Of a DNA stretch of 64,000 nucleotides, positions 1-64,000 are shown one piece after another (positions within the stretch are counted from its first letter, which is position 1; each line of letters starts with the position of its first letter). The position numbers and the translations under genes were made by a program. The notes under the pieces were generated by a model that did no database searches, was not told where the DNA came from, and was given only the letters and a program-made list of their open reading frames with translations. This DNA is from Plotosus lineatus (lineage: Eukaryota > Chordata > Actinopteri > Siluriformes > Plotosidae), in the NCBI GenBank assembly GCA_024760905.1, contig CM045729.1:3527663-3591662 (forward strand), in the 5' to 3' direction.

Positions 1-369
1 GAAGATTATTAATGAAACTCTGGGCAGTCGTTGATGTAAAAGTAAAAGTGTCGCTGAATACGAAACATCATTCATCTTTTTCCTCCTCCTCCTCCTCTTC
101 CTCTTCCTTTTCCTTTCTTTCATCATCCTCATTTTCACCTCGTCATCTTCATCTTCCTTCACTCCTCTTCCCCAATCATCATCCTTTTACTCCTTTTCCT
201 TCTTCCCCTCTTCATTTCTCCCAAACTCCTCACTCTTGTTCTTCTCCACAACCTCTTCATCCTTCTACTCATCATGGTCTACCCTTCGGCTTTGGCTTTT
301 CCTCTTCTTCCTCATCCTCTTCATCTTTCTCCTTGTGCCCTTTTCTTCATTATATGATGTTTCCAGATC
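1..369. repeat. Pyrimidine-rich TTC/CT tract
   Basis: The plus strand is almost entirely C and T, with runs of TCC and TTC. Open frames here translate to Ser/Phe/Leu-rich low-complexity protein and are not credible genes. The tract leads directly into an RTE-A 3' end, whose own tail is (TTC)n on this strand. Confidence 0.7.
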
Positions 370-370
370 T

Positions 371-538
371 TCTTCTTCTTTTTTTCCTTTTGGCTGTTCC
401 CTTCAGGGGTCGCCACAGCAAACCATCCGCCTCCATCTCGCCCTGTCCTCTGCATCTTCTTGTCTTACTCCAATGACCTTCATGTCTTCCTTCACCACAT
501 CCATAAATCTCTTCTTTGGTGTTTCCAGATGTTCCTCC
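371..538 (-). mobile_element. RTE-A LINE, 3'-terminal fragment
   Basis: The sequence matches the last ~165 bp of the RTE-A copies further along the window, including the landmark GGGGTCGCCACAGC, which encodes the final Cys-Gly-Asp-Pro on the minus strand. It is strongly 5' truncated, as expected for target-primed reverse transcription. The short 3' UTR and a TTC-rich tail lie at its left edge. Confidence 0.75.
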
Positions 539-639
539 TTATTGTTCCTGTTCAATTTTCTCCTTATTCTCTTCCTACTTTTCCTCTGTTACCACTTCCT
601 CCTCTCAATCCTCTGACCCTCATCTTCCCATTTGTTTTC

Positions 640-1238
640 TGCTACTGAGTCCTACTCTTCTCCTTCCCCTCCTCTTCCTCCTTTGCCTGCGCTTCCACAT
701 ATCCCCTCCTTCTGATCCTCTTTCTACCTTTTCTCACCATCCTCCTCCTTTTTCTTCTTTCTCCTCCTCTGTTCCTTTCATTTTCGTTGCAATAATGCTG
801 TGTGCTTAGTACTGTGTTTTATTTGGGGATACATAGAACGGTTCAAGTCATTTGGAAAGTATTTTCATGCTGACTCCAGAAACACTTGATTTATGTATTT
901 ATTGGCTTGACATGATTACGGAAGTCATTTATTTATTTATTTATTAAGTTTATTTTTGTTTCTTTTTGGCAGGACTTCAGTGTGAATTCAAAATGTTCTT
1001 GGACATATAAATACTAATTCCAGCATTTCAGATCACATTAATAACAACAAAGAAGTAAAGCCGCTTTACTGACGAAGCGCCGGGCTGTGGTCCAGAGTGT
1101 GATGTGAATGATCCTCTAACACACAGCTGAAGAACCACACACAGGCTTTTCCAGTGGAAAGTCTAGCAGATCATGTTGGGCCGTTTCAGATGAAACTTTG
1201 TTCAGCTGCCAGGTTTCAGCAAAATTTCCATTTCGAAT
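640..1238. other. No gene seen
   Basis: Pyrimidine-rich to about 780, then AT-rich unique-looking sequence. I see no coding frame, tRNA or recognised repeat. Confidence 0.5.
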
Positions 1239-3751
1239 TCTTCTTCTTCTCCTTTCGGCTTTTCCCTTCAGGGGTCGCCACAGCGAATCATCTGCCTCCA
1301 TCTCACCCTATCCTTTGCATCTTCTTCTCTTACACCAACTACCTTCATGTCCTCCTTCACCTCGTCCATGAATCGTCTCTTTGGTCTTTCTCTAGGCCTT
1401 CTGTTTGGTAGTTCCAACCTCAGCATCCTATTACCAATATACTCACTATCCCTCCTCTGTACATGTCCAAACCATCTCAATCTAGCCTCTCTGACTTTGT
1501 CTCCAAAATGTCTTACATGTGTTGTCCCTCTGATGTGCTCATTCTTGACCCTATCCATCCTCATTACTCCCAAAGAGAGCCTCAACATTTTCATCTCCGC
1601 TACCTCCAGCTGTGCCTCCTGCCTTTTCCTCAGCGCCACTGTTTCTAAACCATACAACATCGCTGGCCTCATCACCGTCTTGTACACTTTTCCCTTCATT
1701 CTTGCCGATACCTTCCTATCACACATCACACCAAATACTTTTCTCCAACCATTCCAACCTGCCTGCACACGCTTCTTCACCTCTTTTCCACACTCTCCAT
1801 TGCTCTGGATTGTTGAGCCTAAGTACTTAAAATCCTCCACCTTTCTTATCTCTGCTCCCTGTAACCTCACCTCTTGGGTCCTTGTCATTCATACACATGT
1901 ATTCTGTCTTACTGAGGCTAACCTTCATTCCCCTCCTTTCCAGTTCATACCTCCACATATCTAGATTTTCCTGCACTTGTTCTCTGCTCTCACTACAGAT
2001 CACAATGTCATCTGCAAACATCATAGACCATGGAGAATCTTGTCTAACCTTGTCTGTCAGCCTGTCCATCACCATAGCAAACAAGAAGGGGCTCAGAGCT
2101 GACCCTGATGCAGTCCCACCTCCACCTTGAACTCTTCTGTCACACCGACAGCACACCTCACCACTGTCTTACATCTCTCATACATGTCCTGCACTACTCT
2201 AACATACTTCTCTGCCACTCCAGACTTCCTCATGCAATACCACAGTTCTTCTCTCGGCACCCTGTCAAATGCTTTCTCCAGATCCACAAAAGCACAATGC
2301 AGCTCCGTCTGACCTTCTCTATACTTCTCTATCAACATCCTCAAAGCAAACACTGCATCTGTGGTGCTCTTTCTTGGCATGAAACCAAACTGTTGTTCAC
2401 AAATGGTGACCTCTGCCCTTAGTCTAGCTTCCACTATTCTTTCCCATAACTTCATCCTATGGCTCATCAACTTTATCCCTCTGTAGTTGCCACAACTGTG
2501 CACATCTCTCTTGTTCTTAAAAATGGGCACCAGCACACTTCTCCTCCATTCCTCTGGCATCCTCTCACTCTCTAAGACCTTGTTGAATGTTCTTGTCAGG
2601 AAATCTACTGCTACCTCTCCTAGACACTTGCATACCGCCACCGTTTTGTCATCAGGACCATGTGCCTTTCCATTCTTTCATGCTCTTCAATGCCCTTCTC
2701 ACTTCATCCTTACTAATCTTTGCTACTTCTTGGTCCTCGATGACACAACTCCACCGGTATGTCATCAGGACCAAGTGCCTTTCCATTCTTCATCCTCTTC
2801 AATGCTCTCCTCACTTCACCCTTCTTAATCTTTGCTACTTCCTGGTCCTCGATGGTCACCTCTTCTACTCTTTTTTCTCTCTCATTTTCCTCATTCACCA
2901 GCTCTTCAAAGTACTCTTTCCATCTTCCCAGCACACTTCTGTCATCAGTCAATACATTTCCCCCTCTGTCCTTAATCACTCTAACTTGCTGTATGTCTTT
3001 CCCATCTCTATTTCTCTGCTTTGCCAACCTGTATAAATCATTTTCTCCCTCTTTACTTTCCAACCTATCATACAAGTCATCATACGCCCTCTGTTTGGCC
3101 TTTGACACCGCCACCTACGCCTTACGCTGTGTCTCCCTGTACTTCTGTTTACTCTCTTCGGTCCTCTCAATGTCCCACTTCTTCTTAGCTAACCTCTTCC
3201 TTTGTACACACTCCTGCACTTCCTCATTCCACCACCAAGTCTCCTTATCTACTCTCCTTCCAGATGACACACCAAGTATTCTCCTACCTGTCTCCCTGAT
3301 CACATTAGCTGTAGTTGTCCAGTCATCTGGAAGCACTTCCTGACCACCCAAAGCCTGTTTCAACTCCTCCTCGAAGACAACACGACACTTCCTTTTTCAG
3401 ATTCCACCACTTTGTCTTCTTCTCTGTCTTTGACTTCTTCACCTTCCTCACCATCAGCATCATCCTGCACACCACCATCCTATGCTGTTTGGCAACACTC
3501 TCACCCGCTACTACTTTGCAGTCACTGACTTCCTTCAAATTACATCGCCTACACAAGATGTAGTCTACTTGTGTGCTTCTACCTCCGCTTGATGCTCCTG
3601 TCTCTTCTGGAAGAAAGTATTTACCACAGCCATTTCCATGATTTTTGCAAAATCAATCAACATCTGTCCTTCTGTTTTCCTTTCCTCGATACCAAGCCTG
3701 CCCATCCTCGTCCCCTCTGTTTCCTGCACCAACATGTCCATTGAAGTCTGC
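1239..3751 (-). mobile_element. RTE-A LINE copy 1, 5' truncated
   Basis: This is a non-LTR retrotransposon of the RTE clade (BovB/Rex3/Expander-like by its motifs). The minus strand encodes part of the AP-type endonuclease, the linker GRWKEYFEELVNEE, reverse transcriptase motifs (GPDDIP, FVDLEKAFDRVPREE, FADDIVICSES) and a C-terminal tail with GRPRERPKRRFMDEV. The FADD aspartates near 2030 are intact. The frame is broken several times: pieces at 1268-1888, 1827-2156, 2093-2641, 2713-3114 and 3115-3556. A 113-bp tandem duplication at about 2648-2860 repeats codons around GPDDIP and shifts the frame. The copy stops abruptly at 3751 inside the endonuclease region. It is a dead copy. Confidence 0.88.
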
Positions 3752-3944
3752 AGAATCCTAAAGAATCCGTTCAAAGATTCAACTCAAAGAATTGACTTAA
3801 AGACCGAACAAATCAGTTCGATAATTCAATTCAGAATTAACTCAACAAATGATCTTAAAGAAAAAAAGCAGAAAGTCTCCGGACAGTCAGATTAAAATAC
3901 CAACTTAAGAAATGAGTTTAGAGAGTCAATTCAAAGAATTGGTT
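3752..3944. repeat. Degenerate AACTCAAAGAATC-like repeat, block 1
   Basis: Short imperfect units resembling TTCAAAGAATTGA and AACTCAAAGAAT recur. The same texture reappears at 4281-4576 and 5400-5560 on the far sides of a SINE and a LINE, suggesting one original array that was split by insertions. Confidence 0.5.
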
Positions 3945-4280
3945 CATTTTCTGAACTGCTTAATCTTAATTAGGGTCACAGGGAGGCTGGCGCCCATTCC
4001 AGCCAACTCTGGGCGAGGGCAGAGCACACCCTGGGTGACTTGCTAGGCCATCATAGGGAAGAAACACTCTGACAGCCCTGCAGCTTTTCTTGCCAAAAGT
4101 CAGCAATGGTTCTTTTACACCAACCACCACAACACTACATAAACCACCACAGACAGTAAGAGACACGGTCGGCATTTGATAATCCAGTTCGTGAACTGGG
4201 GGGGCAGAGATGACCTCTTGAGAGCAGGCGTCAAACCCCTAACCTTAGAATCAGTGATCCACCAGACCACCACTGCCCGG
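3945..4280 (-). mobile_element. tRNA-derived SINE, family 1
   Basis: On the minus strand it opens with a tRNA-like head (GGGCAGTGGTGGTCTGGTGG, then a box B-like region) followed by the body and ends near TAATTAGGATTAAG. The plus strand therefore starts with TTCATTTTCTGAACTGCTTAATC. At least eight related copies or fragments occur in the window. Confidence 0.75.
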
Positions 4281-4576
4281 TTCAAAGAATTTAATTGAAC
4301 CAATTAAAAAAAAAGTTGAAAAAGTGAACTAAACGAATCAACCTAGATGTTCAGCTCAAAGAGTAAACTCAAAACCGTGCAGAAACTCAACTCAGAGTCA
4401 ACTTCAAGACCCAACATAAACTATTAACTCAAAGAATCATTTAAAAATATCACAAGAACATGTTAACTTCAGGAATCAACTCAGCACATTGGCGCAATAA
4501 TTCAGCGCAGGGAGTTAAATTAAGTCTGTCATTTATGAAGAGCACGTCAATAAAACGTGGAATTACAAACATTACG
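4281..4576. repeat. Degenerate AACTCAAAGAATC-like repeat, block 2
   Basis: Imperfect tandem units of the same kind as the block left of the SINE. No coding frame is credible. Confidence 0.5.
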
Positions 4577-5395
4577 TACTTACTTACTTACTTAATCCTC
4601 TTCGTACTGATTGCCCATCTCTGCACCTGTCCTCATGTCCATCCTACTTCCTTCATTTCTTTCTCCACTGATCGCCTCCAGGTTTCCTTAGGTCGACCTC
4701 TCCTTCTCTTCCCCGGTGGTGTCCATCTCATAGCTACTCCTTCTCTTGGGATGGAATCTGGTTTGATTCTGCAGACATGTCCTATCCATCTCCATCTTCT
4801 CCTCTTTATCTCTTGGGATAGTGGGCAGGTGTTGGCTTGTTGGTACAGGTCTTCGTTTGAGATGATATTTGGCCAGTATATACGGAGTATTCTCCTGAGG
4901 CATTTGGTCTGAAATACATCTATCATATTGCAGATGGTCTGTGTAACTTTCCAAGATTCTGATCCATAAAGGAGGACTCCAAGGACATTGCTTTTATATA
5001 TCCTCAATTTGGTGGTAACTGTAATCTTGTTTGACTTCCAAATGTTCCTCAGATAACAGAAAGCTCCTCTGGCTTTAGCTAATCGTGATCTTACATCAGC
5101 TTCTGCGTTTCCACTGGCATGGATCTTGCTGCCCAGGTAAGTGAATTCTTGGACCTCTTCGATGTTCTTGTCTCTCAGTTGCACCACTTCTGGAGACTTG
5201 GCATTAACCTTTAGGAGTTTGGTTTTATCGGTATTAAATGTAAGCCAATCCGTCTTCCTATTGTGTCTTGATCATTGGTTTTTGTCTGGATATCCTGAAA
5301 GCGGTGTCATCCCCAGAAGGGATATGGCATCCGCAAAGTCTCGATCTTCTAACTTTTCTGTGAACGTCCAATTGAGTCCTATTGTGTTATAAGTA
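4577..5395 (-). mobile_element. LINE-C: RT C-terminal fragment
   Basis: The minus strand encodes the C-terminal part of a non-LTR reverse transcriptase: a YADD-box region reading DFADAISLLG near 5310-5340, then EFTYLGSKIHASG, LLYGSESWKVT, RWRWIGHVCRI and GKRRRGRPKETWRR. The longest open piece is 4633-5187 (184 aa). The second catalytic aspartate of the FADD pair reads Ala, so the enzyme would be inactive. The 3' tail on the minus strand is (GTAA)n, seen as ACTTACTTACTTACTT at 4579-4594. The family differs from RTE-A; I cannot assign the clade. It is 5' truncated. Confidence 0.8.
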
Positions 5396-5399
5396 TTAA

Positions 5400-5560
5400 A
5401 GAGAATCGAAATAAAAACCATGTCAATCAACACATGTTCACAACCTCACATTACTGAAGTGCAAGTGATCAAAGAGTCAACTCAGAGTGTTGATTCATTC
5501 GTAAAAGAGTCAAACGAATCATTTACCTTAATGAACATTCAACTTAAAAAGAGTCTGTTT
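5400..5560. repeat. Degenerate AACTCAAAGAATC-like repeat, block 3
   Basis: Units such as AAAGAGTCAACTCAGAG continue the texture seen left of LINE-C. Confidence 0.45.
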
Positions 5561-5629
5561 CAATTGAAAATGGAACTGTGGTAAAGAAAGTGTACAACAG
5601 CACAACATTTCAGGGGGGACAGGGAGGGA

Positions 5630-5630
<1 letters not shown>

Positions 5631-5702
<72 letters not shown>
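5631..5702. repeat. (CA)n microsatellite
   Basis: About 36 uninterrupted CA units. Confidence 0.97.
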
Positions 5703-5704
<2 letters not shown>

Positions 5705-5849
5705 TCCGCAGGCTCGGACATGCTGTTTTATTATTTTTTTCATTCTTGTGCAATGATGGGAATAAACAACTATTTCTCCTTCATGTCAACAATCCAATCA
5801 CCTTGTCAACCTGTTACGCTCCAGAGAGTATCTTCAGGCTGGAGCATAG

Positions 5850-5908
<59 letters not shown>
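5850..5908. repeat. (CA)n microsatellite
   Basis: About 29 AC units, 150 bp from the previous CA tract. Confidence 0.97.
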
Positions 5909-5910
<2 letters not shown>

Positions 5911-6389
5911 GTCGAAGCACCATGGCGAGGGACAATGTGTGTCATGCTGTCCAGAGCGAATGTTCTCTGTATTTGTTTTGTGCAGGAACCTCCAGCATGT
6001 GTCACAGACGATCCATCCTGCAGTGCGTGATGATGATTATTGTGTTGTTCGGCTCGGTTCGGCCCTGCAGCCTCTCTCTCTCTCTCTCTCTCCCCCCTCC
6101 TTTCTTTATTGTGATTGTTGTTTTCTGTGGGAAAATGAAGTATGAGCTGTCATATGGTATAATGTTTGGATTTTTTCAGCTGATATCTGCGCTTTGTGTT
6201 TTTCCCAATTTATCTCAGGACTTTTTTCTCCCAGAGGCTTGTTCTGAAGTACTGTGGAAAATAAAAACCGAGAAAAACAACACAAAGGACAGAGGAGATG
6301 GGATGAAAGCTGTGTAAAGCCTTTGCTTTTGGATCCATCTGTGTGTCAGAAATGGTTTATTTATTTTATTATACAGCCACATTTTTATA
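5909..6389. other. No gene seen
   Basis: Unique-looking sequence with a short CT run at 6071-6092. No credible coding frame. Confidence 0.45.
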
Positions 6390-6392
6390 TAT

Positions 6393-6441
<49 letters not shown>
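6390..6441. repeat. (TG)n/(TA)n compound microsatellite
   Basis: TG units followed by TA units. Confidence 0.95.
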
Positions 6442-6592
6442 CATGGGGTGGATGGCATGCGCTGTCCTCCCTGTCACTCATAAGTGACACTAGGCAATCA
6501 TGGTGGACTGTGAGCTCATGCATAGAGTGGGGGTGAGTAGCACTTTCCGCTGAGTGTTTTACACCAGCCCTGAACAATCATGTGCAGCAGAT
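6442..6592 (+). mobile_element. SINE-like repeat, family 3, fragment
   Basis: Matches the right part of the better copy at 8180-8545: a GGATGGCAT-like start, an AATCATG..CTGTGAGCTC core, and GAGTGTGTTAGACC changed to GAGTGTTTTACACC. Confidence 0.55.
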
Positions 6593-6764
6593 CAAAACAA
6601 GAAGGTTCACGGTATGTGCTTGACTTCATCCTCTCTGTTCGGTAGCTGTCATTTGGTAATGAGGTAGACTTTGATTGATAGGAATTGGCAACAAAGACAT
6701 CAGATGGAAAGTATGTTAAAGTAATCAATAAATAAACCTTGGGAAGAATAAGTCAGGGAGAAAA

Positions 6765-6838
6765 GGTGTAGTGGGGCCTGAACCCCCAGCCTTGGGATCA
6801 GTGATCGAGCACAATACCGCACGGCCACTACTGCCCTG
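6765..6838 (-). mobile_element. tRNA-derived SINE head, family 1 fragment
   Basis: On the minus strand the sequence carries the box A-like start GGGCAGTAGTGGCC and the GATCACTGATCCCAAGGC stretch typical of family 1. Only the head is present. Confidence 0.6.
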
Positions 6839-8179
6839 CAGACAGTTCAATCAAAGCAAATCCAACATCAAGGTCAACAAACAGGTTATATGATCAGACA
6901 AAGTCAACATGTGTGTTTGGTCATGTGATTAGTGATATGATCGTCAGGTGACTGAGATCAATGCAGTGGATCTTGGTTAGTGTTTCAGACTGAGTGCAGG
7001 AACGAGCTGCTGTGATTGTGGGGTAATGCAACAGAAATCTTTTCACAACAGTGACAGACTGAAGAAAGAGAATGGGCGGGGAAAGAAAGAGTGAGAAAAA
7101 AAGAGTGAGAAAAGAAAGAGCGGGAGAAGCCAGAACCTGAATGAAGAAGCATGTGAACAGAAGATCTCGACAGATGCATTCAAAGTGTTTGATGAGATTT
7201 CGGAATGTTTCTGCTTATTATACACACTTTCCTTCTTTCTTTCTTTTTTTTCTTTCTTTCCTTCTTTCTTTTACATCCATTGTTTTAAGAGCTCTGATAC
7301 AAACTAAAAAAAAAAGAAAAAAAGAAAAAAGAACGAAATAAAAAAGCCCAAGAGTGAAATCACCATGAAAGGGGGGGCGGAGTCATAAAGAGAGGCAGTG
7401 TAAAATACAACGCTTTTAGATTTCGATGAAATGAAATAAATTTAAAAAATAATTAATTATAAACCACAAAACAGAGACGGAAAGAGAAAAAAAGAGATTA
7501 AAGCAGAGGAGAGAGAATAAAGATAAAGAGAGACAGCAAGAGAGTGAATGGAGATAAAGAGGGAAAGAAAGAGAATAAAAGAGAGAGAATGAATAAAGGC
7601 AGAATAAAGAGAGAGGCAGAGACAACAAAGAGAGAAAAAAGAAGGAAGAATGAAGAGAGATACTATCTGGCGGAGGTGATAGAAGAACGAGTGTGAGGGT
7701 GTAAATCTGAGGTGCGGTGAGAGGTCGTGTGAAGGTGAATAACACTGATGGGGATGTGTTCATATCTGTCGCAGGTGAAACACATCTGGGCCTCATCACA
7801 ATCTTCCCACGGTTTTTTCCTAAAACTTCCTCGGAAGAAAAAAGAGCCCTTAAACCTCAGACGTGTTCCAGCTGTTCTGTGATTCCTGAATCCTGTTGTC
7901 TTGATAAATTAAAAGCATGTACAATGTGATCTAATTAGAATAGGCAGATGCCCCTAAATGTCCATAAAAGGACATAGGGACGTGTCCAAAGACAAATATT
8001 CACAGAAAGGAAATGAATGGTAAAAGGAACGTCTGAACTCTTCCAGCGATTATGTTTGTAGTATTATATGCCAGTAGTGCAGAGTGGAGACAGAAACATT
8101 TACCAGACTACATACGTTTCAACCTAAGAGGGGGTGGGGCTACAAAACGTATTATCCTTTTAACATTATTAATCTGTTA
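6839..8179. other. No gene seen; purine-rich stretches
   Basis: Contains AG-rich low complexity at 7060-7130 and 7300-7660, and unique-looking sequence elsewhere. Open frames in the purine stretches encode Phe/Ser/Leu low-complexity protein and are not credible. Confidence 0.5.
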
Positions 8180-8545
8180 ACCACTGCCCCAGCTCCTGAG
8201 TGGCGCATCGACAAGGTGCGTGACTGTCAACCTAAAGATTCCAAGTTTGAATCCGGTTGAATGCCACAGCCGTCCGTGACCGGGAGCCCATGGGAGATGA
8301 TTGGCTGATAATTGGCCAAGCCTCTCATCCAGGAGGGATGGCATTCGTTCACTTTCCTGGCACTCGCGGTGATCGCCAGCCAATCACGGGCATCTGTGAG
8401 CTCGTACAGGGTGGATAACGCTTTCACTCAGAGTGTGTTAGACCGCCCTCAAATACACATGTGTCACAGTCCGAAAAGATTCAGGTGGCTCGTGTGGCAT
8501 GTCACAGAGGGGGCGTGAACATGCTTTTGCCCCGCCTTGCCTAGT
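8180..8545 (+). mobile_element. SINE-like repeat, family 3
   Basis: Starts with CCTGAGTGGCGCATCGACAA, has a box B-like GTTTGAATCC, and a body with GATTGGCTGATAATTGGC. Related copies lie at 6442-6592 and 45528-45800. A tRNA-like head suggests a Pol III-transcribed SINE, but box A is weak. Confidence 0.6.
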
Positions 8546-8609
8546 CATATAAAAGGGAAGGGAAAACCTGCTGGGTGGGAATTTTGGATACGAATAAAAT
8601 CAGCTAGTA

Positions 8610-8635
8610 ACAATAAATATATTAACCACTGACCC

Positions 8636-8678
<43 letters not shown>

Positions 8679-8885
8679 CTCATTATTGTTGTATTGTTCA
8701 TGTTGTTTAAGTATTTCAGTGATTTATTTAGTCTTTTTTTGAATAACCAGTGTTTATTATTACAGTATTCTTCAAACATGACTTGCAATTTTTTTTTAAA
8801 TGCAGCTGAGCAATTAAGGTTAAGGGCCTTGCTCAAGGGCCCAACAGTGGTGATTGAGCCACTGACCTTCAGATGAGTAACCCCT
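8610..8885. mobile_element. Teleost short interspersed repeat with AAGGGCCTTGCTCAAGGGCC core
   Basis: Carries the palindromic core AAGGGCCTTGCTCAAGGGCC and a CCACTGACC-like edge, shared with 34860-35041 and 40665-40905. An (AAT)n tract sits at 8636-8675. I recognise the motif as widespread in fish genomes; its transposon class is uncertain. Confidence 0.65.
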
Positions 8886-9052
8886 CGCTGTCCATTATCT
8901 ACACGCTTATATTCACTCATTCATTCACATCACAAAAGAAATGATTCCCTGAGAGTTAAACCCACACTGAGGTCAGAACCGAGTCCAGAACAGCCGGAGA
9001 CTCTTCATCTCTCATTACTGATGATTGGAAGAGTGAGGTGATTTTATCGAGA

Positions 9053-9054
<2 letters not shown>

Positions 9055-9097
<43 letters not shown>

Positions 9098-9126
9098 CAC
9101 CCCTGCCCCTCCCTCTCTATCTCCCC

Positions 9127-9159
<33 letters not shown>

Positions 9160-9322
9160 TCTCTCTCTCTCTCATTCACCCCTCCCCTCCCTCTCTATCC
9201 CCCTCTCTCTCGCTCTCTCTCTCTCTCATTCACCCCCTCCCTCCCTCTCTATCTCCCCCACTCTCTCGCTCTCTCTCTCACTCTCTCTCTCTCATTCACC
9301 CCCTGCCCCTCCCTCTCTATCT

Positions 9323-9379
<57 letters not shown>

Positions 9380-9535
9380 CACCCCCTCCCCTCCTCTCTA
9401 TCCCCCTCTCTCGCTCTCTCTCTCACTCTCACTCACTCCCCCTCTCCCCCTCTCTATCTCCCCCACTCTCTCACTCTCACTATATTCTCTCTCACTCTCA
9501 CATTCTCAATCTCACTCCCTCTCCACCCCTCTCCC

Positions 9536-9591
<56 letters not shown>

Positions 9592-9640
9592 ACTCCCTTT
9601 CTCTGTCACTCTCACTCCCTCTCACTCTCTCCCGCTCACT

Positions 9641-9706
<66 letters not shown>

Positions 9707-9710
9707 GTCT
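9055..9710. repeat. Compound (CT)n tract with higher-order units
   Basis: Long CT microsatellites are broken by a recurrent spacer of the type CATTCACCCC(CTGCCCC)TCCCTCTCTATCTCCCC, seen near 9094, 9172, 9227, 9293 and 9377. The array is therefore a higher-order repeat, not a simple slippage tract. The long Ser/Leu/Pro reading frame across it is an artefact of composition. Confidence 0.9.
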
Positions 9711-9790
9711 GTCAGACTGTGACCAGACAGAAGACACCTGCCGCCCTGTTGTCCCCGGTGGACAGTGATGTAAATTACATGTGTGATTGT
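9711..9790 (+). repeat. Repeat motif attached to a CT tract
   Basis: The block beginning CAGACTGTGACCAGACAGAA and running to GGACAGTGATGTAAAT recurs in inverted orientation at 55290-55375, where it again abuts a (GA)n tract. Microsatellite and flank therefore travel as one repeat. Confidence 0.7.
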
Positions 9791-9926
9791 ACATGCATTT
9801 TCTCTCTTTCCATATAAAACTATTTGAAGAATCTAAATCAAACTTATTACAAAGAGGGAGCTGAGCAACAAGGCAAAGCCATCCATACCATTGATACCAT
9901 CCATACCATCCATATCCAATGACCTA

Positions 9927-10328
9927 CGTTCCAACCTTCACTTACGCTCACGAGATTTGGGTGGTTACGGGGAGATACGATAAGGAACTGGAGATAAGGT
10001 GAGAAGCTCTCTCATCCGGGGAGAGCTCGGAGTAGAGCCGCTGCTCCTCCGCATTGAGACGGGCCAGTTGAGGTGGCTTGGGAAACAGGTCAGAATGCTC
10101 CCTAATGCCTCCCTGGTGTGGTGTTTCGGGTATGTCCAACCGGGAAGAGACCCCGGGGTCGACCTAGAACGTGCCAGAGGGATTACGTCTGTTGGCTGGT
10201 CTGGAAATGCCTCAGTGTCCCCCGAGAAGAGTTGGAGGGATTGGCTGGGGAAAAGAACGTCTGGTCCTCATTATTAGGCTGCTGCCCCCGCGACCTGACC
10301 CCGGATTAAGTGGCAGAAGAAGGTAATT

Positions 10329-10363
<35 letters not shown>
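9927..10363 (+). mobile_element. LINE-B 3'-terminal fragment
   Basis: The translated remnant matches the C-terminal part of the LINE-B copy at 21379-23669 (TLTYGHELW-like start, GRRPRGRPRT-like region, DVWSSL). It is frameshifted throughout. It ends with (ATG)n at about 10328-10363, the same tail type as the larger copy. Confidence 0.75.
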
Positions 10364-10364
<1 letters not shown>

Positions 10365-10386
10365 TATATATATATATATATATATC

Positions 10387-10530
10387 TTCTTTCTTCTTTT
10401 CCTTTCGGCTTTTTCCCTTTCTCAGGAGTCGCCACAGCGGATCACCTGATTTGCACATTTGATTTGATTTACGTCAGATGCCCTTCCTGTCACAACCCTT
10501 TGAGCAAAGGACAGAAACACGCTGTATATA
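10387..10530 (-). mobile_element. Short non-autonomous element with RTE-A ends
   Basis: One side carries the RTE-A 3' end (CTTTCGGCTTTTTCCC..AGGAGTCGCCACAGCGGATCA) and the other carries a block near the RTE-A 5' end (ACGTCAGATGCCCTTCCTGTC). The ~3 kb in between is missing. A second copy lies at 60036-60164 in the opposite orientation, so this is a family and not a single deletion. It is probably copied in trans by RTE-A enzymes. Confidence 0.7.
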
Positions 10531-10532
10531 TA

Positions 10533-10533
10533 G

Positions 10534-10620
<87 letters not shown>

Positions 10621-10622
10621 GA
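10533..10622. repeat. (GATA)n microsatellite
   Basis: About 22 GATA units directly beyond the short RTE-A-derived element. Confidence 0.97.
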
Positions 10623-10917
10623 TGAAAGTTTCTGATGTCATATTATGGATTAGAAATTTTCATTCCATCAATTTCCACTTAATCGCGGGGAGGCTTTCAT
10701 GGCTGGTCTGTGTTGAACTTTTATAGTTGAAAAATGGTGTGTACAGGGCGGGATATGAAAGCGGCTGAGGTGTACACACTTGTAGATGCAATGTGATTTA
10801 TGAGCTGAAGATTTCTGACAGGTCAGCGCATGCAGAGTTTTATTATTTATTACAAGCAGTTTTATTTATTTATTTTGCTGTTTCCCAGATTAAAAAAATA
10901 AATAAATAAAAATAAAA

Positions 10918-10921
10918 AAAA

Positions 10922-10977
<56 letters not shown>
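10918..10977. repeat. (AAT)n microsatellite
   Basis: About 18 TAA units immediately left of a SINE head. Confidence 0.95.
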
Positions 10978-10979
<2 letters not shown>

Positions 10980-11298
10980 GGCAGTGGTAGCCTGGTGTTA
11001 AAGGTGCTGGATCACTGATCCTAAGGTTGGGGGTTCGAGCCCCACTCTCCACGGGTGGTCACTGTCCTTCTAGTGCATGAACTGGGTTATCAAAGGCCGG
11101 CCATGTCTCTCATTGTCTATGGTGGGAGATTCATCTAAAAGAGCCATTGCGGACTTTCAACAAGAGGAGCTGCATAGCTGTCAGCGTGTTTCTGCCCTGC
11201 CAGGGTGTACGCTGACCTCGCCCAGAGTCGGCTGGGATGGGTGCCAGCCTCCCCGTGATCATAATTAGGAGTAAACAGTTATAGAAAAGAATGAATGG
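10978..11298 (+). mobile_element. tRNA-derived SINE, family 1, near full length
   Basis: The head has a box A-like GTGGTAGCCTGGTGTTAAAG and box B GGGGTTCGAGCCCC. The body ends GATCATAATTAGGAGTAAAC and is followed by ATGAATGGAT and an (AAT)n tract. This is one of the best family 1 copies in the window. Confidence 0.8.
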
Positions 11299-11339
<41 letters not shown>

Positions 11340-11357
11340 TATTATTATAATAATACT
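11299..11357. repeat. (AAT)n tract between a SINE and RTE-A
   Basis: AAT units, then ATT units, then ACTAC, directly abutting the RTE-A 3' tail. The 5' end of that RTE-A copy, 3.1 kb away, abuts TATAATACTACTAC, so this tract probably holds its target-site duplication. Confidence 0.9.
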
Positions 11358-14300
11358 ACTTCTTCTTCTTCTTCTTTTCCTTTCGGCTTTTCCCTTCAGG
11401 GGTCGCCACAGCGAATCATCTGCCTCCATCTCACCCTATCCTTTGCATCTTCTTCTCTTACACCAACGACCTTCATGTCCTCCTTCACCACATCCATGAA
11501 TCGTCTCTTTGGTCTTCCTCTAGGCCTTCTGCCTGGTAGTTCCAACCTCAGCATCCTACTACCAATATACTCACTATCCCTCCTCTGTACATGTCCAAAC
11601 CATCTCAATCTAGCCTCTCTGACTTTGTCTCCAAAACGTCTTACATGTGCTGTCCCTCTGATGTGCTCATTCCTGATCCTATCCATCCTCGTTACTCCCA
11701 AAGAGAACCTCAACATTTTCATCTCTGCTACCTCCAGCTCTGCCTCCTGTCTTTTCCCCAGGGCCACTGTCTCTAAACCATACAACATCGTTGGCCTCAA
11801 CACCGTCTTGTACACTTTTCCTTTCATTCTTGCCGATACCCTCCTATCACACATCACACCGGACACTTTTCTCCAACCATTCCAACCTGCCTGTACACGC
11901 TTCTTCACCTCTTTTCCACACTCTCCATTGCTCTGGATTGTTGAGCCTAAGTACTTAAAATCCTCCACCTTTCTTATCTCTGCTCCCTGTAATCTCACCG
12001 TTCCTCTTTGGTCCTTGTCATTCATGCACATGTATTCTGTCTTACTGAGGCTAATCTTCATTCCCCTCCTTTCCAGGGCATACCTCCACCTCTCTAGATT
12101 TTCCTGCACTTGTTCTCTGCTCTCACTACAGATCACAATGTCATCTGCAAACATCATAGACCATGGGGAATCTTGTCTAACCTCGTCTGTCAGCCTGTCC
12201 ATCACCATAGCAAACAAGAAGGGGCTGAGAGCTGACCCTTGATGCAGTCCCACCTCCACCTTGAACTCTTGTGTCACACCGACAGCACACCTCACCTCTG
12301 TCTTACATCTCTCATACATGTCCTGCACCACTCTAACATACTCTCTGCCACTCCAGACTTCCTCATGCAATACCACAGTTCTTCTCTCGGCACCCTGTCA
12401 TATGCTTTCTCCAGATCCACAAAGGCACAATGCAGCTCCCTCTGACCTTCTCTGTACTTCTCCATTAACATCCTCAAGGCAAACACTGCATCTGTGGTGC
12501 TCTTTCTTGGCATGAAACCAAACTGTTGTTCACAAATGCTGACTTCTGCCCTTAGTCTAGCTTCCACTATTCTTTCCCATAACTTCATCGTATGGCTCAT
12601 CAACTTTATCCCTCTGTAGTTGCCACAACTCTGCATGTCTCCCTTGTTCTTAAAAATGGGCACCAGCACACTTCTCCTCCATTCCTCTGGCATCCTCTCT
12701 CTCTCTAAGACCTTGTTAAATCTTCTTGTCAGAAAATCTACTGCTACCTCCCCTAGACACTTCCATACCTCCACCGGTATGTCATCAGGACCAACTGCCT
12801 TTCCATTCTTCATCCTCTTCAATTCCCTCCTCACTTCACCCTTACTAATCTTTGCTACTTCCTGGTCCTCAACAGTCACCTCTTCTACTCTTTTTTCTCT
12901 CTCATTTTCCTCATTCATCAGCTCTTCAAAGTACTCTTTCCATCTTCCCAGCACACTTCTGTCATCAGTCAATTAATTTCCCTCTCTGTCCTTTATCAAT
13001 CTAACTTGCTGCACGTCCTTCCCATCTCTATTTCTCTGCTGTGCCAACCTGTATAAATCATTTTCTCCCTCCTTACTTTCCAACCGAGCATACAAGTCAT
13101 CAAACGCTCTCTGTTTGGCCTTTGACACTGCTACCTTTGCCTTACGCTGTGTCTCCCTGTACTCCTGTTTACTCTCTTCGGTTTTCTTAATATCCCACTT
13201 CTTCTTCGCTAATCTCTTCCTTTATACACACTCCTGCACTTTCTCATTCCACCACCAAGTCTCCTTATCTACTTTCCTTCCAGATGACACACCAAGTATT
13301 CTCCTACCTGTCTCCCTGATCACATTAGCTGTAGTTGTCCAGTCATCTGGAAGCACTTCCTGACCACCCAACGCCTGTTTCAACTCCTCCTTGAAGACAA
13401 CCCGACACCCTTCCTTTTTCAACTTCCACCACTTTGTCTTCTGCTCTGCCTTTGCCTTCTTCACCTTCCTCACCATCAGCATCATCCTGCACACCACCAT
13501 CCTATGCTGTTTGGCAACACACTCACCCGCTACTACTTTGCAGTCACTGACTTCCTTTAAATTACATCGCCTGCACAAGATGTAGTCTACCTGTGTGCTC
13601 CTACCTCCACTTTTATAAGTCACCCTATGCTCCTCTCTCTTCTGGAAGAAAGTATTCACCACAGCCATTTACATCCTTTTTGCAAAATCTACCAACATCT
13701 GTCCTTCTGCGTTCCTGTCCTGGATTCCAAACCTACCCATCACTTCCTCGTCCCCTCTGTTTCCTGCACCAACATGTCCATTGAAGTCTGCCCCAATGAC
13801 CACTCTTTCACCTCTGGGGGTACTCTGCATCACTTCATCTAACTCCCTCCAGAATCTCTCCTTCTCTTCTCGCTCACATCCTGTCTGTGGGGCATAAGCA
13901 CTAACAACATTGACCATCACACCTTTAATTTCTAACTTGAGACTCATCACTCTGTCTGACACTCTTTTCACTTCTAGAACATTCCTGGCAAACTCCTCCT
14001 TCAAGATGACTCCGACTCCATTTCTCTTCCCATCCACACCGTGATAAAACAGCTTAAACCCTGCTCCTAAGCTTCTAGCCTTGCTACCTTTCCACCTGGT
14101 CTCCTGAACACACAGTATGTCCACCTTCCTCCTCTGCATCATGTCAGCCAGCTCTCTACCTTTTCCTGCCATAGTTCCAACATTCAAAGTCCCTACTTTC
14201 AGTCCTAGACTCATGCCTTTCCTCTTCTCTCTCTGGCAACGGACACGCCTCCCGCCTCTCCTTCTTCGACGTCTTCGACCAACAGTAGTTCAATTTCCAT

Positions 14301-14513
14301 CAGCACCCTGTTGGTTGACAGCACTGATGGCGGTCGTTGTTAACCCGGGCCTCGACTGATCCGGTATGTGATTCTTTCTTGTGATTCGCATGGTTTATTT
14401 GGCATTTGTTTTATGCCGGATGCCCTTCCTGATGCAACCCTCTGCATTTATCCGGGCTTGGGACCGGCGTGAGGGAGAGACACTGGTTTGTGCCCCCCCC
14501 CTCACGGCTGCAT
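11358..14513 (-). mobile_element. RTE-A LINE copy 2, full length
   Basis: A full-length RTE-A of about 3.16 kb. The 5' end on the minus strand is ATGCAGCCGTGAG at 14513, shared with the copies ending at 18382, 27772 and 52997. The 3' UTR is only about 35 bp after the stop, rich in GAAAAG, with a (GAA)n tail. Flanking sequence is AAT/CTA microsatellite on both sides. A short 3' UTR, a simple-repeat tail and a single EN-RT frame are typical of the RTE clade. Confidence 0.9.
11396..14391 (-). pseudogene. RTE-A endonuclease-reverse transcriptase, nearly intact frame
   Basis: The product would nick target DNA and copy the element RNA at the nick. I start it at the Met at 14391 (MRITRKNHIPD), by comparison with the open start at 27649 in copy 4; this gives about 1,000 residues. 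In order: a basic Arg-rich N terminus, AP endonuclease motifs (VGTLNVGTM, VQETRWKG, VVSAYAPQTG, IGADFNGHVG), the linker, RT motifs (GPDDIP, FKNKGDMQSCGNYRGIKL, FVDLEKAYDRVP, GLHQGSALSPFLFAMV, FADDIVICSES) and a C-terminal region ending RWRQMIRCGDP. Damage: Trp to stop near 14290, Glu to stop at 13669-13671, Gln to stop at 13222-13224, a stop near 12974, and a 1-bp deletion near 12343. Motifs are otherwise intact, so the copy is fairly young. Confidence 0.87.
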
Positions 14514-14517
14514 TATA

Positions 14518-14524
14518 ATACTAC

Positions 14525-14565
<41 letters not shown>

Positions 14566-14580
14566 ATAATAATATTCCTC
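14518..14580. repeat. (CTA)n/(AAT)n microsatellite
   Basis: Trinucleotide tract at the 5' junction of RTE-A copy 2. Confidence 0.95.
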
Positions 14581-14604
14581 CTTATTCCTCTTCTTATTCT
14601 TATT

Positions 14605-14830
14605 ATTATGGGGCAGTGGTTAATATGTTTTATTTCCCCCATTTTCTCTCTAATTTAGTCATATCCAACTCTCACCCATCAGGTATTACCTTCCCTATCA
14701 CATGACCACCAGTGACAACAGAGGGGCGAAAGAGGAGGACTACCACACTCGGAGGGAGAACACTATCTAAGAGCTCAAACAATTATCTCCCTTGGAACCA
14801 TGGTCACATAGGGCTGCGGCATTAATGCAG
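14605..14830. mobile_element. Degenerate teleost-type repeat, class uncertain
   Basis: Contains CCCCCATTTTCTCTCTAATTTAG and a following region with CATGACCACCAGTG, a texture I associate with a common fish interspersed repeat. No terminal repeats or coding frame are visible. Confidence 0.4.
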
Positions 14831-14844
14831 GGTGCTATTTATAT

Positions 14845-15135
14845 TTATAGTTGTTTTTGGCGTATGCGTGTTTTGGGTTTTGGGCCCAAGTGCACTTTGA
14901 GTAAGGATCCTACACACAGTTTTATAAAGGGAACCCTGGTGTTTTCATATGGGTTTTGTTGGTACACCATAGGTAGACCTCCTGCTGTCAAGCTGAATTT
15001 AATAAGCTGGTCCATCCTGGACAAATTGTTTGTGATTTGAAATGTTTGTAGACGGTTTTCTTCAAACTCCTCAAACTCATAGTATTCACAAGCCTTTTGT
15101 TTGAAGACCACAGGGAGCTCTTTACACCGTGACAT
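14845..15135 (-). other. Unrecognised 96-aa open frame
   Basis: The frame reads MSRCKELPVVFKQKACEYYE onward and includes an acidic EFEEFEEN run. I recognise no domain. It lies between two LINEs in repeat-rich DNA and has no visible promoter or splice partners, so I treat it as probably noncoding. Confidence 0.25.
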
Positions 15136-15272
15136 GGTTACACCACACGTATTGTGAACAGAACACGAGACCCTAGAGGCGTAAATAGGACAGGTTCCAC
15201 CTGCAGGATGTTCTTCTCAGTGGTCAGTTCTACTCGCTGTTCTCTCACACTTCTAGCGTAATCACCCCTTAA

Positions 15273-15286
15273 TGACAAGAAGCACA
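15273..15286. repeat. Target-site duplication, left copy
   Basis: TGACAAGAAGCACA, identical to 18383-18396 on the other side of RTE-A copy 3. Confidence 0.93.
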
Positions 15287-18200
15287 TACTTCTTCTTTTT
15301 CTTTTCCTTTCGGCTGCTCCCTTCAGGGGTCGCCACAGCAAATCATCTGCCTCAATCTCACCCTGTCCTCTGCAACTTCTTTTTTGACTCCAACGACCTT
15401 CATGTCTTCCTTCACCACATCCATAAATCTCTTCTTTGGTCATCCTCTAGGCCTTCTGCCTGGTAGTTCCAACCTCGGCATCCTACTGCCAATATACGCA
15501 CTATCCCTTTTTCTGTACATGTCCAAACCATCTCAATCTAGCCTCTCTGACTTTGTCTCCAAAACATCTAACATGTGCTGTCCCTCTGATATACTCATTT
15601 TTGATCCTATCCATCCTCGTTACTCCCAGAGAGAACCTCAACATTTTCATCTCCGCTACCTCCAGCTCTGCCTCCTGCCTTTTCCTCAGCGCCACTGTTT
15701 CTAAGCCATACAACATCGCTGGCCTAACCACCATCTTGTACATTTTTCCTTTCATTCTTGCTGACACTCTCCTATCGCACATCACACCGGACACTTTTCT
15801 CCAACCATTCCAACCTGCCTGCACACGCTTCTTCACCTCTTTTCCACACTCTCCATTGCTCTGGATTGTTGAGCCCAAGTACTTAAAATCCTCCACCTTC
15901 GTTATCTCTGCTCCCTGTAACATCACCGTTCCTCCTGGGTCCTTCTCATTCACACACATGTATTCTGATTTTCTGAGGCTAACCTTCATTCCCCTCCTTT
16001 CCAGGGCATACCTCCACCTCTCTAGATTTTCCTGCACTTGTTCTCTGCTCTCACTACAGATCACAATGTCATCTGCAAACATCAAAGTCCATGGAGATTC
16101 TTGTCTCACCTTGTCTGTCAGCCTGTCCATCACCATAGCAAACAAGAAGGGGCTCAGAGCTGACCCTTGATGCAGTCCCACCTCCACCTTGAATTCGTCG
16201 GTCAGGCTGACAGCACACCTCACCTCTGTCTTACATCTCTCATACATGTCCTGCACCACTCTAACATACTTCTCTGCCACTCCAGACTTCCTCATGCAAT
16301 ACCACAGTTCTTCTCTCGACACCCTGTCATATGCTTTCGCCGGATCCACAAAGGCACAATGCAGTTCCCTCTGACCTTCTCTGTACTTCTCTATTAACAT
16401 CCAACATCCTCAAAACAAACATTTCATCTGTGGTGCTCTTTCTTGGCATGAAACCAAACTGTTGTTCACAAATGCTGACCTCTCCCCTGAGTCTAGCTTC
16501 CACTATTCTTTCCCATAACTTCATCGTATGGCTCATCAACTTTATCCCTCTGTAGTTGCCGCAACTCTGCACGTCTTCCTTGTTCTTAAAAATGGGCACC
16601 AGCAAACTTCTCCTCCACTCCTCTGGCATCCTCTCACTCTCGAGGACCTTGTTGAATGTTCTTGTCAGAAAATCTACTGCTACCTCTCCTAGACACTTCC
16701 ATATCTCCACAGGTATATCATCAGGACCAACTGTCTTTCCATTCTTCATCCTCTTCAATGCCCTCCTCACTTCACCCTAACTGATCTTTGCTACATCCTG
16801 ATCCTCAATGGTCACCTCTTCTACTCTTTTTTCTCTCTCATTTTCCTCATTCATCAGCTCTTCAAAGTACTCTTTCCATCTTCCCAGCACACTTCTGTCA
16901 TCAGTCACTACATTTCCCTCTCTGTTCTTTATCAATGTAACTTGCTGCACATCCTTCCCATCTCTCTCTCTTTGCTGGACCAACCTGTATAGATAATTTT
17001 CTCCCTCCTTACTGTCCAACCTATCATACAAGTCATCATACGCCCTCTGTTTGGCCTTAGCCACTGCTACTTTCGCCTTACGCTGTGTCTCCCTGTACTC
17101 CTGTTTACTCTCTTCGGTCCTCTCAATGTCCCACTTCTTCTTAGCTAACCTCTTCCTTTGTACACACTCCTGCACTTCCTCATTCCACCACCATGTCTCC
17201 TTATCTACTTTCCTTCCAGAGGACACACCAAGTACTCTCCTACCTGTGTCCCTGATCACATTTGCTGTAGTTTTCCAGTCATTTGGAAGCACTTCCTGGC
17301 TACCCAAAGCCTGTTTCAACTACTCCTTGAAGACAACCTGACACTCTTCCTTTTTCAACTTCCACCACTTTGTCTTCTGTTCTGCCTTTGCCTTCTTCAT
17401 CCTCCTCACCATCAGCGTCATCCTGCACACCACCATTCTATGCGGTTTAGCAACACTCTCACCCACTACTACTTTGCAGTCACTGACTTCCTTTAAATTA
17501 CATCGCCTACACAAGATGTAGTCTACCTGTGTGCTCCTACCTCCGCTTTTATAAGTCATACTATGCTCCTGTTTCTTCTGGAAGAAAGTATTCACCGCAG
17601 CCATTTCCATCCTTTTTGCAAAATCGATCAACATCTGTCCTTCTGCGTTCCTGTCCTGGATACCAAACCTGCCCATCACTTCCTTGTCCCTCTATTGCCT
17701 GCACCAACATGTCCATTGAAGTCTGCACCAATGACCACTCTTTCACATCCTGTCTGTGGGGCATAAGCACTAACAACATTGAGCATCACACCTTCAATTT
17801 CTAACTTGAGACTCATCACTCTGTCTTACACTCTTTTCGCTTCTAGAACATTCCTGACAAACCCCTCCTTCAAGATGACTCCGACTCCATTTCTCTTCCC
17901 ATCCACACCATGATAAAACGGCTTAAACCCTGCTCCTAAGCTTTTATCTTTGCTACCTTTCCACCTGGTCTCCTGAACACACAGTATGTCCACCTTCCTC
18001 CTCTGCATCATGTCAGCCAGCTCTCTACCTTTACTTTCATAGTTCCAACATTCAAAGTCCCTATTTTCAGTCCTAGACTCATGCCTTTCCTCTTCTCTCT
18101 CTGCCTACGGACACGCCTCCTGCCTCTCCTTCTTCGACGTCTTCGACCAACAGTAGTTCAGTTTCCATCAGCACCCTGTTGATTGACAGCACTGATGGTT

Positions 18201-18382
18201 AACCCGGGCCTCGACCGATTCGGTATGGGGGTAATACTTCTGATTTGCATCATAAAAGTTTGGCATTGGTTTTATGTCGGATGCCCTTCCTCACACAACC
18301 CTCTGCATTTCTCCAGGCTTGGGACCGGCATAAGGGGGAGAGACACTGTTTAGTGCCCCTCCCCCCCGCCTCTTGGCTGCAT
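15287..18382 (-). mobile_element. RTE-A LINE copy 3, full length with target-site duplication
   Basis: The flanks carry identical 14-bp direct repeats, TGACAAGAAGCACA at 15273-15286 and 18383-18396, which define both element ends at base resolution. The minus strand encodes EN and RT in broken frames: 15501-16400 (RT core with FADDIVICSES), 16327-16770, 16777-17319 and 17320-17679 (endonuclease-RT linker), and 17826-18011. Frames differ between the 3' part and the middle, so frameshifts are present. A short deletion removes endonuclease codons around 17735. Confidence 0.92.
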
Positions 18383-18396
18383 TGACAAGAAGCACA
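18383..18396. repeat. Target-site duplication, right copy
   Basis: TGACAAGAAGCACA, directly after the RTE-A 5' terminus GGCTGCAT (plus-strand reading). Confidence 0.93.
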
Positions 18397-18469
18397 CAGA
18401 AACTGATTAAAAAAAGGATGTTCATTGGAGGTCTGATAACTTCAGGATAAATACAGTATGACTAGCGTA

Positions 18470-18760
18470 CAAAGTGGTATAGTGGTTAGGGTGCTGGGCT
18501 CATGATGGGGACGTTGTGTGTTCGAATCCCATTTAGACCCCCACTGTGCAAGGTCTTGACCACAAGTGTGCCTCTGTTCACCCAGGAGTATAAATTGGTA
18601 CCAGTAAAATATACTGGGAAGGTAACCAGTGATGAACGAGCATCCCATCCAGGAGGTATTCAACTCCTGGTTGCTTCACGCTACGGAAACCTGAGATAAG
18701 CACTGGCCTGATGAGCCAACAGGCTCAGGTGTAAAAAGCCCTACAGACTTACCTAGTGTC
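18470..18760 (+). mobile_element. tRNA-derived SINE, family 4
   Basis: Box A-like TGGTATAGTGGTTAGGGTG and box B GTTCGAATCCC lie 45 bp apart in a tRNA-like head. The body (CAGGAGTATAAATTGGTACC, then CTGATGAGCCAACAGGCTC) differs from family 1. Confidence 0.7.
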
Positions 18761-19627
18761 CATGTAACAGGCTTATGTCATATCTGAAACCTGCATGTCG
18801 TCTGAGGTTTAATGAAAGTCTAGGGCAGGCAATCATTTTAATTCTCAAAGCTTTGATCGATTGGATATGTTTATGCTGCCAGGGAGGGTGTAACTGCCGC
18901 TTATGAATTTGGGGTCAAAGTTGTACAAAGGTGTCCTGTGATAGCCTGGCGAGTGATAGTAACATTTAAGTCCCTAAAATCCCAAGATACACCTCTGGGG
19001 TATATTCACTTGTAAAACTCACCCATGCCCTCTGTACTGATGCAGTCCCATACCATCACACATGCTGGATTTTGCATCTTTCACAAATAACAACCTGGAG
19101 TGATATTTTCAAGTAAACTAAACACACTGTCTCCTTTTTTCTGAAAATAAATGAAAATGTGGACTTATCTGATCACAGTAGACCATTCCATTGTCTTTCA
19201 GCCCATCTGAGAAATACTAGATAGACTGATGGAGTCTGTAAGATAGAGGAGATGTCAGACAGAGGCTGTGTAATGGCACAACCCTCAAAAACAGATTGGA
19301 AAGTTACAATCACTGAAGTTGAGAATGTAGCAGGGAAACACATATTTATGAAAAAAAAATAGTGGGAAACCTTGATGTCCAAAACAGGAAAGCTTAAAGA
19401 GAATTACTGAAAATGAGAAAGAATGTAGGAGAATGTGAAAATATTATCTTTCTTTATGAAGGCTAGTGTGGAGACTCAGCGCTGATCCAGCTGTAGAACT
19501 TTATGATGGATTTGTGTTTGTGTGTGAATGGGATTGTTGAACAAACAGTCCTGAGGCAGCAAACACATCAAACAACACACACCATGGTGAAGATAATGTT
19601 CACATGGTTCTTGCATCATTTATTGTC

Positions 19628-19631
<4 letters not shown>
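18761..19631. other. No gene seen
   Basis: Unique-looking or anciently degraded sequence. The stretch around 19045-19090 (CCATACCATCACACATGCTG) resembles a fish repeat I cannot name. Longest open frames are under 80 codons. Confidence 0.4.

Positions 19632-19702
<71 letters not shown>
19632..19702. repeat. (CA)n microsatellite
   Basis: About 35 CA units. Confidence 0.97.
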
Positions 19703-19704
<2 letters not shown>

Positions 19705-19949
19705 AGCAGGAAGTCCACCAATTCTGATAGCCGTGTATGAGATGCTCCATTACGCCTGGTAGGAGTCAGCTCATCTCTGCAGTATCTCAAAACATCTGCT
19801 TCTATATACACACTGTACACGTATACAACACTAAAATACCAGACAATGTAAATCTACCCTGAGTGTGGTATACTTTTCACTCTTCATAAATCCTTCCCAG
19901 TGTCTGCTACATAACCTATGGGTGGAGTTATGCTTCATCATGAACTCTT

Positions 19950-20139
<190 letters not shown>

Positions 20140-20143
<4 letters not shown>

Positions 20144-20567
20144 CGGACCCTGACTTACGAAGCCCCCTGGGTACGAAAATCCAGGGTTACGAAAAACATT
20201 TTCCTAAGTTTTCGTCCCCGGGATACGAAAACAATCTCCTCTTACAAAAAGCGCCATTCAAAATTCAAACGCGCCAATCAAAAGTTCACATGATGCAAGA
20301 GTTGCTCTCTCATTGGCTGTCTCCCAACATCCCGCCCCGCTGGCCTCCCATTGGCTAGGAGGGATGACGCAGCTGAACTTTACCCAAACTTCCTGTTTGT
20401 CACACACGTGAAGGAAGTTGACTGTTGGCTTGTTTTGAGATTGATCATGCAGTGTTATACAGTATTTCATTATCGTCAAAACCCCTCTACAATCGGGACG
20501 ATATTGATCCAGAGGGAGACCTGAAGTGGAAATACAAGTGTAATTCCACTTTAAATAAAACATCCCG

Positions 20568-20630
<63 letters not shown>

Positions 20631-21164
20631 ATAAAAAAATGTTTAATAATGGTTTAATGAATAAATATGTGAATAAAATGGTTTAATATGTTAATAAAAT
20701 GTTTAAATGGTTTAATAAATAATTTTCTTTTACTTTTAACACATATTTCATACAAAATGAGTGTACTTTAATCATGTTAAAAGGGTTTATAGAGTAGTCT
20801 TGGGTGCCTTGGAACGAATCAGGCGTTTAACATGTAAAAAAGGGTTTAACTTATAAAAAAAGGGCTAAGACACATACAACCATTCACACACATTCTCACC
20901 ACATCTAGGGCCAACTTCAGACCACTACTTCACCTACTGTGCATGTTTTTGGAATTTGAAGGAAACCGTTTACCCAACCATGTACCAAGTAGTACCAGAC
21001 TCCATACCAGGGGAAAGCGGAGCAAGGCCTAACTATGCATCTGATTTTGCATTTATATATATTGATATGGCGTTTTGTATACAGAAAGCAAAAAAATGAG
21101 GAAAATGTTTTTCGTAACCTGGATTTTTCGTATTCAGAGATTTCCGTAAGTAGAGGGCCGAATG
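20140..21164. mobile_element. Tigger/pogo-like non-autonomous element with long TIRs
   Basis: The left end CAGTCGGACCCTGACTTACG matches the inverse of the right end (CATTCGGCCCTCTACTTACG), and similarity extends about 65 bp inward through GGTTACGAAAAACATTTTCC. TA follows the right end, as expected for a pogo/Tigger TA target. No transposase frame remains. It contains a (GT)n tract at 20574-20628 and a nested repeat at 20871-21056. Confidence 0.85.
20871..21056 (-). repeat. 186-bp repeat nested in MITE
   Basis: The reverse complement matches 48641-48826 nearly base for base (ATGCATAGTTAGGCCTTGCT, TACTACTTGGTACATGGTTG). Both copies abut a TA-rich stretch on the same side. Confidence 0.85.
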
Positions 21165-21367
21165 TATATATGTTTAAAAAAATAGGAAAAAAGTTATGAA
21201 ATTATTTTTCCATATATTTTTTGAAAACTCATGTATAATCGAGAACGAATTAAGTCATAACCACGTAATTTGATACCTGTATATACATTTAGAAAATGTT
21301 GTTCAGAAGGAGGTCAGTTGGTAGTTGTTAGATTGTTAGACAAAATATGTCTTATAAGTTAAATCAA
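21165..21367. other. No gene seen
   Basis: AT-rich sequence between the MITE and LINE-B. Confidence 0.4.
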
Positions 21368-21378
21368 AGACTCTTTAT

Positions 21379-23669
21379 CATCATCATCATCATCATCATC
21401 ATCATCTTCCGCTTAGTCCAGGGTCGGCTCGCGGGGGCAGCAACCTAAGCAAAGAGGTCCAGACGTCCCTCTCCCGAGCCACTTCCTCCAACTCTCCCGG
21501 GGGGACACCGAGGCGGACCCAGACAAGCCGAGAGACATAGTCCCTCCAGCGTGTTCTAGGTCGACCCCGGGGCCTCATCCCAGTTGGACATGCCCGAAAC
21601 ACCACACCAGGGAGGCATCCAGGGGGCATTCTGACCAGATGCCCGAGCCACCTCAACTGGCCCCTCTCAATGCGGAGGAGCAGCGGATCTACTCCGAGCT
21701 CTCCCCGGATGGTGGAGCTTCTCACCTTATCTCTAAGGGAGAACCCCGCCACCCGGCGAAGGAAGCTCATTTCAGCCGCTTTTATCCGTGATCTTGTTCT
21801 TTCGGTCATTACCCAAAGCTCGTGACCATAGGTGAGAGTTGGAACGTAGATCGACTGGTAAATTGAGAGCTTTGCCTTGCGGCTCAGCTCCTTCTTCACC
21901 ACGACGGACCGGTACAGGCACCGCTTAACAGCAGAGGCTGCAGCGATCCGTCTGTCGATCTCTCGCTCCATCCTTCCCTCACTCATAAACAAGACCCCAA
22001 GATACTTAAACTCCTCCACTTGGGGCAGGACCTCATTCCTGACCCGGAGGGTGCATTACACCATTGTCCAACTGAGAACCATGGCTTCGGACTTGGAGGT
22101 ACTGATCTTCATCCCGGCTGCTTCGCACTCAGCTGCGAATCGCGCCAATGAGAGCTGGAGGGCCCGACTTGATGAAGTCAAAAGGACAACATCATCCGCA
22201 AAAAGCAGAGACGATATCCGATGGCCACCAAACCAGAACCCCTCATTGCCTCGACTGCGCGTAGAAATTCTGTCCATAAAAATTATGAACAGAATCGGTG
22301 ACAAAGGACAGCCTTGGCGGACTTCAACTCCCACCGGAAACGAATCCGACCTGCTGTTACCAATACGGACCAAACTCTGGCTCCGGTGATACAGCGACCA
22401 AAAAGCTCGTAGCAACGGGTCCGGAACGCCGTACTCTCGGAGCACGTCCCACAAGATCGTTCGAGGAACACGGTCGAAAGCCTTCTCCAAATTGACAAAG
22501 CACATGTGGACAGATTGGGCAAACTCCCATGCCCCCTCCAAAATCCTGTGGAGCGTATCGAGTTGGTCAAGAGTGCTGCGGCCAGGACGAAAACCACATT
22601 GTTCCTCCTGAATCCGAGGTTCGACTATCGGTCGGATCCTCCTCTCTAGTACCCCTGCATAGACTTTCCCAGGTAGGCTGAGGAGTGTAATTCCCCGATA
22701 ACTGGAACACACCCTCCGGTCCCCCTTCTTAAAAATTGGGACCACCACCACAGTTTGCCAATCCAGAGGTACAGCCCCTGATGACCACGCGATGTTGCAG
22801 AGACGTGTCAACCAAGACAGTCCTACAACATCCAGAGCCCTGAGATATCCCGGGCGGATCTCGTCCAACCCCCGAGCTCGACCACCGAGGAGCTTTTTGA
22901 CAACCTCAGTGACCTCCACTCCAGTGATGGGCGGACCCTCACCCGAACCCACAGGGTCTTCCTCTTCCACGGAAGGCGTGTTGGTGGGATTGAGGAGGTC
23001 CTCAAAGTATTCCCTCCACCTCTCGACGACATCCCCAGTCAAGATAAGCAGCTCCCCACCTCTACTGTAAACAGTGTTTGTGAAGAACTGCTTCCCCCTC
23101 CTGAGGCGTCGGATGGTGGTCCAGAACCTTTTTGAGGCCAACTGATAATCAGTCTCCAGGCCCTCACCGAATTCCTCCCACGCCCGAGATTTTGCATCTG
23201 CGACAGCCTCGGCTGCAGCATGTTTGGCCTGCCCGTACCAGTTTGCTGCCTCGGGGTCCCACAGGCTAATAAAACCCGATAGGCCTCCTTCTTCAGCTGG
23301 ACAGCCCCCTTCACCGCAGGTGTCCACCACTGGGTTCGGGGATTACCGCCACGACAAGCACCGACGACCTTACGGCCACAGCTATGGGCTGCCGCTTCAG
23401 CAATGGAGGCACGAAACATGGCCCATTCGGATTCCATGTCCCCCGCCTCCTCCAGGACGTGGTTGTAGCTCTGCCGGAGGTGGGAGTGGGACTCCGCCAA
23501 ACGTTCCCAGCAGACCCTGATTACACGCTTGGACCTGCCAGGTCTAGAAGGCAACCTCCCACCACCAAAGCCAACTCACCACCAGGTAGTGATCGGTAGA
23601 CAACTCAGCTCCTCTCTTCACCCGAGTGTCCAGAACATATGGTCGCAAGTCTGATGACATGACTACAAC
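21379..23669 (-). mobile_element. LINE-B, 5' truncated, with target-site duplication
   Basis: A second non-LTR retrotransposon family, GC-rich relative to its surroundings. It is bounded by an 11-bp direct repeat AGACTCTTTAT (21368-21378 and 23670-23680). The minus-strand 3' end is GACTAAGCGGAAG followed by (ATG)n. The 5' truncation falls in the endonuclease domain: the last part (SDLRPYVLDTRVKRGAE, STDHYLVVSW) is still present at about 23570-23665. Confidence 0.9.
21402..23669 (-). pseudogene. LINE-B reverse transcriptase
   Basis: The largest open piece (22056-23330, 424 aa) holds the linker ERWREYFEDLLNPTN, then RT motifs VPIFKKGDRRVCSSYRGI, EEQCGFRPGRSTLDQL, FVNLEKAFDRVPR, VRQGCPLSPILFIIF and LLFADDVVLLTSS; both FADD aspartates are present. 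After one stop at 22056-22058 the same frame continues as 21402-22019 (EFKYLGVLFMSEG, LTYGHELWVMTERTR, GMRPRGRPRTRWRDYV). The upstream endonuclease tail is in other frames (23039-23554 and 23544-23831), so at least two frameshifts exist. In PxFVNLEKAFD, Asn replaces the Asp expected in the first RT catalytic motif (usual FVDLEKAYD), which would kill catalysis. Confidence 0.87.
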
Positions 23670-23742
23670 AGACTCTTTATTTTGCATATATATATATATA
23701 AACAAAAGGACAGGACAAAGGCTTTCTATTGAAACTCCATTT

Positions 23743-23797
23743 ATCACTACAGATCTGTTTCGAGGGGTGGTGAAACCATCCCCTCTCTTCAGGTGAT
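23743..23797 (-). ncRNA. Hammerhead ribozyme, type I, Penelope-like copy A
   Basis: Read on the minus strand: stem I 5' ATCAC (23797-23793), CTGAAGA (23792-23786), stem II hairpin GAGGGGATGG / TTTCA / CCACCCCTC with one bulged A, GAAA (23761-23758), stem III CAG-AT-CTG (23757-23750), UA cleavage dinucleotide, and stem I 3' GTGAT (23747-23743). All catalytic core positions of the hammerhead consensus (CUGANGA, GAAA, UH) are present. Stem III has only 3 bp, and its 8-nt sequence is self-complementary, so dimeric folding is likely, as described for short-stem-III hammerheads of retroelements. Function is inferred from sequence only. Confidence 0.85.
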
Positions 23798-23817
23798 TAC
23801 AGAAGAACATGATTACA

Positions 23818-24020
23818 TGAACATTGACCACCAGATCTCATGGAGAATTTTATCATCACACCCGACATACAACAGCTCAAACAAAAGATGCAATTTATGC
23901 CTCAGGGAGAAGTTCCTCATTATATACAGACCCGAACTGTCTTCATTAAATAAAAGAAATGAACTCGTAACTTCATGCCGACACAGGAAAAAATCATTAT
24001 TATGCAACACACCCCCTTAA
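23818..24020 (+). pseudogene. Penelope-type GIY-YIG endonuclease, C-terminal fragment
   Basis: The frame (open from 23793) reads NIDHQISWRILSSHPTY, then NKRCNLCLREKFLIIY and LNKRNELVTSCRHRKKSLL. The pattern W-x-I-L, C-x-L-C-L-x-E-K, LNKRxEL, CRHRxK is characteristic of the end of Penelope-like polyproteins, in the endonuclease domain that nicks target DNA. The GIY and YIG motifs and the reverse transcriptase are absent. The first ~9 codons of the open frame lie in the inverted terminal repeat and are not native. The stop at 24018-24020 is probably the true end. Confidence 0.75.
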
Positions 24021-24104
24021 GTACACTAAGTATTTGATTGTATCAATCTGTATCTAAACATTATGTATACTTGTGTATGTGTGTATGTGCTTACACACGT
24101 GAAC

Positions 24105-24216
<112 letters not shown>

Positions 24217-24388
24217 GTGTGTACATATGAGTCCATGGGCATGAGTAAAACTAATGTCTGCACATGTATGCATGTATCGATATTAAAAAAACCCGCCCCC
24301 GAATACATAATGAGCACCACCCCATCTAGAGGACACCATGTTCATCGACATAGTACCTCCCCCAGCACTTTGTAATCATTCTTCTGTA

Positions 24389-24442
24389 ATCACCTGAAGA
24401 GAGGGATGGTTTCACCACCCCTCGAAACAGATCTGTAGTGAT
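24389..24442 (+). ncRNA. Hammerhead ribozyme, type I, Penelope-like copy B
   Basis: Stem I 5' ATCAC (24389-24393); CTGAAGA (24394-24400); stem II GAGGGATGG (24401-24409), loop TTTCA, CCACCCCTC (24415-24423) with 8 pairs and one A-C mismatch; GAAA (24424-24427); stem III CAG-AT-CTG (24428-24435); UA (24436-24437, predicted cleavage after 24437); stem I 3' GTGAT (24438-24442). It is in the same orientation as the endonuclease frame and downstream of it, as expected for a ribozyme in the Penelope terminal repeat. Confidence 0.88.
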
Positions 24443-24542
24443 AAATGGAGTTTCAATAGAAAGCCTTTGTCCTGTCCTTTTGTTATTTGCTCTACCAAAA
24501 AGTATTGAGCACTCTCCTACGGAAGGATCTACTCAGAAAATC

Positions 24543-24545
<3 letters not shown>

Positions 24546-24625
<80 letters not shown>
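24546..24625. repeat. (TA)n microsatellite between Penelope-like and RTE-A ends
   Basis: About 40 TA units joining the end of the Penelope-like block to the 3' tail of RTE-A copy 4. Confidence 0.97.

Positions 24626-29740
<5,115 letters not shown>

Positions 29741-29783
<43 letters not shown>
29741..29783. repeat. (CA)n microsatellite
   Basis: About 21 CA units abutting an RTE-A 3' end. Confidence 0.96.
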
Positions 29784-29784
<1 letters not shown>

Positions 29785-29786
<2 letters not shown>

Positions 29787-29880
29787 CATCTTTTTCTTTC
29801 GGCTGTTCCCTTCAGGGGTCGCCACAGCAAATGATCTGCCTCCATCTCTCCCTATCCTCTGCATCTTCTACTCTCTCTCA
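29785..29880 (-). mobile_element. RTE-A LINE, 3'-terminal fragment (~95 bp)
   Basis: TTTCGGCTGTTCCCTTCAGG and GGTCGCCACAGCAAATGATC match the RTE-A end. It is extremely 5' truncated and lies between (CA)n and a (TA)-rich stretch. Confidence 0.75.
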
Positions 29881-29918
29881 TATACATTATATATATATTT
29901 ATATATATTTATATATAG

Positions 29919-30055
29919 AGGATTTTCTGAGAAGATCCTTCCGTAGGAGAGTGCTCAATACTTTTTGGTAGAGCAAATAACAAAAGGACAGGACAAAGAC
30001 TTTCTATTGAAACTCCATTTATCACTACAGATCTGTTTCCAGGGGTGGTGAAACC
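29919..30055 (-). mobile_element. Penelope-like terminal repeat, copy C, truncated
   Basis: Matches the terminal block of the element at 23684-24545 (TTCTGAGAAGATCCTTCCGT, GTGCTCAATACTTTTTGG, ACAGATCTGTTTCC). On the minus strand the hammerhead motif keeps stem I 3', UA, stem III and GAAA, but the sequence is cut in stem II at about 30055, where it meets gypsy coding sequence. CUGAAGA and the stem I 5' strand are missing, so this copy cannot self-cleave. Confidence 0.8.
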
Positions 30056-31325
30056 ATTCTCGGTTTCCTTCCTGAGAAGTGGTTCGACACTGCCATCTAT
30101 CGCAGTGAACCAAGCATCCGTCCGGTAATTCCCAGCTACAATTTCTGCATTGAATGTTCCTAGGGTTTTCAGTGGTGTTGAACTGGCATATTGGAAACAA
30201 CTGCCTGCCTCCTTTCTTCGACACACATTTGATACTCTTCGACTTCAGGTAGTTCCACAATTCACGGTTGATAATGTTGCTATTGCTGCCAGAGTCAACA
30301 ATAATGTCCATACCAACTCCGCCCACTGACACGGGAATGACTTCACTGCTATCACTCCTCACTCTGTTCATTCTGTGCACATTACTTCTCATGCAGAAAG
30401 CATACCTTTCACTCTCCTGATCTTCACTATCACGATCCACCTTCTCAGCCTCCAAATGCTTTACATCGCTACGGCCATGTGGTTTCCTACCATTTTTCCT
30501 GCTACTAAAGCCACTTTTATCCCGTTTTTCTTTTGTGCGGGGTTTTCTGGATGAGTCAGTGTAACACTTCGAAGCAAAGTAATCAAATCCCTTACACCTT
30601 TGACTGTTGACCCCTGCTGGACAGGTACGATCTCTGCCATAGTGACCGAATTTTCCACAACAGAAACAGGCATTGTCGTTTTGTCCTGTCTTCTGACTGT
30701 ATTTGACTGAATTATGTTCCTTAATTCTTTGAACACGTTCGAATTGTCCCCCTTTTATGTTCATAGCTTTCATCTGTTCTTCAACAGCTTCAAACGTTGC
30801 AGACATTTTCAACATTGAGCTTAGTGAAAGTTCATCTCCCTTTTCCAGGAACTTGCGTCTCAAATGGTCAGACTTGCAGGTTTCCATCACCTGATCATGA
30901 ATTTGGTCATCAACATCATTGTAATCACAGCCCTCAGCTGCTGCAGGTAATCTAGTGACATACTGTGACACAGTTTCATCAGTTTGCTTAATTTTTCTGA
31001 ATATGTGGCGCTGATAAGTTATGTTTGGTTTCACAGTCAAGTGCGTCTTCAGAGCAGTAATTGCCTTAAAATATTCTTGAGACTCACCCCGGTCTGGCAG
31101 AGTTTTGAAAATACTTCTAAGTCCAGCTCCCGCTGTATACAGCAGTGATGCACGCCTCTGTGCCTGATTATCTGCCCTTCCTTTCACAACAAATACTGCT
31201 TTACTATCACCGTATGCCTCAAATTCCTCGATCCATGCTTTCCAATGAATGCTAACAGCACTAGCATCGCCGGAGAGGTCAAATGCAGACATGCCACGAA
31301 CATTGCTTATTTCCTCCATTTTCAC
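30056..31325 (-). pseudogene. Ty3/gypsy-type Gag and protease fragment
   Basis: The frame starts MKMEEISNVRGMSAF at 31325. A capsid-like helical region covers about residues 20-200 (WKAWIEEFEAYG, FRKIKQTDETVSQYVTRL), then a zinc-knuckle region (CFCCGKFGHYGRDRTC, then a second knuckle that has lost Cys residues), a basic stretch, and the aspartic protease active site DIIVDSGSNSNII at about residue 345. The frame breaks near 30193 and protease sequence resumes in another frame (TPLKTLGTFNAEI). Everything downstream (RT, RNase H, integrase) is lost at the junction with the Penelope-like piece at about 30055. It would have made the particle core and maturation enzyme of an LTR retrotransposon. 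Confidence 0.82.
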
Positions 31326-31387
31326 TAAAAACTGTCACAGTTCTAATGTTTACTGCTTCTTCGTGAGCTACTTATCCTTGTCACCAA

Positions 31388-31562
31388 TGTAAACCCGCTG
31401 TTTGCTATCAATACGGCTTCTATAACTGCCTCAACATGTGAAGACTCACACACACAGCTTCGGTTTTCAAGACCATCCGGTTTATTCATACTTCCGGTTC
31501 CATACAATCATGAACTCCGGCTTCTGCCGAAACGAAGTGTTCCATTCATAACGACACGACAT
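31388..31562 (-). mobile_element. Partial 5' LTR of the gypsy element
   Basis: On the minus strand this block ends ...GGGTTTACA, a canonical CA terminus, 60 bp before the Gag Met, and is followed by TTGGTGACAAGGAT, a possible primer-binding region I cannot match to a tRNA. It holds a poly(A) signal AATAAA (plus-strand TTTATT near 31481). Its outer part is lost in the (TA)n tract from 31566. Confidence 0.65.
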
Positions 31563-31565
31563 ATA

Positions 31566-31571
31566 CATATG

Positions 31572-31635
<64 letters not shown>
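31566..31635. repeat. (TA)n microsatellite
   Basis: TA units, then a GATA-like run to 31672. Confidence 0.96.
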
Positions 31636-31672
31636 TAGATATAGATATAGTATACTATAGATAGATAGATAG

Positions 31673-33182
31673 ATGAATTTGCAGATTGCATATTACCATA
31701 AATGTTGGTAAAAGATTGCATGAGAGTCAACCATTTTATCTTTGGATTTAATTTTTTCCCAAGCCCAAAGGGGGTGCACTCCCCTTTTAAACTCCCCTAG
31801 CATGGCTATGCCATGTCCGTCTAACTATGTCAGACTTTTCAAGTTTTTCAAAATTTACAACTTGCACCCATGAACATACAATACAAGTCGTTCAACATAG
31901 TTTTTTATTATTATTATTTTTTAAATAAGGTGCTTGATGCCTAAACGTTAATAACGTGGCATTATATAATTCCATCAAAGGAATTTATAACAGATGATCT
32001 CTACCACATGTGTTTTCCTCTTCAGAGAATCAGCCATGGATTATTAAGGAACTAGGAACTATCGGAGGAACCCTTTTGGAGCCTGAAAGTGTGCAGCTGA
32101 GAAATCCTCAGGTTCTATCAGAAGGAATATATCAAGTCATCCCTTGATTTAAGTGCCCAAGACTGACAGTGAGAGTTTATGATCAACTTGGGGGACTCTC
32201 ACATATGAGATATCATCCACTCCTGCGCACAGGTTCCTGCCAAAGCATCTTCATCGATTTGTTCTCTTTATCTTTGCGTACTGCTTGGCAACCTCCCTGA
32301 AATGTACGTATCTGGCCTCTGCTGTCAATCATCATGCGGTTGAGCTGTCCTGAATTACCTTTCCCAGAGTGCATTGCACCTCTCCGAGTGTAGTGTGCTG
32401 CTTGTTTATTTTGATGTTATTTATTTATTTATTTTTGTTCTTTGTAATATCTATGCAGTCAGATCAGAACCAGAATGCACTGTGAGAAGAGATGCACAGG
32501 CGTGTCAGAATCATAGCTGCCGGGGATATCCATGTACAGGCAACAAACTGTGCTATGGGTGGAGATACTTAGATACATCAGACTTTGCACTTTCATAGAC
32601 AACAACCCACAGCAGGGGGTTAATAATAATCAATTCAGAATCCCAAACTTCATCACTGGTCTTGCTTGATGCGAAACACAAGGGAAGAATCCGTTAATCT
32701 ATGGTAAAACTCTTGGTGTTGGTGGTTCAGTCACATTTGCATGATTGTAGTTTCTGAAACAGGTGGTATTTAATCAGTTTAGCGTGGATCCAGTGATCTT
32801 TTCAGGATTATAGACTACTCACAAGCCACCTTCCAACCATCGAGACAAAGCCGATAATGCTAGCGTGAGCTAAACCCTTCACTGTCAATTCTGCTTCCTT
32901 TACGATAACTCGTGGGACACCTGAGACCAGCCAGGACATACAACACTGTCTGGGAGGAAGGGTCTATCTCTCCAAGTCTTGATTGATGTCAACATTTAAC
33001 TCTGTATTATCTTTGAAATTTGTTTCCAAGTAAGTAGCTACAAAAAAACTACTACAGAAATTATGCAAAGCGCTAATCAGTTACATTGGTTAAGTTAGTT
33101 GACATGAAGCTGCTGTTATGGTAACCGTGATGCACAATTAGTCAAAATAAATCATGTAGCATGTTAAAGGTGTTTTATTGTT
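31673..33182. other. No gene seen
   Basis: Unique-looking sequence. A 74-aa frame at 32374-32598 starts with a hydrophobic stretch and ends Cys-rich (CQNHSCRGYPCTGNKLCYGW), but there is no splice context or family I recognise, and I regard it as unproven. Confidence 0.4.
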
Positions 33183-34045
33183 CAGTGGTATCTTGACTTA
33201 CGAGTGTCTTTTATAACAAATTTTCCATGATCCACCAAAAATCCACACCAACCAACTAGAAAAATGTTGATTTACGAGCTCTGCTGGGGAAATGGCTTTT
33301 CCAGACTGATTAGCCTCGTATTCTTCTGTGTGTATTCCTTCATGCTCCTAGAACGTCTTGTGCGGTGCTTCTCAATTATTTTCTGCGATGTGCCCTATAG
33401 GAAGAAAAAAAAAACATTTCACGGATCCCCATGCACGGCTATAAATAGCATTTATGGCACTTCATATCGTTTGCTCTGTGCTCTTTCCCCACACCATAGG
33501 GAACACAGTAAGAGCGCCACTGCCACCTACTGTAGCGGATGCACAGTTACACTTAATTCTCGTACAGTATGGCAAAAAAGCATGTTCCCCAGGGTCATAC
33601 GTGCCCTGCCCCCTGGCAACACCCGCACCCCCCAAAGGGGGCACGCCCCACTATTTGAGAAGCACTGGCTGTGTGGGAGCTCACCATGAGCCTTTCCCTG
33701 CTGACATTCGTAGTGTGCACACGCACAAAATTCTTCTCCTCGTCCTCCTTCTCTGTTACGCACTACCTCATGCCTGCCCATGCGGTATCTTCATGCCCAC
33801 ATGACATCTTTGCCACAGTAGATGATCGGAAGGGTTAGTTGACTTATTGTTTATTCTTGTTTTATTATAATTTATTATTAATGTTAATGTACATGTATTC
33901 TTCTTCTTCTTCTTCCTCTTCTTCTTCTTCTTCTTATTATTATTAAATATTTATTGTTTTTGCATTTTTCTCTTTAATATATTCGGTCAAATTTACATGT
34001 TTATGTCAGGTTATATGAGTTTGGGAGGTACAGACTAACTAAATG
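33183..34045. mobile_element. Tigger-like MITE, family 2, right end eroded
   Basis: The left end CAGTGGTATCTTGACTTACG matches the element at 44162 and the fragment at 53037. The right part (TTAATATATTCGGTCAAAT, then ATATGAGTTTGGGAGGTA) matches 45285-45335 of that element, but the terminal inverted repeat is not recognisable. A (TTC)n tract lies at 33899-33934. Confidence 0.65.
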
Positions 34046-34650
34046 CCATACTAATTCCACATCATCTTGGACTGAGAAGAACAGAAAACCCAGGGTGATG
34101 GAGGATATAAGAAAGGCACAAAGATATTTGAAAGCAAACCATTTTTGGATGAGGTACACTGCAGTTCCTTTACGAGTACAGCGATCAGTGCTGTTGATTG
34201 ACAGTTGGGTGGGTTTGATGGCTGGTGGTGGTTTGACATCCCAGAAGTTTTAAAAGCGTTCATCCCCAGATTGTTGTTCTCACCAGGCTGTGAGTCATGC
34301 TACTTTCCTGAGATAGACAGATTCGTCATTGTCCTTCCTGAGACTCAGGATGGGGGCTTCATCTGCAAACTTGCTGAGAGGTGTTCAGAAAAGCAGTTGT
34401 TTCTGTTCTGTATGATATCGTGAAGAGAGTGAAGTCGACAATACACCCCCTCACTGTGAACCAGAGCTGATTGACAGTGTCTCTGATGGAAGAGGTCAGA
34501 TCCATACATATTGTTTCCTTCCTGTCAGGAACTTAGAAATTCATTGACAGATAGCAGGTAACTTCCAGCTGAGAGAAGAAACTTGGCATGCAGTTGTTAA
34601 GAGTTTATAATATACAGAGCTGAAGTTCACCAAAAGGATTCAAGAAGATT
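34046..34650. other. No gene seen
   Basis: Unique-looking sequence. Longest frames are about 70 codons without recognisable motifs. Confidence 0.4.
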
Positions 34651-34682
34651 GAATCATGGGAGAATCAACACTTGAGAATTAT
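34651..34682. repeat. Isolated unit of the 25-bp minisatellite
   Basis: GAATCATGGGAGAATCAACA and the following CTTGAGAATTATG match the array units beginning 600 bp to the right, yet the sequence between is not array. Confidence 0.85.
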
Positions 34683-34859
34683 GTCTTTATGGTCCAGAAT
34701 AGAATGGAGGCCCATGTTGTCTGTGTCTTCTGCCAAGTTCTTTGTCATATCTGCGAACTATAACTCATCAACTGAAAACTAAGGGCTATTTGCCAGTTGA
34801 ATGAAATGCAAGATAAACCTGATAAACCTTCTTAATTTTTCAGTTGAGAAGTGATCTGT

Positions 34860-35041
34860 TGATTCTTTACATTTAGAGAATCTGGCAGATTCTCTTATCC
34901 AGAGCAACTTGCAATTATCATTTTACACAACTAAACAGTTGAGAGTTATGGGCCTTTGTCAAGGGCTCAATACTGGTGATACAGGGGATAGAACCAGTGA
35001 CTTATGGCTCACCAACATGTTGCCTTAACCATTAAGCCACT
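34860..35041. mobile_element. Teleost short interspersed repeat
   Basis: TCTTATCCAGAGCAACTTGC, a GGGCCTTTGTCAAGGGCTC core and CCTTAACCATTAAGCCAC match the family seen at 8610-8885 and 40665-40905. Confidence 0.7.
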
Positions 35042-35049
35042 TTCTAGAG

Positions 35050-35275
35050 CAGGGGTCTCAAACTCATTCTACAAAAGGCTGCAGTGGCTGCAAGTTTTTG
35101 CTTCAACCAAGCAGCAGAAGACCAATCCCTGTACCCAGCACACAGATTTACCAATCAACTGCCTGAAGACTCAGATCAGTTTATTAAATAAGTCATGTGA
35201 GGTGTGCTGCTGCTAGGCTGAAGCAAAAAACCTGCAGCCACTGCGGCCCATTGTGGAATGAGTTTGAGACCCCTG
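35050..35275. mobile_element. hAT-type MITE with 8-bp target duplication
   Basis: 226 bp with terminal inverted repeats CAGGGGTCTCAAACTCATTC and GAATGAGTTTGAGACCCCTG. Flanking 8-mers TTCTAGAG (35042-35049) and TTCTAAAG (35276-35283) differ by one base. The inverted arms extend about 50 bp (GGCTGCAGTGGCTGCAAG against CCTGCAGCCACTGCGGCC). An 8-bp duplication and these ends fit the hAT superfamily. Confidence 0.9.
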
Positions 35276-35283
35276 TTCTAAAG

Positions 35284-37070
35284 TATCATGGGAGAACCAA
35301 CACTAGATTATCATGGGAGAATAAACATGAGCGAATCATGGGAGAATCAACACTCAAGAATCACAGGAAAATCAACACTTGAGAATCATGGGATAATCAA
35401 CAGTAGAGAATCATTGGAGAATAAACACTAGAGAATCATGGGATAATCAACACTAGAGAATCACGGGAGAGTCAATACTTGAGAATCACGGGAAAATCAA
35501 CACTAGATAATCATTTGAGAATCAACACTAGAGAATCATGTGAGAATCAACACTAGAGGATCATGGGAGAATCAACACTAGAGAATTATGGGAGAATCAA
35601 CATTAGAGAATGATGGGAGAAACAACACTATAAAATCATTTAAGAATTAACACTATAAAATCATGGGAGAATCAACACTTGAGAATCATGGGAGAATCAA
35701 CACTAGAGAATCGTGTGAGAATCAACACTAGAGAATCATGGGATAATCAACAGTGGAGAATCATGGGAGAATCAACACTAGAGAATCGTGTGAGAATCAA
35801 CACTAGAGAATCATGGGATAATCAACAGTGGAGAATCATGGGAGAATCAACATTAGAGAATGATGGGAGAAACAACACTATAAAATCATTTAAGAATTAA
35901 CACTATAAAATCATGGGAGAATCAACACTTGAGAATCATGGGATAATCAACACTAGAGAATCATTGGATAATCAACACTAGAGAATCATGGGATAATCAA
36001 CACTAGAGAATCATTGGATAATCACCACTAGAGAATCATGGGAGAATCAACACTAGAGAATCATTGGCGAAACAACACTAGAGAATCATGGGAGAGTCAA
36101 TTCTTGAAAATCATGGGAGAATCAACACTAGAGAATCGTGTGAGAATCAACACTAGAGAATCATGGGATAATCAACAGTGGAGAATCATTGGAGAATCAA
36201 CACTACAGAATCATGGGACAGTCAATACCAGAGAATCATGGGAGAATCAACACTAGAGAATCATGTGAGAATCAACACTCGAGAATCATAGGATAATCAA
36301 CAGTGGAGAATCATTGGAGAATCAACACTAGAGAATCGTCGTATAATCAACACTAGAGAATCATGGGACAGTCAATACTAGAGAATCATGGAATAATCAA
36401 CAGTGGAGAATCATTGGCGAATCAACATGAGAGAATCAAGTGAGAATCAACACTTGAGAATCATGGAAGAATCAACACTTGAGAATCATGAGAGAATTAA
36501 CACTTGAGAATCATGGAAGAATCAACACTTGAGAATCATGAGAGAATTAACACTTGAGAATCATGGGATAATCAACACTAGAGAATCATAGGAGAATCAA
36601 CACTTGAGAATTATGGGGTAATCAACACTAGAGAATCATGGGAGAGTCAACACTAGAGAATCATGGGGGAGTCAATACTTGAGAATCATGGGAGAATAAA
36701 CATTAGAGAATCATGGGATAATCACCACTTGGAAAATCATGGGAGAATCAACACTACAGAATCATGTGAGAATCAACACTTGAGAATCATGGGAGAATCA
36801 ACACTTGAGAATTATGGGATAATCAACACTAGAGAATCATAGGAGAATCAACACTTGAGAATCATAGGATAATCACAACTAATGAATCATGGGAGAGTCC
36901 ACATACTAGAGAATCATGGGAGAATTAACGTTAGAGAATCATGGGAGAATCAACACTTGATAATCATGGGATAATCACCACTAGAGAATCATGGGAGAAT
37001 CAACACTTGAGAATCATAGGAAAATCAACACTTGAGAATCTTGTTAAAGTCAACACTTGAGAATCATGGG
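35284..37070. repeat. 25-bp minisatellite array (~71 units)
   Basis: The consensus unit is about GAGAATCATGGGAGA plus ATCAACACTA. Units differ at a few positions (GGGATAATC, GTGTGAG, CAGTGG), and variants are phased into higher-order repeats: a 75-bp trimer repeated around 35701-35850, and a 250-bp (10-unit) block repeated with CATTAGAGAATGATGG at 35601 and 35851. Open frames across it are by-products. Confidence 0.95.
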
Positions 37071-37560
37071 AGTGCAGAAAGGGGATGTTCTGGAGTAGAA
37101 TGGTGTTCTTCTAGAGCAAATAGTGTGCCCTCTATAGCGGACTCTTTTTAGAACAGTAACAGCTGCCCCTGAAACCAGGGCCCCTGAAGCATAGGGCTCT
37201 ACTCTGGAGCAATTTGGCCACCTCCAGAAGGGGCAGAAGGGGCTTGTTCTGTAGCAGAAAGCGCATCCTCTGGAGCAGGATTGGTACCTCCTGGAACAGA
37301 ACGGACTCCTTCTGTAGCACAAAGGGTGTCCTCTGGAGCAGGATAAGCACCTCCTGGAGCTGAAAGGGTGCCCAACGGAGCAGAAATGGCTGTCCCTGAA
37401 GAAGGAGATTTACCTCCTGCCCCACCTGGAGCAGAACATTCAGATTTTGGAATGGAATGGTCAGTTTCTGCAATATAAAGGGTATCCCCTGAAGCAAAAA
37501 CGGTGTCTCCTGGGTGGAATAGGCTCCTTCTGGAAATGTTTGAAGTTGCTCGGGACTAAA
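37071..37560 (-). repeat. Degenerate 21-bp tandem repeat with an open frame
   Basis: On the plus strand variants of CCTCTGGAGCAGAATGGGTG recur about every 21 bp. On the minus strand the frame 37132-37569 (145 aa) shows a 7-residue period: FLLRWAP, FQLQEVL, ILLQRTP, FVLQKES, VLFQEVP, ILLQRMR, FLLQNKP. Because 21 is a multiple of 3 the frame stays open by chance or by selection. I recognise no protein family and see no splice or promoter context. Confidence 0.75.
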
Positions 37561-37569
37561 TCCACCCAA

Positions 37570-38030
37570 CCTTTCTCATTCAGCCACCATTGCCCCTGTT
37601 GGTAACTACTGAAGGATAACAGAGAGCAGATTGATGAGTGAGAATTGGCAGATAATTCAATTCCAAAGAAAAAATATGGGCGGCAGCATTGGTGGCGGCG
37701 GGAGGGTGGGCATTGTGTCACAAAAGCTTGACCACGTCTATTTCAGTAGCCTGAAATTTTCAGTAAATGCCCTGAGATGGTCATGAACTTAAAAAATGTA
37801 TTGCACATCCAGATTTAAATATTTCACTTTCTGAAACTCTTCAGTATGACTCGGGTTCTAATAAACACACAAACAAACAGACACTTGAGACTGGAGAGCA
37901 TCTCCTGAAGTCTTAACCGTTCAGTGTATTACACTGGCACTCCAGTCTTATATAAAACCATGGCGGCGGGCCAAAGTGAGGAGGCGGCGGGCTCGTTCCA
38001 CAGATTCTCCTTACTGCTGAGAGAGAGGAT
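37570..38030. other. No gene seen
   Basis: Unique-looking sequence between the 21-bp repeat and a CA tract, with no coding frame of note. Confidence 0.4.
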
Positions 38031-38051
38031 TACACACACACACACACACAC

Positions 38052-38080
<29 letters not shown>
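38031..38080. repeat. (CA)n microsatellite
   Basis: CA units interrupted twice by TCA. Confidence 0.95.
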
Positions 38081-38082
<2 letters not shown>

Positions 38083-38084
38083 GA

Positions 38085-38530
38085 GAGAGGTATATGGATA
38101 TTCTGAAGAAACGCAAGCGGACAGTTTGATCACATGACTTAGATTAGAGAGGAAACATTAATTACACACTGGTTAGTTTCAAATATTGTGTGTTGTGTTG
38201 TTATTGTAAAAAAAATGTGCGATGAAGGTTTGATGAAGCAAGGTCACTGTTCCCTCACTCACTCACATCCCGTTTCCACACCGTAATGCACTGGGTCATG
38301 TTCATAGCTTCTGTTATAATGTAAGTTCTTACTAAAGTCTGTTGGTTACACCTACCCTGTAGAACTTCTTCCAGAACAAACATCCATTCACACTCATATT
38401 CACACCTAGGGTCGTTTAAAACAATTAGCCTTATGTGCTCGTCTTTAGGGTGGGGAAGGTAACAAGCATACTCCAGGGAAGCCAGAAACATGGACAGAAC
38501 ATACACTGTAAATTCAACATCCCGGAAACA
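38085..38530. other. No gene seen
   Basis: Unique-looking sequence. Confidence 0.4.
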
Positions 38531-38532
38531 TC

Positions 38533-38880
38533 CATGCCAGGGTAGTGGTGGCCTGGTGGTAAAGGTGCCGGATCACTGATCCTAAGGTTGGGGGTTCAAG
38601 TCCCACTCTCAACAGGACGTCACTGTCCCCCCAGTGCACTAACTGGGTTATCAAAGGCTGACCATTTCTCTGTCTATGGTGAGAGGTTCATGCAAAAGAG
38701 GTTTATGTAAAAGAACCATTGCTGAATCTTATCAAGAGTAGCTGCATAGCTGTCAGTTGTGTTTCTGTCCTGCGATGGCCTGGCGAGCTGTCGAGTACTC
38801 TGCCCTTGCCCGGAGATGGCTGGGATGGGCCCCAGCCTCCCTGCGACCCTAAATAGGATTAAGTGATTACAGAAAATGAT
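38533..38880 (+). mobile_element. tRNA-derived SINE, family 1, near full length
   Basis: Head GGTAGTGGTGGCCTGGTGGT, box B GGGGTTCAAGTCCC, and an end at AATAGGATTAAGTGATTACA followed by a GATGATG run. Confidence 0.8.
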
Positions 38881-39159
38881 GACGATGAGGATGATGATGA
38901 TGATGATGGCATCCAGGGCAGGCTCTCAAACCCAAGTCCTTCTTGCTTTGGGGCAAGAATGACAAATATTGCACCAGCCCATCCCCCAGAGTTCCTGTTC
39001 CCACCCAAGAGGTTTTGTTTTTTTAATTTCCAACAGCAGTACATTTCCATGTTTATTTCCTTATACACCACAGAAAATGACTGAATAATGTTTTTTCTAT
39101 GCTTACAATAGCTTGTGCAAAGTGATTGGTTGATGCACAGGCAGCAAATCACATATACT

Positions 39160-39320
39160 GTGTATTCATTCATTCATTTTCTAAACTGCTTAATCCGAAT
39201 TAGGGCCGCCAGCAGGCTAGTGCTCATCTCAGCTGACTCTTGCAAAGGCAGGGTACACCCGAGACATTGCAGGGCCAAAACAGACACAATCATTCACACT
39301 AACACTCACATATAGGCATG
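39160..39320 (-). mobile_element. SINE family 1 tail-type fragment
   Basis: Starts CATTCATTCATTTTCTAAAC and carries the TTAATCCGAATTAGGGCCGC block of the inverted family 1 end. The head is missing. Confidence 0.65.
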
Positions 39321-39354
39321 AATAGGAACTGACAATTAAATAAATTCAGTTTCA

Positions 39355-39890
39355 TTTGTTCTGCTCTTTATACAGTTCACATTGTCGTTAAGCAGCTTTA
39401 CACAGTAAACAGTAAAAGTTGGGCTTACAATTAGAAAACAATTTAAACATGTCCTATAACCCCTCTACATCACTAATAAACATCGCCCGCGGTGACGGTG
39501 GCAAGGAAAAACTCTCTCAGTAGATGTGAGGAAGAAACCTCGAGAGGAACCAGATCCTAAAGTGAAGCCCGTCCTCATTTGGGTGGAGTCATAAAGATAC
39601 AAAACATATACAAGAAATTCATTCCAGTCCAAAATGTGGTCCGGTTGGTTCTACAATTGTAAGTCCTAAATAATTGTGGGGAAGAGTTAATATCACGAGC
39701 AATGAAAAGTCATGTTCACAGTCTGTTAGTGCACATCTGGATCCATTTAGATCTGCATCAGCAGGAGGGAGGGGCTTGCAAGATGAGAAATCCAGCCAAC
39801 ATCAGCACACTAGAATGGACCACAGGACTCAGAAAGCAGAAGGTTCAGGATCACCTTCATCCCAGAAGCAGCATGTGTACCTCAACAAAA

Positions 39891-39954
<64 letters not shown>

Positions 39955-40030
39955 TTATTATCGCTGAGTGCAGTGGTGACTCTGGCATGGCTGGCGATGG
40001 CAGCATCACTAAAAACAAGAGAGAACCAGA
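39355..40030 (-). mobile_element. L2-like LINE 3' UTR, inverted copy
   Basis: The reverse complement aligns with 47510-48250 over the whole length: the CAATGTCAACTG-type end, GAGGAAGAAACCTCGAGAGG, CATGTTCACAGTCTGTTAGTGC and the sequence on both sides of an internal (AG)n at 39894-39951. The (AG)n corresponds to the (TC)n at 47642-47760 in the other copy. Confidence 0.8.
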
Positions 40031-40205
40031 AGGAAATTAGCTCAACTGTGCATGTTTTTAAACCGTGGAAGGAAATGCTCTGAATAAAACCCACAACCCA
40101 CACAAGCACACGAAGCTCATAACAACTACACACTGAGCCATGGAATAGAACCCAGGACCTTTTTGCTGTGATGAGCACCTACTAACCACGGCGCCACCAT
40201 GCAGT
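40031..40205 (-). mobile_element. tRNA-derived SINE, family 5
   Basis: On the minus strand it starts GCATGGTGGCGCCGTGGTTA (box A) with box B GGGTTCTATTCC, and its body ends in AAAAACATGCACAG-type sequence. Similar to 45801-46125. Confidence 0.65.
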
Positions 40206-40664
40206 TATATTGCGTATCTGAGCTTTAAATGAGTTATCAGCTCCCTGTGCCTTGTGCTATTATCTTTAGCAACTTCCAGAAACGCATTCAGGGGTTTCTT
40301 GAAAAGCTGAAGAATTTACAAAATCCCCTGAAGTACTTACTGCTCCTCGGAAGCTCTTATTTTGTCACAGGAAGGGAAACAAGATGAAAGTGTACAAGTA
40401 ACAGAGCCTGAAGTGAATTTAAAAATTGCCGCCATTATAAAAAGCCACATAATAAGCTGCTCATTAACACCATTGTAGAGAGAAACCTCAGCCCGGTTCG
40501 ATTCACACAAGAAATCTCAGGTTTTTCTATACAGCCCTTAATAAGTAGTGTATTAGCTAAAGAATGAAAAGTTATAGGTCTACAACTTTTATCCAGTCAG
40601 AGATGTGAACACGGATTAGGCTGATGTGCAGACAGGAAGCAGGAACTACTCTGCTGTGACATTT
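40206..40664. other. No gene seen
   Basis: Unique-looking sequence. Confidence 0.4.
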
Positions 40665-40905
40665 ATTTTTATGACATTTAGTATTATCCTTCATCCAGAG
40701 TGACTTACAGGTATTATTATTATTATTATCATCATTATTATTTAGAACAGAATAATTCTAATTCTAATAAAAAAAAAAAAAAAAAGGTTTAAGGGCCTTG
40801 CTCAAGGGCCCACCAGTGACAGCATGGAGGTACTGGATTTTGAACTGCAAAACCTTCAGATTATTAATCACTGAGCCATCACTGCCGTCAGTGCATGTCG
40901 CCACA
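40665..40905. mobile_element. Teleost short interspersed repeat
   Basis: CATCCAGAGTGACTTACAGG, AAGGGCCTTGCTCAAGGGCC and CACTGAGCCATCACTGCC are shared with 8610-8885 and 34860-35041. Contains (ATT)n and poly(A). Confidence 0.7.
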
Positions 40906-41258
40906 ACTTCAGTGGCATGCGACGAGTGAGTGGAACAGGAAGTGCCGAGTCTCTGATTCGGGTCTCAGAAGTGACAGTGTTGCATTCACAGCTCGCTAAA
41001 TATTAACCTCCTGCAGGCTATATCGAGTCGTCCAGGTGATCGTAGTCATTCTGGGAGGGACGCCACGTCGCTCGCTGAGAGCCATGATGGATGAGCAGCG
41101 GCTCAGACCCAGTCGAACGAAACAAAATCAGAGTTGACAGCAAATCAGCGGGAAACAGTCCTGCTCTCACACGGGGGTTCGAGGTGGATTTGTTTGCAAA
41201 TACCAAATCGTAGATGAACATGTGAAGGATGAGATGAGCACAGACTATCATACAGAGC

Positions 41259-41260
<2 letters not shown>
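40906..41260. other. No gene seen
   Basis: Unique-looking sequence up to an AG tract. Confidence 0.4.

Positions 41261-41315
<55 letters not shown>
41261..41315. repeat. (AG)n microsatellite
   Basis: About 27 AG units with one G interruption near the end. Confidence 0.96.
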
Positions 41316-41528
41316 ATGTCAGGATTTCTATACACTCAGAGTATAAGTCATGATTAGTGAAATATAGATTTATTCCTCTGAGTCATGAGTCAGGAAATAA
41401 AGTCAGTGCACTGAGTCATGATTCAGGAAACAGATTCACTGCTCCGAGTGATGACTAAAAACATACTAAAGATATAAATGTGTTTATTTGAGATTGAAAT
41501 TGAATGCTAAGACTGTGCTGTGGTAAGA

Positions 41529-43963
41529 CAGTGGAACCTTGGTACTCAAATGCTTTAGAACAAATCGGAACTCAACCAAAAAATCCAGGATTTTTTTGGT
41601 CCCGGAAGTTGACCAAAATCCGGAAGTCGAACGTGAAAAACGCACGAGAAAAACGAAAAAAAAAAAAAAAAAAACGAGACCGAGGCGGAGGAAAGATGCA
41701 CGACTTCCGGAAATCGGTCTCTTTTGTCTCTACTCGACCACTGTGCGCGTGTGGATGTGCTTGCTTCTGCTTTACAAAGTACAGTATACCGTACTTTTTT
41801 GTTTACGCAATTAGTTTAGCTAATAAACATGTCTCGAAAGAAAGCTAGTGAGAAAAGGCCAGTTGTGTGGAAAACTGTTGAGTTTGAGAAAGAATTGCTA
41901 GCTAAACATGAATCAGGCTTGCGTGTTACTGATCTTGCTACAGAATATGGCATGGCAAAATCGACGATAAGCATGATTTTGAAGAACAAAGAGACTGTTA
42001 AAGCTAGTGATATGGCAAAAGGATCGACGGTTATCAGTAAACAAAGACCGCGAGCACTGGAGGAGGTGGAAAAATTATTACTGATATACATAAACAAGCA
42101 GCAGTTAGCAGGAGATAGCGTTAGCGAGGATGTGATCTGCTGTAAAGCAGGCAAAATCTATGATGATTTGGTAAAAAAGACCACCCTGGCTCGAATCCTG
42201 AAAGGTTCCACCTTAAGGCAAGTCGAGGTTGAGTCGAGTGGAGAAATGGGCTTCACAATGTGGTTCATCACGGAGAAGCAGCGAGTTCTAACAAAGATGG
42301 TGCTGAGAAGTTCAAGCATGAATCTGCTAATTTTGTCAAGGCCGAGAATTAGCTTCCCCAGCAAGTCTTTAATTGTGATGAGACTGGCCTATTCTGGAAG
42401 AAAATGCCAAGGGGGACATACATCACACGTGAAGAGAAGTCACTGTCAGGCTAGGTTCATGCTCTTGCTGTGTGGCAAAGCAAGTGGAGATTTGAAAATC
42501 AAGCCGCTGCTCATTTATCATTGAGCAAATCCGAGAGTGTTCAAAGTGAACAATGTGATCAAAAGTAAGTTGCCTGTTATGTGGCGGTCGAATGCGAAGG
42601 CATGGTTGACCAGACAGTTTTTCACTGAGTGGGTGCATGAGGTATTTGCTCCGAGTGTAAAAAAAATATTTGCAGGAAAAAAATCCCTGCCATGCCGCTG
42701 CCTTCTCCTAATGGACAATGCCCCAACTCACCCTTCAGGTTTGGAGGATGACTTGACTGAGGAATTTGATTTTATATATTAAATAAAATTCCTCCCGCCT
42801 AACACAACATCATTGATCCAGCCCATGGACCAGCGTGTAATTGCTAATTTCAAGCGATTGCACACAAAATTCTTCTTCCAGAGATGCTTCCAGGTGACTA
42901 ACGACACACAGTTAACACTTCGAGATTTTTGGAGGAATCTTTTTAACATCTACCCCTGCATAACTATTGTTGATAGGGCCTGGAATCACGTCTCCAACAG
43001 GTCAATGAACTCTTCATGGAGGAAACTGTGGCCAGAATGTGTTACGGAGTTCGAAGTGTTTGGGGCTGTGGCGAGCACCAGTACAGCAGCTCCTGCCGAG
43101 GAGGAACAGCAGGACGGTAATCAAATCATCGAGGACATCATCAACATAGACCAAAGTCTTGGTTTGGAAATGGGCAATGATGATGTCGACGATCTGCTGG
43201 AGGAACATCACGCTGAAATCACAACGGAAGAACTCCTCCACCTTCAGGCAGAGTAGAAGAAGACGTTGGAGGAGGAGATGTCTTCTGAAGAGGATGATGG
43301 AAGGAAGGATGCCCCGACTTCACTTATTAAGGACATGTGTTGGTGGAATGAACTCTATAGCTTTCTTGAACTCCATCACCGTGATAAGGCTAAGGCTAGC
43401 AGAGCTCTGCACACCTTTAATGAGGAGGTCATGAGCCACTTCTGTATGGTTTTGAAAATAAGGCAGAAACACGTGACACTAGAAATGTTCTTCAAGAGTT
43501 CTTCAATAGCCTGAAGAAGACCCATCCCCTTCCAACCAATAGCATTTTAATATTTTTTCTTTCTTTAGTTCTTGATTCTTTGTGTTTGATTTTTTTTTTT
43601 TTTTTACATTTCTTTGGCATGTTTCATCACTGCATAATGTTTGTACTGTCCACATTCCTTTACACAAACAACAAACATAAATAAACAAACAAACAAAAAA
43701 ACAAACAAAAAAAACCCGCAAAATTAATTTATCTATTAAGAATTTTGTGTTTGGACTGTTGTTTCACCTTTAATATACAATTTGATATATAAATGACAAT
43801 ATGAAATATCATTATGTTTTAAATAAGGTAGTTTTCTCGTGTGTTGGAATGGATTAAAAGTGTTTACATTAATTGTAATGGGAAAAGTGAATTCGAAATT
43901 CGACCAAATCGGAATTTGACCAGCTGTCGGGAACGAATTTTGGTCGAGAACCGAGGTATGGAG
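41529..43963 (+). mobile_element. Tigger-like DNA transposon (Tc1/mariner superfamily, pogo group)
   Basis: The left end is CAGTGGAACCTTGGTACTCA. The right end, read inverted, contains CTCGGTTCTCGACCAAAATT, matching the left arm imperfectly; the last ~8 bp on the right have diverged. The inner arms share AAATCGGAA and the GACCAAAAT block. It holds one decayed transposase gene. Confidence 0.82.
41829..43514 (+). pseudogene. Tigger-like transposase, broken
   Basis: The protein would bind the element ends and move it by DDE chemistry. An N-terminal psq-type helix-turn-helix occupies residues 1-60 (MSRKKASEKRPVVWKTVEFE, VTDLATEYGMAKSTISMIL), followed by a CENP-B-type second HTH. The DDE core then follows: FNCDETGLFWKKMP (about 42367-42408, in a shifted frame), CRCLLLMDNAPTHP (42693-42734) and TTSLIQPMDQRVIANFKR (42804-42857). 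Pieces 41829-42524, 42537-42782, 42813-43256 and 43266-43514 share one frame and are separated by single stops; a frameshift pair covers about 42190-42450, with one extra stop there. Start chosen at the conserved MSRKKA. All three catalytic Asp codons survive, but the gene is dead. Confidence 0.85.
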
Positions 43964-44278
43964 AGTAAGGCATGGTGCCATGTTTTGTGGGAAGTGTATA
44001 GGGTTATTTTTAAGGTGAAGTGTTCTGCCAATAAGAACCCTTGAGTTCGGCAGGGCGAGCAGGGACATCCTCATCTAATAAATTTGTCTTTCTTCTGCCT
44101 TTTTACATTTCTATTTAAAGACTAGTGGGACTGCTTTTCACTGTGAGATTAAAAATGAGGACAGCGGTACCTTGACTGTCTTTTATAACGAATTTTCCAT
44201 GCTACGAGCTTCGATCCTACTAAAAATCTGCTCCATCCAACAAGCAAAACTTTGATTCACGAGCTCTGCTAGGGAAAG

Positions 44279-44921
44279 GACTTTTCTGGTTCAAAAGTGG
44301 CTTGACCTGGGGAATGCGGCACCTGTAGCCCAGTCCACTGCTTCCACAGGTCCCCCAAGGTCTGAAATCGGCCCTTCTTCACAATCTTCCTCAGGGTCCG
44401 GTCACCTCTTCTGGTTGTGCAGCATTTTCTGCCACACTTTTTCCTTCCCACAGACGTCCCACTGAGGTGGCTTGATTGAGCACTCTGGGAACAGCCTATT
44501 CGCTCAGAGATTTCTTTCTGTGTCTTACCCTCTTGCTTGAGGGTGTCAGTGATGGCCTTCTGGACAGCAGTCAGGTCGGCAGTCTTACCCATGATTGTGG
44601 TTTTGAGTAATGAACCAGGCTGGGAGTTTTTAAAAGCCTCAAGAATCTTTTGCAGGTGTTTAGAGTTAATTGGTTGATTCAGATGATTAGGTTAATAGCT
44701 CGTTTACACTACCTGAACATCATATGCTCATTTTTTGAGATAGGAATTTTGGGTTTTCATGAGCTGTATGCCAAAATCATCAGAATTAAAACAATAAAAG
44801 ACCAGAAATATTTCAGTTGGTGTGTAATGAATCTAAAATACATGAAAGTTTAATTTTTATCAGTACATTACAGAAAATAATGAACCTTATCACAATATGC
44901 AAATTTTTTGAGAAGGACTAG
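44279..44921 (-). mobile_element. Tc1-like transposon, 5' part
   Basis: The outer end reads CTAGTCCTTCTCAAAAAATT on the minus strand and is followed outward by TA, the Tc1 target. The transposase start (44592 downward) reads MGKTADLTAVQKAITDTLKQ, then KTQKEISERIGCSQSAQSSH and KCGRKCCTTRRGDRTLRKIV: the paired-type DNA-binding half. After KQWTG a deletion and frameshift lead to PHSPGQATFEPEKSFP, and the DDE catalytic part is missing. Confidence 0.88.
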
Positions 44922-44945
44922 TATATGACATAATATATATTATAT

Positions 44946-45235
44946 AGCACATGTAAGACGTTTTGGAGACAAAGTCAGAGAGGCTAGATTGAGATGGTTT
45001 GGACATGTACAGAGGAGGGATAGTGAGTATATTGGCAGTAGGATGCTGAGGTTGGAACTACCAGGCAGAAGGCCCAGAGGAAGACCAAAGAGAAGATTTA
45101 TGGATGTGGTGAAGGAGTTCATGAAGGTAGTTGGTGTAAGAAAAAAATATGCAGAGGACAGGGAAAGATTGAGGCAGATGATTCATTTTGGCAACCCCTG
45201 AAGAGAACAGCTGAACGGAAAAGAAGAAGTACGTG
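44946..45235 (+). mobile_element. RTE-A LINE, 3' fragment, plus strand
   Basis: Encodes MRWFGHVQRRDSEYIGSRML and GRRPRGRPKRRFMDVVKEF, ending in the short UTR and GAAAAGAAGAAG tail, followed by (ATT)n. This is the only RTE-A piece in the window on the plus strand. Confidence 0.85.
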
Positions 45236-45453
45236 TATTATTATTATTATTAAATATTTATTATTTTTTTACACATTTATCTTGAATATATTAGGTGAAA
45301 TATAAGTGCTTGTAGCAGTATATGAGTTTGGGTGGGGGTTGGAACGAATTAATTGGTTTTCTATTAATTTCGATGGGAATGTTTGTTTTATCTAACGGAT
45401 GTTTTGACTTATGAGCTCGCCCTTGGAACGGGTTAATTTTGTAAGTCAAGGTA

Positions 45454-45487
<34 letters not shown>

Positions 45488-45527
45488 AAAAGATAAAGAA
45501 AAAAAATATACAGAAATCAAAATGTCC

Positions 45528-45800
45528 CATCGACAAGGTGACTATTTTAAGATCACTCACAGGTTTGAATCGAGATGAATGCCAGAAGTCCTTCACAGGA
45601 GGGAGGGATGGTATATGCTTACCTTTCTGTCACTCAAAGTAATTTCCAGTCAATCATACACATCTCTGAGCTCGTTCCGACAATGGAGCAGAGGGCTGCC
45701 GAGTGTGTTCTGGCTCCTCTGAATGTATATGCACAGCAGTTCAGAATGATGTGGGTAGAAGCATCACATGTCTTAGGGGAAGCACGTGCTTACTTACACC
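45528..45800 (+). mobile_element. SINE-like repeat, family 3
   Basis: ATCGACAAGGTGACT start, box B-like GGTTTGAATC and a CATCTCTGAGCTCGTTC core match the copy at 8180-8545. Confidence 0.6.
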
Positions 45801-45973
45801 TGTGTAGTGGTTAGCATGACTGCCTCACAGCAAGAAGCTCCTGAGTTCTAGTCCTGGTCTTGGTGTAGAGTTCTGCCCATGCTTGTGTAAGTTTCATCCA
45901 GGCACTCTGGTTTCTTCCCACAGTCTAAAAACATGTACTTAAGTTACCATTACAAAAGTTCCCATAAGGGTGA

Positions 45974-46025
<52 letters not shown>

Positions 46026-46125
46026 CTTGGCTCTGCCAAGGATTTTTGAACTTTTCAGGGACTATGGCTGAGATAGACTCCAGCCTCCTCATGACCCTAA
46101 TAGGACCAAGCTGTATGACAAATGA
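45801..46125 (+). mobile_element. tRNA-derived SINE, family 5
   Basis: Head TGTGTAGTGGTTAGCATGAC with TGCCTCACAGCAAGAAG, then TGGTTTCTTCCCACAGTCTA and AAAACATGT, an internal (GT)n at 45976-46022, and a tail TGAGATAGACTCCAGCCTCC followed by a TGAATAAA-type end. The tail is shared with family 1-like ends. Confidence 0.7.
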
Positions 46126-46556
46126 ATAAACCAATCAGTATGGGTACAGCAATCATATATTCTGAGGGAACTGTTCGGTACAAAACGTCAACAACATATC
46201 ACACCTCCAAAATATCATCCAAAGAATCATTTAAACAATTCCTGGATCCAGTATTGGACCTGGAGCAACTCCAAAATGTAATGAAGTCTTTGTTATCTCA
46301 GCTCCACCTCTGGGAGAAATTAAATGAAAACTCAAGCTTCTGATGAACACACACACACACACAAACTGAAGGGAAAACGACCAATATGTCGACCAATATG
46401 TAATAAGTGTGGATGGTGTTTCAGTCTCATCATGTGGAGCAGTAAATAACGCTGGTCTTTAATGTGAAGTTCATGTAGATTATATAACTTGAGTGGCCTT
46501 CTTTCATCTCAGGAATGTTACTAAAGTAAGAAGTATGTCACTGCATGATATGGATC
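46126..46556. other. No gene seen
   Basis: Unique-looking sequence. Confidence 0.4.
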
Positions 46557-47036
46557 TTCTTCTTCTTCTTCTTCTTCTTCTTCTTCTTCTTTTCCTTTCA
46601 GCTGTTCCTTTCAGGGGTCGCCACAGCAAATGATCCGCCTCCATCTCTCCCTATCCTCTGCATCTTCTACTCTTACTCCAACGATCTTCATGTCTGCCTT
46701 CACCACATCCATAAATCTTCCCTTTGGTCTTCCTCTGGGCCTTCTGCCTGGTAGTTCCAACCTCAGCATCCTACTACCAATATACTCACTATCCCTCCTC
46801 TGTACATGTCCAAACCATCTCAATCTAGCCTCTCTGACTTTGTCTCCAAAACATCCAACATGTGCTGTCCCTCTGATGTACTCATTCCTGATCCTATCCA
46901 TCCTTGTTACTCCCAAAGAGAACCTCAACATTTTCATCTCTGCTACCTCCAACTCTGCCTCCTGTCTTTTCCTCAGCGCCACTGTCTCTAAACCATACAA
47001 CATCGCTGGCCTCATCACCGTCTTGTACACTTTTCC
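46557..47036 (-). mobile_element. RTE-A LINE copy 5, 5' truncated
   Basis: The tail is a (TTC)n tract of about 35 bp on the plus strand. The minus strand encodes the C-terminal region without interruption (46611-47030: YKTVMRPAMLYGLETVALRK to RRIICCGDP). Truncation at 47036 falls directly at L2-like LINE sequence. Confidence 0.88.
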
Positions 47037-47637
47037 TTACTACATGATGTGGATGAACTTGCTTTTGTTCCCTCGAAATTAGATTATTGTGCTGCGTTAT
47101 TGTCTGGATGTTCTAATAGGAACATAAACAAGTTCCAGTTAGTTCAGAATGCAGCAGCGAAAGTCTTAGTGAATTTCTTGTCGTTTATGATCCGACACAC
47201 CCCCTTAGATCACAAGGTGCAGGATACTTATGTATGCCTTGAATAATGAAGACGGGGCGGAGCTGCTCTTTCAAAGCCCCACAGTAATTTAATAACCTTC
47301 CAGTGAATGTTCAGGACTCAGACTCAGTCTCTGTTTTTAACGTGAGGATGAAAACTCACTTTTTATTGGAGCATTTAGTTAAAAGACTTTTATTATGTAA
47401 AGGAGCAGATCTGGCGGTCTCAGGCAGAGAAAGTTCTGGTAAACTGTAATATTGGGATGCTGTCTCTCCTCCACTCTACATGCTCACCCAGGGCCGGTGA
47501 CAGTGAGGTGGCTGATTGCCCCAGGTGCCCTCATGTCTTCCTTTAGGTTCTCTCTCTTTTAATTACACTGCAATAACCAGTCATGCCGGAATCGCTGCAG
47601 CACTCAGAAATAATACAATCTTCTATTTACATTACAC

Positions 47638-47698
<61 letters not shown>

Positions 47699-47706
47699 CC
47701 TCCCTC

Positions 47707-47754
<48 letters not shown>

Positions 47755-48260
47755 CCTCTCTCTGTTTTTGTTGAGGTACCCATGTTGTTTCTGGGATGCC
47801 GGTGAGTCCTGTGGTTGGTCATGTTGGCTGGAATCTTCATCTTGAAAAAACCTCCCTCCTTCTAATGAAGATCTAAATGGATCCAAATGTGCATTAACAG
47901 ACTGTGAACATGACTTTTCACTGTTGGTGATAGAAACTCCTTTCCCACATTTTTTTTAGAACTTGCAGTTGTGACCCAACCAGACCACATTTTGGACTGG
48001 AATGATTTTTTTGTATATGTTTTGTATGTATATGGCTCCACCCAACTGAGGATGGGTTTCCCTTTTGGATCCGGTTTGTGTCAAGGTTTCTTCCTTGCAT
48101 CTACTGAGGGAGTTTTTCCTTGCCACTGTTGCTCAACACTCATTAGGGATGTGTACGGGTTACAGGAAATGTTTAAATTATTTTGTGTTTTGAAAGCTCC
48201 TGTGTAAAACTGCTTTGTGACAATGTCAACTGTAAAAAGAATGAAACCAATAAAACTCAA
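47037..48260 (+). mobile_element. L2/CR1-group LINE, C-terminal end plus 3' UTR
   Basis: The frame 47049-47246 reads KLDYCAALLSGCSNRNINKF, then QLVQNAAAKVLVNF, a pattern typical of the RT C-terminus of L2/Rex1/CR1-type LINEs. The 3' UTR follows, with an internal (TC)n at 47642-47760 and an end GACAATGTCAACTGTAAAAA. The UTR recurs inverted at 39355-40030. The rest of the LINE is missing. Confidence 0.75.
47642..47760. repeat. (TC)n tract internal to LINE 3' UTR
   Basis: Two TC runs separated by ACACCCTCCCTCTTCC. The inverted LINE UTR copy at 39355-40030 has (AG)n in the same place. Confidence 0.95.
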
Positions 48261-48264
48261 TTTA

Positions 48265-48545
48265 ACTGACCTAAATTGTATGTGGGAAGAGGCTTGTGCC
48301 TATCTCAGCCAACTCTGGGTGAGGGCAGAGTGCACCCTGCACAGGTTGCCAAGACATTGTGGGGCAGAAAACATGCCAATGGCTTTGCAGCTCCTCTTTA
48401 CAAAAGCCAGCAATGGTTATTTTACATGAACCTCCACCACAGACAGTGAGAGACATGGCCGGCCTTTGATAACCCAGTTAGCTGCACTGGGGGGTAGGAG
48501 TGACAACCTAGTGATAGTCCATTACCATCAGGCCACCACTGCTTG
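48265..48545 (-). mobile_element. tRNA-derived SINE, family 1
   Basis: The minus-strand head AGCAGTGGTGGCCTGATGGT lies at the right; the body contains GCCGGCCATGTCTCTCACTG. The tail side includes AGTTGGCTGAGATAGGC. Confidence 0.72.
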
Positions 48546-48577
48546 TCGATATTAATACAGTGTAACAAAATTAAAAT

Positions 48578-48579
<2 letters not shown>

Positions 48580-48640
<61 letters not shown>
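48580..48640. repeat. (TA)n microsatellite
   Basis: About 29 TA units. Confidence 0.97.
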
Positions 48641-48642
<2 letters not shown>

Positions 48643-48826
48643 CCAAAATCAGATGCATAGTTAGGCCTTGCTCCGCTTTCCACTGGTATGGAGTCTGGTA
48701 CTACTTGGTACATGGTTGGGTAAACGGTTTCCTTCAAATTCCAAAAACATGCACAGTGGGTGGAGTAGTGGTCTCAAGTTGGCCCTAGATGTGAGAATGT
48801 GTGTGAATGGTTGTATGTGTCTTAGC
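48641..48826 (+). repeat. 186-bp repeat, second copy
   Basis: Inverse match to 20871-21056 inside the Tigger-like MITE; both abut TA-rich DNA. Here it runs on into a SINE family 1-type tail at 48827-48960 with (TGAA)n, so it may be the upstream body of a SINE. Confidence 0.8.
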
Positions 48827-48984
48827 CCTGCGATGGTCTGGCAAGCTATATAGGGTTCCCCATGCCTTCACCTAGAGTCAGCTGAGATTGGCGTGAACCT
48901 CACTGTGACCTTAATTAGCATTAAGTGACTTGAACAATGAATGAATGATTGAATGAATGAATGGATGAACGGATGAATGAACGG

Positions 48985-49230
48985 CACCCAGTGCACTCGC
49001 TGGGTTATCAAAGGCCTGAGGTGTCTCTCTCTGTCTGTGGTGGAGGTTCATGTAAAAGCACTATTACCGACTAAAGAGGAGCTGCATAGCCGTCAGTGTG
49101 TTTCTGTCCCGAGATGGCCTGGTGAGCTGTCCAGGGTGAACCCGCCCTCGTCAAGTCGGCTGACATGTGCACCAGCCTCCCTGCGACCCTATTTGTGATT
49201 GTGTGGTTCAGAAAATGAATGAATGAAAAA
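48985..49230 (+). mobile_element. SINE family 1, 5' truncated
   Basis: GTTATCAAAGGCCTGAGGTG and the pattern to GATTGTGTGGTTCAGAAAAT match family 1; the tRNA-like head is absent. Followed by ATGAATGAATGAA. Confidence 0.7.
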
Positions 49231-50034
49231 TGCTCTTGTTAGCATTAAAAATGAAACCATTTATTTTTCTCAGGTAATGATTGAAGTAACTTCTGTAACC
49301 CGCTGCCTTGAACGCACACCTGCCCGGAATTTTGTAATTTCAGCTCCTTCAGCGCGACTCGGAGAGCTACCTGTATTTCCTCAGCCATGATTTATTTGCC
49401 TTCAGAAGAATAAAAAAAAACTAAGACAGGCCTTTTATTATTCATATTAAATGATGATGTACAGGATCTGCATCATCAGCTCCTCGTCTGACTCCAGTTT
49501 CTGATCTGTTTACAGTCAGATGAGGAGCCAGAGAGAAATATCTGGGATCCTATGGTGTGATGAAAACTGCTGGCAACACATCCACTTGCACATCTTGCAT
49601 CTGACATCAGTCAGTTTCTAACGTTCCCACTTCAACAGAACACAAACTCTGGAGTCAGTTTTGAAAAGACACATGTCGAGATACGATCTAATCCCTCACT
49701 GGGGAAACTCTCTCTGCTCGCCGTATTTCTTCTCCCAGGGACATGAAGACGCTCTGAGTTAACTTTATTTAAAAAAGCTGATGATGGTGAACTGTGTGAG
49801 GTTTTGATTATATAGTGTGAGAAGAAGATGTGTACACTCATCTATTTAGTTCAGAAGGTGAAAGTAAGTGCACCATCAATGTGTCTGGTTCAGTGCTGTG
49901 AAACTCTGGAGCTTGAGCAGCAGATAATTCTCACCTTCAGGTCCTTTTGGAACCTTTGCTGGTCCTCAGTTCTTCTGGCACCAGCAGTCTGAAGGTTTCA
50001 TAGACTTCATTTCATTTTGATCACATTTGTTTCG
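49231..50034. other. No gene seen
   Basis: Unique-looking sequence with no coding frame above about 70 codons. Confidence 0.4.
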
Positions 50035-50355
50035 CATTGGGCAGTGGTTGCCTGCTGCTAAGGTGCTGGGTCATTGATCCCACCGTTGGGGGTTCAAGCC
50101 CCACTATCACTGGGTTGTCACTACTGTCCCCCCAGTGCACTAACTGGGTTATCAAATGCTGGCAGTGTCTCTCACTGTCTGTGGTGGAGGTTTATGTAAA
50201 AGAACCATTGCTGACTTTCGACAAGAGAAGCTACAAAGCTATTAGCATGTTTTCTGTTCCGCAATGCCCTGGCGAGCCCTTTCCCAGAGTCGACTGACAT
50301 GGGCACCGGCCTCCCTGTGACCTAATTAGGATTAAGTGGTTGAGAAAATGAATGA
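50035..50355 (+). mobile_element. tRNA-derived SINE, family 1, near full length
   Basis: Head GGGCAGTGGTTGCCTGCTGC, box B GGGGTTCAAGCCCC and end CTAATTAGGATTAAGTGGTT followed by ATGAATGAATT. Confidence 0.78.
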
Positions 50356-50464
50356 ATTAATCTGTCACTAGAAGGGTGTTAGTATGGTGTTGCTGATTGG
50401 TGGAGCATCAGATTCATGAAGTTCACATGCAGACATTCAGAACCTGGTTTTGTAACTGTAATTG

Positions 50465-50990
50465 CCGTATTTTTTGGACTATATGTCGCTCCGGAGTACA
50501 AGTTGCATTGGCCAGAACATGCACGATAAAGAACAAAAAACATATATTAAGTTGCACCTTGGCTTGGAAATCTGCTGGCAGTTTTTGTGACGTTGTGGTC
50601 CTCGCTCTGATAGAGAGGCGGTTATGTTGCATGAAGTGGGAACACCAAGAAAGTCATCATGCAAAGTAATTTCTATTCATTTCCTTGACAACAGCCTGGA
50701 TGTGAAGGTGAAACTGCGCTGTTGACAAGCCCCTCCCTGCAGCACGTTGCTCAAGCACCCATATGCAAACTCGTTCCTCTAGCTGTAGGCCCGCGATTCA
50801 CTTTTTTGTTTTCTTCATTGCACTTATAATAATCTCCACTTTTCTCCAGTCCCTCACAAGTTTCTCATTCACTCCACACGTTCGTTCTGCTGCTCAATTA
50901 CCATTTTCTGCTGCATATTTCACTACTTGTAGCTTGAAATCTGCAGAATAGAATTTTATTTTTTGGGGAAATTTCTTCAGTGGTACAGGG
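50465..50990 (-). mobile_element. Pogo-group transposon fragment (POGK-like)
   Basis: The minus strand reads KIKFYSADFKLQVVKYAAEN, then, across frameshifts, KLVRDWRKVE and LEERVCIWVLEQRAAGRGLS, and finally MQHNRLSIRARTTTSQKLPA. This is the N-terminal DNA-binding region of a pogo-type transposase related to the one domesticated as POGK. The left edge GCCGTATTTTTTGGACTATA is a known-type terminal sequence of such elements. The DDE domain is missing between the last motif and that end, so this is an internally deleted copy. Confidence 0.75.
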
Positions 50991-51082
50991 TGAGCAGGTA
51001 CTGGTACCCAATCCTCAAGTGCCCTCTTGTGAACATGTAAAATTATGTTTGTTGTTATTATGATAATAATTTCACATAATAC

Positions 51083-51086
<4 letters not shown>

Positions 51087-51159
<73 letters not shown>
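51087..51159. repeat. (TA)n microsatellite at the cut end of RTE-A copy 6
   Basis: About 36 TA units joined directly to the interior of an RTE-A reading frame. Confidence 0.97.
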
Positions 51160-51162
<3 letters not shown>

Positions 51163-52997
51163 AGCACACTTCTCCCACATTCTTCTGGCATCCTCTCACT
51201 CTCTAGTACCTTGTGGAATGTTCTTGTCAGGAAATCTACTGCTTCCTCTCCGATACACTTCCATATCTCCACCGGTATGTCATCAGGACCAACTGCCTTT
51301 CCATTCTTCATCCTCTTCAATGTCCTCCTCACTTCACCCTTACTAATCTTTGCTACTTCCTGGTCCTCAACAGTCACCTCTTCTACTCTTTTTTCTCTCT
51401 CATTTTCCTCATTCATCAGCTCTTCAAAGTACTCTTTCCATCTTCCCAGCACACTTCTGTCATCGGTCAACACGTTTCCCTCTCCGTCCTTAATCACTCT
51501 AACTTGCTGCACGTCCTTCCCATCTCTATTTCTCTGCTGTGCCAACCTGTATAAATCCTTTTCTCCCTCTTTACTGTCCAACCTATCATACAAGTCATCA
51601 TATGCCCTCTGTTTGGCCTTTGACACCGCTACATTCGCCTTATGCTGTGTCTCCCTGTACTTCTGTTTACTCTCTTCAGTCCTCTCAATGTCCCACTTGT
51701 TCTTAGCTAACCTTTTCCTTTGTACACACTCCTGCACTTCCTCATTCCACCACCAAGTCTCCTTATCTCCTTTCCTTCCAGAGGACATGCCAAGTACTCT
51801 CCTACCTGTCTCCCTGATCACATTTGCTCTGGTTGTCCAGTCATCCGGAAGAACTTCCTGACCTCTCAAAGCCTGTTTCAACTCCTCCTTGAAGACAACA
51901 CGACACTCTACCTTTTTCAGCTTCCACCACTTTGTCTTCTGCTCGGCCTTTGCCTTCTTCACCTTCCTTACCACTAGCGTCATCTTGCACACCACCATCC
52001 TTATGCTGTTTGGCAACACTGTCACCCACTACTACTTTGCAGTCACTGACTTCCTTCAAATTACATCGTCTGCACAAGATGTAGTCTACCTGTGTGCTCC
52101 TACCTCCGCTTTCATAAGTCACCCTATGCTCCTCTCTCTTCTGGAAGAAAGTATTCACCACAGCCATTTCCATCCTTTTTGCAAAATCGATCAACATCTG
52201 TCCTTCTGTGTTCCTGTCCTGGATACCAAACCTGCCCATCTCACTTCCTCGTCCCCTGTGTTTCCTGCACCAACATGTCCATTGAAGTCTGCACCAATGA
52301 CCACTCTTTCACCTCTGGCGGTACTCTGCATCACTTCATCTCACTCCAGAATCTCTCCTTCTCTTCTCGCTCACATCCTGCCTGTGGGGCATAAGCACTA
52401 ACAACATTGACCATCACACGTTCAAGTTCTAACTTGAGACTCATCACTCTGTCTGACACTCTTTTCACTTCTAGAACATTCCTGACAAACTCCTCCTTCA
52501 AGATGACTCCGACTCCATTTCTCTTCCCATCCACACCATGATAAAACAGTTTAAACCCTGATCCTAAGCTTCTAGCCTTGCTACCTTTCCACCTGGTCTC
52601 CTGAACACACAGTATGTCCACCTTCCTCCTCTGCATCATGTCAGCCAGCTCTCTACCTTTTCCTGCCATAGTTCCAACATTCAAAGTCCCTACTCTCAGT
52701 CCGAGACTCATGCCTTTCCTCTTCTCTCTCTGCTTACGGACATGCCTCCCGTCTCTCCTTTTTCGACCAACAGTAGTCCTATTTCCACCAGCACCCTGTT
52801 GGTTGACAGCACTGATGGCGGTCGTTGTTAACCCGGCCTTGAGCGATCCGGTATGAAATTTGTTCTGATCATTTGCATGTTTATTTTGGCACAGCCAATC
52901 CTGTCGCAGCCCTCTGCATTTATCCGGGCTTGGGACCGGTGTGAGGAGGAACACTGGGTTGTGCCCCCCCCCCCCACCCCCCCCCCCACGGCTGCAT
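51160..52997 (-). mobile_element. RTE-A LINE copy 6, 3' half missing
   Basis: The 5' end is intact (GGCTGCAT at 52997, plus-strand reading, followed by (ATTC)n), with the endonuclease in 52331-53005 (VGTLNVGTM, VQETRWKG), the middle in 51841-52239, and the linker to early RT in 51072-52025 (GPDDIP, then ESERMPEECGRSVLA). It is then cut by (TA)n. The RT catalytic core, C-terminus and 3' UTR are absent. This is opposite to the usual 5' truncation. Confidence 0.88.
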
Positions 52998-53036
52998 TCA
53001 TTCATTCATTCTTCCATTCATATATATTAATATATA

Positions 53037-53095
53037 CAGTGGTACCTTGACTTACAAGTGTCTTTTATAATGAATTTTCCTTGATTATATATATT
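53037..53095 (+). mobile_element. Tigger-like MITE, family 2, left-end fragment
   Basis: CAGTGGTACCTTGACTTACA and GTGTCTTTTATAATGAATTT match the left ends at 33183 and 44162. Followed by a (CATA)n tract at 53098-53137. Confidence 0.7.
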
Positions 53096-53137
53096 TTCCA
53101 TACATACATACATACATACATACATACATACATACTA

Positions 53138-53665
53138 TACATATATCATGAGCCAATCACATCTTGCAGTCAGTTATAGATGGATTTTACCAGTGTGGAG
53201 ATTTTCTGTTTAAAATAACATTTTTTGGTGCATCATTTTTTTTTCATTGTTGTAATAATCAAAACTCAGAAATATTACAATATGATGATTCTTGTTGCAT
53301 GGTGATATTTTTAATAGAAAGTGATGGTTGCTCAGGACTTTTGAAGTTACTTTGTTTCTGAACTTCGATATTTTTTATCCATTTTGTAATCAGTTAAATT
53401 CCCTGCACAGAACCAAGTGGAAAAACATCTCAGAACCAGACCAGTACACTGAGGATTTGGATGCTAACATGAAGCTGATTGGATCAGGATTGTTGAAGTA
53501 CACATCAGTCACACCGCCCAAAACGTGACTGAATACCTGGTTTGATATGATGAGCCACATATTGTGGGTGTTGTGATACTGATAGTTTGTTTGTTTATTT
53601 ATTTATTTATTTTTATTGGTGATTGCAGACTGTACGAGTGCATTATTGATCCTCTTTGGACTGGA

Positions 53666-53670
<5 letters not shown>
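53138..53670. other. No gene seen
   Basis: AT-rich unique-looking sequence. The 53328-53528 frame (66 aa) has no recognisable motif. Confidence 0.4.

Positions 53671-53745
<75 letters not shown>
53671..53745. repeat. (TC)n microsatellite
   Basis: About 36 TC units. Confidence 0.97.
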
Positions 53746-53769
53746 TCTCTCTCTGTGTATGTATGTGTG

Positions 53770-54880
53770 ATATTTTGACCTATTGAGGATATTGTAATAT
53801 GAATATAGAGGTTTGTTGTAAATATTCTGATATTTTGCATAAAGAAAACTGAGTATTGTAATATACTGAGTACTGTGACATATTGTGAGCATCATGACAA
53901 ATTGTGAGTATTGTGATATATTGTGAGTACAGACATATTGTGATCATTGTGATACACTGAGTATCTTGACACAGCAAATATTAAATATTGTGTGAGTATA
54001 ATGCTATGTCGTGAATATCGGGATACATTGTATCATGATAAATAGTGTCATCTCCTGAATATCACAATAAACTATACGTATTGTACTAGGGCTGAGTATT
54101 GTGATATATTGTGAGCACTGTGATACACTGAGTATAATGAGACATAGCGGAAATTTAATATACTGGGAGTATTGGGATATGTCGTGAGTATTGGGATACA
54201 TTGTATCATGATAAATAGTGTCATCTCCTGAGTATCATGATGAACTATAAGTATTGTACTAGGGCTGACTAGTGTGATGTACTATGAGTGTTATGACATA
54301 TTGTGAGTATCATGATCAATTGTGAGCATTTCACTATGCCGAGTATTGTGTCATATTGTCAGTTTTGTGGCATACTGTCAGTACCACGATCAATTGTGAG
54401 GATTGTAATATACTGAGTATTGTGACATGTGGGCATCATGACAAATTTTGAGTATTGTGATATATTGTAAGTACAGTGGCATATTGTGAGCGCTGTGACA
54501 CACTGAGTATTGAGTGTTGTGATAAGGTGTGAGTATCATGACACATTGGATGATGATAAATTGTGACATATCCCGAGTATCATGATGAACTATGAGTAGC
54601 TAAGTATGATCAATTGTGAGTATTTTAATATACTGAGTATTGTGATGTATTGTCAGTATTGTGGCATACTGTTAGCATCACGATAAATTGTGCGTATGGT
54701 GATATACTAAGTGTTGTGATGTATTGTCAGCGCCGTTATAAAGTCTGAGTATTGGGATATACTGAGTATCGTGGTGTATTGTTCATGTTGTGATATATTG
54801 TTGGTACCATGATAAATTGTGAGTATATCCTGAGTATCGTGATATATTGTGAGTCCTGGTTCTATCATGCAAATCATGAT
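53770..54880. repeat. AT-rich satellite array 1
   Basis: Imperfect units built from TATTGTGAGTATTGTGATA and variants (ACTGAGTATTGTGA, TATCATGATAAAT). A ~175-bp block is duplicated: CGGGATACATTGTATCATGA near 54019 and GGGATACATTGTATCATGAT near 54193 share the following GTCATCTCCTGA and GTACTAGGGCTGA. Open frames of the QYSQYITIL type are by-products. Confidence 0.88.
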
Positions 54881-55084
54881 ACTACCGTGTACTATTCGTA
54901 CTCCTAAGTGATAAGGTTTTGGGTTCAGATGTTGCAGCTGACTGTAAGTGCTCTAGAAAATCCATTAATCCTGAGTAAGTGTGTTATTCTGGTACAGATG
55001 GCGACAGACCTGGACTTTTCTGTACAAAATACATCCCGCCTGGACATCTCTGTTCATCGTGTACACCTTTATACTTTATCATAA

Positions 55085-55215
55085 GTAATTTTGTGTATCC
55101 GGAGATGCTTCTGGGCAACAGGAGGATAACAGGGGAACCCAGAGTAACCCAAGAAAGTCCACCCAAAGAGCAACTGAGCTCAGGATCAAACTAAGGAACC
55201 TGGAGCCGAGGTAAG
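55085..55215. mobile_element. Degenerate SINE tail-like repeat
   Basis: GGAGATGCTTCTGGGCAACA, GAACCCAGAGTAACCC and GAGCTCAGGATCAAACTAAG resemble the end of a common fish SINE in inverse orientation. Boundaries are unclear. Confidence 0.4.
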
Positions 55216-55289
55216 GATTTTAAAAAGAAATACAATAAAACAATAATATTCATTAATAATGATAATAAATACATCCAAGAGTATAATCA

Positions 55290-55375
55290 CACGGGTACTT
55301 TACCATTTACATCACTGTCCACCGGAGGCAACAGGGCAGCAGGTGACTTCTGTCTGGTCACAGTCTGACAGGGAG
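55290..55375 (-). repeat. Repeat motif attached to a GA tract, second copy
   Basis: Inverse of 9711-9790 (ACATCACTGTCCACCGGAGG, then TTCTGTCTGGTCACAGTCTG), followed by the (GA)n tract at 55376-55455. Confidence 0.72.
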
Positions 55376-55459
55376 AGAGAGCGCGAGAGAGAGAGGGGGA
55401 GAGGGAGGGACAGAGATCAGGGGATGAGAGAGAGAAAAAGAGAGAGAGAGGGGGGGTAT

Positions 55460-56209
55460 TGAATGAATCTTTATGAATGTATTTGAATGATTGGATTATA
55501 ATTACACAGTCGTCCAGCACTCCTGAATGCAGTGTTCCTGTAATTATATTATACAGTCAGCAGCAGTTTGGATAATAACTGCTATTGAAAATCTGAAAAA
55601 CAGTCATTTCATCTGTTATCAGAGAGACATGAGCAAAACCAACGAAAGGTGAAGAAAGAAAAAGTTACTTACAAAGAAGTAGATGGGGAAAAACAGGCAA
55701 AAAAAAAAAACAAAAAAAACAATGTAGCCTCAGGGAGCTGAGATGGCAAGAAAATATGGAGGAGAAATGGAGAAAGAATGAAAAAACACATCCATTGTGA
55801 TCCTTGAGTATGTTCTTCATTTAACATTATAAATTACATCAGCACACGAGATTACTCCATCAACCCAAACACTTCCCCGTTAGAGCAAATATCACCTGGA
55901 AGAAATCGAAGCAAAGCAGTGAAGAAAAAGAAAAAGAAAAAAATGAGTAATGGAATGGAAACCAGATTTGAAAGCCTTGTGTAGGGCTGGATTTTTCACC
56001 CCCATCACCACCACCCAAACAGGGTAAGATCTGGAAGAATGGAGCTCAATTCCTCTGAAAGCTCGTTAAATTTAAGATGAGGTGCAGTGATGGTCTCCTG
56101 GTGGCCCGTGCTTCTAAATCATGCCTTGATTTTTCCTCAAGCCAAGATGTATTGTAGAATAACTGAGTAACACAACCAGAGCACTGTGATCCATTGTATC
56201 AGAATAAAT
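55460..56209. other. No gene seen
   Basis: AT-rich unique-looking sequence with A-rich runs. Confidence 0.4.
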
Positions 56210-56454
56210 CGAGAGCACATCTTCTATAATCACCTGAAGAGAGAGGATGGTCTCACCACCCCTCGAAACAGATCTGTAGTGATAAATGGAGTTTCAATAG
56301 AAAGTCTTTGTCCTGTCCTTTTATTTTTGTTTATTTGCTCTACCAAAAAGTATTGAGCACTCTCCTACGGAAGGATCTACTCAGAAAATCCCCTATATAT
56401 ATATATAGGGGATTTTCTGAGTAGATCCTTCCGTAGGAGAGTGCTCAATACTTT
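56210..56454 (+). mobile_element. Penelope-like terminal repeat, copy D, with palindromic end
   Basis: Same terminal block as at 24372-24545: hammerhead region, TTATTTGCTCTACCAAAAAG, and CTACGGAAGGATCTACTCAG. At 56347-56454 the end forms a perfect 108-bp palindrome centred on the TA run, i.e. the last ~50 bp of the terminal repeat are followed at once by their own inverse. Confidence 0.85.
56229..56283 (+). ncRNA. Hammerhead ribozyme, type I, Penelope-like copy D
   Basis: Stem I 5' ATCAC (56229-56233); CTGAAGA (56234-56240); stem II GAGAGGATGG, loop TCTCA, CCACCCCTC (56241-56264) with one bulged A and one A-C mismatch; GAAA (56265-56268); stem III CAG-AT-CTG (56269-56276); UA (56277-56278); stem I 3' GTGAT (56279-56283). 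The core is intact; stem II is weaker than in copies A and B. Confidence 0.82.
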
Positions 56455-56471
56455 ATATATATACACATGTA

Positions 56472-56486
<15 letters not shown>

Positions 56487-56536
<50 letters not shown>
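56487..56536. repeat. (CA)n microsatellite
   Basis: About 25 CA units. Confidence 0.96.
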
Positions 56537-56539
<3 letters not shown>

Positions 56540-56540
<1 letters not shown>

Positions 56541-58155
56541 TACTGTGACCATTTGGTTACATTCACAGTATTGTGGTATATCGAGAGTATTGTGATTTAT
56601 TGTACCATGCATGTTATGAGTATCCGTGGTATACCATGAGTATTTTGACCCATTGTGAGTACAGTGATACATTTGTGAATATTGTGACATATGAGTATAA
56701 CATATTGTGGGTATTGTGGTAGAATGTGATTATTATGGCACATTGTGCGTGTTGTGAAATATTTTGAGTGTCATGCATATTTTGAGTTTAGGGATATATT
56801 GTATTATGACGATATATTGTGAGGATTGAGGTGTACTGTGATTGGCATAGTGTGAGTATTGTGATATAGTGTATCCTGATATATGAATGTCATGGAACAC
56901 CATGCATATTATGACAAGTTGTGAGTTTTGTTAAATTGTGTCACTACCGTGATGCACTGTGAGTGCTGTGACTTATATAGTGAGTGTAACATATTGTGAG
57001 CACTGTGGTGTATCGTGAGTATTGTGAGCTATTATGACTGTTGTGACATATAATGAGTATAATAACATTGCGAGTACTGTGGGTATTGCGAACACTGTGA
57101 TGCATTGTGGGCGTTGTGACATAATGACTATAGTAACATATTGCGAGTACTGTGGTGTACCATGAGTATTGTGACACATTGTAACCATTGTGACATATAA
57201 TGAATATAACATTTTGTGAGTACTGTGGTACCTCGTCAGTATTGTGACATATAACGAGTATGACAACATATTATGAGTACTGTGTTGGATTGCAAATATT
57301 GTGACACATTGAGATTGTTGTGTCATATAATGAGATTAATGACATTGTGAATACTGTGATGCATTGTGAGCATTGTGACATAACTATAATAACATATTGT
57401 GAGTACTGTGGTGTGCCATGAGTATTGTGACACATTGTGAGCGTTGTGACATATAACGAGTATAATAACATTTCATGAGTGCTGTGGTGTATTGTGAATA
57501 TTGTGATGCATTGTGATTGTTGTGACATATAACAAGTATAATAACACTGTGAGCGCTGGTTCAACACTGAGTCATATTGTGAGTGGTGTGGTACAGTAAG
57601 TATCGTGGTATACCTGCAAGTAATGTGATATATTGTGAGTATTGTGATGTGATTGTAGTGAAATACTTGCAAGTGTAATAACATTGTGATGCATTGTGAG
57701 TGTTATGACATATAACAAGTGTAATAACATATTGCGAGTGGTGTGGTATCGTAAGTAGTATCATGGTATACTTGCAAGTGTTGTGATATACTGTGAGTAT
57801 TGTAATGCATTGTGACCGTTGTGAAATATAACGAGTATAATAACTATTGCGAGTGGTGTGGTATCGTAAGTAGTATCATGGTATACTTGCAAGTGTTGTG
57901 ATATACTGTGAGTATTGTAATGCATTGTGACCGTTGTGAAATATAACGAGTATAATAACTATTAAGTAGTGGTGTGGTATCGTAAGTAGTATCATGGTAT
58001 ACTTGCAAGTGTTGTGATATACTGTGAGTATTGTAATGCATTGTGACCGTTGTGAAATATAACGAGTATAATAACTATTGTGAGTCGTGTGGTATAGTAA
58101 GTATCATGGCATACTTGCAAAGTAATGTGATATATTGTGGGTGCTGTGGTGTACC
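56540..58155. repeat. AT-rich satellite array 2
   Basis: Same unit type as 53770-54880 (TATTGTGAGTATTGTGACATA variants). From 57731 to about 58080 a ~115-bp higher-order unit occurs three times in tandem (GTGTGGTATCGTAAGTAGTA at 57741, 57856 and 57972), far more alike than the surrounding units, so it expanded recently. Confidence 0.9.
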
Positions 58156-58159
58156 GATG

Positions 58160-58917
58160 CCCTCACTCACCTGAGCTCAGCTGGGATTGGCTCAGTTCCT
58201 TATGGCCCCGGTGGATCAACTTTGGAGGCAATGGGTAGATGCCCTCGTGCTTTCCTTTGCAAATTAAAACAAAGTTTATAAAAACGTCGAGAGCGTTCCT
58301 TCCCACCATGAGCTGAGTAACACAGACATATTAGATTCCACAGGATCACGGCAGGACACGGCAGAGGCAGATATTTAGCACGTCTTCATTCTCCTTGGTT
58401 TCTCACTGTGCATGTCAGAGTGCTATAAAATCACACTCATCTCAAAACTGCCTCCACGAGTCACGGCTGTCAGCCGAGCCTGCTGTTCCCTCGCGCTTCA
58501 CTTTTCAGCCAAACCTAGATGATCAACTGGATCCAAAACATCACTTGAATCTCATGAACAAAAAATATGTGGAGTCAAATCGCTCTGATGCTGCGGTGGC
58601 TGCCAGCGGGGCAGCGGCAAGGAAACATGTGGTGATTTTAATATCCAGGGGGGAGCAGCGTGAATGTGCAGATATATTTATTTCCCTGTGTTCCGCCGCA
58701 CCTGGGAGAAATATTACTTCATCAGTGTCGCCAGCAACTTCGGCCATCTCAGCAGATCTGGTCTCTACACCCACATCTCCTGACAGACTATACCGTCTGA
58801 TATTTATGCCATCGTTTTACAGATGACATTTTATCTAGACCAAAGGTCAAAGGTTACAGAGGTCTTTTATACATAATACACAATCAGAGCTCGAATATAA
58901 AGTGAACATCACACTGG
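58160..58917. other. No confirmed gene; 143-aa open frame
   Basis: The plus-strand frame 58395-58826 is complex in composition (SRFTFQPNLDDQLDPKHH, GEQRECADIFISLC), unlike the repeats around it, but I recognise no domain and see no splice or promoter context. It could be chance in single-copy DNA. Confidence 0.3.
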
Positions 58918-59365
58918 GACACCGAAAGATGGAGACATGGTGGAGACATGGCAGAGACAGGGTGGACACACGGCAGCGAAATGGTGGAAACGTAAGAAAG
59001 ACAGGGTGGAGACGGAGGGGAGAAAGTGGAGACATGGCAGAATCAACGAGGAGACATGAAAAAACATAGGACAGAGACAGGGTGGATACAGTTTGGAGAC
59101 ATGGTAGAGACAGGCCGGGCACACAGCTGAGGCAGGGTGGAAATGTGGGAGAGATATAGTGGAGACAAGGTGTAAACAGTATGGAGGCATGGTAGAGACA
59201 GGGCGCAGATTTGGCAGAGACAGAGAAGACAGGGAGGAGACATGGCAGGGAAAAGGCATAGAGGGTGGCGATATGGTTGAGACGTGGCAGAAACTAGACA
59301 GAGACAGGGTGGAAATGAGGCAGAGACAGGGCGGAGACAGAGTGGAGACATGGCAGAGATAGGGC
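58918..59365. repeat. Degenerate GA-rich minisatellite
   Basis: Units like GGCAGAGACAGGGTGGAGAC recur with variable spacing of roughly 15-22 bp. Frames across it give PCLCxVSTLSPP-type repeats on the minus strand. Confidence 0.85.
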
Positions 59366-59631
59366 GGCGATATTCTGCGCTCACCCTTCAGGATTAAGTG
59401 GTTACAGAAAATGAGATCATTTATTTCATTTTTCATTCTATTTTTTCCTTTATATTTGTTTTTGTTGGTACTCGTTTGTTCTTTCATTCTGTTGTTCGTT
59501 CTTTTTATAAACCACTTAATCATAATTATGGCCGCGGGAAGACACCAGGAAATGATACTTTGAGACAATAGTAACTACAATTACTGAACCATGTTCTGAA
59601 TGTCACAATGTGAACCCCCTGAACTTTCATT

Positions 59632-59815
59632 CATTCATTTTCTGAACCACTTAATCCTAATTAGAGTTACGGGGAGGCCAGCACCCATCCTGGCCGACAC
59701 CGCGCGAGACTGCCCTGAACAGCTCGTCGGACCATCGCAGGGCAGAAACACGCTGACGGTTTTACAGCTCTTGTCGAAAGTCAGCAATGATTCTTTTCAC
59801 ATGAAACGGGGACAG
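59632..59815 (-). mobile_element. SINE family 1 tail half
   Basis: Starts TCATTCATTTTCTGAACCAC and TTAATCCTAATTAGAGTTAC; includes GTCAGCAATGATTCTTTTCA. It meets a plus-strand SINE head at 59816. Confidence 0.7.
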
Positions 59816-60035
59816 TGGTGGTCTAGTGGTATAGGACGCTGGATCACTGATCCAAAGGTTGGGGGTTCGAGTCCCACTCTCCACAAGGTTGCCACTGTCC
59901 CCCCCCAGTGCAGCTAACTGGGTTATCAAAGGCGGGCCATGTCTCTCACTGTCTATGGTGAGAGGTTGATGTAAAAGAACCATTGCTGACTTTCGTAAAG
60001 AGGAGCTGCAAAGCTGTCAGCGTGTTTCTGTCCCT
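59816..60035 (+). mobile_element. tRNA-derived SINE, family 1, head and body
   Basis: ACAGTGGTGGTCTAGTGGTA (box A region), box B GGGGTTCGAGTCCC, body to CAGCGTGTTTCTGTCCC, interrupted at 60036 by the RTE-A-ended element. Confidence 0.78.
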
Positions 60036-60164
60036 TGCTAAAAAGGGTTGTGACAGGAAGGGCATCCGACGTAAAAACCTCTGCCAAATCAAACGTGCGA
60101 ATCAGCTGATTCGCTGTGGCAACTCCCGAGTAAAAGCGAAAAAGCCGAAAGGAAGACAGACAGA
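60036..60164 (+). mobile_element. Short non-autonomous element with RTE-A ends, copy 2
   Basis: GTTGTGACAGGAAGGGCATC at the left corresponds to the RTE-A 5'-region block, and GATTCGCTGTGGCAACTCCC..AAAAGCCGAAAGGAAGA at the right to the RTE-A 3' end. Tail is (CAGA)n. Matches 10387-10530 inverted. Confidence 0.72.
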
Positions 60165-60306
60165 CACACCACAGACAGTGAGAGACACGGCCGGCCTTTG
60201 ATAACCCAGTTAGTGCACAGGGGGGACAGCGACAACTCGCTGATAGTGGGACTTGAACCCATGATCTCAAGATCAGTGATCCAGCACCTTTACCGCCAGG
60301 CCACCT
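60165..60306 (-). mobile_element. tRNA-derived SINE, family 1, head
   Basis: GATCAGTGATCCAGCACCTT and the inverse box B GGGACTTGAACCC define a minus-strand head. Together with 59816-60035 it makes an inverted pair around the RTE-A-ended element. Confidence 0.72.
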
Positions 60307-61606
60307 TTACCACTTTCCCTCTTAATCCTGTCATCTTTTTATCTCAATTCAGATCCGCCTACATTCATTTTCTTTGTTGTTTTCGTTCTCGTTCTTCTTT
60401 TCCCTTTTTTAATCCTCTTGTTCTTTCTCTGTTCTTTCCTCTTGTATCATGTCTTTACTTCTTATATACTCCTTTCTTTTATTCACGACTTCATCACTTC
60501 TTTCTTCGTCTCTGTCTGATTAAAAACTCCTGTTATACAGACTTCATTATGACCCATAATGCACTGCTGGGGATCAGAAAGGAGAAGCGTTGGCTATTCT
60601 CTCCATCACATGGCGATCTTTGTGCTAGCCTCCCTATTCCGCTCGGCGACCTGAATCAAACAGCCGTACTGCGAGTGTGGTCGTTCTGCGAGAACATGAC
60701 GGTTCAGAGGGACCAGTCCGCGTGCGTCCACATTCTCTTCACAAGAAAGTGTCACAACCCCCTGGAGCTGATTTGATCTTAATCTGACGCTTTGAAGGCG
60801 CTCTAATTAGCGGCGCTTATTTTCTGTGGCGCGTCTGAAGGAGACGGCGCTTCATGATGTAACATGATGTTGTTTAATGTAATGTGTTGTGGCAGGATTG
60901 TTCTCGCCGCGATGACAGATGGCCTCATTTGCTTTACGCATTAAAAAGTCATTATTCTCTCCAAATCTGCACGGCGGCGCGTGAGACTTTCTTATTGTGC
61001 CGGCTCTAAAACACACGGCGTAAAAATGTCACGGCTCACGCCAGGCAAAAACAAAAGCAGTTGCTCCTGGGTTTGAAGGAGAGAAAATATATCGCTAGCT
61101 GCTGTATCCTGATTGAAATTTAGAGCCTGGATATCCTAAACGTCCTTTTCCCTTTACAGAGGCAATTTCCTGTGAGGATTGTGGGTAGTAAATATAGTTA
61201 ATGTGGCGCGGCTGCTGCCGGAGAACGCCGACGTGACTTATCTTTGCGATTCTGTTGAGGGAAAAGAAAAAAGAAGAGAGCAGAGATATGAGGCCGAACG
61301 TGTAGAAAGGTAAACAATTACAGCGGCGCCCAGTAGAGAAAATAAAGCTTTGATGAGGACTCAGGTTTCCGCCGACGCTAACACAGTTTATCCTACAGCT
61401 AGCGCATTATAACTACGCTTACATCGTACACCTGGATAAACTTAACGATCAGAAGGACAGACGAATAAAAATGATCCGTAAACCGTCCCCACCTCGACTC
61501 ATTTTTATCGGATTACTGAGATGAGGCTTCACTGCTCCTCCTGCTGGAAACTCCGGCGTTCATCTGATTTTGTTTTTAAAAATGATGCGATACTGTATTA
61601 ATCTTG
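60307..61606. other. Candidate single-copy noncoding DNA
   Basis: From about 60540 the sequence loses repeat texture and becomes richer in CpG and TAATTA/TAATTAG-like motifs (CTCTAATTAGCGGCGC near 60801). No open frame with a recognisable domain; 60198-60776 (192 aa) starts inside a SINE and runs through a pyrimidine stretch. It could hold regulatory sequence. Confidence 0.4.
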
Positions 61607-61682
61607 TGAGACACAGTGGTGTAATGGTGAGCACGTCCGCCTCACAGCTAGAAGGTCCTGGGTTTGATTCCCAGCTCGGGTC
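61607..61682 (+). mobile_element. tRNA-derived SINE head, family 5 type
   Basis: ACACAGTGGTGTAATGGTGA (box A), CGCCTCACAGCTAGAAGG, and box B GGGTTTGATTCCC, then it runs straight into the 12-bp array. Confidence 0.72.
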
Positions 61683-62085
61683 GGTATAACTGTCTGTATA
61701 AAGGTTCGTATAACTGTCTGTATATTGGTCTGTATAATGGTCTCTAACGGTTCGTATAACTGTTTGTATAATGGTCCGTATAACTGTCTGTGTAACGGTC
61801 TGTATAACGGTCTGTATAACAGTCCATATAACTGTCAGTATAACAATCTGTATAACGGTCAGTATATCAGTCTGTACAACTGTCCATATAACTGTCTGCA
61901 TAATGGTCCATATAACTGTTTGTATAATGGTCTGTATAACAATCTGTATAATGGTCTGTATAATGGTTTGTATAATGGTCCTTATAACTGTCTGTATAAC
62001 GCTCTGTATTAAAGTTTGTATAATGGTCTGAATGATGGTCTGTATAACTGTCTGTATAACGATCTATACGGGTCACTGTCTGTAT
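61683..62085. repeat. 12-bp minisatellite (~33 units)
   Basis: The unit is about GGTCTGTATAAC, with GTATAATGG and TCCATATAAC variants. It starts directly after a SINE box B. The 4-residue periodic open frames on both strands are by-products. Confidence 0.93.
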
Positions 62086-62601
62086 CGGCTCGGAGGTGAT
62101 ATCTGAAGGCTTTCAGTTGCCTCTTGTACACACATTTCTCTGTTTTGATAACAACAATAAATACACTAAAGAAGTCCTTTAATACAGTTGAGATAACCGA
62201 ATGCTGATATATGCTGAACGACAGCATGGATTTGTCTCAGCGTGATACAGTCATAAACACAGCGGAGTAAAAGGTCACATGTTTCAGCCTCCTGTGTTGT
62301 TGAGGGAAAAAAATGAACGACGTTATGATGATGATAAAAGGTCATATCATCACCGAACGCTCTGTTTTGCTTTGCTGCCTTGTGCTACCTGCTGCATATT
62401 CAAAAGCCAGAAGCCTGTAACCTTTAATTAAAGATTTATAACACTGAGCTTTTGAATAATTAACGGATGTCAGCCTGGAGCAGAGTCATTATTATTTTGA
62501 ATTAGCCAAATTAGCGACGGGAGTATGAAACTCCTGAAGGCTGTGATGTCATGTTTCACCCACGTCTCTTATTCAGTATGTTCATTTTCTTATTCTGTCA
62601 C

Positions 62602-62605
<4 letters not shown>
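62086..62605. other. No gene seen
   Basis: AT-rich unique-looking sequence, with GAATAATTAACGG and GAATTAGCCAAATTAGCG near 62453-62518. Confidence 0.4.

Positions 62606-62641
<36 letters not shown>
62606..62641. repeat. (GA)n microsatellite
   Basis: About 18 AG units followed by a G-rich stretch. Confidence 0.96.
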
Positions 62642-62649
<8 letters not shown>

Positions 62650-63809
62650 GGGTGGTTTAATCATGTTGTTTAATTTTTCATCATCAAAACTGTTGCAAAT
62701 TCAAACAAAATACTCAAAACCTTGAGAAGAACTATCCCAATGGGCGTGACCTAATATTTTAATAAGCATTCTTGATTGACGGCCCTCTATCTGAGACGCA
62801 ACCTGCAATCTCCTGGATCCATATAGCAGCCACCACTTACAGAATTACATAAGATCTCTGCATGCGAGGCTATATTTGAATGGCTCGTGTAACTCTAAGT
62901 CGCTATGCTAATTGTCACTGCATTAGCTTTCATTAATGTTTTTATTGATACACTTTTATTTCTGCACACATCCTGAACAATAATGTAACAGTTTAATTGG
63001 TTGGCAGTTTTTAAATATCTTAGACACACTGGGCAGTAAACTCAGCCTGAAGCAGGGTCATCAGAACGTGTTCTCATGCTGATGTCTGGGCGGGATTAGC
63101 TCCCGTCACTGAATTCGGTCTGATGTGAGACGGGTGTGAGATCCTGCCTGTTCCTGAGTCTCCTGCTGTTTGTCCGCCTGCTTGCTGCCCTGAATCTGAC
63201 CTCATGCTCATGATCTTCGCCAGCCTGTAATCGGGCAGACGTGATACTGTAGAGTCCTGTAAGCTGTGGGGCAGACAGCGGTCAGGGAAGCACCTTCAGC
63301 TTAATGCTGTTAGCCTGAGTTTGGATGGGATGGGATCTAAGTCCTGGTGCTTCAGAAGTCATGCGATATCCATCTGACTGTCTGCTTGTTTATCGATCTG
63401 TCTGTCTACATGGAAGCAAAGTGGATTAAAAAACAAAAAACAAAACGCAAGACAACAAAGTGCAATTACCCCCTCCATCGCTTTTCTGAGGAAGCACTTT
63501 GCGCCTATCAAGATGTTCTGGTTTTTAAAGTTAGATCATGGATTTAACGCTCGGTGCTACAGTGGGGTTGGAGTAACGCAGACGGCTTTGCAAAGTAATG
63601 AACAAAAGATGAGAATTCATGTCATTAGTGAAATCAATATATACATTTGTAATGTAATTAACAAACCCGGCTAATATACGCAAGAAAACCTGCTAATTTA
63701 TCAATCAATGCTAATCTTTTTTTTTAATAAATGGAATGCTCAGTTTCTGCTGCTCAAGATTAGCTCATCCTAAACACACTTCATATGCAACTAATTCGGC
63801 GCCTGTGGT
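62650..63809. other. No gene seen; unique-looking DNA
   Basis: No repeats or coding frames recognised. Longest frame 66 aa (63347-63547), without motifs. Confidence 0.45.
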
Positions 63810-63810
63810 C

Positions 63811-64000
63811 TTAGACTCATTCATTCATTTTCCGAACCGCTTCATCCTAATTAGGGTCGCAGGTGCCCATCTCAGCCGACTCAGGGGAACATCCTGGACA
63901 GCTTGCCAGGCAATTGCAGGGCCGACACTCACACAAACATTCACACTCACGCCTAGAGGTGATTAACCTACTGTGCATGTTTTAGACTGTGGGAGGAAAC
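63811..64000 (-). mobile_element. SINE family 1-type tail, runs off the window
   Basis: TCATTCATTCATTTTCCGAA, then TCATCCTAATTAGGGTCGC, as in other inverted family 1 copies, followed by ACTGTGCATGTTTTAGACTG. The head lies beyond position 64000. Confidence 0.7.

Follow-up and report, generated by a model that had tools for sequence, protein, structure and literature searches.

A hammerhead ribozyme in a Penelope-like element of Plotosus lineatus and insertion junctions clustered at its predicted cleavage site

A hammerhead ribozyme (HHR) core lies at 24389..24442 on the plus strand of a 64-kb stretch of Plotosus lineatus DNA (the window), in a copy of a Penelope-like element (PLE) termed copy B. 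Based on the sequence and a motif descriptor, its elements follow in the order stem I, CTGAAGA, stem II, GAAA, stem III and TA, so that the type I core CUGANGA ... GAAA ... UH is present and ordered. The stem I strand ATCAC (24389-24393) pairs with GTGAT (24438-24442), CTGAAGA occupies 24394-24400, stem II spans 24401-24423 (5 bp, one A.C mismatch, 3 bp and the loop TTTCA), GAAA lies at 24424-24427, the hairpin ends with CTGT at 24436 and A17 is at 24437. Every letter and coordinate claimed for these elements in an earlier note on this DNA proved exact on re-reading of the sequence. With positions in the unit (u) defined as window position minus 24370, cleavage is predicted at 24437..24438 (plus strand), between A17 at u67 (24437) and u68 (24438), a site at which junctions concentrate in other copies.

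Upstream on the same strand, as the earlier note had it, is a Penelope-type endonuclease tail, comprising the C terminus and stop codon of a PLE-type endonuclease ORF (23820..24020, plus strand), 5'-truncated at 23818-23820. From the ORF end to the ribozyme runs a pLTR-like 3' part (24021..24370, plus strand), which is interrupted by a TA repeat, occurs also in the 29 of 150 arms that run upstream, and has pieces matched in other copies. Copy B continues into a tail of the long form (24443..24549, plus strand) followed by a TA repeat; the short form found elsewhere ends near 24480-24487. Copy A (23701..23817, minus strand) is an inverted, short-tailed arm with an intact ribozyme and forms the other end of the insertion holding copy B (L009). 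Copy A ends at 23817, the protein match to relatives starts at 23820 and copy B starts at 24371; we therefore read copy A, the ORF end, the 3' part and copy B as one insertion, flanked on both sides by TA repeats and with its tails pointing outward. Two further copies are present in the window. Copy C (29888..30057, minus strand) is 5'-truncated within stem II and has a long tail and no ribozyme, and copy D (56220..56407, plus strand) is an older, long-tailed copy whose core is intact with one extra stem II mismatch. At 56347-56454 the end of the copy D tail and a tail fragment in inverted orientation face each other over a TA run, giving a perfect 108-bp palindrome that is tail-to-tail, unlike the head-to-head pairs described below.

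Other repeats share the window. A 459-aa open frame adjoining copy C (29955-31334, minus strand) encodes a CCHC-like knuckle and matches an aspartyl protease family weakly, below the cut-off (PF13650, E 0.011); it is probably the remains of an LTR-type gag-protease and had 0 matches in the viral contigs collection. A multi-copy LINE-like repeat at 24626-27779 (minus strand) carries a reverse transcriptase match (RVT_1, E 8e-20) and has relatives at 1238-3752, 11371-14520, 15289-18365 and 51161-52972, the copies being 88-97% identical. At 35278-37072 lies a satellite-like array with self-match offsets at multiples of about 25 bases and 81-85% identity. Two tRNA-like matches, at 38542-38614 (31.6 bits) and 59815-59885 (33.8 bits), are just above the Rfam cut-off of 29; the second sits within a dispersed repeat (59813-60035, about 85% like 10982-11198), which makes tRNA-derived SINEs likely.

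The type I identity that the earlier note had read from the layout was upheld by a strict descriptor (CTGANGA, four closing stem II pairs, GAA, an A...T hairpin with three pairs, H and five stem I pairs), which matched twice in the 64-kb window, at copy B and at copy A on the minus strand, versus 0 matches in 150 dinucleotide shuffles. Copy D was missed owing to one A.C mismatch. A loose HHR pattern gave 12 matches versus 3.1 expected, a number reached in 1 of 100 shuffles. The Rfam covariance check that the earlier note had named came out negative: Hammerhead_1 (RF00163), run on 91 bases, aligned at model positions 1-45 of 45 and scored 10.8 bits (E 7.3) versus a curated cut-off of 34, so copy B is not filed under that entry. 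At gathering level the whole window returned no hammerhead and two matches, both tRNAs, and at E<=5 over 1 kb none of 26 matches was a hammerhead. We judge the Rfam type I threshold to be unsuited to the minimal HHR form. A chance, functionless likeness would agree with this low score and with the modest fold z-scores (-2.29 for 24389-24442; -1.62, -2.34 and -0.84 for longer stretches of copies B, A and D, respectively), but it is hardly credible given the empty shuffles, a core intact in 70 of the 84 ribozyme-length copies at the examined loci, a junction peak falling on the predicted cleavage site, and HHRs published at the same place in PLEs (PMC6155905, in the part of that paper available). 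Since HHRs in PLEs are already a known class, the motif is an ordinary new member of it.

In the predicted fold, the helix continues outward beyond 24389..24442, CTTC (24381-24384) pairing with GGAG (24447-24450) across an internal loop TGTA/AAAT, so the ribozyme as a whole would span about 24381..24450 (plus strand). Stem II differs between copies, copy A having 9 bp with a bulged A and copy B lacking one G that is found in copy A. The 3-bp stem III of the earlier note is workable, though not as CAG/CTG, a pairing that leaves a 2-nt loop; A-U, C-G and A-U pairs close the loop GAUC instead. The strand involved, ACAGATCTGT (24427..24436, plus strand), is a perfect palindrome kept in 82 of the 84 copies, and may form either this intramolecular stem III or a 10-bp stem III between two molecules. 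The best monomer fold (-20.9 kcal/mol) closes the core by pairing C3-U4-G5 with the CAG of stem III, an inactive form, while the active form of the monomer, in which stem III has 3 bp, is computed at -17.2 kcal/mol; three helices open at stem I pair on paper and in the dimer fold. For copies A, B and D, the optimum of two-strand folding was a double hammerhead with the 10-bp inter-strand stem III and both cores unpaired, and the predicted shape makes an HHR dimer through stem III plausible. The dimer energy was set aside as evidence: its gain of -10.6 kcal/mol was equalled by 40 of 300 shuffles, and the fold shape alone is informative. Minimal HHR variants of PLEs were reportedly described by Cervera and De la Pena in 2014, and Lunse and others are said to have found in 2017 that such variants cleave as dimers. 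Copy B resembles these variants, as far as the available parts of PMC6155905 and PMC7229834 present them, in its type I layout, very short stem III and position in a PLE terminal repeat, and is unlike them in its outer stem I with internal loop and its long stem II.

In L056, a fuller copy, the ORF codes for 541 aa, the family protein being about 705 aa. In the search for this protein family, 4991 of 7987 scored candidates reached 1e-20; Pfam and NCBIfam had no match to L056, and GIY-YIG (PF01541) gave a just-below-cut-off match in one of nine relatives scanned. The structure model of P0085 reached a pLDDT of 80.9 (56-70 for four other models). Telomerases filled the first nine rows of its structural comparison and ranks 1, 2 and 4 in Foldseek, with bacterial DRT9 at rank 3, indicating that the PLE protein is predicted to have a telomerase-like reverse transcriptase, telomerases leading by a small margin. 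The rows shown were without a GIY-YIG entry, which is uninformative because the reverse transcriptase domain fills the list, and the endonuclease domain modelled alone gave a poor model (pLDDT 46.6). Sequence comparison with solved structures gave no match for P0085 or for the window ORF. Two traits of PLEs are found here: a hammerhead in the terminal repeat, and an optional tail extension at one end together with an AT-rich target.

Exact matches to the 49-nt ribozyme number 11 in the 1.33-Gb genome (control 0), 10 of which were fetched or lie within the window; an exact ribozyme 35-mer had 0 places in each of the viral contigs and genome contigs collections. The 179-bp unit gave 1926 first-look candidates, the best 40 of which were scored, with a ranking biased towards copies that are uncut and long-tailed and towards starts near u1. 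As a corrective sample, ranking by the tail alone was used to score 40 of 910 candidates (32 newly fetched, 8 already in the sample). Arms and pairs were counted on 81 stretches, namely 79 fetched loci (11 duplicates of 90 dropped) and two window stretches. With the four-G form as the reference for aligning the 84 ribozyme-length copies, every indel (29 deletions and one insertion) fell in the stem II strands or base, at consensus positions 24-47 (of 106 in all); the 38 substitutions, by contrast, were spread across the stretch. This clustering fits an enzyme copying through folded stem II, with the caveats that G and C runs are a confounder and that common ancestry may inflate the count; the 2-base losses preceding AAA, however, lie outside such runs. 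In several of the 84 copies (L002-L058 and the window), G12 of the catalytic GAAA is missing from one arm and present in the other.

Head-to-head pairs of the A/B type follow a near-strict rule. Counting pairs up to 4500 nt apart at the fetched loci, 62 of 64 combined one long and one short tail, none was long/long or short/short, and two had an unclassed end; since pairs were found via the long tail, except at exact-ribozyme loci, short/short is under-sampled and long/long is not. Given at least one long tail and an independent, equal choice at each end, 62 unlike pairs of 62 have a chance of 1e-11. Among the first 38 pairs, the long arm was on the left in 20, on the right in 16 and unclassed in two, and TA-rich DNA followed the tail in 72 of 74 arms (long, 35 of 37; short, 37 of 37). 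The literature searched, mostly outside subscription papers, contained no count of long/short tail pairs. The available part of PMC3846280 describes bdelloid Penelope families with inverted pLTRs head-to-head, a pLTR that includes the ORF start and an optional 31-bp tail carried by one of the two, features shared here, and proposes self-priming, in which one cDNA folds back and copies itself; those families differ in having few (single) copies, as opposed to tens of pairs under the near-strict rule. The head-to-head, palindromic structure would suit such an origin, as would the like 5' ends of most pairs (of 38 pairs, 22 were solo/solo and 11 extended/extended, one, window A/B, was mixed, and four had at least one truncated arm). 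Self-priming, however, predicts that the self-copy ends where the first arm ends, with like tails, and extended pairs have arms that differ in length. The unlike tails therefore argue against self-priming, which we regard as distinctly improbable, and for two separate, coupled starts. Arm-to-arm differences were tried as a further test and rejected (mean 0.028 within pairs, 0.023 between), because gap placement in the G run is strand-dependent and the copies are nearly identical. The filler between arms at L034, L033, L012, L013 and L021 resembles repeated pieces of arm ends, for instance several TTTGTAATCA in a row, as if templated while joining.

The 5' ends of the 150 arms with a recognised tail fall into three groups: 101 start at u-6 to u13, 29 extend into the 3' part or the ORF, and 20 start inside the unit. 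Within the first group, 57 start at u7 to u10 (24377-24380) and 11 between or after the clusters, while 33 start at u-6 to u-1, a cluster around u-3 whose share is inflated by the u1 start of the first query. The other cluster, at u8, adjoins the outer stem I, just before it. On the simplest reading, starts at u-6 to u13 probably mark the 5' end of the RNA, the cDNA having run to the end.

Of the 20 internal starts, eight (8 of the 150 arms) lie at u64-72. Under a uniform model for the 17 internal starts up to u112, the chance of at least eight in a 9-nt window is 5e-5, or 9e-4 by locus, for a window centred on the predicted site but picked after the first cases had been seen. A genome-wide search for the head-to-head pattern with both arms ending near the cleavage site found 115 places, versus 0 for a reversed-pattern control, as counted at this junction position. 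Among the 50 listed of these 115 places (two pairs of neighbours among the 50, separated by 229 and 118 bases, may stem from local duplication), arms started at u65 (4), u66 (9), u67 (24), u68 (29), u69 (18), u70 (6) and u71 (10); thus 71 of 100 start at u67-69 (24437-24439), positions that were set by maximal exact extension and are blurred by one-base fillers and overlaps. We take this peak as a putative genomic footprint of ribozyme-cut RNA used as template.

Alternatively, the HHR may not cut in the animal, and the u68 peak may reflect reverse transcriptase stopping at the folded ribozyme, with end joining then aided by the ATCAC/GTGAT palindrome. The stem II indel cluster looks as if the enzyme meets a fold; further internal starts occur in the tail-only sample (40 places) at u15, u17 (both arms of L082, diverged-looking), u22, u44, u53, u54 and u66; and the sole biochemical study found no need for cleavage (PMC11167929). 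An enzyme arriving from the 3' side, however, would hit stem I at u72 or the outer stem I at u80, not u68, and the arm starts peak at u67-69. At one listed junction two u68 ends are joined bluntly and exactly, and a stop on one strand leaves unexplained L075 and L078 of the tail-only sample, in which both arms start at u67-71. We hold this account to be unlikely, though to be taken seriously; that nearly all arms keep an uncut ribozyme does count against a reading based on cutting.

Spread of a non-autonomous, retrozyme-like element through ribozyme-made circular RNA was considered as well. The units are small, mostly non-coding and carry a type I HHR, as do animal retrozymes, which co-occur with PLEs according to the available part of PMC7229834. 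The retrozymes presented there are direct tandem repeats with circular RNAs, unlike the inverted pairs and the autonomous PLE found here; short stretches were fetched, and these loci held inverted arrangements only, with no direct tandem copies of the pLTR or retrozyme type. As most ends also lie away from the cleavage site and fuller copies contain the PLE ORF, this origin is very improbable.

On the evidence of the observed sequence, the family of the protein, the unlike tails of the sampled copies and the junction positions in the 50 listed places, we infer a course of insertion that includes an RNA 5' end, two priming events and cleavage in the animal. Two cDNAs would be primed at a cut TA-rich target, one per target end, each starting inside the element RNA, a near site giving the short tail and a far site the long one. 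Joining of the two cDNAs head-to-head would yield an insertion of the A/B type. In most events the cDNA would be copied past an uncut ribozyme as far as the 5' end of the RNA, level with the outer stem I or slightly upstream of it. Some other insertions would come from RNA that the ribozyme had severed after 24437, both cDNAs running off at 24438 and being joined there. We consider it probable that copy B is an HHR at the 5' end of a PLE transcript, occurring again downstream of the ORF in fuller copies, that copies A and B bound a single insertion, and that some events were joined at a ribozyme-cut end.

A more speculative and quite unlikely extension is that the palindromic stem III pairs two element RNAs as a double hammerhead, and that this pair templates an obligately unequal, two-ended insertion, one subunit used from the near site and one from the far site, with ribozyme cutting in the same complex. 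If true, it would account for the one long and one short tail of each pair, for the like kinds of 5' end and for the joint ending of both arms at the cleavage site.

The closest comparison is PAc, the Poseidon PLE of Anolis carolinensis (PMC11167929), whose enzyme cuts and extends both strands of AT-rich targets. Its reverse transcription starts at two sites in the RNA, 111-118 bp into the ORF, and its HHR straddles the ORF start; ribozyme mutants were without effect on insertion in vitro, cleavage was not observed when protein was absent, and none of the RNA reads stopped at the site. PAc shares with the present element an HHR at the 5' end of the unit, an ATG in the stem II region, two reverse transcription start sites roughly 100 nt downstream, AT-rich targets and extension of both target strands. 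The ORF of PAc, however, continues from the ATG near stem II, whereas the ATG of copy B (24406) leads to a stop after 10 codons; for PAc no difference in start site between strands is reported, whereas tails are unlike within a pair here; and PAc gave no sign of cut RNA, whereas junctions peak at the predicted cleavage site here.

In that published system, insertion had no need of cleavage and cut RNA was not observed (PMC11167929), and the role of HHRs in PLEs can now be asked from sequence. A genome with many young insertions ending on the predicted cleavage nucleotide makes this role testable, and any model of insertion is strictly constrained by the long/short tail rule. If the junction peak is specific to the cleavage position, ribozyme cutting would be recorded in the genome as insertion boundaries.
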